This document shows positions 1 through 64,000 of a stretch of 64,000 nt of DNA, one piece after another. The DNA is from Natrinema versiforme (GTDB lineage: Archaea; Halobacteriota; Halobacteria; Halobacteriales; Natrialbaceae). The first letter of the stretch is position 1. Each line of letters starts with the position of its first letter. A model generated the notes under the pieces. The model was not told the origin of the DNA. It worked only from the letters and a program-made list of their open reading frames with translations, and searched no databases. The stretch is from positions 806,001-870,000 of the forward strand of contig NZ_CP040330.1 of NCBI RefSeq assembly GCF_005576615.1. Direction: 5' to 3'. The translations under genes were made by a program, and so were the position numbers.

Positions 1-423
1 TCGAACGATGACGACGACGAATCACTCAACAACGACGGTAGCGACGATACCAATGAGACCGACGATAAGACCGACATTCCCGGGCTCGACCGCGACAAGA
101 TGAAAGTCGACAGCGACAAGCTGTCGATCAAGGACGTCAACAAGGACGCCGACACGGTCGATGTCGTCGCGACGACGACCACGACGGATCCCGAGACGCT
201 GCGAGCGGAACTCCAGTCCCTCGGCGAGACGGTCGCCGCGGCGATCACGGATCCCGAAGCGTTCGCCACCGAGGTCAACAGCGTCACGTGGGTACTCGAG
301 TCCGACGGCGCGAAGGTGATGTCGTTCTACGTGGACGTCCAGTGGGCGCTCGCGTACATCAACGACGAGATGAGCGAAGACGAGTTCGTCGAGACCGTCC
401 TCGCGACCTCCGACGAAACGTAG
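1..423 (+). CDS. C-terminal part of an acidic protein of unknown function (5' end outside window)
   Basis: The reading frame is open from the first base and ends at a TAG at 421-423, so only the last 140 residues are visible. The first ~30 residues are Asp/Asn/Thr-rich and look like a low-complexity linker. The rest has a regular alpha/beta pattern with no cysteines and no catalytic motif I recognise. An acidic linker before a compact domain is common in haloarchaeal secreted lipoproteins, but the signal peptide would lie outside the window, so that is only a guess. An internal ATG at 100 exists, but the upstream frame has the same acidic bias and is probably coding. Confidence 0.6.
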   Translation, partial: SNDDDDESLNNDGSDDTNETDDKTDIPGLDRDKMKVDSDKLSIKDVNKDADTVDVVATTTTTDPETLRAELQSLGETVAAAITDPEAFATEVNSVTWVLESDGAKVMSFYVDVQWALAYINDEMSEDEFVETVLATSDET

Positions 424-544
424 TAAGTGGCGACGCGGTTACAGTAACCGGTGTTGTTCTTTCGGCCCGAGACGGACAGCCGCGAGTCCGTCGAACGTGT
501 TTGGTGTCGGCGGACAGTAGGAATGGTAGAAGATCAGCGGCCGC

Positions 545-2323
545 TCACATCGACCGCGGCGCGGCCACGCCCATGATCGAGAGGGCGTTCGCGACCGCGT
601 GTTTCGAGGCCGCGACCAGCGCCAGCCGCGCCTCGCGGACCTCGGGATCGACGTCGTCGGCCAGCACCGGACACTCCCGGTAGAAGCCGTTGAACCGGTC
701 GGCGAACTCGCGGGTGTAGGTCGCGATCTGGTGGGGCTCGAGGTCGTCCGCGGCCTCGTCGACGACCGCCGGGAACCGCGCGGTCGTCTCGAGGAGGTCC
801 CGTTCGGCCTCGGTTGCGAGGAGGTCGGCGTCGACGGCGGTCTCGACGTCGTCCATCCCGGTCTCGGGGTCGATCCCTGCCTCCTCTAAGATGCCACAGC
901 AGCGCGCGTGGACGTACTGGACGTAGGGGGCGGACTGGGCCTCGAAGTCGAGCGCGCGGTCCCACTCGAAGGTGATCGCCTTCGTCGGTTGCTTGGAGAC
1001 GATGTCGTAGCGGACCGCGCCGATCCCGACCTGATGGGCGATGCGTTCGATGTCTGCCTCGTCCAGATCGTCGTCGCGGATGCGGTCGTCCAGCCGGTCC
1101 TCGACCTCGTCGCGGGCGCGGTCGATCGCCTCGTCTAACAGATCGTCCAGATCCACGCCGGTCCCGCGGCGCGTGCTCATCTTCCCCTCGGGCAGGTTCA
1201 CGTAGGAGTACAGCACCTGCCGGAGCCTGTCGGTGTCGTTGCCCAGTAACTCGAGGGTCGTCCGGACCTGCTTCGCTTGCAGTTTGTGGTCCTCGCCGAG
1301 CACCGTCACCGCGCGGTCGTAGTTGTCGAACTTCCACTCGTGGTGGGCCAGATCGCGGGTGGCGTACAGCGACGTGCCGTCCGATCGGAGGAAGACGAGG
1401 TTCTTGTCGATCCCGTGGTCCTCGAGTTCGAGCTGCCACGCGTCCTCCTCGTAGACCGATTCGTCGAGGTCCTGTAGCCGGTCGACGAGGTCGTCGGTGT
1501 CGCCGTTGCGCATGAACCGCGTCTCCTTGACGAACTCGTCGAACTCGGCGGGCAGGCGCGCGAGACACTCCGTCATCCCGCCGAGCACCTGATCGACGAC
1601 CTCGCTGACCCGCTCGTAGGCCTCGTCGTCGCCTTCCTCGAGCCCCTGCATGATCGACTCGATCTCGGCCTCGGCTTCCTCGACGTCGTCCTCGTCGGCG
1701 TTCTCGAGGTAGGCGTTGCCCTTGCGGTAGTAGCGCACGAGGTCGTACTCGATGCGGTCGCGCTCGGGTTCGCTCTCGAGGTCGTCCTCGTCGAAGGTCT
1801 CGTAGGCCCACGTGAAGACGGCCATCTGCCGGCCGGCGTCGTTGACGTAGTAGTGGCGGTCGACGTCGTAGCCGGCGAAATCGAGCAGATTAGCGACGGC
1901 GTCGCCGATGATCGGGTTTCGGGCGCGCCCGACGTGGACCGGCCCCGTCGGGTTCGCGCTCGTGTGCTCGACGACGACGCTGGTGTCGCGGTCGGACAGG
2001 TGGCCGTAGCCCTCGTCGGTCGCTTCGCCCAGCGTCTCGGCGAAGTATGCGTCGCTCGGCAGGAAGTTCAGATACGGCCCCTGCGTCTGAATCTCGGACA
2101 CGTAGGTCAGTTCGTCGGCGTCGACCTCGTCGGCGATCTGCCCCGCGACCTGTGGCGGGGGTGCGCCGGCCTCGCCGGCGAGTCGGAACGCCACGCTCGA
2201 GGCGAGGACGCTCTCGACGTCCTCCGGGGGTTCTTCGATTCCGAGGTCGTCCGTCGGGAAGTCCAGTGTCGAGAGCGCCCGCTCGAGGGCGTCCTCGACC
2301 TCCGCGCGCAGGGAGAGGAACAT
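545..2323 (-). CDS. argS: Arginyl-tRNA synthetase
   Basis: This 592-residue class I aminoacyl-tRNA synthetase charges tRNA-Arg in the cytoplasm. The N-terminal ~110 residues form the Add-1 (tRNA D-loop recognition) domain. The HIGH signature appears as HVGR at residues 130-133, after the conserved SANPTGP stretch, and the KMSKS-type loop is KMSTR at 381-385. The C-terminal DALR-type anticodon-binding helices end in the family-typical GVAAPRSM. Length is normal for haloarchaea. The gene reads leftward and ends about 120 nt from the converging first gene. udk lies just upstream on the same strand, 54 nt away. Nothing is broken or unusual. Confidence 0.97.
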
Positions 2324-2377
2324 ACCCGCCCGTATTCAGGGCTCGAGTAAAGGAATGTCGGGTTTCGGTTGCGGCGG

Positions 2378-3055
2378 TCAGTTGATCGCCTGTCCGTCGA
2401 ACGACAGTTCGCGGTCCGAGCCGTCGGATCGCTCCGAGTCGTTCGGCAGTTCGGCCTGTACCTTCTCGATCAGGAGATCGAGCGCCATCCGATTCGCACC
2501 CTCGGGAATGATCACGTCGGCCTGCTTCTTCGTCGGGGCGACGAACTGCTCGTGCATCGGTTTGACCGTCCCGAGGTACTGGTCGATGACGCCCTCGAGG
2601 TCGCGGCCGCGCTCGATGACGTCGCGTTCGATCCGGCGCAGGATGCGGACGTCCGCGTCGGTCATCACGTACACCCGCAGGTCGAGCATCTCGCGGATCT
2701 CCTCGTCGTAGAGGGAGAGAATTCCCTCGAGGACGATGATGTCCGAGGGCTCGACGGTGACGCGTTCGTCGGTGCGGTTGTGCAGTTCGAAGTCGTACTG
2801 GGGCATCTCGATCGACTGGCCGGTCAACAGCGCGTCGAGTTGCTCCCGGAGCAGGTCCCACTCGAACGCGTCGGGGTGGTCGTAGTTGATCTGCTCGCGT
2901 TCCTCGAAGGCCAGATGCGAGAGGTCCTCGTAATAGTTGTCGAGCGGGATCCGCGTGACGGCCTCGCCGACGGTCTCCGCGACCGTGCGTGCGACCGTCG
3001 TCTTCCCGGCACCCGTGCCGCCGGCGATCCCGATGGCGAACGACGGTATACTCAT
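2378..3055 (-). CDS. udk: Uridine kinase
   Basis: This 225-residue P-loop kinase phosphorylates uridine and cytidine in pyrimidine salvage. The Walker A motif GGTGAGKTT follows the N-terminal strand, and the family residues NYYEDLSHL, DHPDAF and EGILSLYDEEI are all present. A longer open frame runs upstream to 3460, but ATG 3053-3055 gives the normal family N-terminus (IGIAGGTGAGK) and leaves a gap to the NUDIX gene, so I chose it. The C-terminal ~20 residues are a charged haloarchaeal tail. It is encoded on the same strand as argS and the upstream NUDIX and thrC genes. Confidence 0.94.
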   Translation of the reverse strand: MSIPSFAIGIAGGTGAGKTTVARTVAETVGEAVTRIPLDNYYEDLSHLAFEEREQINYDHPDAFEWDLLREQLDALLTGQSIEMPQYDFELHNRTDERVTVEPSDIIVLEGILSLYDEEIREMLDLRVYVMTDADVRILRRIERDVIERGRDLEGVIDQYLGTVKPMHEQFVAPTKKQADVIIPEGANRMALDLLIEKVQAELPNDSERSDGSDRELSFDGQAIN

Positions 3056-3135
3056 TGTCCGGACCTGGGTCGGGTCGCTAATGAATTCCCTGATTCCGCC
3101 GTGTCCCGCTGTCCGGGAGATGTCGGCGATAGTGC

Positions 3136-3672
3136 CTACTCGAACAGCGCGGCGGCCTCGCGGAACCGCGCCTCGTGAACCGGACGGAAGGTCTCCTCGG
3201 AGGCATCGAACTCGGCCGGCGTCCAGAAGCGGGCGTCCGTCGCGTCGCTCCCGGCGACCGGGTCGCCCTCGGCATCGGCGCGGTCGGCCACGTAGTGGAC
3301 CGTCACGACGTGTTTGCCCTCTCGAGGCGGCATCGCCGACGCGCCCAGGATCTCGAGGTCGGCGGGATCGACGACGATCCCGGTCTCCTCTCGGAGTTCG
3401 CGGGCGGCCGCCGTCGCCGGCTCCTCGCCGGTCTCCATGTGGCCGCCGGGGATCGTCCACTCGCCGACGCCCGGCGGGACGCCGCGTTCGACGCAGAGTA
3501 CGGCGGGCTCGGGGCCGGTGGCGTCGACCACCGCGACGCCGGCACAGGGAACCGGGTTGTGCCAGACGATCGCCTCGCAGTTCGGACAGCGCATTCGCTC
3601 GCGGGTTTCGATCGGTGTCGACTCGAGGCGGGTACCGCAGTCGGGACAGAACGTCGGCGGTCGGCTGACCAT
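3136..3672 (-). CDS. NUDIX hydrolase with N-terminal zinc ribbon
   Basis: The 178-residue protein starts with a zinc ribbon (CPDC near residue 9, CPNC near residue 30) followed by a NUDIX domain. The NUDIX box is complete: GGHMETGEEP followed by RELREETGI fits GX5EX7REUXEEXGU, so a Mg-dependent pyrophosphohydrolase activity is expected. The ribbon-plus-NUDIX layout resembles NudC-like NADH/ADP-ribose hydrolases, but the substrate cannot be read from the sequence. It begins 2 nt after the stop of the threonine synthase gene, so the two are probably cotranscribed. The start ATG 3670-3672 puts the zinc ribbon right at the N-terminus. Confidence 0.9.
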   Translation of the reverse strand: MVSRPPTFCPDCGTRLESTPIETRERMRCPNCEAIVWHNPVPCAGVAVVDATGPEPAVLCVERGVPPGVGEWTIPGGHMETGEEPATAAARELREETGIVVDPADLEILGASAMPPREGKHVVTVHYVADRADAEGDPVAGSDATDARFWTPAEFDASEETFRPVHEARFREAAALFE

Positions 3673-3674
3673 GG

Positions 3675-4829
3675 TTAGAGGGTTTTCAGTCCGCTGCCGG
3701 TCAGCGGGACGACGACATCGTCGTCGGCGGCGATGACGCCGTCCTTGCGGTACCGCTCGAGGGCCGCCGGCGCGACCGCGCAGGTGGGCTCGACGTAGAA
3801 CCCGCCGCGGTGGAGCCGATCCAGTGCGGTCTCGATCGGGTCCGAACCGAGCGCGATCGCGTCGCCGTCGGTCTCCTCGATCGCCTCGAGGATCTCGGTG
3901 CCGCGGGCCGGTTCGGTGATCTGGATGCCGTCGGCGATGTCGGTTCGTTCCCCCTCCGCGTCGGTGGTGTCGCCGCCGAGCGCGGCGACGATTGGGGCGT
4001 AGCCGGCCGCCTGCGCGCCGAGTAGGCGGGGCATTCCGTCGACGATACCGGCCTCGTTCAGGAGTGAGAAGCCGCGGTAGGCCCCTAAAAAGAGCGTCCC
4101 GTGGCCGATCGGGAGGACGACGGCGTCGGGAACGGTCCACCCCTGCTGGGCGGCCACTTCGAACGCGAACGTCATCGTCCCGGCGTAGAACGCGGGGTTC
4201 CACGCGTGGCTGGCGTACCAGCCCTCGCCCGTCTGATACGGGGCGGCGCCGTCGGCCGGCGACCCGTCGCCACTCGCGTCGCCTTCGACGGCCTCGAGAC
4301 AGGCCGCGGTCACGTCCTCCCGCGTTCCCTCGACACGGACTGGCCGGGCGTCGGCCCGCTGGATCGCCATCAGCTTCGACTGCTTGACATCCGCCGGGAC
4401 GTAGATGTCCGCGTCCAGCCCCGCTCGAGCCGCGTAGGTCGCGATCGACGCGCCCGCGTTGCCTGAGGAGTCCTCGACGACTTTCTCGACGCCGAGTTCG
4501 ACGGCCCGCGAGAGGGTCGTCGTCGCGCCGCGGTCCTTGAACGACCCCGTCGGGAAGACGTACTCGAGTTTGAACTCGGCGTCCCAGTCGGGGGCGTCGA
4601 CCATCGGCGTAAAGCCCTCGTAGAAGGTGACGTGCTGTTCGATCGGGAGGAACTCGAAGAACGTCCAGAGCCCCTCGCTGGTGTCGAGGCTGTGCAGCGG
4701 GAGCGGATCGCCCTGCGGATGGGGCCGTTCGGTAAATTCCAGTGCGTGACCGCAGCCACAGCGCCACGGTTCGTCCGGGCCGGCCTCGTAGACGGCTCCG
4801 CAGTCGGGACAGGTGAGGTCGGCGGCCAT
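3675..4829 (-). CDS. thrC: Threonine synthase (PLP fold-type II)
   Basis: This 384-residue enzyme converts O-phosphohomoserine to threonine. It has an N-terminal rubredoxin-like zinc ribbon (CPDC near residue 7, CGCG near residue 24), the PLP-lysine motif GSFKDRG (Lys98), the SSGNAGAS asparagine loop and a C-terminal PLTGSGLK that binds phosphate. I chose ATG 4827-4829, one base after the upstream deacylase stop; a GTG four codons earlier is possible but would overlap. It sits in a tight leftward run with the AstE/AspA-type gene and the NUDIX gene. Threonine made here could feed the threonine-dehydratase-like enzyme at 19.7 kb, but that link is not shown by position. Confidence 0.88.
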   Translation of the reverse strand: MAADLTCPDCGAVYEAGPDEPWRCGCGHALEFTERPHPQGDPLPLHSLDTSEGLWTFFEFLPIEQHVTFYEGFTPMVDAPDWDAEFKLEYVFPTGSFKDRGATTTLSRAVELGVEKVVEDSSGNAGASIATYAARAGLDADIYVPADVKQSKLMAIQRADARPVRVEGTREDVTAACLEAVEGDASGDGSPADGAAPYQTGEGWYASHAWNPAFYAGTMTFAFEVAAQQGWTVPDAVVLPIGHGTLFLGAYRGFSLLNEAGIVDGMPRLLGAQAAGYAPIVAALGGDTTDAEGERTDIADGIQITEPARGTEILEAIEETDGDAIALGSDPIETALDRLHRGGFYVEPTCAVAPAALERYRKDGVIAADDDVVVPLTGSGLKTL

Positions 4830-4830
4830 C

Positions 4831-5790
4831 TCAGTACTCACCGATGTCGGTCCCGACCGAACAGACGTACTCGCCGGTTGCGACCTGCGGGAGCCGCCGC
4901 GCTCGCCAGAGGATGCCGTCGTTGTCGGCCGTCACCTCGGCTTTCGGCTCGCCGAAGGGCGTCGTCACCTCGAACAGCGTCTCGCCCGGTCGAACGCGGT
5001 CGCCGAGCTCTTTCCGGAGCGTGACGAGTCCGCCGGCGGGAGCGCCGTACTGCTCGAACCCTCTGGCGCGGGTCTGGGTCTCGAGCGGCTGGGCGCCCTC
5101 GAGGAAGTTGTAGTACCGGAGCACGTTGAACACGCCCTCGACGCCCTTGCGGATGCTCTCCTCGTCCCAGCCGACGGCCCCGCCGAGTTCGGGGTCGACG
5201 GTCGGGATGCCGTCGTCGGGGGCCGCGCGGGCCAGTTGGCCGTCGGGTCCCTTCTGGTCGAGCACGTAGCCGCAGCCGAAGGCCTTCGCCAGCTCGAGAC
5301 ACTGGTCGTGGAGCCGGTGGCGTTTGCCACAGCGGACCCGCACCTCGTCGAGCATCCGGCTGGTCGATCCCTGATGGAGGTCGAGGATCAGGTCCGCCCG
5401 GGTCGCGGCGTCGAACGTGGCGGCCGCGATCCGCTCCGTCGAGGTGCCGCCCTCGTTGCCCGGGTAGGCGCGGTTCATCTTCGTATCGTCGATCGGATTG
5501 CGGTGTTCGGCGACCTGAAACGCGTGGTAATTGACGATTCCCACGATGAGGATCGTCCCCGAAATCTCCGTGGGATCGAGCCGCGGCACGACCTGCTGGA
5601 TCACGCCGACGCCGTTGAGTTCGTCGCCGTCACTGGCCGCCTGCATATAAAGCGTTTTTCCAGAATCTGCCCCGTTCACTACGGCGACTGGCAGTCCGAA
5701 CGGGCTCCCATCCCGCGTCTCGCCGACCTCGAGACGCCCCGTCTCGATCTCGCCGGGAGACGCGCTCGCCGTTCCGAGCGTCGTCGTCAT
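4831..5790 (-). CDS. Succinylglutamate desuccinylase/aspartoacylase-family (M14C) deacylase
   Basis: The 319-residue protein has the zinc-carboxypeptidase fold of AstE/AspA and of bacterial DoeB/EutE, the N-acetyl-diaminobutyrate deacetylase. The second zinc histidine is in LDLHQG (His139) and the catalytic glutamate candidate is Glu201 in DPELGG. The first ligand pair, normally HxxE, reads DGDE (Asp54, Glu57), so the usual histidine is replaced by aspartate. The C-terminal third is a barrel-sandwich domain typical of the family. A TATA-like TATAAAG at 5816-5823 stands ~30 nt upstream of ATG 5788-5790, consistent with a leaderless start. It precedes thrC by one base. The substrate is unknown; an N-acyl amino acid is likely. 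Confidence 0.8.
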   Translation of the reverse strand: MTTTLGTASASPGEIETGRLEVGETRDGSPFGLPVAVVNGADSGKTLYMQAASDGDELNGVGVIQQVVPRLDPTEISGTILIVGIVNYHAFQVAEHRNPIDDTKMNRAYPGNEGGTSTERIAAATFDAATRADLILDLHQGSTSRMLDEVRVRCGKRHRLHDQCLELAKAFGCGYVLDQKGPDGQLARAAPDDGIPTVDPELGGAVGWDEESIRKGVEGVFNVLRYYNFLEGAQPLETQTRARGFEQYGAPAGGLVTLRKELGDRVRPGETLFEVTTPFGEPKAEVTADNDGILWRARRLPQVATGEYVCSVGTDIGEY

Positions 5791-5935
5791 ATGTCCACCA
5801 CGATGGAGCCGTCTGCCTTTATACTATCCTTTGATCCCTCGCGGCGGGTACTCGAGTCGGGGACAAAGGGGCAATCCGAACCGCTTTCGTCGCCGCGGAT
5901 GTCGGCCACCTCGCGACGCGCTCGAGGCCGCGGTC

Positions 5936-6793
5936 TCAACTGCTCAATACGGCTCGGAGCGCGAACCGGAGGTTCTCCCGTCGTTCCATGACTCGGCGGT
6001 AGAAGTAGGACTTCCAGCGGTCGCCGTAGGGGACGTACTGCCAGACCTCGTACTCCCCTGCCAACTCGTACTGGGCCTCCTCGCGGACGCCCATGAGCAT
6101 CTGGATCTCGAAGTCGGTGCCGTACCGCTCGTGGAGTGCCGTCGCGTGCTCGATCATCGCCGGATCGTGGCTCCCCACCGCGATGCCGCCGTCGTCGTGT
6201 TCGAACGCGTACTCGAGCAGGTCCCGATACTCCTGATCGATCCGCGCTCCGTCCGTGTAGGCCACGTCGGCCGGCGGGTCGTAGGCCCCCTTGACGAAGC
6301 GGACCTTGCCGGGAACGTCGGCCAGCCGTTTCACGTCCGCTCGAGTCCGCCTGAGATTGGCCTGCAGGCAGATGCCGACGCCGCCTCCGTGGTCGCGGGC
6401 GAGCGCCTCGAACGCGTCCAGGGTCGCGTCGGTCGTCGTGTGATCTTCCATGTCGATCCAGACGAAGACGCCATGGTCGGCCGCGGCGTCGACGATGTCG
6501 GCCAGCTCGCTCCGAAACACGTCCTCGCCGATGTCGAGCCCCAGTTGCGAGGGTTTCACCGAGATGCAGGCCTCGAGTCCCGAACCCGCGATATCGGCCA
6601 CGAGTCGGCGGTATTCGGCGGCGTCGGCTTCGACGGGATCGCGGTGGTCGTAGTGCTCGCCGAGGAGGTTGACGATGGCCTTCACGTCGTTCTCGTTCAA
6701 CCCGCGGACGTGCTCGAGCGCTTCGGCAGGAGATTCCCCCGCGACGAACCGGTTCGCGATGGGCGGGATCATATCAGAGCGAATGACAGCCAT
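5936..6793 (-). CDS. Proline dehydrogenase (PRODH domain, monofunctional)
   Basis: This 285-residue protein is a (beta/alpha)8 FAD-dependent proline dehydrogenase, which oxidises proline to pyrroline-5-carboxylate and passes electrons to the quinone pool. Visible family elements are SVKPSQLGLD, WIDMEDH, RFVKGAYDPP, VGSHDP and the C-terminal substrate motif YFYRRVMERREN. Its length fits the small monofunctional PRODH type rather than the bifunctional PutA fusion; the partner P5C dehydrogenase is not in the window. The APC permease gene upstream on the same strand is a plausible proline or amino-acid importer in the same transcription unit, and the pair sits next to other amino-acid and osmolyte catabolism genes. 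Confidence 0.9.
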   Translation of the reverse strand: MAVIRSDMIPPIANRFVAGESPAEALEHVRGLNENDVKAIVNLLGEHYDHRDPVEADAAEYRRLVADIAGSGLEACISVKPSQLGLDIGEDVFRSELADIVDAAADHGVFVWIDMEDHTTTDATLDAFEALARDHGGGVGICLQANLRRTRADVKRLADVPGKVRFVKGAYDPPADVAYTDGARIDQEYRDLLEYAFEHDDGGIAVGSHDPAMIEHATALHERYGTDFEIQMLMGVREEAQYELAGEYEVWQYVPYGDRWKSYFYRRVMERRENLRFALRAVLSS

Positions 6794-6855
6794 GCGTAAG
6801 GCTGTTCCTCCGTTTCTCGAGCGCTCCGATCACGGACCCGAAAAGAAGGGGACGA

Positions 6856-9153
6856 CTACTCTTCTTCGACTCCCAGCAGCCGTTCACGCATGGTCCGTTC
6901 CCGGGCCCGTTCGGCCAGCAGCACCGAACACTCGATGTCCTCGAGCACGTCTAAGACCAGCGAGCCGCGGACGATCCGGGAGAGCAGCCCCTCGCCGGTC
7001 GCCCCGATGACGACCAGCGTTGCCTCGGAGGCGGCCTCCGCGATGGACGTCTCGACATCGCCGTCCTCGAGCCGGAGTTCGGCGTCGGCGAGGCCGTTCT
7101 CGGCGGCCCACTCCTCGAGGAACTGCTCGCCCTCCTCGGGGGACTCGCCGTCGGTGAGGACGTGCAACAGCGTCACCTGCGAGTCGAACTCCTCGCGGAG
7201 CAGCCCAGCGACCTCGGCGCTGAGCTCCGAGTCGGGGCCGCCCGCGGTCGGGACGAGGATCCGGTCGGGGTCGAAGCCCCGCTCGTTCAACACGAGGAAG
7301 TCACAGGGGAGATCGTGGGTCAGTTCGTCGATGCGGGACTCGGCGCGGCCGTGTGCGGTCGGTCCCCAGCCCATGACGACCTGATCGGCCTCGAAGGCGC
7401 GAGCCGCGTCGAAGACCTCCTCGAACGAGCGATGCGAGAGGACGGTGTGGGTCTCGACCGTCGCGCCGAACGTCTCGGCGTCGGTCCGGGCCTGCTCGAG
7501 CAACTTCTGGGACTCGGCGTCGAGGCGGTCGTTCTCCTCGGCCCGCTCGAGCGGCGTCTGGTCGGGCACTTGCACGATGTGGACCGCGTGGACCGTGCCG
7601 CCACGTTGCTTCGCGACGGCGCCGGCGAGCGTGATGAGGTCCTTCTCAGTCCGCGGGTTCGAGAGGGGGACCATCACGCGGAAGTCGCCGCCGTTCGTGC
7701 TCGCGGCGGACCCTCTAGCGGCGTCGGGACGGACCGTGTCGGCCGCGGCCACCGCAGCGTCAGGCATCTCCTCGGACCGGTCGAGGATCCAGCCGGCGAA
7801 GACCCCGGCGCTCTCGACGTGCTGGCGGGCGTACAGCAGGTACCACACCGCCGCGAAGACGACGAGCCCCGCCGAGAGCGCGATGACGAGCGGTTCGATG
7901 TACGCGATCAGCGCGAACGACGAGATCGTCCCGATGATCGGGACGATCGGATACAGCGGCACCTCGAAGTCGGGATCGTAGTCGGCGGGTTCGGCCTCCC
8001 GCATGACGATCAGCGCGATGTTCAACAGGCCGTAGACGATCAGGTGCAACACCGAGCCGGCCGTCGAGAGGATCTCGAGGTTGCCAAAGAGGAGGAAGAC
8101 GATGATGAGTCCCCCGGTGATCAGGATCGACTTGTACGGCGTCCCGAAGCGGGGGTGGATCTCGTTGACCGACGGCGAAATGATCTTCTCCCGGCCCATC
8201 GCGAAGTTGATCCGCGACGACGAGAGGATCGACGCGTTCGCGCTCGAGGCCGTCGCCAGAAGGCCTCCGAGCAGTAACAGCCCCCAGCCGAGCGCCCCCA
8301 GACCGAACCCGAAGACGCTGTACTGGCCGAAGAGCAACTCGGCGGCCTCGACGACCGCCGTGTCGTTGTTCGCCACCAGCTCGTTGGGCACCGCCGCCAG
8401 CAGGACGAGGAGGAACAGGGCGTAGACGACCGTGACGATGACGACCGAGCCGATGACCGCCAGCGGGAGGTTCCGGCCGGGGTTCTTGATCTCCTCGGCG
8501 ACGGAGGTGATCTGGACGAAGCCGAGGTAGGAGACGAAGACGATGGCGGTCACCGGGAGCACCTCGCCGGTCGTCCCCTCGGGCGCGAGCGGCCGCAGCG
8601 ACTCGAGGTCGGCGTTCAGGAGCCCGACGATCGTGAAGACGCCGAGGATGGCCAACAGCGTGAGCACGATGCCGATCTGGAGGCCGCCGGTCTCCTTGGC
8701 ACCCATGTAGTTGATGGCGATGAACAGCGCCGCACCGATCAGTCCGATCGTCTGAGCGGCCGAAATCGTCACCGGGCCGAGCCCGATGGCCTGCGCGCCA
8801 ACGAGCTGGTTGACGTACTCGCCGAACCCGTACATGTAGAACGCGGACGCGAAGGCCAGCCCGAGCCAGTTCGCCCAGCCGCTGATCGACCCGAACAGCG
8901 GGCCGAGCGCGCGGTTGATGTAGAAGTAGGCACCGCCGGATTTCGGCATCGCCGTTCCCAGTTCGGAGGCCGACAGCGCCGTAAACAGCGCGGTGACGCC
9001 GCCGATGACGAAGGTGAGCGCCGCGAGCGGCCCCGCTCGAGCGACTGCGGTTCCCGGCAGCACGAAGATACCGGCCCCGATCATCGTCCCGATACCGATC
9101 GCGATCGCCGAGAGCAGTCCGAGGTCCTTCGCGAGTTCTTCGTCGGCGCTCAT
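6856..9153 (-). CDS. APC-family amino acid permease fused to two C-terminal Usp domains
   Basis: The 765-residue protein has an N-terminal APC transporter with about 12 membrane helices. Its first helix carries IGIGTMIGAGIFVLPG, the substrate-backbone binding signature. After ~residue 450 there is a linker and two universal-stress-protein domains; the second ends in GATGEG followed by GSLVLDVLEDIECSVL, the Usp nucleotide-binding pattern. Such fusions are known in haloarchaea and are thought to regulate transport allosterically. ATG 9151-9153 places the cytosolic N-terminus just before helix 1; the open frame continues 33 arginine-rich codons further but looks non-coding. It lies 62 nt upstream of the proline dehydrogenase gene. 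The substrate is not determinable here. Confidence 0.9.
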   Translation of the reverse strand: MSADEELAKDLGLLSAIAIGIGTMIGAGIFVLPGTAVARAGPLAALTFVIGGVTALFTALSASELGTAMPKSGGAYFYINRALGPLFGSISGWANWLGLAFASAFYMYGFGEYVNQLVGAQAIGLGPVTISAAQTIGLIGAALFIAINYMGAKETGGLQIGIVLTLLAILGVFTIVGLLNADLESLRPLAPEGTTGEVLPVTAIVFVSYLGFVQITSVAEEIKNPGRNLPLAVIGSVVIVTVVYALFLLVLLAAVPNELVANNDTAVVEAAELLFGQYSVFGFGLGALGWGLLLLGGLLATASSANASILSSSRINFAMGREKIISPSVNEIHPRFGTPYKSILITGGLIIVFLLFGNLEILSTAGSVLHLIVYGLLNIALIVMREAEPADYDPDFEVPLYPIVPIIGTISSFALIAYIEPLVIALSAGLVVFAAVWYLLYARQHVESAGVFAGWILDRSEEMPDAAVAAADTVRPDAARGSAASTNGGDFRVMVPLSNPRTEKDLITLAGAVAKQRGGTVHAVHIVQVPDQTPLERAEENDRLDAESQKLLEQARTDAETFGATVETHTVLSHRSFEEVFDAARAFEADQVVMGWGPTAHGRAESRIDELTHDLPCDFLVLNERGFDPDRILVPTAGGPDSELSAEVAGLLREEFDSQVTLLHVLTDGESPEEGEQFLEEWAAENGLADAELRLEDGDVETSIAEAASEATLVVIGATGEGLLSRIVRGSLVLDVLEDIECSVLLAERARERTMRERLLGVEEE

Positions 9154-9542
9154 GTGGGTCCACCCCACTCGTCCCCGCCCGCGTCGCGCCGTCTCGTTCC
9201 CGGTTCCCGTCGGCTCCTTGCGCTCGATACCGACTGTCGCGGCGGACCGCACGCGTGATTTCGGGCGTTCATTGATCCGAACTTGTGTAGGTGCCGGTGA
9301 TAAACTCCCTGATTGGACTGCTGGATCCGTATTCTCGTGGCACTCTATTGACGATCACTGAGAATACGATCCCATCTCGTTCGGATTCGAAATTGGAACC
9401 GGACGACGAGAACGGGCGTGGTTCCGTGAGCGATTCGTCGTTCGGCCTGTCGTTCGAGTTGACCTGCGTAGTCAATAACTGTATACAGACTGCATGAATA
9501 TTGTGGACAAGCTATTTATAATTGTTTCACCTGCCCATACGT
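9154..9542. other. Divergent intergenic region between the permease and the aminotransferase
   Basis: This 389-nt stretch has no convincing gene. A 68-codon leftward frame inside it lacks family features and overlaps the promoter of the rightward aminotransferase. The right half is AT-rich and holds the CTGTATACAG palindrome and a TATA box listed separately. Confidence 0.6.
9479..9521 (+). promoter_or_regulatory. Promoter of aminotransferase operon with TGTATACA palindrome
   Basis: CTGTATACAG at 9479-9488 is a perfect 10-bp palindrome. TATTTATAA at 9513-9521 is a good archaeal TATA box about 26 nt before ATG 9543, which predicts a leaderless mRNA. The palindrome centre is ~33 bp upstream of the TATA centre, as in the DoeA-like gene promoter. 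Confidence 0.65.
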
Positions 9543-10925
9543 ATGACGGCAGGACCGCCGATAGACGAACTTCACTTCGCGGACGCACCAACCGTCGACG
9601 ACGTGCCCGGGCCGAACACGCGGGCGCTGCTCGAGAAACAGCGCGAGATCGACAGCAGCGCGGTCGCCTACCCGGACGACATCCCGATCGCCTTCGAGGA
9701 GGGGAAGGGCGCGACGGTCCGAGACGCCGACGGCAACACCTACATCGACCTCTTCGCGGGCATCGGCGTGCTCAACGTCGGTCACTCGAACCCCTACGTG
9801 CTCGAGGCGGTCCACGAGCAGGCCGACAAGTTCGTTCACACGGTCGACTTCCCGACCGAAGCGCGCCTCGAGTTGATCGAGAAGTTAGACGAGATCGCGC
9901 CCGACGGCCTGCAGGGACAGAACAAGGTCGTCTTCGGCGGCCCGACCGGCAGCGACGCCATCGAGGCGTCGATCAAACTCTCGAAGTACAACACGGGCGG
10001 CGACGGCCTGATCGCCTTCCGCGGTGCCTACCACGGCGCGACGACCGGCGCGATGAGCGTCACGTCGAACAAGAAGTTCAAGGGCGACTACACGCCGTTG
10101 CTCTCCGACGTCGTCCACGCGCCCTACCCCCACCCGTTCCGACAGGACAAGACGCCCGAGGCGGCGGTCGATCACGCGCTCGAGGAGGTCCAAGCCATCG
10201 TCGAAGATCCCTACGGCGGGCTGGCGAACCCGGCCGGCATCATCGTCGAACCGATTCAGGGCGAGGGCGGCATCGTCACGCCGCCGAAAGGGTTCTTGCA
10301 GGGGCTGCGCGACATCGCCGACGACAACGACGTGACGCTCGTCTTCGACGAGATTCAGAGCGGCCTCGGCCGCACTGGCCAGTGGTGGGCCAGCGACTGG
10401 GACGGGGTCGCCCCCGACGCGATGACGAGCGCGAAGGCGCTCGGCGGCGTCGGCTTCCCGCTGTCGGCCACGATGTACCACGAGGATCTGGACACGTGGG
10501 GGCCGGGCGACCACGCCGGCACCTACCGCGGCCACGTCGTCGGCATGCGGGCCGGCACCCGCGCCATCGAGTACATTCAGGACCACGACCTGCTCGCCCA
10601 CGCCCGCGACCTCGGCGAGTACATTCAGGGGCGGCTCCGCGAGGCCGGCGAGGGCAACGACCGGCTCGCCGATATCCGCGGCAAAGGCCTGTTCATCGGC
10701 GCGGAGTTCGTCGACGCGGACGGCCAGCCGAACGGCGACCTCGTCGACGCCATCCAGCAGTACTGCTTCGAGCGCGGCGTCCTCGTCTGGACGGCCGGCC
10801 GCCACGGCAACGTGCTCCGGTTCCTGCCGCCGCTGGTGCTCACCCACGAACTGGCCGAGACCGCACTCGACGTGGTCGTCGAAGCGATCGACGATGTGAC
10901 CGCCGAAGCGAAACGGGCCGCCTGA
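9543..10925 (+). CDS. Class III aminotransferase, diaminobutyrate-2-oxoglutarate type (DoeD candidate)
   Basis: The 460-residue PLP enzyme carries the [11 protein letters not shown] phosphate-cup motif characteristic of Dat/EctB-like diaminobutyrate transaminases, [12 protein letters not shown] around the PLP-ring aspartate, and the Schiff-base lysine in TSAKALGG (Lys298). L-2,4-diaminobutyrate to aspartate semialdehyde is therefore the favoured reaction (family knowledge plus context); GABA or ornithine are alternatives. ATG 9543 follows a TATA box at leaderless distance; an in-frame ATG seven codons upstream would lie within ~1 nt of the TATA box. The RidA gene follows after 18 nt, so the two form an operon. 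In a DoeA-type ectoine pathway this would be the DoeD step. Confidence 0.85.
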
Positions 10926-10943
10926 GCCTCGAGCCGAGAGTCC

Positions 10944-11333
10944 ATGTCCGACATCGACTCCATCGAGACCGACGACGCACCGAGCACCGACAACCCCTAC
11001 TCGCAGGGCGTCCGCGCCGGCGACACGCTGTACGTCTCCGGCTACGGCCCCGTCGATCCCGACACGGGCGCGGTCGTCGAGGGCGACATCGAGGCACAGA
11101 CCGACCGGGTACTCGATAACATCGCCGCCGTCGTCGACGAAGCCGGCGGCGACGGCCTCGCCGACGTGGTCAAAGTCACCGTCTACCTGACCGATCTCGA
11201 GGACTACGAGCGGGTCAACGAGGCCTACGGCGCGCGATTCGGCGAGGACCCGCCGGCTCGAGTCTGCGTGGAGGTCGCGCGGCTCCCCGAAGACGTCCGC
11301 GTGGAACTCGACGCGACGGCGTCTCTGGGTTAA
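10944..11333 (+). CDS. RidA-family enamine/imine deaminase
   Basis: This 129-residue RidA/YjgF/UK114 protein hydrolyses reactive enamine and imine intermediates released by PLP enzymes. The family pattern is clear: NPYSQGVRAGDTLYVSG near the N-terminus, the middle VKVTVYLTDLEDY, and the arginine in ARVCVEVARLP that binds the carboxylate, followed by VRVELDA. It starts 18 nt after the aminotransferase stop and is surely cotranscribed. Pairing with a transaminase and, nearby, a threonine-dehydratase-like enzyme fits a role in quenching 2-aminoacrylate-type or aminocrotonate-type by-products. Confidence 0.93.
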   Translation: MSDIDSIETDDAPSTDNPYSQGVRAGDTLYVSGYGPVDPDTGAVVEGDIEAQTDRVLDNIAAVVDEAGGDGLADVVKVTVYLTDLEDYERVNEAYGARFGEDPPARVCVEVARLPEDVRVELDATASLG

Positions 11334-11435
11334 CCGAACCAACGCCGGCCGCAGCGAGTCCAACGATTGCGGTCTGGGGCGCGGAAACCGTGACCAATCC
11401 GACTCGATCCGTGACGTTCTCCATCGATACTGCGT

Positions 11436-11466
11436 AATCGGTGTACGATTATTGACTACGATTAAG
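11436..11466 (+). promoter_or_regulatory. Promoter of M20 amidohydrolase gene with GTGTAC dyad
   Basis: AATCG-GTGTA-CGATT at 11436-11450 is an inverted repeat with 5-bp arms and a 5-bp spacer that contains GTGTAC. GATTAAGT at 11460-11467 is TATA-like and sits ~28 nt before ATG 11494, so the mRNA is probably leaderless. Confidence 0.45.
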
Positions 11467-11493
11467 TAGCTCCCGCGCGTAGAACCGGCAAGA

Positions 11494-12774
11494 ATGTCCT
11501 CTGACGTGCGAAACAGGCTGCGCGACCTCCGGCGGGCGTTCCACCGCCATCCGGAACCCGGGTGGCGCGAGTTCCGGACGACAGCCCGGGTGGTCGAGGA
11601 ACTCGAGCGGATCGGCGTCGACGAGATTGCCGTCGGCCGCGAGGCGTTGGCGACCGACGAGCGCATGGCCGTTCCGCCCGAGTCGGAACTCGAGCCGTGG
11701 CTCGAGCGCGCTCGCGAGGCGGGGGTTCGATCGGACATCCTCGAGCGCACCGCCGGCGGCCACACGGGCGTTATCGCGGTGCTCGAGCAGGGCGAGGGGC
11801 CCTGCATCGGACTGCGCGTCGACCTCGACGCGATTTCGATGCGCGAGTCGGACGAGCGCGACCACCGACCGGCCGCGGAGGGCTTTCGCTCCGAACACGA
11901 CGGCTACATGCACGCCTGCGGCCACGACGCCCACGTCGCGATGGCGCTCGGCGCGCTCGAGACGATAAAGGAGAGCGACTTCGAAGGGACGGTGACGGTC
12001 TTCTTCCAACCGGCAGAGGAGATCTCCGGCGGCGGGAAGGCGATGGCCGAGAGCGGCTACCTCGACGACGTCGACTACCTGCTCGCGCTCCACATCGGGC
12101 TGGACCACCCCACCGGCGAGATCGTCGCCGGCATCGAGAAACCGCTGGCGATGGCCCACTTGACCGCGACGTTCGAGGGCGCGAGCGCCCACGCGGGCAA
12201 GGCCCCGAACGAGGGGGCGAACGCCATGCAGGCGGCGGCGACCGCGATCCAGAACGCCTACGGCATCCCCCGGCACAGCGACGGGATGACTCGCGTCAAC
12301 GTCGGCCGCATCGAGGGCGGCACCGCGAGCAACGTCATCGCCGAGGAGGTCACCATCGAGGCCGAAGTCCGCGGTGAGACCACCTCGCTGATGGAATACA
12401 CGCGCACCGAACTCGAGCGCGTACTCTACGCCGCCGCCGAAATGCACGACTGCGACGTGACCCCGCGGGTGATCAGCGAGTCGCCTCGCGTCGACAGCCA
12501 TCCCGCCCTGCGGGACCTCGTGGGGAACGTCGCGTGGGAGGTCGACGGCGTCGATCGCGTCGTTCCGAGCGAGGAGTTCGGCGTGAGCGAGGACGTGACC
12601 TATCTGATGGAACGGGTCCAAGCGGACGGCGGCCTCGCCTCGTACGTCCTCGTCGGTACCGACCACCCGACGAGCCACCACACACCGACGTTCGATATCG
12701 ACGAGGACAGCCTCGAGGTCGGCGTGGGGCTGCTGACCGAGACAGCCGTCGAACTCTCCCGCCGTCGACCGTAG
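11494..12774 (+). CDS. M20D-family amidohydrolase/deacetylase (AbgA-like), paralogue 1
   Basis: The 426-residue metallo-amidohydrolase contains the FHRHPEPGWREF start, the metal cluster HACGHDAH, the catalytic glutamates in FFQPAEEISGGG, and a dimerisation domain with the GASAHAGKAPNEGANA histidine. DHPTSHHTPTFDID near the end supplies the final ligands. Members cleave N-acyl amino acids, aminobenzoyl-glutamate or indole-acetyl conjugates; bacterial DoeB2 is a member used on N-acetyl-diaminobutyrate. A paralogue at 20.9 kb shares all motifs. Standing between the DoeD-like aminotransferase operon and the BCCT transporter, it is a candidate N-acetyl-diaminobutyrate deacetylase (inference). Confidence 0.87.
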   Translation: MSSDVRNRLRDLRRAFHRHPEPGWREFRTTARVVEELERIGVDEIAVGREALATDERMAVPPESELEPWLERAREAGVRSDILERTAGGHTGVIAVLEQGEGPCIGLRVDLDAISMRESDERDHRPAAEGFRSEHDGYMHACGHDAHVAMALGALETIKESDFEGTVTVFFQPAEEISGGGKAMAESGYLDDVDYLLALHIGLDHPTGEIVAGIEKPLAMAHLTATFEGASAHAGKAPNEGANAMQAAATAIQNAYGIPRHSDGMTRVNVGRIEGGTASNVIAEEVTIEAEVRGETTSLMEYTRTELERVLYAAAEMHDCDVTPRVISESPRVDSHPALRDLVGNVAWEVDGVDRVVPSEEFGVSEDVTYLMERVQADGGLASYVLVGTDHPTSHHTPTFDIDEDSLEVGVGLLTETAVELSRRRP

Positions 12775-12862
12775 CGGAACGGTCCGGTTCGTCGAACTGT
12801 TCGTCTGCGATCACGTTCGACGGATGGGAAACGTTAATTCGCGCGCTGTCCGTGTTTCCTGT

Positions 12863-13513
12863 ATGAGTCAGGACGACGTGCCGGAGTCACTGCAACCGGC
12901 GGCGGACTCGGATCGCCCGCGCGGAATTCTCACGCCCTCCGACCGTGACTTCCTGCTCGGCCGGAAGACGGACTACACCGACCACTCGAAGAAACAGAAG
13001 CGAAACCGCATTCGGCGGCGGGTTCGGAACGCGATTCTCGATTTCAGCATCCTCTTCGAGTACATGGAAGAACGCGACCGGGAGACGGTCTTCGATCCCG
13101 ATGACGAGGATCGCGACGCCTATACGCAGGGGATCACCGACATGCTCGCCTTCCTCCACCTCGGGACGATGGGGTATCACACCCCGTTCAAGGACATGCT
13201 CTCGGAGGGCGTCGGCAAGGCCGAACAGCGACTCGCCGGCTCGAACTACCGCATGGTCAACGTCGAGTTCAACGTCGATCCGGTCGGTCAGATCGATGTC
13301 GACGAGGTCGTCGAAAAACTCGAGAACGAGGAGTTCGCCAAGCTCACCGACGAGGAACTCCGCGCGTTCGTCCGATTGCTGACGATGTCCGACGACTTCT
13401 CGCCGGAAGACACCGGCGAGGAGATCAAGGACCGCGTCGACGAGTTCGCCGAGCGGGTGACCGAGAGCGCCGAGGCCCGCGAGGCGACGTTCGAAGAACT
13501 GACGAACCGATAA
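12863..13513 (+). CDS. Conserved haloarchaeal protein of unknown function
   Basis: The 216-residue soluble protein has no membrane segment. It begins with RGILTPSDRDFLLG and a strongly basic patch (KKQKRNRIRRRVRNAILDF), followed by helices, then an acidic helical C-terminus. I recognise this as a haloarchaea-restricted type seen in several copies per genome, but know no function; the basic helix pair could touch nucleic acid. ATG 12863 follows a TTAATT element by ~28 nt, supporting a leaderless start 13 codons inside the longest frame. It sits alone between the M20 gene and the transporter, and nothing links it to catabolism. Confidence 0.75.
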   Translation: MSQDDVPESLQPAADSDRPRGILTPSDRDFLLGRKTDYTDHSKKQKRNRIRRRVRNAILDFSILFEYMEERDRETVFDPDDEDRDAYTQGITDMLAFLHLGTMGYHTPFKDMLSEGVGKAEQRLAGSNYRMVNVEFNVDPVGQIDVDEVVEKLENEEFAKLTDEELRAFVRLLTMSDDFSPEDTGEEIKDRVDEFAERVTESAEAREATFEELTNR

Positions 13514-13827
13514 TCCGACGCGGGACCGCCGGCTATCGAATTCCGTTTTCGGCCGTTCGCGTCCGATGACGAGTGGGGCTCTCGTCGCCCGTCGTCCGCG
13601 TCGCTCCGGCAGCTTCCACTCAGTTACTGTCCGTTCTAATAGTTGTTGAAAACGCTGTTTGCGGGCTATTATTGCCATCTTGTGTTTTAAAAACCTGCTT
13701 CGGGGGCCGTATGGGCAGAAAAGTTGCAAATGAGTCTGTCTTCTGTATACACGTCTGATACACGGAAACTGTGGATATTTTCGCAATGTGAGAAACACTT
13801 ATTGTATACGCCGTCAATGGTAGCGGT
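13514..13827. other. Regulatory intergenic region upstream of the BCCT transporter
   Basis: No supportable gene lies in this 314-nt stretch. It becomes AT-rich toward the right and contains the TGTATACA site at 13744-13751, the related GATACACGGAAACTGTGG segment at 13758-13775, and a second TGTATAC that overlaps a TATA-like element at 13803-13809. Confidence 0.6.
13743..13809 (+). promoter_or_regulatory. BCCT promoter with two TGTATAC sites
   Basis: CTGTATACAC at 13743-13752 contains the 8-bp palindrome TGTATACA. A second TTGTATAC at 13802-13809 coincides with a TATA-like element (TTATTGTATA) ~25 nt upstream of the mini-ORF ATG at 13828. Occupancy of the second site would compete with TBP binding (inference). 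Confidence 0.55.
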
Positions 13828-13914
13828 ATGCCATCATGCAGCATGGCGAACGGTAGGTGGAGCCACGCACAATCAGCATGCCGTCGCCCACTTCCGGGAG
13901 GTGAGACGGGATGA
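13828..13914 (+). CDS. Possible 28-residue leader ORF translationally coupled to the BCCT gene
   Basis: An ATG at 13828 opens a 28-codon frame whose TGA (13912-13914) overlaps the transporter ATG in an ATGA junction. A TATA-like element ~25 nt upstream would make this frame leaderless, and the transporter then has its own GGGAGGTGA Shine-Dalgarno at 13896-13904 inside the mini-ORF. The peptide has three cysteines and no known motif. Coupled leader translation is plausible, but a chance frame is equally possible. Confidence 0.35.
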   Translation: MPSCSMANGRWSHAQSACRRPLPGGETG

Positions 13915-15617
13915 GCGACGCCGAGAATGGAATGGTCGACGAGTTCCTCGAGGAGATCGATCCGATCGTCTTCGCGTTCGGCGCGTTGCTGACGGTCGGC
14001 GTTATCGCGGCGTTTTTCATCAGTCCCAGTACGGTCGAGAGCGGGATTTCCTCGCTGAACAATCAGATGCTCGGCGCGTTCAACTGGGCGCTGTTACTGA
14101 TCGTCTTCCTCATCGTCGTCTTTCTGTTGTTCTTGATCGTCGGTCCCTGGGGATCGATCAAGCTCGGCGACGAATCGCCGGAGTACAGTTTCCTGTCGTT
14201 TTTCGCGATGCTGTACTCGGCGGGGTTCGCCGCGGGCGTCGTGTTCTGGGGCCCAACCGAGGCGCTGTTCTACTACGATAGTCCCTCACCGCTATTCGGC
14301 GGTGTCGAGGGCGGCTCGGCCGAAGCGATGACCCTTGCTGTCCAGCAGACGCTGTTTCACTGGGCGCTCCCCCAGCTCGCAGTGTTTACGATCATGGGGA
14401 TCGCAATCGGCTACTTCGCGTACAACTACGAGAACGTCCCGCTCCGAGTCTCCTCAGCGCTCACTCCCATCATCGGTGCCGAGAACTTAGACGGACCGGT
14501 CGCGAAGGTCGTCGACATCCTCGCCGTTTTCGCGACCATCGGTGGCGTCGCGACGTCGCTGGGATTCATCGGTAGCCAGTTCGTCACGGGGCTGGACTAC
14601 CAGTGGGGGATCAGTATGGGGAACATCGGCATTCTCCTCGTGGTGACCTTCATGACGCTGCTGTTTACGACCTCGATGGTGTTGGGCGTCGACAAGGGGA
14701 TCCGCCGGCTGTCGAACTTCAACATGATTCTCTTCGTTATCCTCATGTTCGGCACGTTCATCGCCGGCCCGACGCTGTTCCTGATTCTGCTCGGCACGCA
14801 GGCGTTCGGTGGGATGCTGTCGGACTTCGTCTCGATGAGCCTCTTTACCGGTGCCGGCCCGATGGGGGCCGGCGATCCGGCGGCGACGGAATGGATGAAC
14901 GCCTGGACCGTCTTCTACTGGGCGTGGGCGCTCTCGTGGTCGCCGTTCGCGGGTCTGTTCATCGCCCGCATCTCCAAGGGGCGCACCGTTCGCGAGGTCG
15001 CGTTTACGGGGATCGTCGCGACCTCCGGAGCCACCATCCCGTGGTTCACGTTCGTCGGCGGTACCGCCGTCTGGGCCCAGCACAACGGCATCGCCGACTT
15101 CGGCGCGGTGATCGCCGGCGAGGCCGGGGCGGAAGTCTCCGGCTTCATCCTCTTCGAGGCGTTGCAGTTCACGCTCAACCTCGGCGGGAGTTCGATCACG
15201 ATCCCGATCGGTACCGCCCTGATGTACGTGTTCTTGATCCTCGTGACGACGTTCTTCGTCACCTCCGCGGACTCGTCGACGTTGGCCGTCTCGATGATGA
15301 CGACCGGCGGAAAGGCCAAACCGTCGACGATCAACCGAGTCTTCTGGGGTGTCGTCCTGGGAATGACTGCTGCGATCCTGATGATCCTCGGTGGGACGGG
15401 GAGCGCGAACACGCTCCAGCAGGCGGCGATCATCACCGGGACGCCGTTCGCCCTCGTTTGCTTCCTCGCGATGTGCTCGCTGATCAAGGACTTCGGTTCG
15501 AGCTACGGCCACGTGTTGCTGCAGGACGAGACCGTCCTGGTCGGCTCGAGCGCGAAGACCGAACCCGAACCGGAATCGCCCGGTCCCGGCGGCCCCGTCG
15601 AATCGGACGACGACTGA
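13911..15617 (+). CDS. BCCT-family transporter (betaine/choline/carnitine/ectoine type)
   Basis: The 568-residue membrane protein has ~12 helices and ends in a short acidic tail. The BCCT signature FYWAWALSWSPFAG, followed by LFIARISKGRTVRE, starts near residue 335 and contains the substrate-cage tryptophans; GFAAGVVFWGPTE earlier is the other hallmark. It imports trimethylammonium or zwitterionic osmolytes with Na+. An excellent Shine-Dalgarno (GGGAGGTGA, 13896-13904) precedes ATG 13911, which is unusual among the leaderless genes around it. Flanked by an M20 deacetylase and two aminotransferases, with an ectoine-hydrolase homologue 11 kb away, ectoines are plausible cargo; betaine cannot be excluded. 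Confidence 0.93.
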   Translation: MSDAENGMVDEFLEEIDPIVFAFGALLTVGVIAAFFISPSTVESGISSLNNQMLGAFNWALLLIVFLIVVFLLFLIVGPWGSIKLGDESPEYSFLSFFAMLYSAGFAAGVVFWGPTEALFYYDSPSPLFGGVEGGSAEAMTLAVQQTLFHWALPQLAVFTIMGIAIGYFAYNYENVPLRVSSALTPIIGAENLDGPVAKVVDILAVFATIGGVATSLGFIGSQFVTGLDYQWGISMGNIGILLVVTFMTLLFTTSMVLGVDKGIRRLSNFNMILFVILMFGTFIAGPTLFLILLGTQAFGGMLSDFVSMSLFTGAGPMGAGDPAATEWMNAWTVFYWAWALSWSPFAGLFIARISKGRTVREVAFTGIVATSGATIPWFTFVGGTAVWAQHNGIADFGAVIAGEAGAEVSGFILFEALQFTLNLGGSSITIPIGTALMYVFLILVTTFFVTSADSSTLAVSMMTTGGKAKPSTINRVFWGVVLGMTAAILMILGGTGSANTLQQAAIITGTPFALVCFLAMCSLIKDFGSSYGHVLLQDETVLVGSSAKTEPEPESPGPGGPVESDDD

Positions 15618-15733
15618 GACGGGTTCCTGTACCGATTTCCGGCCAAGCCACCTCCCCGGCCGACGATCCGCGTCGGCCGTCATGCTGTCCGTTTTTCCGA
15701 CGGCCGATCGTCCCCTCGCCAATCTATAACAAG

Positions 15734-15765
15734 TTTTAATGTACGAGGTACACATAAACTGTGTA
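15734..15765 (+). promoter_or_regulatory. Promoter with TACACA/TGTGTA dyad across the start codon
   Basis: TTTTAAT at 15734-15740 is a TATA-like box ~28 nt before ATG 15765. TACACA-TAAAC-TGTGTA at 15749-15765 is a perfect 6-bp inverted repeat with a 5-nt spacer, and its right arm ends on the A of the start codon. A protein bound here would cover the transcription start and block a leaderless mRNA. Confidence 0.55.
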
Positions 15766-17129
15766 TGGATAGGGACACGGCGGAGCCCGACGCGGACGCG
15801 CTTCCGGGACCGAACGCCCAGAAGTGGGTCGACTTCCACCAAGAGTACTCCGCGCCCAGCGAGTACTCCCACGAATTCGTCTGGGACGTGACCCGCGAGG
15901 CCGACGGGCCGTTCGTCACGGACGTCGACGGGAACGTCCTCCTCGATTTCACCTGTCACATCGGTGCGGCACCGCTCGGCTACAACAACGCGAAAGTCCT
16001 CGAGAAGGTCCGCGAGTTCGACCTCGTCGAACCGATGAAGATTGCGGGCCAGGACATGTACTTCGGTGCCGGCCCCACCCCCGACGAGTCCGACGTCCCC
16101 GGCTCGAGTCACCTCATGGAGAAACTGACCGCGGTCTCGAGTCAGTACGGGATGGACACCGTCTTCCTCTCGAACTCCGGCGCGGAGGCCATGGAAAACT
16201 CGATGAAGATCACCCACGACTACCGGGCCCCCGCGAAGTACGGCGTCGCCTTCGCGGGCAGCTTCCACGGCCGCACGCTCGGGACCCTCTCGCTGACGAA
16301 GTCCAAGGAGGTCTACACGCGCCACTACCCCGAGATCAGCGGGATCGAGACGGTCCCGTTCTGCGCCGATCGGGGCTGTGACGCCGATAGCTGTGACTGC
16401 GGGTTCTTCGCCGGCGGCGACTCGCAACTCCGCTCCATGCTCTCGCCGGAGGGCGGCCACGTCAACCCCGACGAGATCGCCTTCCTCACCCTCGAGCCGA
16501 TTCAGGGCGTCGGCGGCTACCGGTTCCCCAGCGAGGCGTTCATGGAGGAAGTCGCGGCCGTCACCGCCGAGTACGACATCCCGCTGGTCGTCGACGAGAT
16601 CCAGTCCGGCGTCGGCCGCACCGGCGAGATCTGGGCCTCCGATCACTACCCGATCGAACCAGACGTCATCGCCAGCGCGAAGGCACTGCGCGTCGGCGCG
16701 ACGATTTCGCGCTCCGAGGTCTTCCCCAGCGAGAAGAACCGGCTGGGATCGACCTTCGGCGGCGGCGACCTGCTCGGCTCGATGATGGGCACGTTCACGC
16801 TCGAGGCGATTCAGGAACACGACCTGCTGGACAACGCCACCCGACGCGGCGAGCAGGCCAAAGAACTCCTGTGCGACGACACACCAGAGTACGTCGAGGA
16901 CGTCCGCGGGAAGGGGCTGATGCTCGCCGTCGAGTTCGACACCCCTGAACGGCGGAGCGCCGTCGTCGAGGCGGCCCTCGAGCGCGGCCTCCTGACGCTG
17001 GGCTGCGGGAAGAAGACCATCCGGCTGCTCCCGCCGCTCGACTCGACTGAACGCGAGATCGAGTTGGGGATCGGCATCTTCCTCGAGGCCATCGAGGCCG
17101 TCGGCCCGAGCGCGAAAGTGGCCGACTGA
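15765..17129 (+). CDS. Class III aminotransferase (GABA/ornithine-type) with a cysteine cluster
   Basis: The 454-residue PLP enzyme has LSNSGAEAMENSMK (cofactor cup), VVDEIQSGVGRTGE and the Schiff-base lysine in SAKALRVG (Lys306). It resembles archaeal 4-aminobutyrate or broad-specificity omega-aminotransferases more than the Dat-type enzyme at 9.5 kb. An insert holds four cysteines (Cys200, 205, 210, 212) within 13 residues, a possible metal or disulfide site. The predicted mRNA is leaderless with an operator-like dyad over the start. It lies 148 nt after the BCCT gene in the same direction; a substrate imported by that transporter, or an omega-amino acid derived from it, is likely. Confidence 0.87.
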   Translation: MDRDTAEPDADALPGPNAQKWVDFHQEYSAPSEYSHEFVWDVTREADGPFVTDVDGNVLLDFTCHIGAAPLGYNNAKVLEKVREFDLVEPMKIAGQDMYFGAGPTPDESDVPGSSHLMEKLTAVSSQYGMDTVFLSNSGAEAMENSMKITHDYRAPAKYGVAFAGSFHGRTLGTLSLTKSKEVYTRHYPEISGIETVPFCADRGCDADSCDCGFFAGGDSQLRSMLSPEGGHVNPDEIAFLTLEPIQGVGGYRFPSEAFMEEVAAVTAEYDIPLVVDEIQSGVGRTGEIWASDHYPIEPDVIASAKALRVGATISRSEVFPSEKNRLGSTFGGGDLLGSMMGTFTLEAIQEHDLLDNATRRGEQAKELLCDDTPEYVEDVRGKGLMLAVEFDTPERRSAVVEAALERGLLTLGCGKKTIRLLPPLDSTEREIELGIGIFLEAIEAVGPSAKVAD

Positions 17130-17257
17130 CCGTTCGATTTCGATTGTCGTTTTCGCGGTCGTCTCGAGCGGGGTCGCTGATCGCTCGAGGAGAGCCATAA
17201 CCGAATCTGTGCTGCCGGACCGTCGCTGGTTCCTGTGAGCCGCGGTCGATGCGGTCC

Positions 17258-19285
17258 CTAGTCGGAATCGCTTGCCGCCGGCAGCGTGAACGTAAACGTC
17301 GAGCCCTCGCCCGGCTCGCTGGTAACCCGGATTTCGCCCCCGTGTCGCTCGATGATCCGCTCGCAGATTGCGAGTCCGATCCCCGTTCCGTTGTACCCCT
17401 CACCCTCGTGATAGCTCTGGAAGACGTCGAAGATCTGGTCGCTGTACTCCGGATCGATGCCGATTCCGTCGTCGCTGACCGAGATTTCCCATTCGGCGGC
17501 GTTCTCGGAACGGCGCTCGGACGAAACGGTGATGCGGGGCGGCCCGTCCCCGCTGTACTCGATGGCGTTGTCCAGCAGATTCTGGAAGACCTGTCGTAAC
17601 TGCCCGCTGTCGCCTTCAACAGTCGGGAGGGACTCGGCAATCACCTCACCGTTGCTCTCTTCGAATCGAAGTTGGAGGTCATCGAGAACGTCGTCGAGGA
17701 CCGCGTTCAGATCGACCGGTTCGAAGGGATCGCCCTCCGTCTCGACGCGAGAGTACTCGAGCAGGCCGTCGATCATCTCGCGCATGCGCTCGGCGCCGTC
17801 GACCGCGAACTGGAGAAACTCCTCCCCATCGTCGTCGAGCTCGCCACCGTACCGGCCCTCGATGAGTTGCAGGTAACTCGAGACCATCCGCAGGGGTTCC
17901 TGTAAGTCGTGGCTGGCCGCGTAGGCGAACTGCTCCAAGCGCTCGTTCGACGTCTCTAACCGTTCGATCAGACCCTCCAGCCGCCGTTCGCGTTCCACTC
18001 GTTCGGTGATGTCCGTGAAGAGTACCCCCACTTGTGCGTCCGTCTCGTCGCCGACCGGAAACGCGTAACACTCGAGAACCCGACCCTGTGTCGCCAGTTC
18101 GCGATCGAATCTGACCGGCTCACCGGTCTCCACGACGGTATCGTAGGTCTCGAACCACTCCTGTCGTTCTCCCGGCACCAGTTCTCGGATCGTCTTTCCG
18201 ACGACGTCGGTCATCCCCGAGTGCTCCTCGAACGCCGGGTTCGCCTCGATATAGCGGAAGTCGATCGGCTCCGAGGGCGGCGTGTCGACCCGCTCGATGA
18301 CGCAGTATCCCTCGGACATCGAGGTGAACAGGTCCCGATACCGTTCTTCTCGCTCCCTGAGTTGCCGCTCGCGTTGCTTTCGCTCCGTGATGTCGGTGAC
18401 GGCACCGTGCATCCGGACCGGGTCGCCGCTCGCGTCGTACTCCACCTCGCCGCGGGAGACCATCCACATGGTCTCGCCGTCGCCGCTTTCGACGCGGTAT
18501 TCGGCGCTGAATCCGCCGGTCTCTAGCGCGCGGTCGAGTCGCTCCCAGATCCCGTCCTTGTCTTCCTCGGGAACCGATTCGAAGAACGCCTCGATCGGGG
18601 CGCCCGTCGTCACTACCCCCGGGTCCATTCCGTACGATTCCGCGAGGAACTCGTCGGCGGTGAAGACGTTCTCCTGTATGTCCCACAGCCAGAGCCCGAT
18701 CGACGCGGCGTCGGTCGCGACGCTCAGTTGGGCCTCGCGCTCGCGGAGTTGGTCTTCCTTGTTCGCGCGCTCGATCGCCGCCGCGAGGATGTTCGCGGCG
18801 CTTTGCACGAAATTGGCCTCGTTCGCCGTGAACTCCGTTCGGTCGGTCGTGTGCGTGCCGAGCACTCCCCACGGCTCCTCGACCGAACTGATGACGACGC
18901 TGATCCCGCTGACCACGTCGTGGCTCGTGAGCAACTCGGGGCCGGAGAAGCGCTCTTCCTCGCGGAGATCGTCGACGATGACCGGCTCCTCGCTGATGAG
19001 CGTGTAGCCGGCCTGCGAGTCGAGATCCGTCGGCACCGTCGCCGATCCGACGAGGCCGTCTCGCCAGCCGACGCCCTGCCGGAAGAAGAGTTCGTCGCCG
19101 CCGGGGTCCCGCTCGAGTACCTTGCAGTACTCGTTGTCGAGCGTCTCGGCGACGGCGGCGGACACGTCGCGCATCAACTGATCGAGGTCGTCCGTCTCCA
19201 GCGCTCGCTGGCCGAGTTCCGCGATGACCTCTTGCTGCCGGATTCGGGCCTGCACTCCAGGGTCGGTCGAGGAGGGCGATCCCAT
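17258..19285 (-). CDS. Sensor histidine kinase, GAF-PAS-PAS-HisKA-HATPase
   Basis: The 675-residue protein has no membrane helix. Residues ~30-190 form a GAF domain, followed by two PAS/PAC units ending in DITERKQRE and DITERVERE, then a coiled region. The HisKA box has the phosphoacceptor in ASHDLQEPLRMVSSYLQL (His459). The ATPase N, G1 and G2 boxes are LLDNAIEYS, DDGIGID and GTGIGLAI. No response regulator lies nearby, which is common for haloarchaeal orphan kinases. It converges with the aminotransferase at 15.8 kb. Its kinase core is nearly superimposable on the kinase at 59.6 kb, although the two genes differ in base composition. The signal is unknown. Confidence 0.93.
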   Translation of the reverse strand: MGSPSSTDPGVQARIRQQEVIAELGQRALETDDLDQLMRDVSAAVAETLDNEYCKVLERDPGGDELFFRQGVGWRDGLVGSATVPTDLDSQAGYTLISEEPVIVDDLREEERFSGPELLTSHDVVSGISVVISSVEEPWGVLGTHTTDRTEFTANEANFVQSAANILAAAIERANKEDQLREREAQLSVATDAASIGLWLWDIQENVFTADEFLAESYGMDPGVVTTGAPIEAFFESVPEEDKDGIWERLDRALETGGFSAEYRVESGDGETMWMVSRGEVEYDASGDPVRMHGAVTDITERKQRERQLREREERYRDLFTSMSEGYCVIERVDTPPSEPIDFRYIEANPAFEEHSGMTDVVGKTIRELVPGERQEWFETYDTVVETGEPVRFDRELATQGRVLECYAFPVGDETDAQVGVLFTDITERVERERRLEGLIERLETSNERLEQFAYAASHDLQEPLRMVSSYLQLIEGRYGGELDDDGEEFLQFAVDGAERMREMIDGLLEYSRVETEGDPFEPVDLNAVLDDVLDDLQLRFEESNGEVIAESLPTVEGDSGQLRQVFQNLLDNAIEYSGDGPPRITVSSERRSENAAEWEISVSDDGIGIDPEYSDQIFDVFQSYHEGEGYNGTGIGLAICERIIERHGGEIRVTSEPGEGSTFTFTLPAASDSD

Positions 19286-19687
19286 TCTACTACCGTATTG
19301 CGACGCGGGTCACAAATCCCCTCGGTTACCGCGAGCGGTTCACCGCAACTGATCGCTGTCGTCGCTTCCGCTGACCGTTCTCTGCTCTCGATTCAGCGGT
19401 CACTGCGGACTGAGGTGTTACTGTTCCGTCTCACCCATCCAATATGCGGTGGCGCGCGCTTCCGACACGCCTGAGCGCTGCGAAGGCGTGTCGATGATTG
19501 CGTGCGAGGGATGAGCGAGCGGAGTGAGCGAATCGGTTGGGGAGGATGTGGTGATACCCTGTTGCCACGATAGCAAGACGCTTCGTTTCATCATCGGCTC
19601 TCTCGTGCATGCCGATCGACGGGCACGTAGCCGATCCGAAGTAACAGATCGCTCGGCCGGAGTGCTCGAGCGCGCTCGCCGACGCGA
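19286..19687. other. Gene-free region with a strong hairpin
   Basis: I see no gene in these 402 nt; an 86-codon leftward frame here lacks any protein-like pattern. The notable structure is a 9-bp perfect stem (GACACGCCT/AGGCGTGTC at 19464-19472 and 19484-19492) with an 11-nt loop, followed by the low-complexity GAGCGAGCGGAGTGAGCG type of text often found between haloarchaeal genes. Confidence 0.6.
19464..19492. repeat. 9-bp perfect inverted repeat (hairpin)
   Basis: GACACGCCT at 19464-19472 pairs exactly with AGGCGTGTC at 19484-19492 across an 11-nt loop. It lies 3' of the dehydratase gene and 5' of the histidine kinase, so it could end the leftward dehydratase transcript or be an interspersed palindromic element. 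Confidence 0.55.
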
Positions 19688-20926
19688 TCACTCGAGCGAG
19701 CGCTCGAGCACCGAAACCCCCTCGAGCGAGTGCAGCGTCTCCAGAACCCCCTCGAGATGCTCCGGGCCGCTGCCCTCGAGGCCGACGGTCACGGGCACTC
19801 GGTTCGGCTCGTCGACCGACGTGCGCCGGGCGCGCTCGAGGATGTCCAGTTCCGCGCCCTCGGCTTCCACGGTCTCCGCAACCTCGCCGACGCTCGTCGG
19901 CCAGCCCGCGACGGCCAGTCTGGCCTCGACGTAGCGCTCGAGTTCGCGGAGTCCGGTCCGTGTCAGTTCCGCGTGCTCGGTGAGGTTCACGTTACCACCC
20001 GAAACGACGACGCCGACGTGTGCGCCCTCGAGGTCCAGCTCCGCCTCATCGGAGAGCGCGGCGGCAAGCGGCGCGGCCCCGGCGCCCTCGGCGACCGTCT
20101 TCGCGCGCTCGGCGAGCAGAGTCACCGCGGCGGCAATCTCGCGATCGCTCACGCTCACCACGTCGTCGACGACCTCGCGGGCGATGTCGAAGGTGGTCTC
20201 GAGCATCCGTGTGTCCGCGATCCCCTCCGCGACGGTGTCGACGGCCTCGAGTTCGCGGATCTCGCCGGCCTCGAGCGACGGCTTCGCGTGGGCCGCGCCC
20301 TCGGGCTGGACGCCGATCACGCGGATGTCCCGCTCGGCGGCTTTCAGCACCGTGCCGATCCCCGAGATGAGCCCGCCGCCGCCGATCGCTACGAGGACGG
20401 TATCGATGTCTGGGTACTGCTCGAGCAGCTCGAGACCGATCGTGCCCTGCCCGGCGACGATGGCCTCGTCGTCGAAGGGATGGACGAACGTCTCGCCGGT
20501 GTCAGCGGCCCGCTCGAGGGCGTACTCGTAGGAGCGCTCGTAGATGTCTCCCTCGACGACCACCGCGGCCCCGTAGCCGCGGGTGGCCTCGATCTTCGCC
20601 GCCGGCGTCACCTCCGGCACCACGATCGTCGTGTCGATATCGAGCAGGTCGCCGGCCAGCGCCACCCCTTGGGCGTGGTTGCCCGCGCTCGAGGAGATGA
20701 CCCCCGCCTCGCGCTCCGCGGCCGAGAGCTGGGCCATCTCGTTGTACGCGCCGCGGATTTTGAACGAGCCCGTCCGCTGAACGTTCTCGAGTTTGAGCCC
20801 GACCGAGGCCGCGCCACTCAGTTCGGCGAACGTCCGCGAGGTGTCGAGCGGCGTGCGGTGGACGACATCCGCGATGCGCTCCCGTGCCGCCTCAACGTCG
20901 GCGAGCGTGACGCGGGCCTCGCTCAT
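19688..20926 (-). CDS. Threonine ammonia-lyase-like PLP enzyme with ACT domain (EutB-like candidate)
   Basis: The 412-residue fold-type II PLP enzyme has the lysine motif TGSFKIRGA (Lys56), SSSAGNHAQG and the glycine loop AIGGGGL. The last ~80 residues form an ACT domain, normally the site of amino-acid feedback. By family it could be IlvA/TdcB threonine deaminase. The context is suggestive: its ATG overlaps the stop of an M20 amidohydrolase by 4 nt (ATGA), so the two are translated as one unit. In bacterial hydroxyectoine clusters a threonine-dehydratase-like EutB accompanies the deacetylase; that parallel is inference, and the ACT domain argues for a genuine threonine enzyme. Confidence 0.85.
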   Translation of the reverse strand: MSEARVTLADVEAARERIADVVHRTPLDTSRTFAELSGAASVGLKLENVQRTGSFKIRGAYNEMAQLSAAEREAGVISSSAGNHAQGVALAGDLLDIDTTIVVPEVTPAAKIEATRGYGAAVVVEGDIYERSYEYALERAADTGETFVHPFDDEAIVAGQGTIGLELLEQYPDIDTVLVAIGGGGLISGIGTVLKAAERDIRVIGVQPEGAAHAKPSLEAGEIRELEAVDTVAEGIADTRMLETTFDIAREVVDDVVSVSDREIAAAVTLLAERAKTVAEGAGAAPLAAALSDEAELDLEGAHVGVVVSGGNVNLTEHAELTRTGLRELERYVEARLAVAGWPTSVGEVAETVEAEGAELDILERARRTSVDEPNRVPVTVGLEGSGPEHLEGVLETLHSLEGVSVLERSLE

Positions 20927-22260
20927 TCGCCGCCCTCCGCGACCGCTGCGGCGTCCCCGTCGTCGGGTTCCGCGACGTGGGGAACCGGATGCCGCGCCTC
21001 GAGTTCCCGGATCGTCTCGACCAGTACGTCGACGCCGTGCTCGAGACTGCGCTCGTCCACGTCGAAGGTGGGCGTGTGGTGGCTCGTCGGGTGGTCGGTG
21101 CCGACGATCAGGTAGGTCGCCAACCCGCCGTCGTTCTGGACGCGTTCCATCAGGAACGTCGCGTCCTCGCTCGCGCCGAAGTCGGCGGCCGGCAGCACGC
21201 GGTCGATGCCGTCGACCTCGCCCGCGACCTCGCCCACCAGCGCCTGCAGTTCGGGATCGCTGTCCGCCCGCGGCGACTCACTGACTACGTCGACCGCGGC
21301 CCGGCAGCCGTGCATCGTCGCCGCCGATTTCATCGTGCGCTCGAGGCGACGTTTCATGTACTCCATCAGCTCGGTCGTCTCGCCGCGGGCTTCGCACTCC
21401 ATGTGGGCGCGCTCGGCGATGACGTTGCTCGCGGTTCCCGCCTCGGCCGTCCCGATATTCACCCGGGTCATCCCGTCGCTGTGCCGGGGGACGCCGTAGG
21501 CGTTGACGATCCCGGCACCCATCGCGTGCACGGCGTTCGCCCCCTCGTTCGGGGCCTTGCCCGCGTGCGCGGAGGTCCCCTCGATCGTCACGTCGACGTG
21601 GCACATGGCGAGCGGCTTCTCGATCCCGGCGACGACCTCGCCCGTGGGATGGTCGAGACCGACGTGGATCGCGAGCAGGTAGTCCAGATCGTCGGCGAAC
21701 TCGCTTTTCGCCATCGGGCAGCCCCCGCCGCTCGTCTCCTCGGCGGGCTGGAAGAAGACCACGAAGCGACCCGAGAAGTCGCTCTCTTTGATCGCCTCGA
21801 GGACGGCGAGTCCCCACGTCATGTGGGCGTCGTGGCCGCAGGCGTGCATCGTCCCGTCGATCTCCGAGCGAAAGCCCTCGTCCGCGGGACCGTGGTCCGC
21901 GTCGGTCGATTCCTCGATGAACAGCCCGTCGATGTCGACGCGCAGCCCGATCGACGGTCCCTCACCGCGCTCTAAGACTGCTACGGCACCCGTATTCCCG
22001 CCGGTCATCCGCTCGAGCAACGCCTCGTCCGCGCCGCGCTCGCGAGCGCGCTCGAGCCACGGCTCGAGATCGTCGTCGGGGACGGCCATCCGATCCGCGG
22101 GGTCGTAGGCGTCCGGGCCGACGGCGAGTTCGTCGACGCCGATGGTCCGGATCTCCTCGACGAGTCGGGCCGTCGTGAGGAACTCGCGCCACGCCGGCTC
22201 GGGGTGGCGGTGGAAGCTGCGACGAACCGTCACGAGTCGGTCCTGAATCGGCTCGGTCAT
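20923..22260 (-). CDS. M20D-family amidohydrolase/deacetylase (AbgA-like), paralogue 2
   Basis: This 445-residue protein is a close paralogue of the one at 11.5 kb. Shared blocks include FHRHPEPAWREFLTTAR, MHACGHDAHM, FFQPAEETSGGG, GTSAHAGKAPNEGANA and DHPTSHHTPTFDVDE. I start it at ATG 22258-22260, ~30 nt below a TATAATTAA box, rather than at the GTG three codons earlier. It overlaps the dehydratase gene by 4 nt. The extra ~20 C-terminal residues are acidic. Having one paralogue coupled to the dehydratase and the other near the DoeD-like transaminase suggests two related N-acyl substrates, for example the hydroxylated and plain acetyl-diaminobutyrates (hypothesis). Confidence 0.86.
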   Translation of the reverse strand: MTEPIQDRLVTVRRSFHRHPEPAWREFLTTARLVEEIRTIGVDELAVGPDAYDPADRMAVPDDDLEPWLERARERGADEALLERMTGGNTGAVAVLERGEGPSIGLRVDIDGLFIEESTDADHGPADEGFRSEIDGTMHACGHDAHMTWGLAVLEAIKESDFSGRFVVFFQPAEETSGGGCPMAKSEFADDLDYLLAIHVGLDHPTGEVVAGIEKPLAMCHVDVTIEGTSAHAGKAPNEGANAVHAMGAGIVNAYGVPRHSDGMTRVNIGTAEAGTASNVIAERAHMECEARGETTELMEYMKRRLERTMKSAATMHGCRAAVDVVSESPRADSDPELQALVGEVAGEVDGIDRVLPAADFGASEDATFLMERVQNDGGLATYLIVGTDHPTSHHTPTFDVDERSLEHGVDVLVETIRELEARHPVPHVAEPDDGDAAAVAEGGE

Positions 22261-22285
22261 GCGAGTCACTGACGCGCCCCAGTGC

Positions 22286-22326
22286 CTTAATTATACACAA
22301 TCAGTGTTTACGACGAGTACACAAAA
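22286..22326. promoter_or_regulatory. Divergent promoter region with GTGTA/TACAC elements
   Basis: On the minus strand TATAATTAA (22287-22295) is a good TATA box for the M20 gene. Directly beside it TATACAC-AATCA-GTGTTTA (22292-22310) forms a near-perfect dyad with one mismatch and a 5-nt spacer, and GTACAC follows at 22317-22322 toward the rightward dehydrogenase gene. This is the same sequence vocabulary as the other promoters of the cluster. Confidence 0.5.
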
Positions 22327-22371
22327 GGAATAAGAGAACGGATACCAATCGTCCGGTAACGCATACCCGAT

Positions 22372-23349
22372 ATGAGCACGAATCCAGACGTCGTCGTTCT
22401 GAGAGAGGGGACGGAGGGGCTATCGATGGACTCGTACGCCGAACGGCTCCGCGAGCGACTGCCCGACCGCGCCGTCGCGCTCGCGCGGACGCCGAAAGAA
22501 GAACGCGAACTCGTCCCGCAGGCCCGGGTCGTGACCGGCATCACGATCGACGAGGCCCTCCTCGAGCGGGCCGAGCGGCTCGAGCTGTTCGCGTGTACCT
22601 TCGCCGGCACCGATCACGTGCCGATGGACGCCCTCGCGGACCACGGGGTCGCAGTGACGAACGCGGGCGGCATCCACGCGCCCGGCATCGCCGAGCAGAC
22701 GATCGCCAACATGCTCGTCTTCGCGCGCCGACTCCACGAGGGGTGGCGGCGGAAGGAAAACAGCGGGTGGCGACACTTCCAGTCGTTCGAGTTCACCGAC
22801 AGCACCGTCACGGTCGTCGGCCTCGGTTCGATCGGACAGGCGGTCGTAAAGCGTCTCGAGGGGTTCGAGGTCGAGACGATCGGGATCCGCTACACCCCCG
22901 AGAAGGGCGGCCCGACCGACGAGGTACTCGGCTTCGACGAGGACGACGTCCACGAGGCCTTCTCCCGGAGCGACTACGTCGTGCTCGCGTGCCCGCTGAA
23001 CGATTTGACCCGCGGGCTGGTCGGCGAGGAGGAACTGGCGACGCTCCCGCCGAACGCGGTCGTCATCAACGCGGCCCGGGGCGGGATCATCGACACCGAC
23101 GCGCTCGTCTCGGCTCTGCAGTCCGAGGGGATCCGCGGGGCTGCCCTCGACGTCACCGACCCCGAACCGCTCCCCGCTGACCACCCGCTCTGGGACCTCG
23201 AGAACTGTCTGCTAACGCCCCACACCGGCGGTCACACGCCGAAACACTGGGACCGACTGGCCGACATCGTCGCGGGCAACGTCGACGCCCTCGAGACGGG
23301 CGGCGACCTCGAGAACGCCGTCTATCGTCCCGATTCGACTCGAGAGTGA
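22372..23349 (+). CDS. D-2-hydroxyacid dehydrogenase (NAD(P)-dependent)
   Basis: The 325-residue enzyme has the D-isomer 2-hydroxyacid dehydrogenase plan: catalytic domain, Rossmann fold with VVGLGSIGQAV, the substrate arginine in NAARGGIID, and the catalytic histidine in LTPHTGGHTP. It interconverts a 2-oxoacid with the D-2-hydroxyacid; related haloarchaeal enzymes reduce a range of 2-ketoacids. It is transcribed divergently from the M20-dehydratase operon and shares its 111-bp intergenic region, so coregulation is likely. A dehydratase product such as 2-oxobutyrate, or a 4-amino-2-oxo acid, would be a sensible substrate, but nothing in the sequence proves it. Confidence 0.88.
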   Translation: MSTNPDVVVLREGTEGLSMDSYAERLRERLPDRAVALARTPKEERELVPQARVVTGITIDEALLERAERLELFACTFAGTDHVPMDALADHGVAVTNAGGIHAPGIAEQTIANMLVFARRLHEGWRRKENSGWRHFQSFEFTDSTVTVVGLGSIGQAVVKRLEGFEVETIGIRYTPEKGGPTDEVLGFDEDDVHEAFSRSDYVVLACPLNDLTRGLVGEEELATLPPNAVVINAARGGIIDTDALVSALQSEGIRGAALDVTDPEPLPADHPLWDLENCLLTPHTGGHTPKHWDRLADIVAGNVDALETGGDLENAVYRPDSTRE

Positions 23350-23420
23350 GGTGCGGGGTGGGCCGTACTGAGCGCCACGCAACGCTCTCGAGCCATCTGT
23401 TTCCTATCCTCACGCAACTG

Positions 23421-24116
23421 TCACTCCGTCTCTTCCGACCGGTCGCCGGAGGTGTCGAAGGGCACGGTCGGGCTCGCTCCGTTCGGGCGTTTGGTCTCGC
23501 CGAACCCGCCGCTTAGCATCCGTGCGAGCGCTTCCTCGACGGAGTCATCGGTTTCGGTGACCCGGCTCGCCTCGGCCTCGACGACGAAGCCGGAGGTGAC
23601 GTTCGGTGCCGTCGGAACGAAGAGCACGACCCGGCCGTCGGCGGTCGTCTGGCCGGTCTTGAACGCCGTCATCTCGACGCCGTCCCAGCTTTCGACCCTG
23701 ACCGGTTCCTGCAGCGCCTGCTCCTCGCCGAGCGTGGTTTCGGCGGCGACCTTCGACGCGTTGTAGACGACGCGCAGCCCCGGGACGCGGTTCGCGATCC
23801 CGTCGACGCTCCGCGCGAAGAGATCGCCGATCGTCGTTCGGGTCAGGACGCCCATCGCGAGGGTTACGAGGAAAAAGAAGCTCAGAGAGGTGATCAGCCG
23901 GAGGACGCTGACGACGCGGACGCGGGTCGGTTCGTGGGCGATCAGACCGCTCAGCACCGTTTCGTCGAGCACGAGCGTCGGCGTGACGCCGGTCACGATC
24001 GCGTAGGCCCGGTAGACGACGTACAGCGTGACGAGTATCGGCCCGAGGAGAATGAGCCCGCTCGCGAACACCCGCTTCCACGACGCCATACTCGGAGCAT
24101 GTGACCGGTGGGACAT
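23421..24116 (-). CDS. DUF502-family membrane protein
   Basis: The 231-residue protein has two transmembrane helices near the N-terminus (after WKRVFASGLILLGPILVTLY and around RLITSLSFFFLVTLAMG) and a soluble C-terminal domain containing the DUF502 hallmarks PGLRVVYNASKVA, VVLFVPTAPNVTSGFV and an acidic tail. The family is widespread in bacteria and archaea with no established biochemical role. ATG 24087-24089 (MASWKR) would be an equally good start by family comparison, giving 222 residues. It converges with the D-hydroxyacid dehydrogenase gene and stands alone. Confidence 0.82.
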   Translation of the reverse strand: MSHRSHAPSMASWKRVFASGLILLGPILVTLYVVYRAYAIVTGVTPTLVLDETVLSGLIAHEPTRVRVVSVLRLITSLSFFFLVTLAMGVLTRTTIGDLFARSVDGIANRVPGLRVVYNASKVAAETTLGEEQALQEPVRVESWDGVEMTAFKTGQTTADGRVVLFVPTAPNVTSGFVVEAEASRVTETDDSVEEALARMLSGGFGETKRPNGASPTVPFDTSGDRSEETE

Positions 24117-24233
24117 GAGCCCTTCCCTTCGTCCGGTCGCGATCGGTGTCGATCGTCCGCGTCGACCCGAGTCGAACCGCCGGCGACGATCAGCGGTGCC
24201 GACGTAGTCCGAACCGCTGGCGGCCGGGATCAA

Positions 24234-25541
24234 TCAGGGCCAGAGCCCGCGGGTCTCCTTGGCCTCCGCGATCCGGGACAGCGCCACTACGTAGGCCGCG
24301 TCGCGCCACGTCAGCCCTTCGGCGTCGACCTCGGCCCGGACGTCGTCCCACGCTTCGAGCATGTGTTCCTCGAGTTCCTCGTTGACGCGCTCGAGGGACC
24401 ACTGGCGGCGGTTGATGTCCTGGAGCCACTCGAAGTACGAGACCGTGACACCGCCCGCGTTCGCGAGGATGTCCGGAATCACCTGCACGTCTCGTTCCTC
24501 GAGGATGGTATCGGCGGCGAAGGTGGTCGGACCGTTCGCGCCCTCGACGACGATGTCGGCCGCGATGGCGTCGGCGTTGTCCGCCGTGATGACGTTGCCG
24601 ACCGCGGCCGGAATCAGGACGTCCACGTCTAGCTCGAGGAGGGCCTCGTTCGAGAGTCGCCGGACGCTGTCCGCGTCGGCGATCTCGGTCGCGAAGCGGG
24701 TGACCGCTTCGGGCTCCTCGTCGTGGGAGGGAATCTCCTCGACGTCGATCCCCTCTGGGTCGTAGATCGCGCCGTTGACGTCCGAGACGGCGACGACGGT
24801 TGCACCCCACTCCTCGAGGAGGCGGGCGGCGTTCGCGCCGACGCTGCCGAAGCCCTGGACGGCGACGGTCGTCTCGGAGAGTTCGCGATCGTAGTACTGG
24901 ACCGCCTCCCGCGTGACGATCGCGGTCGACCGGCCGGGGGCCTCCTCGCGACCGTAGGAGCCGCCGATGACCGGCGGTTTGCCGGTGACGACGCCGGGGA
25001 TCGTCTCGCCCTGTTGCATCGAGTAGGCGTCCATGAACCACGCCATCGTCTGGGCGTCGGTGCCCATGTCCGGTGCGGCGACGTCTTTCGTCGGGCCGAC
25101 CGCGTCGCGCAGTTCCTCCGCGAAGCGACGGGTGAGCCGTTCGGTTTCGTCCTCGTTCAGCTCCTTCGGATCGACGGCGATACCGCCTTTCCCGCCGCCG
25201 AAGGGCAGATCCATCACGGCGCACTTCCAGGTCATCCACATCGAGAGCCCGGTACACTCCTCGGCGGACACTTCGGGGTGGTAGCGCAGGCCGCCCTTAT
25301 ACGGGCCGCGAACGTCGTCGTGCTGGGCTCGGTACCCTGTAAAGACCTCGACGTTACCGTCCTCGCGCTCGAGGGGAACCGATACCTGTTGGACTCGCGT
25401 CGGGTGCTTCAGCCGCTCGACGACCCCGGGATCGACATCGACGTGGGTCGCGGCCCGCTCTAACTGCCGGCGAGCGGTGACGAGCGCCGAATCGAGTTCG
25501 TCCGCTGATTCGCTTTCCGTCGCGGGTGATGAGGTAGTCAT
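24234..25541 (-). CDS. gdhB: Glutamate dehydrogenase (hexameric)
   Basis: The 435-residue enzyme interconverts glutamate and 2-oxoglutarate plus ammonium. The dimerisation/substrate domain contains [13 protein letters not shown], the lysine-rich [12 protein letters not shown] and the catalytic [14 protein letters not shown]; the Rossmann domain has [14 protein letters not shown]. Haloarchaea often have several paralogues, some NAD- and some NADP-linked; the cofactor cannot be called with certainty by eye. It lies 63 nt downstream of the DoeA-like gene on the same strand. Next to a transaminase-dependent catabolic route it would regenerate 2-oxoglutarate and release ammonium (inference). The symbol follows haloarchaeal usage; the paralogue assignment is tentative. 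Confidence 0.92.
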
Positions 25542-25604
25542 CAGTATGAGTGTTGTGTCGAAGGCAGTAGTATGGTTGGCGTTCCATGGACGGTATGGGT
25601 CGCG

Positions 25605-26786
25605 CTACGTTGTGAAAAGCTCTCGCGGGAAATCGGCGAGCGTCTCCGTGCCGTCGCTCGTCACGTGGAACGTCTCGCTGATCTCCATGCCGATCTCGTC
25701 CGTCCAGATGCCCGGAATCATGTGGAACGTCATGTCCTCCTCGAGGACAGTCTCGTCGCCGGGCCGGATGCTCGCGGTGTGCTCGCCCCAGTCCGGCGGG
25801 TAGCCCAGTCCCATCGAGTAGCCGATCCGGTCCTCCTTCTCGAGGCCGTACTGGGCGATGGTCTCGCGCCACGCCTCCTCGACCGACTCGCAGGTCACGC
25901 CGGGCTCGGCGGCGTCGAGCGCCGCCTCGAGTCCCTCGACGACGATGTCGGCGGTCTCCTCGAGTTCCGCGGGCGGGTCGCCGACGAACGTCGTGCGGGC
26001 CAGCGGGGAGTGATACCGGTGCCGGCAGCCCGAAAGTTCGATGATGACCGGATCGCCGTCCTCGAACTCCCGGTCGGTCCACGTGAGATGCGGCGTGCCG
26101 GTGTGGTCGCCCGAGGGCATCAGCGGGACGATCGAGGGGTAGTCGCCGCCGTACTCCTCGGTGCCGGTGATCAACTGCTCGTAGATCGCGGCCGCGGCCT
26201 CGTACTCCGGAACCCCCTCCTCGATGACGTCGAGGCCCGCCCGCATCGCGTTCTCGGAGATCCGAGCGGCCTCGCGCATGTACTCGAGTTCCCGCTCGGA
26301 CTTCTTGATCCGAACCCAGCCGACCAGCAGCGTCGCGTCCTCGAACTCGGCCTCGGGGAGGTTCTGCTGGAGGCGCGTGTAGGACTTCGCGGTGAAGTAG
26401 GCGGCGTCCATCTCGAGGCCGATCCGGCCGTCCGCGACCTCGAGTTCCTCGAGGACGCCCGCCACGTAGTCCATCGGGTGGAGGTCGTGGGGCGAGTGGA
26501 CGTGGTCGTCGCTGTAGGCGCGGATGCTGTCGTCGCCGAGGTGGGTCGTCGCCCGCGCGCCGCCGCCGTCCATGTCGCGGCCGATCCAGACGGGTTCGTC
26601 CCGATCGGGCGTGACCACAACAGCCTGATGGACGTAGAACGACCAGCCGTCGTACCCCGTCAGATAGTTCATGTTCGCCGGATCGGCAACGATGATCGCG
26701 TCGAGGTCTTCCTCGCGCAGCCGCTCTTTCGTCCGAGCGACCCGCCGCTCGTACTCGGCCTCGTCGAAGATATGCTCTCGTGGCAT
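25605..26786 (-). CDS. doeA: Ectoine hydrolase homologue (DoeA/EutD, M24 creatinase-prolidase fold)
   Basis: The 393-residue protein has a creatinase N-domain and a pita-bread M24 C-domain. It matches DoeA/EutD very closely at the family-specific sites: DPANMNYLTGYDGWSFYVHQ (residues 35-54), the following GRDMDGGGA, GGDYPSIVPLMPSG, PHLTW, and GYPPDWGEHT (328-337) then MTFHMIPGIW. DoeA opens the ectoine ring to N-acetyl-L-2,4-diaminobutyrate. The alternative, a generic Xaa-Pro peptidase, is unlikely because the usual M24 metal ligands are not conserved in the expected pattern and the ectoine signature is. ATG 26784-26786 was chosen over a frame reaching 26867, which would run into the promoter dyads. 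glutamate dehydrogenase follows 63 nt downstream. Confidence 0.85.
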   Translation of the reverse strand: MPREHIFDEAEYERRVARTKERLREEDLDAIIVADPANMNYLTGYDGWSFYVHQAVVVTPDRDEPVWIGRDMDGGGARATTHLGDDSIRAYSDDHVHSPHDLHPMDYVAGVLEELEVADGRIGLEMDAAYFTAKSYTRLQQNLPEAEFEDATLLVGWVRIKKSERELEYMREAARISENAMRAGLDVIEEGVPEYEAAAAIYEQLITGTEEYGGDYPSIVPLMPSGDHTGTPHLTWTDREFEDGDPVIIELSGCRHRYHSPLARTTFVGDPPAELEETADIVVEGLEAALDAAEPGVTCESVEEAWRETIAQYGLEKEDRIGYSMGLGYPPDWGEHTASIRPGDETVLEEDMTFHMIPGIWTDEIGMEISETFHVTSDGTETLADFPRELFTT

Positions 26787-26825
26787 GGTAACAGGGCGTC
26801 TACGACGAGCATCGATCAGGAGTGC

Positions 26826-26866
26826 TAAAAACTTTTCGTGTATATTGAATACAGATATTGTATACA
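26826..26866 (-). promoter_or_regulatory. doeA promoter with two dyads
   Basis: TGTATACA at 26859-26866 is a perfect 8-bp palindrome; TGTAT-ATTGA-ATACA at 26839-26853 is a perfect 5-bp inverted repeat. On the minus strand a TTTTTAG TATA-like element lies at 26826-26832. The palindrome centre is ~34 bp upstream of the TATA centre, matching the aminotransferase promoter at 9.5 kb. Confidence 0.55.
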
Positions 26867-26996
26867 CTAACTGCCACTGTCTCGAGAACGGCCGTCAGCG
26901 TCCGTCTGCCGGGTCGTTGCGACCCGGCTCGAGCGCCGCGATATCGCTCCGACCGAACCACCGCCGGTTAAGACACGCGGGTTCGTCCCGGCGAAT

Positions 26997-27542
26997 ATGG
27001 CAGTACTCGAGACTATCGTGATCGCGTTCTGGGCGATGTTGCCCGCCTACGTTCCGAACAACGCCGCGGTGCTGGCCGGCGGCGGCCGGCCGATCGACGG
27101 TGGTCGGACGTGGGGAGCGAAGCGCGTCCTCGGCGACGGCAAGACGTGGCGCGGTACGGCGATGGGAATCACTGCGGGTCTGGCCCTCGCGGCGGTGCTG
27201 ACGGTCCTCGCCGACGGCGTCGGCGACGCGCTCGGGTTCGCCGTCCCGGAGTTTACCCCGCTCGCCGCACTCGGACTCGCCGGCGGCGCGATGCTCGGCG
27301 ACATCCTCGCGTCCTTCCTCAAGCGCCGGACCGGCCGCCAGCGCGGCGCGATGTTCCCCGGCCTCGACCAACTGGACTTCGTCGTCGTCTCGCTCCCGCT
27401 GGTCGCCCTGCTCGAATTCGGGTGGTTCCGGAACTGGTTCACGCTCGAGGTCATCCTCGTCGTCGTGGTCCTGACGCCGATCCTCCACGTGACGACGAAC
27501 ATGATCGCGTACAAACTCGGACTGAAGAACGAGCCGTGGTAA
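26997..27542 (+). CDS. carS: CDP-archaeol synthase
   Basis: The 181-residue integral membrane enzyme has about five helices and transfers CMP from CTP to 2,3-di-O-geranylgeranylglyceryl phosphate in archaeal polar-lipid synthesis. The family residues PAYVPNNAAVL, GDGKTWRG and DQLDFVVVS are all present, and the length is normal. A TTAAGA element ~28 nt upstream of ATG 26997 predicts a leaderless mRNA. It is divergent from the doeA-like gene, whose promoter dyads lie in the shared 210-bp gap, but CarS itself is a housekeeping gene. Confidence 0.94.
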   Translation: MAVLETIVIAFWAMLPAYVPNNAAVLAGGGRPIDGGRTWGAKRVLGDGKTWRGTAMGITAGLALAAVLTVLADGVGDALGFAVPEFTPLAALGLAGGAMLGDILASFLKRRTGRQRGAMFPGLDQLDFVVVSLPLVALLEFGWFRNWFTLEVILVVVVLTPILHVTTNMIAYKLGLKNEPW

Positions 27543-27613
27543 CCAGCCGGGTGACTGATCACTGGGTTACAGTCACGTGACGTATCCGTCCCGTCGAACT
27601 CCTATTAGTCCGC

Positions 27614-28405
27614 CTACCGAACGTCTTCCATCCACGCCGGAGCCACTTGATTTGCCGACTCCGTGACGTCGTACTCGACTGTCGCCGTCAACGGATCGCC
27701 GCGCTCGAGCAGGTACTCGCCCCACGTGGCGGCGTCGATTCGCTCGAGCGTGACGTTCGCGTGACGCACTTGTCCGTCTGGGCCGGCATGTAACTCGCCG
27801 TCGGCGTCGGCAACGTAGAACGTGTCGTCTTCGGCTTCGTCTCTTGTCAGTTTTGTCCAGCCGGTTTGGGGTTCGTACACGGAAACCTCCCGACCGTCGA
27901 CGGTCCGGGTGTTGGTTCGCTCGTATCCAGGTGCCTTGAGCTGGGAGTGGATCAGCCTGTCCGGAAACGTGTAGTGTGCCGGGCTGTCGTCTGCGAGGTC
28001 ATCGCCGGATGCAGCGACGATCGCGCTCGGTTCGTCGTCGGCTTTCAGGACGACCTCGTTCGACGACTCCGCGAGCACCTCGGCGAGTCGGTCGTCGCTT
28101 TTCGCCGTGATCTTCGTGTACTGCTCGCCGTCGCCCGTCCAGTAGTGATCGTAGGAGATGTCTTCGAACGCGAGAACGAGCCGCTGTTCACCCGTCTCAT
28201 CGTCGACTATCGACTCCCGTTCGAGGAATCGCTCGCCGTCGACGAGAACCCGCTCCGAGACGGAGTACGACCCATTGAGTTCGGTGGGCGTCGTCGGGGT
28301 CGTCCCCGTCGCGGCCGTCGGTGTGTAGAGAACGAGTGTTCCTGCGCTAAGAAGCGCGACGAGGACGATAACTCCAATGACCACGGTTCGCCGATCTATA
28401 TCCAT
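27614..28405 (-). CDS. Membrane-anchored extracellular protein of unknown function
   Basis: The 263-residue product starts with MDIDRRTVVIGVIVLVALLS, one uncleaved signal-anchor helix, followed by a Thr-rich linker and a ~200-residue soluble domain of beta-strands. The domain has DHYWTGDGEQYTKI and a run of Asp/Glu typical of proteins exposed to the brine. It is reminiscent of LolA-like or outer-surface lipid-handling domains, but no motif is decisive. I start it at ATG 28403-28405, nine codons inside the longest frame, because that places the charged residues directly before the helix. It converges with carS. Confidence 0.68.
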   Translation of the reverse strand: MDIDRRTVVIGVIVLVALLSAGTLVLYTPTAATGTTPTTPTELNGSYSVSERVLVDGERFLERESIVDDETGEQRLVLAFEDISYDHYWTGDGEQYTKITAKSDDRLAEVLAESSNEVVLKADDEPSAIVAASGDDLADDSPAHYTFPDRLIHSQLKAPGYERTNTRTVDGREVSVYEPQTGWTKLTRDEAEDDTFYVADADGELHAGPDGQVRHANVTLERIDAATWGEYLLERGDPLTATVEYDVTESANQVAPAWMEDVR

Positions 28406-28586
28406 CACTCTGGAATTAGAATAAATTAGCATAATGATTGTGCTTTTTCACGAGAGTACTATCACGTCGACCGCTGACGACGGAGACACCGACTCAGCAG
28501 GCCTCCAATTGCGTCCGTCGTGTCCCGCTCGGGCCGCCAATCCCGTTCCACACCGCTTATTTCGGTGCAGTGCGCTCTCTCGAACA

Positions 28587-29111
28587 ATGACGAATCAGGC
28601 ACTCATCGATGCCCTCCGAGACGCCGACGCCGTCCAGTTCGGCGAGTTCGAACTCTCCCACGGCGGTACCAGCGAGTACTACGTCGACAAGTACCTCTTC
28701 GAGACCGATCCGGACTGTCTCGAGGCCATCTCGGAGGCCTTCGCCGACCGCCTCGCGGACGACGACAAACTCGGCGGCGTCGCGCTGGGCGGAGTGCCGC
28801 TTGCCGCCGCGACGAGCGTCGCGGCCGGCGTCCCCTACGTCATCGCGCGCAAACAGCGCAAGGAGTACGGCACCGGGAACCTGATCGAGGGGCGACTCGA
28901 GGACGGCGAGGAGGTCGTCGTCGTCGAGGACATCGTGACGACGGGGACGAGTCTGGTCGAGGCCGTCGAGGCGCTCCGGGAGGCCGGCGCGACCGTCGAG
29001 CGCGCGCTCGTCGTCGTCGACCGCGAGGAGGGCGGCCGCGAGAACGTCGAGGACGCCGGCGTCGAGATGGAGTCGCTGGTGACCGCGAGCGATCTGCTCG
29101 AGAGCCAGTAA
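28587..29111 (+). CDS. pyrE: Orotate phosphoribosyltransferase
   Basis: The 174-residue type I phosphoribosyltransferase makes orotidine 5'-phosphate from orotate and PRPP in pyrimidine synthesis. The PRPP loop is [17 protein letters not shown], the flexible loop with its catalytic lysines is [16 protein letters not shown], and the N-terminus [16 protein letters not shown] matches haloarchaeal PyrE. ATG 28587 gives the normal family start. It stands upstream of thrS with its own terminator-free 234-bp gap. The other PRTase-like protein in the window, at 34.4 kb, is the regulator GfcR and not a second enzyme. Confidence 0.94.
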
Positions 29112-29180
29112 CCCCCGCTCCGGGGACTCCCTCGTTCGAACGAAGGGGCGACCCCCCACCGTCCGATCCCCATCACAATG

Positions 29181-29267
29181 CTTTTATTCCGCTCGAGAGT
29201 ACCCGTAGCCACGATGGTAGGTGTCCGCTTTACAGGGGCGTTTGCCCGTTTCTAATTCCCACCTACC
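29181..29267 (+). promoter_or_regulatory. Structured leader upstream of thrS with an 8-bp stem and a 13-codon frame
   Basis: CTTTTATTC at 29181-29189 is TATA-like and predicts a start near 29212. From there an ATG (29214) opens a 13-codon frame ending in TAA at 29253-29255. The same segment forms a perfect stem, GGTAGGTG (29216-29223) with CACCTACC (29260-29267), and a nested GGGC-GTTT-GCCC hairpin lies in the loop. thrS begins ~80 nt further on. This looks like an attenuator-type or riboregulatory leader; no known archaeal family is recognised. Confidence 0.45.
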
Positions 29268-29345
29268 GTGTGTTGTGTCGACGGCGGTCGACCAGTGTGC
29301 GGGACGGCGCGGACACGCCACCGGATTTTCACCACATCCACAGCC

Positions 29346-31295
29346 ATGTCAGAATCAGACTCACAGGAGCAGCTAACGGTCGTACTGCCCGACGGATCCG
29401 AACTCGAAGTCGACGCCGACGCGACGATCGAAGACTGCGCCTACGAGATCGGGCCGGGCCTCGGGAGCGACACGGTCGCCGGCAAACTCGACGGCGACCT
29501 CGTCGCCAAGGAGCAGCCGGTCTACGACGGCGCCGAACTCGAGATCATCACCGACGGCAGCGAGGAGTACCTCGAGGTCATGCGTCATTCGGCGGCCCAC
29601 TGTCTCGCACAGGCGGTCGAACGGCTGTTCGACGCCGAGGAGGTCAAACTCGCGATCGGCCCGCCGACGGACGAGGGCTTCTACTACGACTTCGACAACC
29701 TCGATGTCGACGAGGAGGACCTCGCCGACCTCGAGGACGAGATGGAGGCGATCATCGAGGCGGACTACGACATCGAGCGCGAGGTCGTCTCGATCGACGA
29801 GGCCGAAGAGCGACTGGCCGACGAGCCGTACAAGCTCGAACTACTCTCCGAGTTCGCCGAGGAAGCAGACACCGTCACATTCTACACGCAAGGCGAGTGG
29901 GAGGACCTCTGTGCCGGCCCGCACGTCGACTCGACGGGCGAAATCGGCGCGATCGAACTGCTCGAGATCGCGGGGGCCTACTGGCGCGGCGACGAGGAGA
30001 ACACGATGCAGACCCGGATCTACGGGACGGCATTCGAAGACGAGAGCGATCTCGAGGACTTCCTCGAACGCAAGCAGGAAGCCGAGAAGCGCGACCACCG
30101 GCGGATCGGCAACGAGATGGACCTCTTCTCGATTCAGGACGTGACCGGGCCGGGGCTGCCGCTCTATCACCCCGCCGGGAAGACCGTCCTCTCGGAACTC
30201 GAGGCGTTCGTCAAAGACCTCAACGAGGACGCGGGCTACGACTACGTCGAGACGCCCCACGTCTTCAAGACGGACCTCTGGCACCGGTCGGGCCACTACG
30301 AGAACTATCAGGACGACATGTTCATCTTCGACGTCGGCGACGACGAGTTCGGCCTGAAGCCGATGAACTGTCCCGGCCACGCCGCCATCTTCCAGGACCA
30401 CTCGTGGAGCTATCGGGACCTGCCGATCCGGTACGCCGAGAACGGCAAAGTGTATCGAAAGGAACAGCGGGGCGAACTCTCCGGACTCTCGCGGGTCTGG
30501 GCCTTTACGATCGACGACGGCCACCTGTTCATCCGGCCCGACCAGATCAGACAGGAGGTCGAGGAGATCATGGACATGATCACCGATGTCCTCGAGACGT
30601 TCGACCTCGAGTACGAGATGGCGCTCGCCACCCGGCCCGAGAAGTCGGTCGGCTCCGACGAAATCTGGGACCGCGCCGAGGAGCAACTCGAGAACGTCCT
30701 CGAGAACCGCGCCCACGACTACGAGGTCGAGGAGGGCGACGGCGCGTTCTACGGGCCGAAGATCGACTTCGCGTTCGAGGACGCCATCGGCCGCTCGTGG
30801 GACGGCCCGACGGTCCAACTCGACTTCAACATGCCCGAGCGGTTCGACCTGAACTACGTCGGCGAGGACAACGAGGAACACCGGCCGGTCATGATTCACC
30901 GCGCGCTCTACGGCAGCTACGAGCGGTTCTTCATGATGCTCATCGAGCACTACGAGGGTCGGTTCCCGCTGTGGCTCGCGCCCGAACAGGTCCGCGTACT
31001 GCCCATCTCCGACGACAACCTCGGCTACGCCCACCGCGTCGCGAACGAGTTCGACGACTTCCGCGTCGAGGTCGATGGCCGCGACTCCACCTTGGAGCGA
31101 AAGATCCGCGCGGCCCACGACGACCGCGTGCCGTACCAGATCATCGTTGGGGACAACGAGGAGGAGGACGGCAACATCTCGGTCCGAGACCGCTTCGAGG
31201 ATCAGGAGTACGACGTCGAAATCGAGGACTTCAAACAGCACCTCGAGACCGAAATCGAGGAACAGCGCACGCAGCCGGACTTCCTGCAGGACTGA
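29346..31295 (+). CDS. thrS: Threonyl-tRNA synthetase
   Basis: The 649-residue class II synthetase charges tRNA-Thr. It has an N-terminal TGS domain (residues ~8-70), the bacterial-type N2 editing domain with [10 protein letters not shown] and the later [13 protein letters not shown], the catalytic core with motif 2 ([18 protein letters not shown]) and motif 3 ([11 protein letters not shown]), and a C-terminal anticodon domain. The bacterial editing domain, rather than the archaeal D-aminoacyl-tRNA-deacylase-like one, is usual in haloarchaea. ATG 29346 was chosen over a GTG/ATG frame opening at 29268, which would run through the leader. No Shine-Dalgarno is evident, and the 5' leader is structured. 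Confidence 0.95.
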
Positions 31296-31478
31296 GGGAG
31301 CGAGCAGTTCCAACTGCGGCGTTCCCGTCGTTTCTGTCAACGAACGGGATAACGTATTTGTCAGACCACCCGCAACTGCAGGTATGTCTGCCCTCCATCC
31401 CTCGCGACGGGAACTGTTCGACGCGAGGAACCTCGATGCCAGTAGCCGTGACACTGCTACCGTCGGCGACGGTGACGA

Positions 31479-32798
31479 ATGATGAGGAACCGAACGTACC
31501 GCAAGCGACGGACACTGCTCGGCTCGATCGGCGTGGGAGCACTCGGCGCGACGGCTGGCTGTCTCGACCTCGAGTTCCTCGAGTCGGACGAGCCGCGCCG
31601 ATTCGAGGCCGAGGAACTGGAACCGATCCTCTCGACGGAGGCACCGAACGTCGCTCGGCCGGCACCGGTTCAGCCGGGCGAGGGGACCATTGCCAGTGCT
31701 GTCGACCGCCTCGAAACGTTGATTGACGCCGTCCCGGATCCGCTCGAGGCCGACGATGTACCGAACGAGACCGTCCGAAAGGAAATCGATCGAACGCGGG
31801 AAATTGCACAGACCAGACGCGAGGAACTCACGGAATTACCGAGTCGGTTCCACAGGCTGCGACGCAGTATCGCCGCACGTCGCTCTGCTGGAGAGGCGGC
31901 GACCGCTTTCGAGGTGGTATCCGGTGACCGTTCCCGGAATGCTGTTGAAACCGAGCGCGACGAGGTTCAAGAACGACTGTCGAACCGTCGTTCGGAACTC
32001 GAGTACGTCGGTGACGAGCCTCAGCGGCTACTCGTACTTGCGTCCCGGCTCGAAACCGAAGTGGCGAGCGCGAACCGACGTCTCGAGACGCAGCCTCGCG
32101 ACGAGAGTACCGACGTCCTCGAGAGCGGAGCGATCGGCGGTGCCACCGAGCGAGCGGCCGCGACGATCGAATTCTTGACGGCGCTCGAGCGGCGGCACGA
32201 GGACCGCTTACGGGACGAACGATCGTTCGACGGTCGATTCCAAGCGGCCCTCGACCAGTCACTCGAAGCGATCGACGCGGCTGCCGTTCCGGACGAATCG
32301 ACCGACCCGGCGGCGGTAGTCGACGCGGACGTTTCCGGGACGGTTGCCGAAGACGTGCTCTACCACGGACTGACCTGGACCGTCGGACCGGTCGAGCAGA
32401 CGCGCAACGCAGCCGCGTCCGGTGACACGGCGAGGGCGCTCCGGAACGCCTGCGCGTTCGAATACAGCTACCGCGCCCTCGAGACGATACGCGAGCAAAT
32501 CGCGGACGGTTCCCACCGAGCGCTCGAATCGGTTGGAGACGTCCGGGACGTTCGAGAAACGACGCTCGAGCGCGCGGCTGACGCGCCGTTCGATCCCGAC
32601 GAGCCGACGATCGGCGGCGACCTGCTCGCAGACAGGTACGACCGGTTCGAAATCATTGACAATCGTGTCCGAGGTTCCATCGAACGGGGACGAAAGACGA
32701 CGCTGAACCACGTGTACGCGGAGTACGTCGTACTCGGTGCGCAGTTCTCGGCACTTCCCGAAGCGGTCGCCGCCCTCGAAGAGCGTCTCGAGGCGTAG
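31479..32798 (+). CDS. Twin-arginine exported lipoprotein of unknown function
   Basis: The 439-residue protein begins with RKRRTLLGSIGVGALGATAGC: a Tat motif, a short hydrophobic stretch and a lipobox with the cysteine near residue 27. It should be exported folded and anchored by a lipid. The mature part is highly charged, almost all alpha-helical, rich in Arg, Glu and Ala, with heptad-like spacing, suggesting long helical bundles. No enzymatic motif is visible. Two ATG codons in tandem (31479, 31482) allow either start. It is followed after 7 nt by a convergent methyltransferase-type gene and has no functional neighbours. Confidence 0.75.
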   Translation: MMRNRTYRKRRTLLGSIGVGALGATAGCLDLEFLESDEPRRFEAEELEPILSTEAPNVARPAPVQPGEGTIASAVDRLETLIDAVPDPLEADDVPNETVRKEIDRTREIAQTRREELTELPSRFHRLRRSIAARRSAGEAATAFEVVSGDRSRNAVETERDEVQERLSNRRSELEYVGDEPQRLLVLASRLETEVASANRRLETQPRDESTDVLESGAIGGATERAAATIEFLTALERRHEDRLRDERSFDGRFQAALDQSLEAIDAAAVPDESTDPAAVVDADVSGTVAEDVLYHGLTWTVGPVEQTRNAAASGDTARALRNACAFEYSYRALETIREQIADGSHRALESVGDVRDVRETTLERAADAPFDPDEPTIGGDLLADRYDRFEIIDNRVRGSIERGRKTTLNHVYAEYVVLGAQFSALPEAVAALEERLEA

Positions 32799-32805
32799 CG
32801 CGTCG

Positions 32806-33423
32806 TCACGTCGTCTCCGATGTGCTGGTTTCGGATCGGCTATCGACGAGCGCACGAATCGTGCGTACTCCGACGAACCGCGGCACGCGTTCGGCGTACC
32901 GCTCGTACTCCTCACCGTACCGCTCGCGCAGCCACGGTTCCTCGGCGAGCGGTAACGAGAGCCACCAGCCGAGGTAGATCGCGCAGACGACGGTCACGGG
33001 CGCGGAGTTCGCCACCAGCGCGAACCCGATCGTCGCGACGATGTAGCCGACGTACTGGGGATTCCGCGAGTAGCGGTACCAGCCGCCGGTTCGCAGGTTG
33101 CCCGCAAGTCCCTTCGTTTCCTCGACGCCGAGGTCCAGCCCGGCCGCGATGGCGACGGCGTAGCCGGCCACGAACAGCACGGCACCCGCAGCCAGCGACG
33201 GGCCCCGCGGCAGGCCGAGGCTGTTCCAACTGAGATACGTGAGCGCGAGCACGACGACGTTGAGCGAGTGCGAGATCCCCCAGTGGGCGTAGTAGGTCCA
33301 ATTCCGTTCGCCCGGTGGCCAGTACTCGAGCAGGCCCGATGCGCTGGCGACGATTCCCGTGAGGTTCGCGAGTGCGAGGCCGACGCCCACGGCGAACACG
33401 GCGCTCGTCAGCGCATCGGTCAT
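32806..33423 (-). CDS. Isoprenylcysteine/phospholipid methyltransferase-family membrane protein
   Basis: The 205-residue protein has about five hydrophobic helices and ends with the ICMT/PEMT signature: GGWYRYSRNPQYVGYIV, then EEPWLRERYGEEYERYAERVPRFV. This C-terminal half binds S-adenosylmethionine in the family and methylates lipids or prenylated cysteines. The archaeal substrate is unknown. The start ATG 33421-33423 places a helix at once. It converges with the Tat lipoprotein gene and is divergent from the HTH_10 regulator. Confidence 0.82.
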   Translation of the reverse strand: MTDALTSAVFAVGVGLALANLTGIVASASGLLEYWPPGERNWTYYAHWGISHSLNVVVLALTYLSWNSLGLPRGPSLAAGAVLFVAGYAVAIAAGLDLGVEETKGLAGNLRTGGWYRYSRNPQYVGYIVATIGFALVANSAPVTVVCAIYLGWWLSLPLAEEPWLRERYGEEYERYAERVPRFVGVRTIRALVDSRSETSTSETT

Positions 33424-33597
33424 CGATGCATCACCGCCGTCGACTCGAGCGGCCGCGGGTGTCGTGGATCAGCTATCGGCGGACGGAACGGATCGAGCGT
33501 CCTCATACGTCACCGTCGGCCGGCGATCGATCTGTCGCTTCTCGCGGACACACTAGGGAATTTATATGCGGCCCGATCAGTCATCGACTCACCGCCG

Positions 33598-34305
33598 ATG
33601 AAGTACCTCGATGTCCGGCTCCGCCAGCCCGACAGGATGCTCCATCCCATGCAGCGGTTCATCCGCGAGGGAGACGCGGTCCGCTACGAGGAACTGCGGG
33701 CGTGGAATATCCTCGGCCCCGAAGGCGACCGCGAGTACGAACTGTTCTACGCCGAGGCCGACCGCGAGGTGTACGTTGAGGCCATCGAGGCCGTCGATTC
33801 GGTCCGCTGGTACGATCTCACGCCGATCGACGACGACTCGTTCTACGTCTACATCTGTCAGGAGACTCGCGAGGAGGACGTCCGCTGGCGGGAATCGTTC
33901 GCCGCGCTCGATCTCGTCATCGTGCCGCCCGTGATCTACGATTCCGAGGCCGCGTTCTACATGACGATCGTCGGCGCCGGCGACGACCTGCAGGCGATGC
34001 TCGAGGGGCTCCCCGACGAGATCGACGTTACCGTTCGCGCGATCGGGGAGTACGACCGCCGGCACGCGCCACTGACTGGCGACCTTACCGACCGCCAACT
34101 CGAGGCGGTCGAAGCCGCCGTCGCCGTCGGTTACTACGAGGTCCCCCGCGAGGCGGGCGTCGAGTCCGTGGCCGAACGGCTGGGGTGTGCCTCGAGTACG
34201 GCTGCGACGCTCCTCCAGAAGGCACAGGCGCGGGTCATGCGGCGATTGGTCCGCCGCTACGGGCGGGAAGGGACGAGCGGCGAGCGCGACGCTCCCATCG
34301 GCTGA
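33598..34305 (+). CDS. Bat-type HTH_10 transcriptional regulator
   Basis: The 235-residue regulator has an N-terminal ligand-type alpha/beta domain and a C-terminal HTH_10 domain: LTDRQLEAVEAAVAVGYYEVP followed by VAERLGCASSTAATLLQKAQ. This is the bacterio-opsin-activator family, abundant in haloarchaea. The start at ATG 33598, 110 codons inside a longer frame, gives the normal MKYLDVRL-type N-terminus, and a TTTATATG element lies ~35 nt upstream. It may control the divergent methyltransferase-family gene, but no target is evident. Confidence 0.88.
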   Translation: MKYLDVRLRQPDRMLHPMQRFIREGDAVRYEELRAWNILGPEGDREYELFYAEADREVYVEAIEAVDSVRWYDLTPIDDDSFYVYICQETREEDVRWRESFAALDLVIVPPVIYDSEAAFYMTIVGAGDDLQAMLEGLPDEIDVTVRAIGEYDRRHAPLTGDLTDRQLEAVEAAVAVGYYEVPREAGVESVAERLGCASSTAATLLQKAQARVMRRLVRRYGREGTSGERDAPIG

Positions 34306-34393
34306 CGGCGAGCGACGAGGAAGCCATGTTCGTGCTGATTCCCGATTCGAATCTGATCGTAATACCCATGGTTGCGGAATCGTGCATACTAGT

Positions 34394-35104
34394 ATGAACA
34401 GAGCCGAGAAGGCGGCCCTCCAGCTACGAGCCGTCGACGTGTTGCGGATGTTAAAGGAGACGCGGACCTACGACGAACTCGCCGAGACGACGGGGCTTCC
34501 GGCCGGCGATCTCAACCGGTACGTCAACGGGCACGTCCTGCCCGGGACCGAGCGCGCCCGCGAGGTCGTCGACGACCTCGGCCGGGCGGCGTTGAGCGAG
34601 GAACTCGAGGCGCGGATTCGCGTCGACGACGAGGGCTATGTCGACAACAGCGCGACGGTCTTCGACCAGTCCTTCCTCGACCTGGCCGCGCCGGTGGTGG
34701 CGAACGGGTTCGACTTCGACCGGCCGGACGTCGTCCTCACCGCCGCGACGGACGGCATCACGCTCGCGGCCGCGCTCGCGAGCTACTACGGCGTCCGCTG
34801 TGCCTACGCGAAAAAGAGCAAGGAGACCGCCGTCGAGGAGTTCATCGAGGCCCGCCAGCGCCTGCAGTCGGGGATCGAACTCACCTATTACCTGCCGGCC
34901 TCCGCGATCGAGCCCGGCGAATCGGTCCTCGTCGTCGACGACCTCATCCGCTCGGGCGAGACCCAGGAACTCCTCCTCGATATCGCTCACACCGCCGAGG
35001 CCGACGTCGCCGGCGTCTTCGCCCTCATCGCGGCCGGCGAGGACGGCATCCGACGCGCCCGCGACCGCACCGACGCGCCGGTCGGCGCGCTCACGAGCGT
35101 CTGA
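34394..35104 (+). CDS. gfcR: GfcR, PRTase-fold transcriptional regulator of sugar metabolism
   Basis: The 236-residue protein couples an N-terminal helix-turn-helix (LRMLKETRTYDELAETTGLP) to a phosphoribosyltransferase-like domain with the PRPP-type loop VLVVDDLIRSGETQ. This is the architecture of the haloarchaeal regulator once misnamed PyrE2 and later shown in Haloferax to activate glycolytic and semi-phosphorylative Entner-Doudoroff genes. In the loop the usual TG is SG, which fits loss of enzyme activity. ATG 34394 follows directly on an AT-rich promoter and appears leaderless. Adjacent genes are not sugar genes. Confidence 0.87.
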   Translation: MNRAEKAALQLRAVDVLRMLKETRTYDELAETTGLPAGDLNRYVNGHVLPGTERAREVVDDLGRAALSEELEARIRVDDEGYVDNSATVFDQSFLDLAAPVVANGFDFDRPDVVLTAATDGITLAAALASYYGVRCAYAKKSKETAVEEFIEARQRLQSGIELTYYLPASAIEPGESVLVVDDLIRSGETQELLLDIAHTAEADVAGVFALIAAGEDGIRRARDRTDAPVGALTSV

Positions 35105-35304
35105 TCGGCTGGCCGCTCGACTCGAGTCTCTACTTCTCGCGAAACGCTCGAGCGACGATTTCCTCCGAGAGTAAACGACTGTTCGGCGACCGCTGTGGAC
35201 GCCGAAAATCGTCACGTATTCGCAGGAGGGAGACCGTGTGAATCACTACCACATTATTAATCATTAGGTTTATGGAGCTCCCCGCGGTTTGTGGTGGTAC
35301 GCAC

Positions 35305-35751
35305 ATGACTGAGACAGTCATCCTCGGCGTGATCGGGTCCGACGCACACGTCGTCGGGATCACCATCCTCGAACAGGCGCTGGAGGCAGCCGGATTCGAC
35401 GTCGTCAATCTGGGGGTCCAGAGCTCCCAGGAGGAGTTCGTCGAAGCCGCGTCCGCCAACGACGCCGAGGCTGTACTCGTCTCGTCGCTCTACGGACACG
35501 CCAAACAGGACTGCGAGGGGTTCCACCAGCGGATCGCCGACTCCGACCTCGAGGTCACGACCTACATCGGCGGCAACCTCGCTGTCGGACAGGACGACTT
35601 CGACGAGACGCGCGCGTACTTTCGGGAGATGGGATTCGATCGGGTCTTCGACTCCGAAACCGACCCCGAGGAGGCGATCGAGGCCCTGAAGGCCGATCTC
35701 GACATCCGCCCGCCCGAGAGCGAACGGGAAGGGCAGACCGTCTCGGTCTGA
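35305..35751 (+). CDS. glmS: Glutamate (methylaspartate) mutase sigma subunit, B12-binding
   Basis: The 148-residue cobalamin-binding protein has the DxHxxG base-off B12 motif in GSDAHVVG (Asp13, His15, Gly18), followed by the diagnostic GFDVVNLGVQSSQEEF, and later VSSLYGHAKQD and TYIGGNL. With the epsilon subunit it converts glutamate to 3-methylaspartate, the key step of the methylaspartate cycle used by many haloarchaea for acetate assimilation. The usual neighbours (epsilon subunit, methylaspartate ammonia-lyase) are not downstream, where a convergent Usp gene lies. ATG 35305 was chosen because it starts the conserved domain; an ATG 11 codons earlier is possible. Confidence 0.88.
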   Translation: MTETVILGVIGSDAHVVGITILEQALEAAGFDVVNLGVQSSQEEFVEAASANDAEAVLVSSLYGHAKQDCEGFHQRIADSDLEVTTYIGGNLAVGQDDFDETRAYFREMGFDRVFDSETDPEEAIEALKADLDIRPPESEREGQTVSV

Positions 35752-35887
35752 TCGGCTCCGGTTCGGTTTTCCACGACCCGCAACTCGACCGCACAGCGAC
35801 CGCTGTTCTCCGTTTGTCCGTCCGAAAACCGCGGCCGCGTAATCGCGATGGGAAACGGCGGCCGCGTCGCCGCCAGCAACGAGTTGG

Positions 35888-36322
35888 CTACCGAACGATC
35901 GTCACCGGTACCGGCGACCGGCGAGCGACCGTCTCCGCGACGCTGCCGAGGAGGATCCGGCTCGCGCCCGTCCGCCCGTGGCTACCGACGACGATGTGGT
36001 CGACGCCGTTCTCGGCTGCGTAATCGACGATCGATCGCGAGACGCCGCCGACGACGTGCTCCGTCTCGAGCTCGACGCCGTGTTCGGCCGCCTGTTCGCG
36101 CGCCGTCTCGAGGACCGCCTCGGCCCGCTCCTCGTGGTGGTCCTGTATCTCGTCGTAGTTGGCCATCGCGGTCCCCTCGACGCCGCTAACCGCGTAGAAG
36201 TCGCCCGGATCGAGGACGTAAATCGCGGTGATCGTCGCCTCCGGATACTCCGTGCATGCGAACTCGAGCGCCTCGGTCGACTGCTTCGAGTCGTCGACCG
36301 CCACGAGAACGTGTCGTGCCAT
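35888..36322 (-). CDS. Universal stress protein (single UspA domain)
   Basis: The 144-residue protein is a canonical UspA fold. It begins MARHVLVAVDDSKQS and ends with the nucleotide-binding signature GSHGRTGASRILLGSVAETVARRSPVPV, so it probably binds ATP. It is convergent with glmS and lies just downstream of the fused E1 gene on the same strand (58 nt). Haloarchaeal genomes carry dozens of these; no partner is indicated. Confidence 0.92.
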   Translation of the reverse strand: MARHVLVAVDDSKQSTEALEFACTEYPEATITAIYVLDPGDFYAVSGVEGTAMANYDEIQDHHEERAEAVLETAREQAAEHGVELETEHVVGGVSRSIVDYAAENGVDHIVVGSHGRTGASRILLGSVAETVARRSPVPVTIVR

Positions 36323-36380
36323 ACGCCCCAGTACGCCGGCCGACGGAATAAGTCCACCTCCGAGTCCGAGGCGGCGGGAG

Positions 36381-38537
36381 CTACGCGGCGAGCACTCGTT
36401 CGATCGCCGCCCCGATTCGAGCCGGACCCGGCCGATAGGCGTCCTCGCGGGCCGGGAGCGGAACGGGTACGTCGTACCCCGTCACCCGCTCGATCGGTGC
36501 CTCGAGGTACCAGACCGCCTCGTCCGCGATTCGGGCCGCGATTTCGCCCGCGAACCCGCCCGTCCGCGGGGCCTCGTGGACGACGACGCAGCGGCCGGTC
36601 TTCCGGACCGACTCGAGGACGGTCTCGGTGTCCATCGGGCTGATCGTCCGCAGGTCAATCAGCTCGATATCGGCTGCGAGATCGGCGACCGCGTCCTCGA
36701 CCTCGGGGACCATCGCGCCCCACGCGACGACGGTGGCGTCGGTCCCCGAGTCGACTACGCGCGCCTCGCCAAGTGGAACGACCGTCTCCTCGGGGACCGG
36801 CCGCCGGGCCGCCCGATAGAGCGCCATCGGCTCGAGGAAGAGGACCGGATCGGGGCTCCGAACGGCCGATCGGAGCAGCCCGGCCGCGTCCCGGGCCGTC
36901 GAGGGGATCGCGACCGTCAGGCCGGGAATGTGGGCGTAGCCCGCCTCATAGCTCTCGGAGTGGTGCTCGAGGGCCGACACGCCGAGCCCGTAGGGGGCCC
37001 GGACGACCATCGGACAGGTAATTTCGCCGCGGGACCGGCTGCGCATCCGCGAGAGGTGCTGGTGGATCTGGTCGAACGCCTGAAAGGTGAACCCGGCGAA
37101 CTGGATCTCGGCGACCGGCCGGTAGCCCGCCGCCGAGAGGCCGACGCCGAGGCCGACGATGCCCGCTTCCGCGACCGGCGCGTCGTGAACCCGGCCCGGG
37201 AAGGCATCGATGAGCCCCTGTGTCGCTCGGAAGACGCCGCCGTCGACGCCGACGTCCTGCCCGTAGACGAGCACGTCGTCGTCCCGCTCGAGTTCGGCGT
37301 GCAGGGTCTCCCGGATCGCCTCGACCATGTTCAGCCGCTCGGCGTTCTCGAGGTCCGCGTCGGTGAGGTCGTCGGCGCTGCTGGAACCGTCCGCGTCGCC
37401 GCTCCCCACGTCCGCGGCTGAGGACCCGCCGTCGCTGCGCTGACTCCCCGTCGCGGGTGCGACCGTGTCCCCCTCGTCCGCGACGAACGCCTCGCGTTGG
37501 CGCTCGAGGTAGGGCGGTCGCTCCGCGTACGCGGTATCGAACATGTCGACCGGGTCGGCGTTTGCCTCCGTCTCCCGGGCCGCTTCGAGGGCCGCCTCGA
37601 GATCGGTCTCGATCTCGGCTTCGATCGAGTCGATCGTCTCGTCGTCGAGGACGCCGTGCTCGCGGAGGTAGCGCTCGAACCGCAGGATCGGGTCCAACGG
37701 CTCCCACTCTTCCTCTTCCTCGGTGGTGCGGTAGACGGAGGGATCGTCCGCCGTCGTGTGCATCTCCCGTCGATACGTAGTCGCCTCGATCAGCGTCGGG
37801 ACGCCGCGGCGAGCGCGCTCTCTGGCCTCCTTCGTGACCGCGTAGACGCCGAGAATATCGTTGCCGTCGACCTGAATCGGCTCGATGCCCGCGGCGATGG
37901 CTTTCTGGGCGAGGGTCGCCGCCCGGGTCTGTTTCGAGAGCGGCGTCGAGATCGCGTACTGGTTGTTCTGGCAGAAAAAGACCGTCTGGGCCTCGTAGAC
38001 GCCCGCCAGATTCATCGCCTCGTAGACCTCGCCCTCGCTTGTCGCCCCGTCGCCGAAGTAGGTGAGCGCGACCGAATCGGTGTCGTTCATCGCCTCCGCC
38101 CACCCGATCCCCGCGGCGTGGAGCGGCTGAGTTCCGACGGCGATCGACGGCGGCATGATCGGCACGTCATCGGGCGGCTCGCCGCCCTCCTCGAGTCCCA
38201 TCGCGTACTCGATGATCGCCTGTGCGGAGCCGCCGCGAGCCAGCGCCGAGGGATGCTCGCGGAACGCGGGCACCGTCCAGTCGGTCTCCTCGAGAGCCGC
38301 GGTGCTGCCGACCTGTGCGGCCTCCTGTCCCGTCGCGGGCGCGAACGTTCCCAGCTCACCCCGCCGCTGGAGCGCGATTATCCGCCGGTCGAGTCGCCGC
38401 GACCGCTTCATCGTTCGATACCACTCGAGCAGCCGCTCGTCGTCGAGATCGGGCTCGAGCGACTCGTCGACGCGGCCGTCTTCGTCGAGTATCTCGACGC
38501 GGTCGACCGAGAACGTGGCGACCTCGGAGCGTGGCAT
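36381..38537 (-). CDS. 2-oxoacid dehydrogenase E1, alpha and beta subunits fused
   Basis: One 718-residue frame holds two normally separate proteins. Residues ~20-365 are an E1 alpha subunit with the thiamine-diphosphate motif YFGDGATSEGEVYEA and ending QNNQYA. A Ser/Asp/Gly-rich linker of ~45 residues follows, then a complete E1 beta subunit from NMVEAIRETLHAEL to VPLPAREDAYRP. Decarboxylation of a 2-oxoacid (pyruvate or branched-chain) with transfer to a lipoylated E2 is expected. No E2, E3 or lipoyl protein is adjacent; the Usp gene follows at 58 nt. ATG 38535-38537 removes eight unconvincing upstream codons. The linker length argues that this is a real fusion rather than a sequencing artefact. 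Confidence 0.88.
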   Translation of the reverse strand: MPRSEVATFSVDRVEILDEDGRVDESLEPDLDDERLLEWYRTMKRSRRLDRRIIALQRRGELGTFAPATGQEAAQVGSTAALEETDWTVPAFREHPSALARGGSAQAIIEYAMGLEEGGEPPDDVPIMPPSIAVGTQPLHAAGIGWAEAMNDTDSVALTYFGDGATSEGEVYEAMNLAGVYEAQTVFFCQNNQYAISTPLSKQTRAATLAQKAIAAGIEPIQVDGNDILGVYAVTKEARERARRGVPTLIEATTYRREMHTTADDPSVYRTTEEEEEWEPLDPILRFERYLREHGVLDDETIDSIEAEIETDLEAALEAARETEANADPVDMFDTAYAERPPYLERQREAFVADEGDTVAPATGSQRSDGGSSAADVGSGDADGSSSADDLTDADLENAERLNMVEAIRETLHAELERDDDVLVYGQDVGVDGGVFRATQGLIDAFPGRVHDAPVAEAGIVGLGVGLSAAGYRPVAEIQFAGFTFQAFDQIHQHLSRMRSRSRGEITCPMVVRAPYGLGVSALEHHSESYEAGYAHIPGLTVAIPSTARDAAGLLRSAVRSPDPVLFLEPMALYRAARRPVPEETVVPLGEARVVDSGTDATVVAWGAMVPEVEDAVADLAADIELIDLRTISPMDTETVLESVRKTGRCVVVHEAPRTGGFAGEIAARIADEAVWYLEAPIERVTGYDVPVPLPAREDAYRPGPARIGAAIERVLAA

Positions 38538-38681
38538 ACGGACGGTACGACGCTCGTACACTTAGTGCCCGTCTCGGCGATGGCGCGTCGCGGCCGTTCG
38601 GCTCGTCGGAGATCGCTGCTCGAGCGACGACTCGCGGCGCAGAAAAATCGGCGTGAAAACCGGTCGCAGTGACGACCCGCG

Positions 38682-39272
38682 TTACTTCGCGCGGCCTCGA
38701 TCGCCGTTGTTGGACGGCCGGACCTTCTCCGCGCCCTTGCCGCGGTTGTTCAGACCGCGGTTCGCCTTGCCGGCGTTGGTGAGACCGCGGAACGCGCGGT
38801 TCGTGTGGTCGTCGTCGCAGATCCAGTTGAGATCGTCGTCGTTCTCGATCGCGGGGTGGTTCGGATCGACGAGGATCGCTTCGAACCACTTCTGCGAGCC
38901 GTCTTCACCGACCCAGTAACTGTTGAGCACCCGCATGTTGGGGTACTTTCGGGAGACGCGCTCCTCACCGATGCGCTGGATGTTCTTGCGTCGCCCGATG
39001 CGGTTGACGCCCTGTCGCTTCGAGCGTCGACCGGCTTTGTGTCGCTGCTTCCGGGCGGTCCCTTTCCGGACCGAGACCCGGGTCACGATGATGCCCTGCT
39101 TGGCCTTGTAGCCGAGTTCGCGCGCTTTGTCGAGACGCGTCGGGCGATCGATCCGCTCGATCGCGCCCTGATCGCGCCACTCCTGCTTTCGCTGCCACTG
39201 CAGTTCCCCGAGCTTGCCGTCGTCGGGGTCCTTCCATGCGTCCTTGATGTGGGAATAGAAGCTTTCTGCCAT
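38682..39272 (-). CDS. rpl15e: Large-subunit ribosomal protein L15e
   Basis: The 196-residue basic protein begins AESFYSHIKDAWKDP and contains GYKAKQGIIVTRVSVRKG, RRSKRQGVNRIGR and the Asn-rich C-terminus, all diagnostic of archaeal/eukaryal eL15. It binds 23S rRNA. ATG 39270-39272 gives the conserved N-terminus; a start three codons earlier would be a GTG. It is transcribed alone. A perfect 16-bp palindrome lies ~40 bp upstream. Confidence 0.96.
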   Translation of the reverse strand: MAESFYSHIKDAWKDPDDGKLGELQWQRKQEWRDQGAIERIDRPTRLDKARELGYKAKQGIIVTRVSVRKGTARKQRHKAGRRSKRQGVNRIGRRKNIQRIGEERVSRKYPNMRVLNSYWVGEDGSQKWFEAILVDPNHPAIENDDDLNWICDDDHTNRAFRGLTNAGKANRGLNNRGKGAEKVRPSNNGDRGRAK

Positions 39273-39310
39273 TGTATTCACCCGCGGGCGTTGCGTGGTT
39301 CAATCCCGAC

Positions 39311-39326
39311 CGGGGCACGTGCCCCG
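39311..39326. repeat. 16-bp perfect palindrome upstream of rpl15e
   Basis: CGGGGCACGTGCCCCG at 39311-39326 reads identically on both strands. It stands in the 223-bp gap between rpl15e and a membrane-protein gene. It could be an operator or a terminator for the converging leftward transcript. Confidence 0.6.
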
Positions 39327-39495
39327 CGGATCACATCCCGACCTGTGGCGGCGGTGCCGTACAGGTGCCCGCTGATGCCCGCGCGAACCAGCGAGTCTAC
39401 TCTCCCTTCCCAACTCTCGAGTATAAGGGCTTCGAACTCCGTGAGACGCCGTGCTAGCGGTTCCCGATGCAGTCCCCGTTGGGGCCGACTGTCGG

Positions 39496-40026
39496 TCACC
39501 GTACCGCGGCGAAATCGCGCACGCTACCGGGTGCCACTCCGTTGACCGTCGCGAAGATGGATCCCAACACCAGTCCGTAGACGAGATGACCGAGGCCGAA
39601 CAGGAGCGCGCTGAACAGTTCCGCCGCGGGTCCCGTGATCGGGAGGAACGGCAGCGGTAACGCCGCGACACCGGCCCGCTCCATCGCCAGCGGGAACAGG
39701 ACGCCGCCGGCGAAGAGCCCGAGGACCGAACCGAAGACGAGTCCCAGCACGACGTAGTCGCTGAACTCGTCCACCAGTTGCTGGACCGCCCGCCGCGAAG
39801 CGAGGGCGGCGAACAGCAACCCGAACGCGATACTGATCAGCAGGTGGATCGTCCAGCCGACGTCGACCGCCGTCCCGGGTTCGGCCGCGAGTCCGCCCAG
39901 TAACTCGATCTGGTTGCCGCCGAGGTGGAGGACCAGCCCCATGGCGATTCCGGCGATCAGTCCGCCGGTGATACCACCGCCCCAGACGCCGACGCCGTCG
40001 AGACTCTGTGTGGTATTCTCACTCAT
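39496..40026 (-). CDS. Haloarchaeal membrane protein of unknown function
   Basis: The 176-residue product has about five hydrophobic helices with many Gly and Ala (GGGITGGLIAGIAMGLVLH, HLLISIAFGLLFAALA, VVLGLVFGSVLGLFAGGV, ELFSALLFGLGHLVYGLVLG). The helix-packing pattern resembles small haloarchaeal histidine-kinase-like sensor bundles or transport accessory proteins, but there is no motif. I start it at ATG 40024-40026; upstream codons look like promoter. It is divergent from the decayed iron-siderophore permease gene. Confidence 0.7.
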   Translation of the reverse strand: MSENTTQSLDGVGVWGGGITGGLIAGIAMGLVLHLGGNQIELLGGLAAEPGTAVDVGWTIHLLISIAFGLLFAALASRRAVQQLVDEFSDYVVLGLVFGSVLGLFAGGVLFPLAMERAGVAALPLPFLPITGPAAELFSALLFGLGHLVYGLVLGSIFATVNGVAPGSVRDFAAVR

Positions 40027-40105
40027 GATTGGGGCTACGGCCACGACCGTGTTCAAGGTGACTATTCCTCGAGTGTCGTGACCGTCTCCGGAGAGAACGA
40101 TAATC

Positions 40106-40121
40106 TTTAGGCCGGCCTAAA
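40106..40121. promoter_or_regulatory. Perfect iron-box palindrome (DtxR/Idr-type)
   Basis: TTTAGGCCGGCCTAAA at 40106-40121 is a perfect 16-bp palindrome that fits the TTAGGC-GCCTAA core of DtxR/IdeR/Idr operators known to control iron uptake in haloarchaea. It sits 23 bp upstream of the remnant FecCD permease frame and 80 bp from the divergent membrane-protein gene. Confidence 0.75.
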
Positions 40122-40143
40122 CAAGTGCGTGATAGCAGAGACG

Positions 40144-41209
40144 ATGAGCGAGGCGTGGCGGACCGTATTCGACCCACAGGTGATCTTTCACGTGGACATC
40201 TGGCGCGCGTTCATGCTGGGCGACGAGATTCCGGACTGGCTCACACCCCAGCAACTCATCGTCTGGAACATCCGCCTGCCGCGAATCCTCGTAGGGGTCC
40301 TCGTCGGTGCGAACCTCGCGATTTCGGGTGCGATCTTCCAGATCGTTACTCGAAACGAACTCGCGAGCCCCTATATCCTCGACATCAGCGACGGCGCTGG
40401 ACTCGTCGTCTTGCTGACCCTGACGATGTTCTCGGGACTGGTGTCGTGGCTCCCGATGCTCGCAGCCGCCGGTGGAGCCTTCGCTTTCCTCCTCGTCTAC
40501 GCCATCGCGTGGAAGAACGGGACCAGCCCGATCCGGCTCGTCCTCGCCGGCGTCATCGTCGGCTCCGTGTTCGGCTCCGTCCAGCGCGCCCTGTTCTTCT
40601 TCATCCGATCTGGGGATCGCGATGGCGGCCCAGACGTGGCTGTCGGGGTCGCTGCTGGGAACCGACTGGGAGCAGGTCCGCATCGCGCTTCCGTTTACGA
40701 TCCTCGCGCTCGTGCTGGCACTGGCCGTCACGCGACAGCTCGACATCCTCCTGCTGGGGGAGAAGACCGCCCGATCGCTCGGGATGTCCGTCGAGCGAGT
40801 CCGCTTTCTCGTCGCCGGCATCGCGATCCTGTCGACGGCCGCCGCGATCGCCGTCGCCGGCCTCGTCAGTTTCGTCGGGTTGATCGTGCCCCACATGGTC
40901 CGGAACGTCGTCGGCGGCGACACGAAACGGCTCCTCGTCGGCTGTCTGTTCGTCGGCCCCGCATTACTGGTCGGCGCTGACGTGGGCGCGCGCCTCGCGC
41001 TGAACCCCGTCCAGCTCCCCGTCGGAATCATCACCGGTCTCATCGGCGGCCCGTACTTCCTCTACCTGATGCGAAAACAGGAGTTCATGCGTCAGCTTCG
41101 GCCGCTCACCGGAGATACCTCCGTCTTTTCTCTCTTGAGGGAGCTTTGCACCCCGCTCGGTCCAAAAAAACACGGGAGGGCACTCCCGATTGGCTCCGTC
41201 GTTCGGTGA
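40144..41209 (+). pseudogene. Frameshifted, 5'-truncated FecCD-family iron-siderophore ABC permease
   Basis: Residues IWNIRLPRILVGVLVGANLAISG and NGTSPIRLVLAGVIVGSVFGS are typical FecCD permease. Near 40610 the frame is lost by one base: the codons for RALFFFI continue in the next frame as DLGIAMAAQTWLSGSLLG and go on to VGLIVPHMVRNVVGG and GGPYFLYLMRKQEF. The first membrane helix (about 40 residues) expected before the EAWRTVFDP start is absent, and ~30 unrelated residues follow the normal C-terminus. No binding protein or ATPase is adjacent. It is best read as a decaying fragment still behind an intact iron box; a sequencing error could account for the frameshift but not for the truncation. 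Confidence 0.8.
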
Positions 41210-41238
41210 AACGTGCCCTGACGGGCAAGCACGCTCGC

Positions 41239-43008
41239 TCAGTTGTCGCGCTTGACGGCGGGATTCGTCACCGCGCCGTTCGCAGCGGAGTCGAAGGCGT
41301 CGCCGTACTTACGGAGGAAGCCGCCCTCGTACTGGAGCTCGGGACGCTCGTACTCGTCGAGGCGCGCTTCGAGTTCTTCGTCGCTGAGGTCGACGGAGAG
41401 TTCGCGCTCGCGGATGTCGACGGTGACGGTGTCGCCGTCTTCGAGGGCGGCGATCGGTCCGCCGACCACGGACTCGGGGGCGACGTGGCCGACCATCGGG
41501 CCGCGGGTCGCACCACTGAAGCGCCCGTCGGTGAGGAGGGCGACGTCGTCCTCGTGGCCCTGGCCAACGACGGCGGCGGTGACGCCGAGCATCTCGCGCA
41601 TCCCGGGGCCGCCCTGCGGGCCCTCGTTCCGGATGACGATGACGTCGCCGGACTCGATGTGGCCCTCCTGCACGTAGGACATCGCGTCCTCCTCGTGCTC
41701 GAAGACGCGCGCGGGGCCGGTGTGGTGGAAGCCCTCCTCGCCCGTCTCCTTGAGGACGGCGCCGTCCGGCGCGAGGTTCCCAGTTAGGATCTTGATCGCG
41801 CCCTCCTCGTGGAACGGGTCCTCGGTCGTTGCAAGGAAGTTCACGTCGATGTCCTCGTCGTCCGGCAGGTTGAGCGTCTCCAACTCCTCAACGATGGTGT
41901 TCCCGGTGACGGTCATCGTGTCGCCGTGGAGGTACCCGCCCTCCAAGAGGCGGCGGATGACGACGGGGACACCGCCGACGTCATGGAGGTCCTTCATGAC
42001 GCGCGTGCCGCCCGGTTGGAGGTTCGCAATCTTCGGCGTGCGCTTGCTGATCTCGTCGAACTCGTCGATCGTGAGGTCGATGCCAGCCTCGCCGGCGAGT
42101 GCAAGGACATGCAGGACGCCGTTCGTGGAGCCGCCGAGCGCCGTCAGGAGGGTGATGGCGTTCTCGAAGGACTCTTTCGTGAGGATGTCGCTCGGCCGGC
42201 GGTCATTCTCGACGGCGTCGAGAACGACCTCGCCAGCCTCGCGGGCGACCTCATAGCGCTCTCCATCCTCGGCGGGCGGCGACGCCGACCCGAGGGGGGC
42301 GAGACCGAGTATCTCGCTGATCGAGGCCATCGTGTTGGCGGTGAACATCCCGCCGCAGGAGCCCGCGCCCGGGCAGGCCTCGTGCTCCATCTCATAGAGT
42401 TCCTCCTCGGTCATGTCGCCGGCAGCGTAGGTGCCAACGCCCTCGAAGACGCTCTGGGCCGTGAGATCGCGGCCGTCGTGGTGGCCGGGGAGGATTGACC
42501 CGCCGTAGAGGAAGACACTGGGGAGGTCAGTTCGGATGGCGGCCATCATCATGCCGGGGAGGTTCTTGTCGCACCCAGCGACGGTGACGAGGGCGTCCAT
42601 CCGTTCGGCGAAAGAGACGAGCTCGACGGAATCCGCGATCACCTCGCGCGAGATCAGCGAGGCCTTCATTCCCTCCGTGCCCATCGAGATGGCGTCGCTG
42701 ACGGTGACAGTGCCGAACTCGATCGGCATCCCGCCGGCGTCCTCAATGCCCTCGCGCGCGGATTCGGCGACGTCGTCGAGGTGGACGTTACAGGGCGTGA
42801 CGTCCGCCGCGGGGTTCGCAATGCCGATCATCGGCGAGGAGAGATCCGCATCGTCGTAGCCCATCGCGCGGAACATCGCGCGGTGGGGTGCACGCTCGAC
42901 GCCCTTGGTCACTTCAGCGCTGCGCAGGTTAGGGTCCTTCTCGGATGACGATCCCTCCAGGAGTTCGACATCCGTCTCATCCGTATTCGTCTCTGATTTG
43001 CTATCCAT
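41239..43008 (-). CDS. ilvD: Dihydroxy-acid dehydratase
   Basis: The 589-residue Fe-S enzyme dehydrates 2,3-dihydroxy-isovalerate and -methylvalerate in valine and isoleucine synthesis. Cluster and substrate motifs are clear: [32 protein letters not shown], and [11 protein letters not shown] followed by [14 protein letters not shown] at 43035-43040 lies ~27 nt upstream of ATG 43006-43008, predicting a leaderless start, so I did not use the ATG nine codons earlier that would sit inside the TATA box. No other ilv or leu gene is nearby; it lies between a decayed permease and a 670-nt gene-free stretch. Confidence 0.94.
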
Positions 43009-43680
43009 CTCCGGGCAAATTTTGAGCACAGCCATATATACTCCATCATTAGGATGTATAGTGTTCGCACGTTAGCGTGGCTTACGATCCCGGCCTAATC
43101 CAGAAGCTACACGGCTGCGTCGTCGCACGACAAAAACTCGATCAATAGTCAGCGAGCCTCCTGATAGCCGATTCTCAACTTCGGCTACGCCGAATGAATT
43201 GCGGCCGTCATGTGAATGACCGGAGAAAACGAGTGAGGTTCAGTGAGAGCGAAGCTCCCACGCTATCCCAGATTCTTCGAACCACCGGCCGACTACGTGT
43301 ACCCATCTCCGTTCAGTAAGCACACCTACTGATCGTCTAATTCTCTCTTTCCAATGCTGTAAATAAGCTACACATCAAATTCATCTTCGGAGGTTGTGCC
43401 GCCTCTCCTAAAGTGCTGATCAGCTCAACATCGGCAATAAGTGTTATTGAGTTGGTGGTTTGTAGAAATCCAAACGCAAAATCTGTGTGCAGTTCGTTTA
43501 CCATTTGGTATCGCGATATTTGATTTATAGTGGGACGAACAGTGCTTCGACCGAATCAGCAAGACGAACCGCGAGCGCGTCGCTCTCGAACGGTCGAAAT
43601 CCGTACTCGAGGTGAAAACCGAGAAAACAGCGAGATCGACGGCCGATCGAGCTGTACCCACAGAATTCGAGTCCGGACCG
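43009..43680. other. Gene-free, AT-richer region between ilvD and rio2
   Basis: About 670 nt without a supportable gene. The first ~40 nt hold the ilvD promoter. The remainder has broken frames only, AT-rich patches near 43340-43530, and a segment around 43215-43260 (GAGTGAGGTTCAGTGAGAGCGAAGCTCCC) whose short-loop GGGAGC-type text resembles the palindromic block at 61.5 kb. It may be a scar from a lost element; I see no transposase fragment. Confidence 0.55.
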
Positions 43681-44589
43681 CTACAGATGAGCCTCGACCG
43701 ACTCGAACGACTCGTCCTCGATGGCGCGAGCGATGTCGTCGCTCGCGAGATCCTCGGGCACGTGCTGGGGGTACTTGCGGCGGAAGTAGCCCACGATGTT
43801 CGTCAGATCGCGCCGCAGGAACTCCGCTGCGTTCTCGTGGTCCGTCGGCACGGCTTGGGGCCAGTCGAAGACTTTGACACCCTCCTCATTGACGAAGACG
43901 TTGTACTCGCTCATGTCGGCGTGGACGTACCCATTCGCGTACGCGCGCGACATCTCAGTCAGCAGCAACTCGAGGACGCCGAGTACCTGCTCGTCCTCGA
44001 GTCGGGTTTGGGAGAGCTCGACGCCGTCCATTTTCTCCATGACGATGGCGTGGCGGTTCTGGCCGATCGGCTGGGGGACCGCCACGTCGGGGTAGAGTTC
44101 CTCCAAGATGTCGTGTTCGCGCTCGGCGGCCTTCCGGGCGGTGTACATCCACGAGACGTGGTCGTTGTCCGAGGTGTAGTCCCGTTCCTTGTGGACCTTC
44201 CGGAAGTTCGTATACCCCTCGCGGTGGTACTTCAGCGCGAGCGGTTTGTACGACTTGACCTCGTAGACGTCGCTTTCCTTGCCGACGCCCAGCGGCGAGC
44301 CGAACTCCGAGATCGTGTCCTGCTCGACGAGCGCTCGCAAGGCGAGCGTATCGTAGCCCTCGAACTGGAGGGTGTAGCCCTCGTACTGGATCGTCTTCTT
44401 CTCGACTAACCCGCGCTTGAGACAGCGCTCGAGCCGGTAGTCGACTTCCTCTTCGGTCAGATTGGCGAACTTCGGGAGCTTCTCCCGCTGGACCCACTCG
44501 GAGAACCGCATCCCCTGTTCGACCCCCGAGAGGAGATAGAAGTCCTCGTCCTCGAGTTCCGGGAGCAACCCGGCGACGTTTCGCACCAT
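43681..44589 (-). CDS. rio2: RIO-type serine/threonine kinase, Rio2 subfamily
   Basis: The 302-residue protein has an N-terminal winged helix (residues ~1-85) and a RIO kinase domain. The nucleotide loop is SPLGVGKESDVYEV, the catalytic loop GYVHADMSEYNVFV, and the metal-binding motif VFDWPQAV. Rio2 acts in late maturation of the small ribosomal subunit. Length and domains are normal for archaea. The start ATG 44587-44589 gives the family N-terminus. It is monocistronic. Confidence 0.94.
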   Translation of the reverse strand: MVRNVAGLLPELEDEDFYLLSGVEQGMRFSEWVQREKLPKFANLTEEEVDYRLERCLKRGLVEKKTIQYEGYTLQFEGYDTLALRALVEQDTISEFGSPLGVGKESDVYEVKSYKPLALKYHREGYTNFRKVHKERDYTSDNDHVSWMYTARKAAEREHDILEELYPDVAVPQPIGQNRHAIVMEKMDGVELSQTRLEDEQVLGVLELLLTEMSRAYANGYVHADMSEYNVFVNEEGVKVFDWPQAVPTDHENAAEFLRRDLTNIVGYFRRKYPQHVPEDLASDDIARAIEDESFESVEAHL

Positions 44590-44868
44590 GGGAGGGGGTA
44601 GCCGGCGTGTACGTAAAAACGGCGTGACGAACGCTCGAATGCGTCACAGTTAGCGAGAGGAGTCGTCTCCGTCGGCCTCGCCGGCCGGGCTACTGACGCG
44701 CCATCACGGCATAAATCCCATATCGATATACTAAATCGAGTTCTATATACCGTACTCCTCCTCCGGACGGCGGCCGTTCACCGTCGTGTTCGCGTCGGAT
44801 TTCGTCGTCCTCTCAACGACGGAGAGTGGGCGTCGGTTCAACGGGTATCGCCGTTCGCGGACGAATCG

Positions 44869-45618
44869 TTATTTCCGTTTTTCTCGCTCTCGAGCGAGTT
44901 CGACGGCCGTTTCGGTATGACCGCGCCACGGCTTGCCGTGACCCGGCAGGAGGAGGACCTCGCCGATCGACTCGAGTCGGGACAACGACTCGTACGCGCG
45001 GTCGTGATCCGGGTTGAACCAGTCGGTGAGCAGTTGCGGCTGGTGGCCGCGACCGGCGACGAAATCGGTCGTGACGAGTTCGTCGCCACAGAAGAGGGCC
45101 TCCTGTTCCGGGAAGTGGTACGCGACGTGCCCCTCGCTGTGGCCGGGGGTGTGAACGACTCGCGGCGAGCCCGGCACGTCGAGCGTCTCGCCGTCCGCGA
45201 CCGTCCGAAACGTCGTCAGCGGCGGGACGGAAAGGCCACCCGAGCGAACGAACTCGACCGCATACCGGGAGAGTTCCGGCCGCCAGAGGCGAACGATTCC
45301 TTTAGTGAGAGTCACCTCGGCGTCGCCTCGAGCGTGTGCGGCGTCGGCTTCGTGGAGCCACACCGAGACCCCGGCTTCCCTGCGGAGTCGCTCGGCGAAC
45401 CCCGCGTGATCGGGATGCGCGTGCGTCAGTATGCAGGCGTCGACATCCGTCACGCCGTAGCCCATCGTCTCGAGTTGCCCGTCGAACTGATCCCAGTGTG
45501 CCGGGAAGCCGGTATCGACGACTGTGATGCCGTCGGCCGTCTCCACGAGGTACCAGTTCACTCGCTCGCTCCCGCACCGGTAGACGCCGTCCGCAACGCG
45601 TTCCGAGATCATCGCCAT
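44869..45618 (-). CDS. Metallo-beta-lactamase-fold hydrolase
   Basis: The 249-residue protein has the MBL metal motif THAHPDHAGF, a later HTPGHSEGHVAY, CGDELVTTDF and LLPGHGKPW, so two Zn or Fe ions are expected. Glyoxalase II, lactonase and related hydrolases share this plan; the substrate is unknown. ATG 45616-45618 is preferred to a GTG seven codons earlier; an ATG two codons later is also possible. It is divergent from the lipoate ligase gene. Confidence 0.85.
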   Translation of the reverse strand: MAMISERVADGVYRCGSERVNWYLVETADGITVVDTGFPAHWDQFDGQLETMGYGVTDVDACILTHAHPDHAGFAERLRREAGVSVWLHEADAAHARGDAEVTLTKGIVRLWRPELSRYAVEFVRSGGLSVPPLTTFRTVADGETLDVPGSPRVVHTPGHSEGHVAYHFPEQEALFCGDELVTTDFVAGRGHQPQLLTDWFNPDHDRAYESLSRLESIGEVLLLPGHGKPWRGHTETAVELAREREKRK

Positions 45619-45785
45619 CGATACGTCGACCGAGTTCACGACAGCGAATAAACACCTCGAGGAGTTCTTCGGAACTGGGAATCGAACACGCAGGTGACCC
45701 GTCCGCGGACACGGCCCCGTTCCGGATTCAGGTCCACGGCCGTCCGAACCCTATCTCTAACCCCCTCGAGCGCGATTGGTGGGAT

Positions 45786-46649
45786 ATGAGCGACGCCACA
45801 GACCGTTCGACCGATACGGATCTCGCGGATCGGGACTGGCGGCTGATCCGGGACGAGCCTCGGAACGGAGCGACGCAGATGGCCCTCGAGGAGATCGCGG
45901 CGGGGACGGCCCTCGAGGACGGGATCCGAACGGTCCGAACCTACTCGTGGGAACCGAGTACGCTCTCGTTGGGGTACCGACAGGACGCCGACACCGTCGA
46001 CTGGGACTTCTGCGAGCGCGAGGGGGTCGACGTGACGCGGCGTCAGACCGGCGGCGGTGGCATCTACCACGACCGGTTCGCCGACATCTCCTATACGATC
46101 GTGGCTCCCGCCGACGAGGTCCCCGGGAACCTGATGGACTGTTACGAACTGTTCTGCGAGCCGATCCTCGAGGCCTTCGACCGGATGGGCGTCGACGCCG
46201 CCTTCGCGTCGGCCGAACAGGACGCCATCTACCAGCCCTCGTGTTACCTGCGGGATATCAACCCGGCACACGACATCGTCGCACCGGCGGACGCGGGCGA
46301 CGAGGCGAAAAAGATCAGCGGGAACGCACAGTACCGCCAGCGCGACGTGGTCATCCAGCACGGCTCGATCAGTTACGCCCTCGAGCCCCGGGCACACGTC
46401 GGCGTGTTCGACGCCGAACTCGAGGAATCGACCTTCACCGACCGGGTGACGAGCGTCCGCGACGAGGCGGGTCTCGACCGGGACGGCGCGGTCGAGACGA
46501 TCGCGAATTCGCTGCGGGACTGGTGTGATGCCGAGGTATCGACGTGGCGGGACGGCGAACTCGAGGCTGCGCGGGACCTCGCCGACCGGAAGTTCGGGAG
46601 CAATGCGTGGGTCCGGAATCGGGAGGTGCTCGAGGCCGGAGAGGGGTGA
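45786..46649 (+). CDS. lplA: Lipoate-protein ligase A-family protein
   Basis: The 287-residue biotin/lipoate ligase-fold protein has VTRRQTGGGGIYHD (substrate loop), KKISGNAQYRQRDVVIQHGSI with the catalytic lysine, and an N-terminal EPSTLSLGYRQ. It attaches lipoate or octanoate to E2 or GcvH proteins. Haloarchaeal enzymes may work together with a separate C-terminal partner (LplB); the ~60 C-terminal residues here could supply that role. The window also encodes a lipoate-dependent E1 component at 36.4 kb, but the two are not linked by position. ATG 45786 seems leaderless. Confidence 0.86.
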   Translation: MSDATDRSTDTDLADRDWRLIRDEPRNGATQMALEEIAAGTALEDGIRTVRTYSWEPSTLSLGYRQDADTVDWDFCEREGVDVTRRQTGGGGIYHDRFADISYTIVAPADEVPGNLMDCYELFCEPILEAFDRMGVDAAFASAEQDAIYQPSCYLRDINPAHDIVAPADAGDEAKKISGNAQYRQRDVVIQHGSISYALEPRAHVGVFDAELEESTFTDRVTSVRDEAGLDRDGAVETIANSLRDWCDAEVSTWRDGELEAARDLADRKFGSNAWVRNREVLEAGEG

Positions 46650-46765
46650 CTGCCCGCAGTCGGTGGGCCGTCGTCCGGATCGCTTGAGCGCCTTCCAGCG
46701 CCGTCGATTCCGGTGACTCGACTCGCTCCGAAGTACCTATCACGAACCGGTACTGACGAGTGGCC

Positions 46766-47635
46766 ATGAAGGTCGGTGCACACGTTTCGATCTCCGGTTC
46801 GCGCGTCTCTTCCGACGAGGAAACCCCGCCGTACGACGATCTCCGCAACGCGGTCCACCGCCAACTCGCCTTCGGCGGTAACTGCGGACAGATCTTCACC
46901 ACCTCGCCGCAGGTCTGGCAACAGCCCGAAATCGGCGACGAGGCCGCCGTGGGCTTCCGGGACGAGACCGACGAGGAACTCGAGGGGCCGTGGGTCATTC
47001 ACTCGTCCTACCTCGTCAATCTCTGCACGCCGAAAGACGACCTCCGCCGGAAGTCCATGGAGAGTATGCAGGCGGAACTCGACGCCGCCGAGCGACTCGG
47101 CATTCCGTACGTAAACGTCCACCTCGGGGCCCACACCGGCGCGGGCGTCGAGGGCGGCCTCGACAACGCCGCGAGCGTCATCGACGACCTCGAGGTGCCC
47201 GACGACGTGACGATCCTCATCGAGTCCGACGCGGGCAGCGGAACGAAACTCGGCGGCGAGTTCGAGCACCTCGCGGGAATCATCGACCGCACCGAGACGG
47301 ACATCGGCATCTGTATCGACACCGCCCACACGCTCGTCGCGGGCAACGACCTCACGACGCCCGAGGCGGTCGACGAGACCGTCGGCCGCTTCGACGACGA
47401 GGTCGGACTGGAGTACCTCGAGTACATCCACCTCAACGACTCGAAACACGACGTGGGAACCCACAAGGACGAACACGCCCACGTCGGCGAGGGGTACATC
47501 GGCGAGGACGGCATGAAAGCGATCGTGAACCACCCCGATCTGCGGGACCTGCCGTTCGCGCTCGAGACGCCGACCGAGGACGGCCGCGGCTTCGCGTGGA
47601 ACATCGAGAAGGTCCGAGAACTGCGGGACGACTAA
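46766..47635 (+). CDS. nfo: Endonuclease IV (AP endonuclease)
   Basis: The 289-residue TIM-barrel enzyme cuts at abasic sites in base-excision repair. It starts [10 protein letters not shown] and contains [60 protein letters not shown] and LETPTEDG, which supply the three-zinc site. ATG 46766 gives the conserved N-terminus; a GTG two codons earlier is less likely. It stands in tandem between lplA and a methyltransferase gene. Confidence 0.94.
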
Positions 47636-47695
47636 CCCGTCTCGAGCGCTCGAGAAACCGACCCGTTTTTACTCGAGATAGGCGTAGGACGGTCC

Positions 47696-48505
47696 GTGCG
47701 CGAGTTCTCAGAATCCTACCTCAGCCGGACCCGAGCGGGGATGTGGGCCGATTCCCGGGCGGCCCTCGAGCCGCTCGCCCTCGAGTCTCGCGACCGCGTT
47801 CTGGACGTGGGCTGTGGCACCGGCGAACTGAGTCGCGTCCTCGCGGCGGAGTCGCCGGGCGAAGTGATCGGCTGTGACGCCGACTCCGATCTGCTCGCGG
47901 CCGCGAGCGAGCACGTGCCGGTCGTCACCGGCGACGCCGTTCGGCTGCCGTTCCCCGACGACGCGTTCGACCTCGTCGTCTGTCAGGCCTTGCTGATCAA
48001 CCTCCCCGAGCCCGCCGCGGCGCTGGCCGAGTTCGCTCGCGTTTCGCGGGACCTCGTCGCGGCCGTCGAACCCGACAACGCCGCCGTCGAGGTCGACTCG
48101 AGCGTCGACGCCGAAGACGACCTCGAGCGGCGGGCGCGGCGGGCCTACCTCGACGGCGTGCGGACGGACGTGTCGCTCGGGGCCGACGCCCGCGAGGCGT
48201 TCGAGACGGCGGGACTCGAGGTGTGCGAAACGCGCCGGTACGACCACGTTCGGACGGTCGAACCGCCCTACGGCGAGCCGGCGCTGGTCGCGGCCCGCCG
48301 AAAGGCGACCGGCGCGGGGTTGGCCGACGACCGCGAGACGATGCTCTCGGGGGCGTTGACCGAGGCGGAGTACGACGACCTCCGCGGGTCGTGGCGGGAG
48401 ATGGGGCGGACCGTCATCGACCAGATGGAAGCGGGGAAGTACCGCCGCGAAGAAGCGGTTCCGTTCTTCGTGACCGTCGGCCGGGTTTCCGAGAGCGGGC
48501 CGTGA
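47696..48505 (+). CDS. SAM-dependent methyltransferase, class I
   Basis: The 269-residue protein has motif I VLDVGCGTGELSRVL, then VIGCDADSDLL, GDAVRLPFPDDAFDLVVCQAL, a UbiE/ArsM-like methyltransferase core. The last 90 residues form a helical cap that may fix substrate choice. The start is GTG 47696-47698: a TTTTTACT element ~29 nt upstream gives a leaderless mRNA, and no ATG fits. The substrate is unknown. It follows nfo by 60 nt. Confidence 0.84.
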   Translation: MREFSESYLSRTRAGMWADSRAALEPLALESRDRVLDVGCGTGELSRVLAAESPGEVIGCDADSDLLAAASEHVPVVTGDAVRLPFPDDAFDLVVCQALLINLPEPAAALAEFARVSRDLVAAVEPDNAAVEVDSSVDAEDDLERRARRAYLDGVRTDVSLGADAREAFETAGLEVCETRRYDHVRTVEPPYGEPALVAARRKATGAGLADDRETMLSGALTEAEYDDLRGSWREMGRTVIDQMEAGKYRREEAVPFFVTVGRVSESGP

Positions 48506-48523
48506 TCACCGCGGAGCGCTCAC

Positions 48524-48772
48524 TCACTCCCCGGACTGAATGACGATCCGATCGTTCACCGTCTCGACGCGGCTGACGGGGATCTGTAGCCGGTCATCGC
48601 CGTCGGCTCGAGCGGTGTCGCCCGTCGAAGCCCGTCCGCGAGCGTCGACGACGAGGTCGCGGAGCGCGCCGGACTCGAGGTCCATCGTGATGGTATAGAG
48701 CGTGCCGAAGTCAGTACCGTCGATTCCGACGACGGGCTTTCCGTCGAGGTTTCGTGCGAGTATATCGCTCAT
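48524..48772 (-). CDS. PRC-barrel domain protein
   Basis: The 82-residue protein is a single PRC barrel: LARNLDGKPVVGIDG, LYTITMDLESGALRDLVV, IPVSRVETVNDRIVI. In archaea such small barrels occur in RNA-processing (RimM-like) proteins and, as CdpA/CdpB, in cell-division complexes. FtsZ2 is encoded 8 kb away, but the positions do not connect them. ATG 48770-48772 fits the domain start; the open frame upstream is not protein-like. Confidence 0.83.
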   Translation of the reverse strand: MSDILARNLDGKPVVGIDGTDFGTLYTITMDLESGALRDLVVDARGRASTGDTARADGDDRLQIPVSRVETVNDRIVIQSGE

Positions 48773-48884
48773 ACGTCCCCGGGCCACGTCCTGTAATAAA
48801 TGATTTTGGTAACGAAAACTGTCAGGACCCCGCTCTAACGCGTCGGACCGCCACAGCAATGGTGTCACGACGCTACTAGCATGT

Positions 48885-49862
48885 ATGGCCGCGATCGAAC
48901 TCGAGGGGCTCACCAAATCCTACGGGGAGGTCCTCGCCAACGACGATGTCACGTTCGATGTCGAGCGCGGCGAGATATTCGGCTACCTCGGCCCGAACGG
49001 CGCGGGCAAGACGACGACGATCCGGACGCTGCTCGGATTCATCTCGCCGACCGCCGGCTCGGCGCGGCTGCTGGGCCGCGACGTGACCGACGAGGAGCAA
49101 CTGCTCGAGGCCAAGCGCCGAATCGGCTATCTGCCCGACAGCCCGGCGTTCGACGAGACGGCGACCGGTCAGGAACTCCTCGACCTGCACGGCTCGATCA
49201 AGGGAGACGAGCGCAGCGCCGAACTGCTCGAGTTGTTCGACCCGCCGCTGGACCGCGAGATCCGGGCGTACTCGCGGGGGAACGTCCAGAAGTTGGGGCT
49301 CGTGACGACGTTCATGCACGATCCCGAGCTGGTGATCCTCGACGAACCCACCAGCGGGCTGGACCCGCTGCTCCAGCAGCGGTTTACGGAGTTTCTCCGG
49401 GCCGAACGGGAGCGCGGACTGACGGTGTTTTTCTCCTCGCATATCTTAAGCGAGGTGCGAAAGCTGTGCGATCGCGTCGGCATCATCCGAAACGGGCAGT
49501 TGGTCACGGTCGAACCGGTCGAATCGCTGCTGGACAGAAGCGGCAAACTCGTCCGTTTACACGCCGCGAAGTCGATCCCGGTTCAGTCGCTCGAGATCGA
49601 CGGCGTCCACGACCTCGAGACCGATACCGAGAACGTGTCGAGCGGCGGGAGCGAGTACGTGTTCACGTTCACCGGCGACGTCAACGCGCTGCTCGAGGTG
49701 CTTCGGTCATACCGGCTGCTCGATCTCTCGATCGAAGAAGCGCCGCTCGAGGAGGTATTCATGCGGTTTTACGGCGGCGACGGCGCGGCCGATGGATCGG
49801 ACGGAAGCGATCGCGTGGCCGCCGGTGCCACTGCGACGGACGACGGGGACGACGATGTTTGA
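48885..49862 (+). CDS. ABC-2-type exporter ATPase subunit
   Basis: The 325-residue ATPase has Walker A GPNGAGKTTT, Q-loop region GYLPDSPAFDE, the signature YSRGNVQKLGL, Walker B LVILDEPTSGLDP and H-loop FSSHILSEV. The signature lacks the LSGGQ glycines, common in drug- and antibiotic-export ABC-2 systems. An Asp/Ala/Gly-rich tail follows. Its stop overlaps the permease ATG by 8 nt, showing translational coupling. Substrate unknown. Confidence 0.92.
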   Translation: MAAIELEGLTKSYGEVLANDDVTFDVERGEIFGYLGPNGAGKTTTIRTLLGFISPTAGSARLLGRDVTDEEQLLEAKRRIGYLPDSPAFDETATGQELLDLHGSIKGDERSAELLELFDPPLDREIRAYSRGNVQKLGLVTTFMHDPELVILDEPTSGLDPLLQQRFTEFLRAERERGLTVFFSSHILSEVRKLCDRVGIIRNGQLVTVEPVESLLDRSGKLVRLHAAKSIPVQSLEIDGVHDLETDTENVSSGGSEYVFTFTGDVNALLEVLRSYRLLDLSIEEAPLEEVFMRFYGGDGAADGSDGSDRVAAGATATDDGDDDV

Positions 49863-50643
49863 ACTGACGCGGTACGACGGCCGACATCGAGTGCGGGGGA
49901 GCCTCTATCTCTCGATCGGGCTCTCGCTGCTCGCCGCGATGGTCATCTGGGTCTATCCCTCGTTCGAGGCCGAGGTCGATCTGGAGCAACTGCTGGCGGC
50001 CTATCCCGAGCCGATTCTGCAGGTGATGGGCGTCCGGACGATGGCCAGTCTGGGCGGGTTCCTCTCGTTCGAACTCTATACGTTCGGATGGATCATCCTG
50101 CTGGGGCTGTATCTGGCCTACGCCACGGCGGGAACGATCGCCGACGATGTCGACCGCGGTCGGATGGACGTGTTGCTGGCGATGCCGATCTCCCGAACAC
50201 GGTTGGTCGGCGAGCGATTCGCCGCGATGGCGGTGCCGATCGTCGGCGCGAACGTCCTGCCGCCGATCGTCGTCTACGTCGGCGCGCGACTGATCGACCA
50301 TCCCCTCGCCGCGACTGACGTGCTCGCGGTCCATCTCCTCTCGATTCCCTACCTCTTCGCCTGTGCGGGGATCGGCCTGCTCGCGTCGGTCGTCTTCGAC
50401 CGCGCGGCGATCGCCCAGCGGGTCGCGCTCGGCGTCACGTTCGCGCTGTTCCTCTCCGAGTCGCTCCTGACCGGCACCGACGCCGAACCCGTCGGCGCGA
50501 TCGCACCGATGCGGTACTACGATCCGAACGAGATCCTGCTCGAGGGCAGCTACGACCTCGTCGGCACGGGCGTCCTCGTCGCGATGACCGTCGTCCTCCT
50601 GATCGCGGCCCAGCTCTGGTTCCGCCGGAGCGACATCCCCTGA
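49855..50643 (+). CDS. ABC-2-type exporter permease subunit
   Basis: The 262-residue protein has six hydrophobic helices and the ABC-2 coupling helix near GTIADDVDRGRMDVLLAMPISRTRLVGERF. It starts at ATG 49855, inside the end of the ATPase gene; a frame opening at 49792 would overlap the ATPase by 70 nt and adds an unlikely N-terminus. With the ATPase it would form a four-component dimer that exports an unknown substrate. Confidence 0.9.
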   Translation: MFELTRYDGRHRVRGSLYLSIGLSLLAAMVIWVYPSFEAEVDLEQLLAAYPEPILQVMGVRTMASLGGFLSFELYTFGWIILLGLYLAYATAGTIADDVDRGRMDVLLAMPISRTRLVGERFAAMAVPIVGANVLPPIVVYVGARLIDHPLAATDVLAVHLLSIPYLFACAGIGLLASVVFDRAAIAQRVALGVTFALFLSESLLTGTDAEPVGAIAPMRYYDPNEILLEGSYDLVGTGVLVAMTVVLLIAAQLWFRRSDIP

Positions 50644-50723
50644 GTCGGCGTCTCGACTCTCGTCCGATCTGTGCGTGCTGAGAGACCGCGCCCCATTTAC
50701 GGTTCTCGCACCAACGTCCGGTG

Positions 50724-51725
50724 ATGCCTTCTAACGAGTGGGTCCAACGCAACCAGATCGCCGTGTACGCGGTCTCGGTCCTGCTCGCCCTCGGCGTCGG
50801 CGTGGCGTGGCCGGCAGCCGCGCCGTTCTTCGAGCGGCTCATCACACCCGTTTTGGCGGTCCTCCTGTACGTAACCTTCCTCGAGATTCCGTTCGGTCGG
50901 TTCCGTGCGGCGTTTACGAACGGCCGGTTCATGGCCGGCGCGCTCGGGATGAATTTTCTCGTCGTTCCGATCGTCGTCTACGGACTCACCCGAGTTCTCC
51001 CGCAGGAACCGGTCTTGCTCGTCGGCGCGTTCATGGTGTTGCTGACGCCCTGTATCGACTACGTGATCCCGTTTACCGACCTCGCTGACGGGGACGCCGA
51101 GCAGCTCACCGCCGCGACGCCGGCGCTGTTGGTCCTCCAGTTGCTCCTCCTGCCGGGCTATCTCTGGCTGTTCATGGGGAGTCGGATCGCCGCCGTCGTC
51201 GACCCCGACCCCTTCCTCGAGGCATTCCTCCTGCTCATCGCCTTGCCGCTTACCCTCGCGTGGCTCACCGAACTGGGGGCGACGCGGTCGGCGACCGGAC
51301 GCCGGTGGCAGGACGCGATGGGGTGGCTTCCGGTCCCGATGATGGGTGCGACCCTGCTGGTCGTGATCGCCTCGCAGCTCCCTCGAGTCGGGGATTCGAT
51401 CGGGCAGATCGCAGCGGTCGTCCCGGTATACGTCGCGTTTCTCGTCGTCATGCCCCTGCTGGGTCGGGTGGCGGCCGGACTTCTCCGACTGAATACCGGC
51501 GAGAGCCGCGCGCTCGTCTTTACCTCCGTGACGCGGAACTCGCTGGTCGTGCTCCCGCTGGCGCTGGCGCTCCCGGCGGGCTACGAGCTGGCACCGGCGG
51601 TCGTCGTCACGCAGACGCTGGTGGAACTGACCGGGATGGTCGTCCTCACGCGAGTCGTCCCCACGTGGCTCGTCTCGGAGCGTCCGGCGTCGCTTTCGGC
51701 CCCCGGTATCGCCGAGAACGAGTGA
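50724..51725 (+). CDS. Arsenic-resistance/bile-acid symporter-family transporter (Acr3-like)
   Basis: The 333-residue protein has ten helices of the BASS/Acr3 fold. The crossing-helix cysteine region reads LLTPCIDYVIPFTDLADGD, and SVTRNSLVVLPLALALP near the C-terminus is the second unwound motif. NCBI-type annotation of similar haloarchaeal proteins is 'arsenic resistance protein'. No ArsR, ArsC or ArsM gene is adjacent, so arsenite export is a family inference. The Bat-type regulator at 51.7 kb converges with it. ATG 50724 follows a GTG one codon earlier. Confidence 0.82.
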   Translation: MPSNEWVQRNQIAVYAVSVLLALGVGVAWPAAAPFFERLITPVLAVLLYVTFLEIPFGRFRAAFTNGRFMAGALGMNFLVVPIVVYGLTRVLPQEPVLLVGAFMVLLTPCIDYVIPFTDLADGDAEQLTAATPALLVLQLLLLPGYLWLFMGSRIAAVVDPDPFLEAFLLLIALPLTLAWLTELGATRSATGRRWQDAMGWLPVPMMGATLLVVIASQLPRVGDSIGQIAAVVPVYVAFLVVMPLLGRVAAGLLRLNTGESRALVFTSVTRNSLVVLPLALALPAGYELAPAVVVTQTLVELTGMVVLTRVVPTWLVSERPASLSAPGIAENE

Positions 51726-51732
51726 CCGTGCG

Positions 51733-52401
51733 CTACGACGACTGGTCGGCGGGGTACACCGTGTTCTCGATGAGCGTTTTCACGCCGCGACGAAAGCGTT
51801 CCGACGTCGCGTTCGGCGAGATCCCGAGTCGGTCGCCGAGTTCCGCGAGCGAACACGATCGCGGAATGTCGAGGTAGCCGGCGTCGACGGCGGCGACGAG
51901 CGCCTCGTGCTGGTACTCCGTCATGCCGAACTCCGAGCGCGTCCCCGCACCGCCGACGCTCTCTCCTTTCTCGTACAGCTTCCGGAGTTCGACCTCCAGA
52001 TCCTGCTCCACGAAGAAGGCGTAAAACCGCTCGAGCGCCTCGTCGCTGGGAAAGGCGACGCGAAAGCGCCACCCCTCGCTCGTCGCGGTCACCTCCTGTA
52101 AGACGCCGCCCTCTTCGATCACGAGCGGATACACGCTCGATCGGTGGCCCTCGGGCGTCAATTCGAGTTGGTAGAGGCGACGCTCGTCGAACTCGACCAC
52201 TCGGACGGGAGCGGTGACGGTCGGATCGGCCTCGAGCGCGGCGTCGAACGCCGCGAACTCGTCGCCGTCGACCCAGACGAGCAGTTGGTGGTCACCGTCT
52301 TCGGTGAGGTCGGACTGTTCCCACGTGACCGTTACGTCCGATGTGTGCGAGAGCGTTTCGCGGAGAATAGGATAGTCGATGAGGAGCGTAGCGAGTAGCA
52401 T
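51733..52401 (-). CDS. Bat-type HTH_10 transcriptional regulator
   Basis: The 222-residue protein has the bacterioopsin-transactivator sensor-like domain followed by HTH_10: MTEYQHEALVAAVDAGYLDIP, then LAELGDRLGISPNATSERFRRG. It is the same family as the regulator at 33.6 kb, but the two differ strongly outside the HTH. It lies 8 nt from the convergent transporter stop and divergent from the DUF7344 gene, either of which might be a target. Confidence 0.87.
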   Translation of the reverse strand: MLLATLLIDYPILRETLSHTSDVTVTWEQSDLTEDGDHQLLVWVDGDEFAAFDAALEADPTVTAPVRVVEFDERRLYQLELTPEGHRSSVYPLVIEEGGVLQEVTATSEGWRFRVAFPSDEALERFYAFFVEQDLEVELRKLYEKGESVGGAGTRSEFGMTEYQHEALVAAVDAGYLDIPRSCSLAELGDRLGISPNATSERFRRGVKTLIENTVYPADQSS

Positions 52402-52537
52402 CGTGGCGAGATACCGTCGGTAGGTATCGGTGTGGTTTTTCGGTTTCGGCTCCGACGATCACGAACGATCCGGACGGATAAAGGACGTGAATACTTCCGC
52501 GTCGGAGCTATCCGACGGATCCGTCCATTGATACGCA

Positions 52538-52909
52538 ATGGCAGACCGGCATGCGGACGGGGACGAAAAGCGAAATTCGATAGATCTGTCGTTTGCTGCA
52601 TTGAGTGACCCGCGTCGCCGGTCCCTCTGCCGATACGCGATGCGGACGGGGACAGAGAGCGTCGCATCCGAGGACCTCGTCGACTACGTCATCGAGCGAG
52701 CACCGGAGACGGGGTCGGCTGAGCCCGACCGGCGGGCCGTCGAGACGGAACTCCGCCACGTCCACCTGCCGAAACTGGACGAGGCCGGAATGGTCGACTA
52801 CGACCGGCAGAGCGGCGTCGTCCACGTCGACCGCGCGACGGTCGCAAAGCGGCTCGAGGATGTTCGCGCGGCGATCGCAGACCTACAGGACAGCGCGGCG
52901 GTCAGGTAG
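52538..52909 (+). CDS. DUF7344-type winged-helix protein
   Basis: The 123-residue protein opens with a charged tail and then SFAALSDPRRRSLCRYAM, VASEDLVDYVIER, RHVHLPKLDEAGMVDYDRQSGVV, the pattern of small haloarchaeal winged-helix proteins collected as DUF7344. A DNA-binding regulatory role is likely from the fold; no target is known. ATG 52538 has no Shine-Dalgarno and may be leaderless. It converges with the next leftward gene. Confidence 0.8.
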   Translation: MADRHADGDEKRNSIDLSFAALSDPRRRSLCRYAMRTGTESVASEDLVDYVIERAPETGSAEPDRRAVETELRHVHLPKLDEAGMVDYDRQSGVVHVDRATVAKRLEDVRAAIADLQDSAAVR

Positions 52910-52944
52910 GACGGAGCGGCTGCAGGTAGGGGCCGATCGGCGCG

Positions 52945-53643
52945 TCAGACGACGTCGCCGCGAACCGTCACGCCGTCCTGTCGTTCGCGCCACGAGTGGA
53001 GCTCCCGGGCCGCCGCGTCGGCCTCGTCGTCGTCCATGCCGAGCATCTCGAGGGCGGCGGACAGCGTCGGCAGCGCCAGTTCGCTCTCCCGGAGCTTCCG
53101 GAACGCGTCGTCGCTTCTGGTGCCGTCGGCCCACAGACAGACCCCGCGCGGGTCGAGCAACTGGGTGTAATCCTCCCGGAGTTGCGCGCCGCGCAGTCGC
53201 TGCGTGACGTTGTCCTCGAACGAGGCGTTACAGACCTCGAGATGGATCGGCTCGTCGTCCCCGAGGAGGTGTGCGGCGAGACACTGCTCGGGCGCGGCGT
53301 GGCCGTTCGCATTGGCGCGAAGGTAGTCGGGATGTTCGCGGGCCCAGTCGGCCCGAACCGATTTCCCGACGCCCTCGATGCCGTGGGACTCGCGGAACCG
53401 GGCGTTCGGGTCACCTGCGTTCGACTCGGTTCCGTCGTCGCTCGATGCCGTCGGCTCGCTGTCGTCGCGCAGCAACACGTCCTTGGTCACGTAGATATCC
53501 AGTCGCTCGACGGGATCGAGGCCGAGCGCGATATCGCCGAGCGCCCACACCTCGCGGACGGGCACCGGCAGCCGGTCGTCCTCGACGGTGTCGACGAATC
53601 GCTCGAGGCGATCGACCGCGTCACTGCGGTCAAATCCAGTCAT
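52945..53643 (-). CDS. Conserved haloarchaeal protein of unknown function
   Basis: The 232-residue soluble acidic protein begins with a domain like WALGDIALGLDPVERLDIYVTKD, which suggests a nucleotidyltransferase-like or ligand-binding strand pattern, followed by an Asp/Ser linker and HLEVCNASFEDNVTQRL. It is conserved in haloarchaea near the NcsA-FtsZ2 region, but I know of no function. ATG 53641-53643 was chosen because the nine earlier codons look non-coding. It is divergent from the alpha/beta hydrolase gene. Confidence 0.72.
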   Translation of the reverse strand: MTGFDRSDAVDRLERFVDTVEDDRLPVPVREVWALGDIALGLDPVERLDIYVTKDVLLRDDSEPTASSDDGTESNAGDPNARFRESHGIEGVGKSVRADWAREHPDYLRANANGHAAPEQCLAAHLLGDDEPIHLEVCNASFEDNVTQRLRGAQLREDYTQLLDPRGVCLWADGTRSDDAFRKLRESELALPTLSAALEMLGMDDDEADAAARELHSWRERQDGVTVRGDVV

Positions 53644-53758
53644 CGGTCGCCCTTGGGCATCGACGCGCAAAGTCGTTTCTCAGCGACGCCGGGGGCGCGG
53701 TCTCGAGCGGGTTGTCGAGAAATCAGGTTTTTTACCGGTTCCCGGTGAACACAAGCCT

Positions 53759-54475
53759 ATGCGACATCGGATCTTCAACGAGGACGGCGACGACGAACTC
53801 GTCTTCGTCATGGGCTGGGGCAACCGCTGGACCCACGAGAACGTCAGCTGGCTCATCGGGCAGTTGACCGAGGTCGGCTACCGGGTCCACGCGTTCGAAC
53901 TCCCCACGAACATCGACGACTTCAAAGCCGACTGGCTCGAGCCGGTCGCCGAGTACGTCCGCGACCTCGAGGGGTACCAGTTGCTGGGCCACAGCGCGGG
54001 CGCGCTCGTCGCACAGGCCCTCGACGGCGCGGCCAACCACGTCTATCTGAGTCCGTGGTGGGGGTACGGTGAGGGGTTCCCGGAACCGGTGTTGGAGGCG
54101 GTGTCGAAACTCCCGACGACGTTCCCGTGTCTGCCGATCGACCTCGATCGGGAGGCGCTAGGTGAGGAAGCGACCGATCACCAACTCCAGACGACGCCCT
54201 CGTGGGTCTCGCCGGCCTTCGTTCGGGAAACCCGCCGTGCACAGGACGAACTGCTGACGATCGACCACGACGCCGTCGTCTTCTGTTCGCTGCGCGATCC
54301 CGTCGTGAGCCTCCACCCGATCGGCGAGCGGGTCCCCGCCGAACACGTCGTTCTCTACAACGGCGGCCACGAACTGTTCTCCTCCCGCGGCCGCGAGCGG
54401 TACGTCGACCTCCTGTTAGCCGCACTCGAGGAGGGGGCCGACACCGTCGAGGAGCGCTCGGCGGTACCGGTCTGA
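53759..54475 (+). CDS. Alpha/beta hydrolase
   Basis: The 238-residue protein has the nucleophile elbow GHSAGALVAQ, an acidic residue in SLRDPVVSLHP and the histidine in YNGGHELF, the expected catalytic triad order. The N-terminus FVMGWGNRWTHENVSWL forms the first strand and oxyanion loop. Esterase or thioesterase activity is likely; substrate unknown. TTTTTTACC ~30 nt upstream of ATG 53759 gives a leaderless start. Conserved beside ncsA in haloarchaea as far as I recall. Confidence 0.84.
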   Translation: MRHRIFNEDGDDELVFVMGWGNRWTHENVSWLIGQLTEVGYRVHAFELPTNIDDFKADWLEPVAEYVRDLEGYQLLGHSAGALVAQALDGAANHVYLSPWWGYGEGFPEPVLEAVSKLPTTFPCLPIDLDREALGEEATDHQLQTTPSWVSPAFVRETRRAQDELLTIDHDAVVFCSLRDPVVSLHPIGERVPAEHVVLYNGGHELFSSRGRERYVDLLLAALEEGADTVEERSAVPV

Positions 54476-54540
54476 GTGGACGGGTCCGCCGTCTCCGCCA
54501 GACGAAACCGTGATTGGCGGCGACCGACAACGGACCGCTA

Positions 54541-55500
54541 ATGGACTGTAATCGCTGTGACCAGGAGGCGGTCATGCACGCCGCCTACTCCGGGGCACAC
54601 CTTTGTGAGGACCACTTCCGCGAGTCGGTCGAAAAGCGGGTGCGCCGCCGGGTCCGACGGGACGACCTCGTCCCCCACGATGCGACCCCCGAGAACCCCC
54701 AGACGTGGGTGATCGGGCTCTCCGGCGGCAAGGACAGCGTCGTGCTCACGCAGATCCTCCACGACACGTTCGCCGACGACCCCCGCATCGAACTCGTCGG
54801 GCTGACGATTCACGAGGGGATCGAGGGCTACCGCGACAAATCGGTCGACGCCTGCGTCGAACTCAGCGAGGACCTCGACATCCGCCACGAACTCGTCAGT
54901 TACGAAGACGAGTTCGGCGTCCGGATGGACGATGTCGTCGAAGATGACCCCGAAAACATGGCTCCCTGTGCCTACTGCGGCGTCTTCCGCCGGGACCTCC
55001 TCTCGGAGTACGCCGACGAACTCGAGGCCGATCTCCTCCTCACGGGCCACAACTTAGACGACGAGGCCCAGACCGCGCTCATGAACATCCTCGAGGGCGA
55101 CGTCGAACAGATGGCCAAACACTTCGACGCCAGCCTCGGCTCGCTGTCGGACCGCGAGGACCAAGACGAGTTCGTCCCGCGCGCGAAGCCGCTGCGGGAC
55201 GTCCCCGAAAAAGAGATCGCGCTGTACGCCCACATCAACGACCTCCCGGCACACATCACCGAGTGTCCCCACGCCAGCGAGGCCTACCGCGGCGAGATCC
55301 AGCAACTCCTCTACGATCTCGAGGAGAACCACCCCGGCACTCGCCACTCGATCCTTTCCGGCTACGAGGAACTGGCCGACATCGCGGCCGAGAAGTACGC
55401 CGGCGATGACGGTGCCGACCTCCGGGAGTGCGTCGAGTGCGGCTCGACGACCACTCGAGAGGTCTGTCGGAAGTGCTCGCTGCTCGAGTCGCTGGCCTAA
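54541..55500 (+). CDS. ncsA: tRNA 2-thiolation protein NcsA (Ctu1/TtuA family)
   Basis: The 319-residue adenylating enzyme makes 2-thiouridine at tRNA position 34 using SAMP2 as sulfur carrier in haloarchaea. An N-terminal zinc site (Cys3, Cys6, Cys22 with neighbours), the PP-loop SGGKDS at 61-66, the internal CAYCGVFRR, LLTGHNLDDEAQT, and a C-terminal zinc ribbon (ECVECGSTTTREVCRKC) are visible. The order hydrolase-ncsA-zinc-ribbon-ftsZ2-cdrS matches that of other haloarchaea. ATG 54541 starts at the first zinc cysteine region. Confidence 0.94.
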   Translation: MDCNRCDQEAVMHAAYSGAHLCEDHFRESVEKRVRRRVRRDDLVPHDATPENPQTWVIGLSGGKDSVVLTQILHDTFADDPRIELVGLTIHEGIEGYRDKSVDACVELSEDLDIRHELVSYEDEFGVRMDDVVEDDPENMAPCAYCGVFRRDLLSEYADELEADLLLTGHNLDDEAQTALMNILEGDVEQMAKHFDASLGSLSDREDQDEFVPRAKPLRDVPEKEIALYAHINDLPAHITECPHASEAYRGEIQQLLYDLEENHPGTRHSILSGYEELADIAAEKYAGDDGADLRECVECGSTTTREVCRKCSLLESLA

Positions 55501-55507
55501 CCGAGCG

Positions 55508-55969
55508 TCACGAGAGCGCCGCGTCGCAGTGTTTGCACGTCGTTCGCTCCGGATCGTTCGGCGCACCACAGGCGGCACAGTTCGTCGTGCCGGTCGCCCG
55601 ACGAGCGTCTCTCGAGTCGGCAGCGTTCTCGACATCTCCGTCGGAGTCGATCGACTCGCCACAGTTCGGACAGTATCGAACCGATGGATCCGACGGATCC
55701 GCGCGGTCTCCGCCCTCGCCATCACCGTCGGCAACCTCGAGATCGACCGTCACGTCGCAGTCGGGGCAGTATCCGCTCACATCGTCCGGTCGACTGGTCT
55801 CCGTGGCTCGCTTCCGATGAACCTGTATGACGCCGACCGCGAGTAACGTTCCGAACACCAGCCAGCCGATGGGCCCCATCGCGAGGAACGCCATAAACAG
55901 TAGATATCCGCCGACGAGAAGCCCGACGGCTTTCAAGACACGGTCTCGAGCGACATACCGTCCCCTCAA
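55508..55969 (-). CDS. Zinc-ribbon membrane protein of unknown function
   Basis: The 153-residue protein has one or two N-terminal helices (LLVGGYLLFMAFLAMG, WLVFGTLLAVGVI) and three cysteine pairs: CPDC, CPNCG, then CAACG with CKHC at the end, so two or three zinc ribbons on the cytoplasmic side. The only in-frame start at this length is TTG 55967-55969; an ATG nearby is out of frame, so the start is uncertain. It overlaps no neighbour and ends 7 nt from the convergent ncsA stop. Confidence 0.75.
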   Translation of the reverse strand: MRGRYVARDRVLKAVGLLVGGYLLFMAFLAMGPIGWLVFGTLLAVGVIQVHRKRATETSRPDDVSGYCPDCDVTVDLEVADGDGEGGDRADPSDPSVRYCPNCGESIDSDGDVENAADSRDARRATGTTNCAACGAPNDPERTTCKHCDAALS

Positions 55970-56238
55970 TGGATAACTCGATGAAACTCTTTCCCTCGCA
56001 CGGGCTCGCTGTATCGTCGGACGAATCTCGAAGCACGGTTGTATACGACCGTAAACGGCCGCCGCAGGAGTAGCGATGCTGGCAAGTCAGTCCGGCGACT
56101 GGCGGTCGTTCGAGACGGACGCCACGCTGTGGCGAGCGATGACTCTCGAGGGAACGAATCGACGATAAAACGCGATCGACGAAACCGAGTCGGCACGAAG
56201 GTGGTGTGTCAGTGGTGTGTCCGTGCCGCGATCGTCGA

Positions 56239-57426
56239 CTATCGGATAACGTCGACGCCGTTCTGTCGGTCGACTTCCTCGCGGCCGCCGTCGCTCTGTG
56301 CGCCGAAGCCGGAGCCGCCGGTTTCGACGTTCTTGCTCGCGTCGAAGTCGGCCTCGCTCACGCCCTCGATGCTCTGGCGGGACTTGTCGGCCTGCTTCTG
56401 GGTCGTCGGACCGAGCACCTGTGCGCTCTGGACGCCGGTCATGATCGCCATGACCCGCACCTTGCCCTTGTAGTTCTCCTGGATCCGCGCGCCCCAGATG
56501 ACGTTCGCCGAGGCCTCGAGGCGCTCGGTGATGTTGTCGGCAATACCCTCGGCCTCTTTCAGCGTGAGATCGGGGCCGCCGGTGATGTGGACGAGTCCGC
56601 CGCTCGCGCCGCGGTAGTCGACGTCCAGCAGCGGGTGGTTCATCGCGTCCTTGACGACCTCGTCGGTCTTGTTCTTGTCCTGGGTCTCGCCGACGAGCAT
56701 CACCGCGACGCCGCCCTGATTCATGATCGTGGACATGTCCGCGTAGTCCAGATTGATCAGGGACGGCTGGGTGATCGTCTCCGAGATCCCCTTGACTGTC
56801 TCGGCGATGATCTGGTCCATCACCGAGAACGCCTTGCCGATCGGCAGGTTCGGGACGTAATCGAGCAGTCGGTTGTTGTCCAGCACGATGATCGAGTCGG
56901 CCTGCTCGCGCAGCTTCTCGAGGCCTTCCTCGGCTTTCACCGTGCGGGCGCGCTCGACGTTGAACGGCGTCGAGACCATTCCGACGACGATCGCACCCTG
57001 CTCCTTGGCGATCTTCGAGACGACGGGGGCGGCACCCGTGCCGGTGCCACCGCCCATCCCGGCAGTCACGAACACGAGGTCCGCATCGCCGAGGACCTCC
57101 TTGATCGTGCCCTGGGCCATCTCGGTCGCGCGTTCGCCCATCGACGGGTCGCCGCCGGCACCGAGCCCGTTCGTGAGCGACTTGCCGACCAGGATCTTCG
57201 TGTCGGCCTCGATCATCTTGAGGTGCTGCTTGTCCGTGTTGATCGCCACGGTGTCGGCACCGTCGACGCCGATGTTGTACAGCCGGTTGATGGTGTTGTT
57301 CCCGGCACCGCCACAGCCGACGATGACGATTCGGGGCTCCCCGAACTCGTCGTCGTCCATCGAGGCGTCCATCTCCCGGGCCTCCTCCTCCGCGTTCTCG
57401 AGGGCGTCTTGAACGATATCCTGCAT
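56239..57426 (-). CDS. ftsZ2: Cell-division protein FtsZ2
   Basis: The 395-residue tubulin-fold GTPase has the nucleotide loops [20 protein letters not shown] (residues 125-133) and later the T7-loop region, and the haloarchaeal acidic N-terminal tail. FtsZ2 acts with FtsZ1 in midcell constriction. The cdrS gene lies 2 nt upstream and the pair is an operon. ATG 57424-57426 gives the family start. The C-terminal Asp/Gly-rich tail would bind partners. A PRC-barrel gene 8 kb away is not evidently linked. Confidence 0.95.
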
Positions 57427-57428
57427 CG

Positions 57429-57608
57429 TTACACCTTGGCCCAGTTGCGTTTGCCGGTCTGTTCGCTGGGACCGTCTCCCTGTTCGTTGATCATCTCGCG
57501 GACGGCCGACCGGATCGCCTCGCTCCGGTTCGGGAACTCGCCCGAATCGACCAATTGCTCTACCTCTTCGATCTGCTGTTTCGGAATTCGCAGTGTCACA
57601 CGCTCCAT
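57429..57608 (-). CDS. cdrS: Ribbon-helix-helix regulator CdrS
   Basis: The 59-residue protein is one RHH domain: [20 protein letters not shown], then [20 protein letters not shown]. In Halobacterium the equivalent CdrS is cotranscribed with ftsZ2 and tunes cell-division gene expression (established for that species). Here its stop is 2 nt from the ftsZ2 ATG, confirming the operon. ATG 57606-57608 was chosen over a frame opening at 57686 because the domain starts there. Its upstream region holds a GTAAGAC-type repeat array. Confidence 0.93.
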
Positions 57609-57626
57609 GGTTGTATTCCCCGTTGG

Positions 57627-57798
57627 GTAAGACGGTGGCGCGCCCCTGTCAGACGCGGCGTGTCTTACGTCGTAACCGCCCGACATCGGGCGATTTCCCG
57701 TCTTGTCGACGGGTGTAAGACAATCCGTCTTACGCGAATAGTTGGATGTCCGGCTTGAATAATAAAACTTTCGGCGAGGGTGACTTTCAGCGTCTTAC
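57627..57798. promoter_or_regulatory. cdrS-ftsZ2 promoter with repeated GTAAGAC/GTCTTAC sites
   Basis: Five copies of the 7-mer GTAAGAC or its complement occur within 172 bp: 57627-57633, 57662-57668, 57715-57721, 57727-57733 and 57792-57798. The middle two form a perfect inverted repeat with a 5-nt spacer. A TTTATTAT element at 57760-57768 (minus strand) is the likely TATA box, giving a start near 57735, beside the inverted repeat. Confidence 0.65.
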
Positions 57799-57803
57799 AC
57801 TGG

Positions 57804-58430
57804 TCAGTACTGGCTACTGTCGGACTCGAGTACGTCCGCCGCGGGCGTCCGACGACCGCAGCCCGGACAGAACGACCAGTCCGATCGGACCTCGTCGCCG
57901 CAATCACAGAACAGTCGCCGCGACGCCTTTTCGCCGCAGTTCGGACAGTAGACGTGGTCGCCGTCGAGCTGGTCACCACACTGGTTGCAGGTTACGTCCG
58001 CCTCGGATTGCGTGTCCGGCTGTGCCTGCGTCCGACCGGGCTGTCGGGTTCCGTCGGTCGTCTCACGCGCGTGGTCGCGTTCGATCTGCACCGCCTCCTC
58101 GGACGCGGCCGTCGCTCCCTCGAGCGAGATCGAGATCGTGATGTCCTGTGGATCGGTCGAAGTCGATTCACGCGTACGCGCGTTGGCGCGCTCGAGGCCG
58201 AGTTCCCGCAACTGCGTCGCGAGTCGCTCGTCGACCCGTTCGCGAACCAGTTCGTCGATGGCACCCTCTCCCTCACGTCCCGTCTCCGACCGCTCGTCGC
58301 CGCTCCGTGCCGACCCGTCGCCCTCGAGATACGAGCGGAGCGCTTCTCGCATCGCTTCGCTCTTGGAGGCCTCGAGCCCCTCGAGTTGTTCGACGAGGTC
58401 GTCGTCGGCGCGGAACGTGATCTTGCTCAT
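57804..58430 (-). CDS. cdrL: Long RHH regulator with double zinc ribbon, CdrL-like
   Basis: The 208-residue protein has an N-terminal ribbon-helix-helix (MSKITFRADDDLVEQLEGLE, then SKSEAMREALRSYL), a charged coiled segment, and two C-terminal zinc ribbons (CNQCG with CPNCG, CDCG with CPGCG). This matches the haloarchaeal CdrL gene that precedes cdrS-ftsZ2 and regulates it. It is on the same strand, 195 bp upstream of cdrS, with the repeat array between them. ATG 58428-58430. Confidence 0.87.
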   Translation of the reverse strand: MSKITFRADDDLVEQLEGLEASKSEAMREALRSYLEGDGSARSGDERSETGREGEGAIDELVRERVDERLATQLRELGLERANARTRESTSTDPQDITISISLEGATAASEEAVQIERDHARETTDGTRQPGRTQAQPDTQSEADVTCNQCGDQLDGDHVYCPNCGEKASRRLFCDCGDEVRSDWSFCPGCGRRTPAADVLESDSSQY

Positions 58431-58558
58431 AGGCGAGTTGTCCCCCTCTTCTCACGCCTCCCATATCAATCATGCTGCCGTTCGTGGCTCGCGACACGTC
58501 CGCGCCCGTTCCGAATAATAACCCTTATGTGCATTACGGCGGCTACGTTTGAGTGCGC

Positions 58559-58632
58559 CCGCCCTTAGCTCAGACTGGTAGAGCAGTCGACTGTAGATCG
58601 ACTTGCCCCCCGTTCAAATCGGGGAGGGCGGA
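58559..58632 (+). tRNA. tRNA-Tyr (anticodon GUA)
   Basis: The 74-nt sequence folds as a full cloverleaf. The acceptor is CCGCCCT (58559-58565) with AGGGCGG (58625-58631), discriminator A58632. The D stem is GCTC/GAGC, the anticodon stem GTCGA/TCGAC with loop CTGTAGA (anticodon GTA), and the T arm CCCCG-TTCAAAT-CGGGG. No intron and no encoded CCA. Its 3' end is echoed imperfectly ~110 nt downstream. Confidence 0.96.
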
Positions 58633-58734
58633 TTTCTCCTGCGAACAACGTGAGCAGTGAGAAATTCATCCTGAACCGATTTGAACACGCCAGTCGCAGC
58701 GCGCGAACGGAGTGAGTGCGACCGTCTGGCATCT

Positions 58735-58752
58735 GTTCAATCGGGGAGCGGA
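58735..58752 (+). repeat. Imperfect copy of the tRNA-Tyr 3' end (possible att remnant)
   Basis: GTTCAATCGGGGAGCGGA at 58735-58752 differs from the tRNA 3' segment (58612-58632) only by small deletions, and GATTTCTC follows in both places. A degenerate tRNA-end duplication is the usual footprint of integration at a tRNA gene. The intervening copy is too short for a second tRNA. Confidence 0.45.
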
Positions 58753-58826
58753 CTCGATTTCTCGTCGAAGTCGAGCAAAGATCGAATAGATCGCAGTCTT
58801 TCGATCCGAACTCGAGCGCTCGGTCA

Positions 58827-59150
58827 TCAGTGGTCTCCGGTGGTATGGTGGGCGAGTCGGCAGTTCTTTAGTGTCCTCGAGTGGCCGTCGTAGCCGCCCG
58901 TCGGCTCGGTCTGTTGGAGCGACGAGCGCTCGAGGACATCCTCGAGGCCGGGAGTGACGTGCCAGGATTTCTGGCCGGTCGGAGTATCGACCCAGACGAC
59001 CGGCCACCCGTCGTACCAGTACCAGCCGGCGGTGTTCGGTCCCCAAGTAAGGCGGATCGCTCTCGCGAAGGCGATCGCGAGGAGATTCCGGTCGTGGTAA
59101 ACCTCGTCGGGAAGCTTCTCGTCAGTCGGTGGCGGGTTGTCTGCACCCAT
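58827..59150 (-). CDS. Accessory-genome small protein of unknown function
   Basis: The 107-residue protein belongs to a type I recall from haloarchaeal plasmids and integrated elements: LPDEVYHDRNLLAIAFARA, GWPVVWVDTPTGQKSWHV and a C-terminal YDGHSRTLKN. No function is known. It has no cysteine cluster and no membrane helix. The start ATG 59148-59150 is the first Met of the frame. It lies between the tRNA-Tyr att-like repeat and a degenerate AbrB-like gene, supporting an accessory origin. Confidence 0.65.
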   Translation of the reverse strand: MGADNPPPTDEKLPDEVYHDRNLLAIAFARAIRLTWGPNTAGWYWYDGWPVVWVDTPTGQKSWHVTPGLEDVLERSSLQQTEPTGGYDGHSRTLKNCRLAHHTTGDH

Positions 59151-59255
59151 GCTTCGATGAGACTCGAGCGCGAATGATAGCGGTCAGGAATATCATAGTA
59201 TCGTACTGGTGAAACCAATGTTTAAACAGATTCAGTACCAGTTAGGAACGTAGCC

Positions 59256-59449
59256 ATGCCGATCCACCAGTTGACACAAGTTGGTCGTACGTCGGGCGGT
59301 GTTGTGCTCCCGAAGGGCGAGCTTCGGGCGCTTGGATGGTCGATGAAGAGGGCAATGTGAAAGATCAACCAGTGCGAGTGACGCGGACTGATACGGGGAC
59401 GTGGGAAGTGTCTGTACTCGATCCGAACGACTTCCCGGGAGAGGCATAA
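59256..59449 (+). pseudogene. Frameshifted AbrB/SpoVT-like small regulator
   Basis: ATG 59256 follows a TTTAAAC TATA-like element by ~30 nt and encodes QVGRTSGGVVLPKGELRALG, the swapped-hairpin N-terminus of haloarchaeal AbrB-type proteins. A frameshift near 59342 ends that frame with TGA at 59358-59360, but the expected second half (DEEGNVKDQPVRV, then WEVSVLDPNDFP) continues in the next frame to TAA 59447-59449. A 1-bp insertion would restore a ~65-residue protein. It is therefore a recent pseudogene or a sequencing error. Confidence 0.7.
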
Positions 59450-59494
59450 AAAGCGACGGTCATTCGGGACTCCTTATACGCATAAACACAAGTT

Positions 59495-59508
59495 AGCGGT
59501 AAGTACAG
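59495..59508. repeat. 14-bp direct repeat, left copy
   Basis: AGCGGTAAGTACAG at 59495-59508 recurs exactly at 61414-61427. The two copies bracket the AT-richer histidine kinase gene and differ from each other in the bases immediately outside. They may be a target-site or recombination duplication. Confidence 0.7.
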
Positions 59509-59598
59509 TCAAAGCTGTATTGCTTATAGAGTAGACACAAATGAGGAAATATGTGAATCATGCCCTCCAAACCGACGAGATAGAACAATCCTTTCAGT

Positions 59599-61257
59599 AT
59601 GCCGTTCGTTTGGGAGGTAATGAGTGACCGGGATGTGTCAAGAAGTCCTCGGGAAGATCTCTCAGCACAACTCGAATACCGTGAAAGCGCCCTGCAAAAA
59701 GTCTCAGAAACCATCTCCAAGACTAACCAACCGTTTATAGAACAAATCGACACTCTTCTGGAAATTGTTCGCGACGTGGTCGGAACGGACTACGCGACGT
59801 TCTCATGTGTTGAGGACAACACCTATATATTTGAGGCAGTTGATGTTCCGGCCGATGCTGACCTGCAGGCGGGAGAGGCGATTCCTCTCTCGGAACTTCC
59901 AAATTGCAAGCACGTTGTCGAGACTGAACAGACGCTTGTCCTAAGGGATGTTGAAGCAGAAGCAACAGAGTTAGCAGACTCTACCTGGGGAATTGCCTGT
60001 TATCTCGGAACTCCAGTGTTCGCTGGCGAGGAGGTCTATGGGACATTTTGCTTCTACGGGATGGAGGCACGAGCGGAGGAGTTCTCTAACTGGGACGTGA
60101 CGTTCGTTGAATTCGTCAGTAACTGGGTAAATTCCCAACTCGCACAGAGAGAGCGTGAGCAATCCTTACGTGACGCCAAGTTGCAAATGGAGGCCGCAGT
60201 AGAGGCCGGTACGGTCGGGACTTGGGAATGGCACATCCCCGAAGACCAGTTCGTCACTGGGCCTGCGTTCGCCAAGACATTTGGAGTTGACCCAGCTGCG
60301 GCCCGAGAGGGCGTATCGCTCGACCAATTCGTCTCCAGAATCCACGAGGCCGACCGCGAACGGGTTAAACAGCGAATTCAGGAAACTGTTGAGTCCGGCG
60401 GTGAGTATGAGGAGGAGTATCGCGTCTGGAATGAGGACGACGAACTCCAGTGGGTCATCGCTCGTGGACACGTTGAGTGTGATGAAGATGGCAATCCAAT
60501 TACCTTCCCCGGTGCACTTATCGACATCACGGAGAGGAAACACACCGAACAACAACTAGAGGCCCTGAACAGCCGGCTGAAGCAGTCGAACAAACGGTTG
60601 GAACAGTTCGCGCACGCGGCCTCACACGATCTGCAGGAGCCTCTGCGGATGGTATCCAGTTATCTTCAGTTGCTTGATAACAGGTATGGGGACACGCTGG
60701 ACGAGGACGCCCACGAGTTTCTTGAGTTCGCCGTTAATGGCGCCGACCGGATGCGTGACATGATTGATGGACTCCTCAAATACTCGCGGGTCGAGACACA
60801 AGGTGCTCCGTTTGAACACGTTGACTTGAACAAGATACTAGCGGATGTACGAACTGACCTCCAGCGGCAAATAGAAGAAAATGATGCCCAGATAACCGCG
60901 GAGACTCTCCCCCAGGTCAAAGGGGACCCTAACCAACTGCGTCAACTCTTTCAAAACCTTGTGGAAAACGCGCTCGAATATAGCGGTGATGAACCACCGT
61001 GTGTCCACGTCTTCACCGAACAGGAGAGGAACAAGTGGATCATTGCTGTCCGTGACGAGGGTATTGGCATTGAGTCTGCTAACCAAGACAGCATCTTTGA
61101 AGTGTTCCATCGGCTGCACAGCCGTGATGAGTACGCCGGCACAGGAATTGGACTTGCGCTCTGTCAACGGATCGTTGAGCGCCATAATGGTGAGATATGG
61201 GTTGAGTCTGAGCCTGGTGAAGGATCTACGTTTTTCGTTTCACTTCCAAAGCCCTGA
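59599..61257 (+). CDS. Sensor histidine kinase, GAF-PAS-HisKA-HATPase, atypical composition
   Basis: The 552-residue protein has a GAF domain (residues ~40-190), one PAS/PAC (to DITERKHTE near 315), HisKA with ASHDLQEPLRMVSSYLQL (His343), and an ATPase with N, G1 and G2 boxes (LVENALEYS, DEGIGIE, GTGIGLAL). It shares the kinase core with the enzyme at 17.3 kb almost motif for motif, but its codons are visibly AT-richer than the rest of the window. ATG 59599 or 59620 can start it; GGGAGGT lies only 1-2 nt before the second. Flanked by 14-bp repeats and decayed genes, it is probably acquired. No response regulator is near. Confidence 0.88.
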   Translation: MPFVWEVMSDRDVSRSPREDLSAQLEYRESALQKVSETISKTNQPFIEQIDTLLEIVRDVVGTDYATFSCVEDNTYIFEAVDVPADADLQAGEAIPLSELPNCKHVVETEQTLVLRDVEAEATELADSTWGIACYLGTPVFAGEEVYGTFCFYGMEARAEEFSNWDVTFVEFVSNWVNSQLAQREREQSLRDAKLQMEAAVEAGTVGTWEWHIPEDQFVTGPAFAKTFGVDPAAAREGVSLDQFVSRIHEADRERVKQRIQETVESGGEYEEEYRVWNEDDELQWVIARGHVECDEDGNPITFPGALIDITERKHTEQQLEALNSRLKQSNKRLEQFAHAASHDLQEPLRMVSSYLQLLDNRYGDTLDEDAHEFLEFAVNGADRMRDMIDGLLKYSRVETQGAPFEHVDLNKILADVRTDLQRQIEENDAQITAETLPQVKGDPNQLRQLFQNLVENALEYSGDEPPCVHVFTEQERNKWIIAVRDEGIGIESANQDSIFEVFHRLHSRDEYAGTGIGLALCQRIVERHNGEIWVESEPGEGSTFFVSLPKP

Positions 61258-61413
61258 TCAGAGGGTATTCCTTTCAACGGCTCCCAGATCTGCATCCCAT
61301 CGGCCTTCGCCTCAGCATGATGTTCAATATGCATATAGCGTTACCGTGCTTTTCAGATAGAACCTACATGAAAAGACTGTCCGAGAAGTCAGACAGTGTC
61401 GGACAGAATCATC

Positions 61414-61427
61414 AGCGGTAAGTACAG
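61414..61427. repeat. 14-bp direct repeat, right copy
   Basis: Exact copy of AGCGGTAAGTACAG found at 59495-59508, placed ~155 bp after the histidine kinase stop. The bracketed segment is 1.9 kb. Confidence 0.7.
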
Positions 61428-61493
61428 GCGGAGGCGTTACCGCCAGCAACCGCGAGCGAACGGTGTGAGCGAGCGGGCCAAGGAACCCTCGAA

Positions 61494-61672
61494 GCCGCGC
61501 CAGTGGCGCGGCTGAGGGGGTGACGCCGTGCTTTTCATCGAAGCTAAGCGGGAGCGAAGCTCCCGCGAGGTCCGAGAGAGCGTTGCTCTCTCGAGATTTT
61601 GCCGAGGGCGCGACGGAGTCGCGCCCGCAGCGCAAAAGTTCGGTTCGCACACGTAGTTACCGCGAGCGCGGT
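61494..61672. repeat. Cluster of five perfect short-loop palindromes
   Basis: Perfect stems with 1-3 nt loops follow each other: 61494-61512 (9 bp, 1-nt loop), 61548-61566 (8 bp, loop GAA), 61573-61593 (9 bp, loop GTT), 61606-61626 (9 bp, loop GGA) and 61659-61672 (6 bp, loop AG). The stems have different sequences, so this is not a simple tandem repeat. Confidence 0.75.
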
Positions 61673-62191
61673 GTCCGAGAAGATTGATAGAGTCAAACAG
61701 AGTCGCCCCGATATCCCCCTCGAGTCCCACGAAAAACTAGATTCCCGGCGACTCTTATCCGGAATGCAGGTAACCCGGACGCCAGAAATCTGCACCGACA
61801 CGAGAACCGCGACGACATGACGGTCTGGCTCAGGCCGCACGACGGACCACAATTGTTCGAGGCGGCCGACGATACCGAGCAGCGGAGTGCGTTCGTATTC
61901 GAAGACGGAGCAAGTCAGAAAACCAGAGAGAATAGCCCGACGTGATCGGTTGCTAACCTGTACGTACCCGTTTCACTGACAAAGCAGCGCACAATGCGCC
62001 CCCTACCTCGTCCGACTCGCCTCGATCACCCGGATACCATCGAACGAGCGCGACAGCCGCGTTGATCGCGGTATCGGCGTCGCCTTCGAGACCGTTTCAC
62101 GAGCAAAACACCGTGTAGCGGTCGTTTGACAGGGGTAGCCGGGTCGAAACAATGAGTCGGTGGGCGGTCACTGCGAGTGAGACCGTTGGGA

Positions 62192-62953
62192 ATGTCAAAC
62201 CAATCAGTACACGGTTCGCGATCGTCGGCGAGGGATCGGACGGACGAACGCGAATCGACGGCGGCCGTTCGCCTCGAGGGCGTCACCCACGAGTACGGGT
62301 CGACCGGCGGGCGCTTTCGCTCGGGTGACGAGCGGACGGTGACCGCGCTCCGCGACGTCTCCTTCGACGTGCCAGAAGGGATGATCGTCGGCCTCGAGGG
62401 ACCGAGCGGGAGCGGGAAGTCGACGGTGTTACACGCGGTCGCGGGGCTGTTAGTTCCGACGAGCGGCAGCGTCGAACTGCGCGACACTGATCTCGCGGCG
62501 CTGTCCGACGCCGAGCGGACCCGGGTCCGGCGACACCATATCGGGATCGTCTTCCAGCGATTCCACCTCCTGCCGTCGCTGTCCGCCCGGGCGAACGTCG
62601 CCTTGCCGCTCGTCCAGTCCGGGGTGCCGCGAGCCGACCGGCGAGCGCGCGCGACGGCGCTGCTCGAGGAGGTCGGGCTGGGCGACCGCGCCACGCATCT
62701 GCCGGGCGAACTCAGCGGCGGGGAACGACAGCGCGTCGCGATCGCGCGGGCGCTGTCGACGGACCCGGACGTGATCGTCGCCGACGAGCCGACGGGCGAA
62801 CTTGACACGGCGACCGGGGCGGATGTCCTCGAACTGCTGACCGATGTCGGCCGCGAGCGGGCGGTGTTGGTCGCCTCCCACGACGAGGCCACGCTCGATG
62901 TCGCCGATCGGATCGTCACGCTGTGTGACGGACGGGTGGACGATGTCCGATGA
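62192..62953 (+). CDS. ABC transporter ATPase, LolD/MacB type
   Basis: The 253-residue ATPase has Walker A GPSGSGKSTV, Q-loop VFQRFHLLPSL, signature LSGGERQRVAIARAL, Walker B DVIVADEPTGELD and the H-loop SHDEATLDVA. The VFQxFHLLPxL and DEPTGxLD words are typical of the MacB/LolD/FtsE group that works with FtsX-like permeases rather than classical transport. A short basic N-terminal tail precedes the domain; ATG 62192 was chosen over an upstream GTG. It overlaps the permease gene by 11 nt. Confidence 0.92.
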   Translation: MSNQSVHGSRSSARDRTDERESTAAVRLEGVTHEYGSTGGRFRSGDERTVTALRDVSFDVPEGMIVGLEGPSGSGKSTVLHAVAGLLVPTSGSVELRDTDLAALSDAERTRVRRHHIGIVFQRFHLLPSLSARANVALPLVQSGVPRADRRARATALLEEVGLGDRATHLPGELSGGERQRVAIARALSTDPDVIVADEPTGELDTATGADVLELLTDVGRERAVLVASHDEATLDVADRIVTLCDGRVDDVR

Positions 62954-64000
62954 CGACGACGTATTGCCCGAGGCGGTCGACTCGCGGCGGCGGACGCGCT
63001 GGTCCGGTATCGTCGGTCTGACCCTCGGCAGGTGGTGGCGGCGGGCGACGCGAACGACGAGGGGACGAATCGCGTCGACGATCGCCGCCGTCGCGCTGAC
63101 GATCGCGCTCTTGGTGGTCGTCACCGGCGTCGCGCTGGCGCTCGCCGACGGCGGCGTAACCAACGGCGATGACGCCGATGTCCGAGTCATCCCCGAGGAG
63201 AGCGGAACGCTGTCGTCCGTCAACGGGGTCGAGGACCCGCGGCTCGGCGCGACCAACGAACGGGCCGCGACGATCCGAGCCCAGGACGGCGTCGAACACG
63301 CATCGCCGGTACTCGTCGAAACGGCACAGCTCGAGGCGTCCGACGGCGAGCCGCGAACCGTCCGCCTCGTCGGCGTCGTCCCGGATGAGGAGTCACGAAC
63401 CGTCGCGGGTCTGCCGGCCGGCGAACTCGAGGCGGGCGATCCCCATTACGCGAACGGTTCGTACGAGGGACCACAGGAGCGCGAGATCGTTCTCTCGTCG
63501 ACCGCCGCGGAGCAACTCGGCGTCAACGCGGGGGACGACATCCCCGTTTCGATCGGTGGAACGGGCGGAACGGACCGAGTCGATACCGCCACACCCTCGG
63601 TCACGGTGACGGTGACCGCCATCGCGGACGAGGGTGCCCGCGGCAGCGACGCGCCCGTCGGCGTGGTTCATCTGAGCGAACTCCAGTCGTATTCGGGGAG
63701 CGACGACGGCCAGCTCGCGGATCGACTGCTGGTCTGGGGCGAGACCGAGGCGGCGCAGTCGGCGGCGTCCGACGCGTATCCGGCCGCCGCGGTCGAGGTG
63801 GCCGGCGGCACCGATCCGTCGGCGCTGTTCGACGACGGGCTGGCGTTCGCGACGAGCGTCATCGCGTTGCTGGTCGGCGTGACGATCTGTGCGTCGTTCG
63901 TCGCGACCACCATGGGGATGACCGTCAACGAGGACCGTCGTACCCTCGCCGTCCTCGAGTCGGTCGGGTTCCCGACGCACAGCCGGCTCGCCGTCGTCGC
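62943..64000 (+). CDS. FtsX-like ABC permease (3' end outside window)
   Basis: The frame opens at ATG 62943 inside the ATPase gene and is still open at the window end, so only the first ~352 residues are seen. After an Arg-rich cytoplasmic start (WWRRATRTTRGRIAS) comes helix 1 (TIAAVALTIALLVVVTGVAL), a large extracellular MacB-PCD-like domain (residues ~70-295), and a second helix (FATSVIALLVGVTICASFVATTMGM) followed by the FtsX-typical VNEDRRTLAVLESVGFPTHSR. Together with the ATPase it forms a MacB/LolC-type mechanotransmission or lipoprotein-handling system; its role in haloarchaea is unknown. Confidence 0.9.
   Translation, partial: MSDDDDVLPEAVDSRRRTRWSGIVGLTLGRWWRRATRTTRGRIASTIAAVALTIALLVVVTGVALALADGGVTNGDDADVRVIPEESGTLSSVNGVEDPRLGATNERAATIRAQDGVEHASPVLVETAQLEASDGEPRTVRLVGVVPDEESRTVAGLPAGELEAGDPHYANGSYEGPQEREIVLSSTAAEQLGVNAGDDIPVSIGGTGGTDRVDTATPSVTVTVTAIADEGARGSDAPVGVVHLSELQSYSGSDDGQLADRLLVWGETEAAQSAASDAYPAAAVEVAGGTDPSALFDDGLAFATSVIALLVGVTICASFVATTMGMTVNEDRRTLAVLESVGFPTHSRLAVV

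Follow-up and report, generated by a model that had tools for sequence, protein, structure and literature searches.

A sensor histidine kinase gene as putative cassette cargo between dyad sites of a decayed tRNA-Tyr island in Natrinema versiforme

Cassette capture and shuffling are a main bacterial route for collecting adaptive genes. In the dif modules of Acinetobacter (pdif/Xer), short dyad sites enclose segments of one to a few genes (PMC13141974, PMC6449649, PMC10132070); these modules have been called unique to the genus (PMC13141974). Archaeal integrons are so far of the bacterial type, and haloarchaea are not named as carriers (PMC9668308). XerA/dif of archaea (PMC2958812; PDB 4a8e, 5hxy) relies on a 28-bp dyad of the 11-6-11 type. 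No description of a cassette system of the kind reported below was found for haloarchaea in the literature searched, which covers subscription journals thinly; papers containing the site motif as text were unrelated.

The window is the 64-kb stretch of DNA analysed here (G000:C2:806001-870000). It belongs to a genome of 4.67 Mb in 5 contigs, which is designated G000; the other G numbers designate relatives and the L numbers loci. The region of interest lies between a tRNA-Tyr gene, the sole Rfam match, and an ABC transporter gene. Its features are given below from left to right. R and L, dyad sites that open and close a module; PWM, position weight matrix.

58559..58632, + strand: tRNA-Tyr(GTA), left border of the island (ARAGORN, Rfam); it adjoins the ABC transporter in congeners.
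58798..59448, no strand: left end module, 85-90% identical to one end of related congener islands.
58827-59150, - strand: WDGH-like ORF in the left end module (Pfam WDGH, below cut-off).
59255-59448: short AbrB-like coding remnant in the left end module (AbrB label by own reading).
59495..59523, + strand (27-bp dyad at 59497-59523): R1, AG|CGGTAAGTAC-AGTCAAA-GCTGTATTGC, made of the first 14-mer and a weak arm, bounding the kinase module on the left.
59599..61257, + strand: cargo, 552-aa soluble sensor histidine kinase, GAF-PAS-HisKA-HATPase_c.
61321..61346, - strand: L1, inverted partner dyad, right end of the kinase module (PWM score 23).
61378..61405, + strand: core site A copy 1, TGTCCGAGAAGTCAGACAGTGTCGGACA, 28-bp dyad.
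61414..61442, + strand: R2, AG|CGGTAAGTAC-AGGCGGA-GGCGTTACCG, second 14-mer plus weak arm.
61416..61662, + strand: R2..L2, non-coding module of 247 bp.
61637..61662, - strand: L2, TTCGCACACGTAGTTACCG end (PWM score 34).
61672..61699, + strand: core site A copy 2, TGTCCGAGAAGATTGATAGAGTCAAACA, the site upstream of the recombinase gene itself.
61787..61904, + strand: ~195-aa tyrosine recombinase, decayed N-terminal part (tblastn, query residues 2-39 at 63%; intact homologues in congeners).
62177..62953, + strand: ATPase of an ABC transporter, bordering the island on the right.

The initial annotation had proposed that exact 14-bp direct repeats flank the kinase gene. Both copies of AGCGGTAAGTACAG are indeed exact and on the same strand (59495-59508 and 61414-61427); no further copy with up to 2 mismatches was found elsewhere in the 64-kb window, and shuffled sequence gave a mean of 0.13 matches. 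In the whole genome the 14-mer occurs 7 times exactly and once with 1 mismatch, for about 0.02 exact copies expected. The repeat is thus real and extends beyond the kinase pair. The other genomic copies also lie at module ends; therefore their number does not refute the proposal that the kinase gene is a single-gene unit. This gene, the one credible gene between the repeats, is the cargo of a one-gene module that runs from R (59497) to L (61346) and carries no transposase.

The proposed coincidence of a composition shift with the repeats was partly borne out: 59495-61427 has 51.7% GC for 65.2% in the window, but the borders of the shift do not match the repeats. The DNA to the left of the first 14-mer (58633-59494) is already at 44-59% GC; to the right of the second, the 247-bp module is at 65.6% and is followed by ~58.6% up to 62170. 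The low-GC tract is the entire tRNA-Tyr to ABC-transporter interval and not the 14-mer span only.

Alignment of copies from many loci shows that AGCGGTAAGTACAG opens a 27-bp dyad, R, CGGTAAGTAC-(AGGnnAA)-GnAGTTACCG. L is a related site in the opposite orientation, CGnTCAGTTC-(GCACAC)-GTAGTTACCG, which closes the module. Each 14-mer is half of an R dyad, which does not fit a simple insertion between two 14-bp repeats. The kinase unit does not end at the second 14-mer: the module stops earlier, at the inverted L site (61321-61346), which is separated from this 14-mer by a 69-bp spacer that includes a 28-bp core site. Target-site duplication and the microhomology-mediated insertion suggested initially are both rejected, because the repeat sits in a 27-bp dyad conserved at many loci. 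The suggestion of site-specific insertion was right in that the module ends appear as junctions of site-specific recombination and wrong as to a plain insertion with 14-bp direct repeats. Taken as a whole, the idea of a single-gene unit inserted site-specifically was largely right.

Two of the checks proposed initially concerned relatives. Neither an empty site with one 14-mer nor a kinase-free version of the exact kinase-module junction was found for this locus. The 14-mer was also to be looked for around related kinases; the best homologue (77% nucleotide identity, G022) has no flanking site, which rules out a kinase that always travels with the repeat and is as expected if the gene was captured from an ordinary chromosomal copy. 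Most kinase homologues are members of a large family and reside on chromosomes or plasmids.

When as many as 3 mismatches are allowed, the pattern CGGTAAGTAC-N7-GTAGTTACCG is found in 26 of 29 congeners (~160 matches, for 1 with the reversed control). Elsewhere in the order it is thin: with 2 mismatches allowed, 16 of 195 genomes have it, and some of these are themselves Natrinema. By the weight matrix, the sites of the window are R at 59497, L at 61346, R at 61416 and L at 61662, i.e. in alternating orientation. Adjacent R/L sites alternate 117:40 (p 6e-10, motif-chosen loci). BLAST homology between loci ends inside R/L sites in 90 of 634 cases, against 9.4 for random sets (maximum 19 in 500 sets). 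Homology ends on the strong-arm side show a sharp peak at site base 12-13, directly after CGGTAAGTACAG. Two plasmid arrays of G024 (L185, L186) are 94% identical over 1,120 bp that span two modules, and they part company at base 13 of an R site. The loci used for PWM training and for the alternation and breakpoint tests were picked for holding the motif, so that locus-based counts describe site-bearing loci and not whole genomes; the pattern counts made over whole genomes against reversed controls (R/L, core A) are free of this selection. Contigs of some relatives are fragmented. No conserved copy of a single chromosomal dif that could be the parent of R/L was identified; weak-arm variants were found at several loci.

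It is very improbable that an AT-richer gene was merely acquired near dispersed repeats, by chance or by ordinary homologous recombination and with no specific mobility. In favour of such an origin, the kinase family is very common in the genomes searched and the interval at tRNA-Tyr is a hotspot of variable length (0.5-27 kb), but 7 exact 14-mers for 0.02 expected, strict orientation rules and breakpoints at sites all argue against it.

Most R..L modules consist of one gene, on either strand, that fills the module; some are gene-free. Their cargo includes kinases, transporters, enzymes, lipoproteins and small regulators; the module of L213 (G011) carries a 1,030-aa multi-PAS kinase. A membrane transporter module is common to a plasmid of this genome (C4) and the chromosome of G015 (93%): as for dif modules, the same module is found in different contexts with its junctions at sites. 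The L..R modules are of 51 bp, ~105 bp or larger, and two of them carry the ~195-aa recombinase.

The R2..L2 module of the window (61416-61662) is palindrome-rich; its R end recurs at G000:C2:25129, C2:1574163, C3:467578 and C4:412280. An AspBHI/Mrr-type restriction endonuclease is cargo of another island of the same genome (L063 3994-5145, G000:C2; L211 1349-2686), with a 94% identical copy in G041 (Natrinema ejinorense contig). Elements of 1.9-2.2 kb with inverted L-type ends were found at L190 (824-3001), L199, L207, L208 and L210; they encode a conserved ~298-aa protein (MSSNNSSSKVVTVDEQ...) with no assigned function.

The L-to-R pieces (cores and larger elements) could instead be MITEs or insertion sequences that end in terminal repeats of ~12 bp, CGGTAAGTACAG; the kinase gene would then be chromosomal DNA caught between two insertions. 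This is improbable. Left-shared homology does stop exactly after CGGTAAGTACAG, as terminal repeats would have it, and some L..L elements (0.77-2 kb) have inverted ends and occur in several copies. However, the sequence outside the 12-mer is conserved too (27-bp dyad), no target duplication flanks the elements, R..L modules that carry genes are met again beside different neighbours with the same breakpoint base, and inspection of ORFs and flanks revealed no transposase at module ends.

The second type of site, core A, is a 28-bp dyad, TGTCCGAGAA-N7-AGAGTCGGACA, found 104-132 bp upstream of the start of the ~195-aa recombinase gene in Natrinema and in further genera, among them Natrialba, Halostagnicola, Salinadaptatus, Natrarchaeobius and Natronococcus. 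In the more distant relatives from Salinarchaeum, a diverged dyad is read here at the matching upstream place. Among the matches listed, 88 core A sites occur in 24 of 29 Natrinema genomes, with 0 in controls. Neighbouring cores within 6 kb are in the same orientation in 31 cases and in opposite orientation in 0, with a spacing mostly of 0.3-3.5 kb; at the recombinase loci of the genomes named, extra cores lie only upstream of the recombinase gene and in the same orientation. Recombinase-side homology between loci begins at core base 0-1, and a 749-bp cassette (96.4%) common to two species (G022 and G002) has both ends within cores. A second recombinase subfamily (44-48% identical; L288-L291, L299, L300) has its own dyad, TGTCCGCGAA...TTCGAGGACA, at the matching place; recombinase subtype and site subtype go together. 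The ~195-aa enzyme matches Phage_integrase (PF00589, 8.4e-18), and its catalytic residues R46, K73, H140, R143, W166 and Y176 (R-K-HxxR-W-Y) are invariant. Among solved structures, XerA proteins and IntI4 are closest to it.

The core alone could be the crossover site of an integron-like array, R and L being accessory arms and L-core-R an analogue of attC. In agreement with such an array, the cores stand in direct repeat (31:0), the recombinase gene is linked to them, and the strong arms of L and R are mutually complementary around the core. It is nonetheless unlikely: in most families, A-type arrays included, homology breaks in R and not in the core; R/L sites occur with unrelated cores or none (51-bp junctions); and they are present in genomes without the recombinase, such as the site-rich G008, G019 and G021, which lack the ~195-aa enzyme. 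Single-strand folding of L-core-R was not consistently better than that of shuffles (z -0.2 to -2.8, six units). Two site systems are superposed: cores in direct repeat, which go with the small recombinase, and alternating R/L. By the breakpoint evidence, core and R/L are both true junctions.

The neighbours tRNA-Tyr and ABC transporter are found in congeners with a gap of ~0.5 kb (G011) to 27 kb (G021). Positions 58798-59437 match one end of islands found at other places in the genus (85-90% identity), and 61652-61904 match the opposite end of those islands (~80%); related islands include G000:C2:2831298-2835287 and that at the same tRNA site in G009. The interval of the window holds pieces of an integrative element. 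In intact islands the right end is the ~195-aa tyrosine recombinase; in the window a decayed N-terminal fragment is all that is left of it. G044 is the closest of the relatives compared; its orthologous locus has an intact recombinase and the left module of the window, with other cargo, and no kinase match was found there. In most islands the homology of left end modules extends only to about the AbrB-like stop codon (59401-59494; L307 near 5190), and a GGGACTCCnTAT motif after this stop is common to the window and G044. The 3' end of the tRNA-Tyr (58609-58640) is partly repeated ~120 bp downstream (58728-58760); an older integration event here left this partial repeat as an att-like remnant.

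The preferred reading, given a probability of roughly two in three, is that the kinase gene is cassette cargo, bounded by R and L, within a decayed tRNA-Tyr island, and that its module was likely moved by tyrosine-recombinase strand exchange. Tyrosine recombinases would perform site-specific strand exchange at the island sites: R/L sites would serve for the excision and joining of whole modules, and the ~195-aa recombinase would exchange gene-sized segments between directly repeated cores. Recombination of R1 with R2 would remove the kinase gene together with core copy 1. Core exchange is presumed to be catalysed by the ~195-aa recombinase and R/L exchange by the same enzyme or a host Xer-type enzyme; the kinase gene would have arrived by the cassette route. 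Sequence comparison shows the sites, their orientation rules, junctions exactly at the sites, the linkage of recombinase type with core type, and modules shared in different contexts. Counting against this reading, the weak arm of R1 is poor, 59449-59494 to the left of R1 belongs to no other site family, the recombinase of the window island is ruined, and the exact junction was not found in an empty or kinase-free state. Moreover, none of 30 loci of two site-rich genomes (G008, G019) has a recombinase with R/L directly upstream, and the site-rich G008, G019 and G021 are devoid of the ~195-aa enzyme.

The putative cassette system was found in nearly all Natrinema genomes searched, and the recombinase in several other genera. 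The chances are about even that haloarchaea own a cassette platform made of a catalytic-domain-only recombinase with an upstream 28-bp site, single-gene arrays, and nested alternating R/L sites that move modules between chromosome and plasmids, recombinase and site subtypes being matched. If so, it would be to archaea what integrons and dif modules are to bacteria; a native haloarchaeal system would help to explain the highly mobile gene content of haloarchaeal megaplasmids and tRNA islands, and offers concrete sites and a small recombinase for study in tractable haloarchaea.

The likeness to Acinetobacter dif modules lies in segments of one to a few genes, short dyad sites that alternate in orientation, shuffling between replicons and modules without a recombinase. 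The site sequences are unrelated to those of Acinetobacter, the host is an archaeon, the Natrinema spacer is of ~6-7 bp with weak arms that differ between R and L, and a directly repeated core and a module-borne recombinase are added. Because the sites differ and there is an extra recombinase, the island is not classed as an Acinetobacter dif module. As in integrons, the recombinase has its own upstream site and reads away from single-gene cassettes separated by direct repeats; unlike integron integrases, it has the size of a catalytic domain (~195 aa), and cargo lies on both strands. The recombinase scored 36.9 bits with the IntI model TIGR02249 (cut-off 265); the island is not classed as an integron, this score being far below the cut-off; the folding z ranged from -0.2 to -2.8. 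The 28-bp 11-6-11 dyads are like those of archaeal XerA/dif, but the sites are multi-copy and mobile whereas there is one chromosomal dif, and the recombinase lacks an N-terminal domain and scores far below the cut-off of the XerA model. Neither an integron nor a dif module by strict test, the cassette island is both integron-like and dif-module-like.
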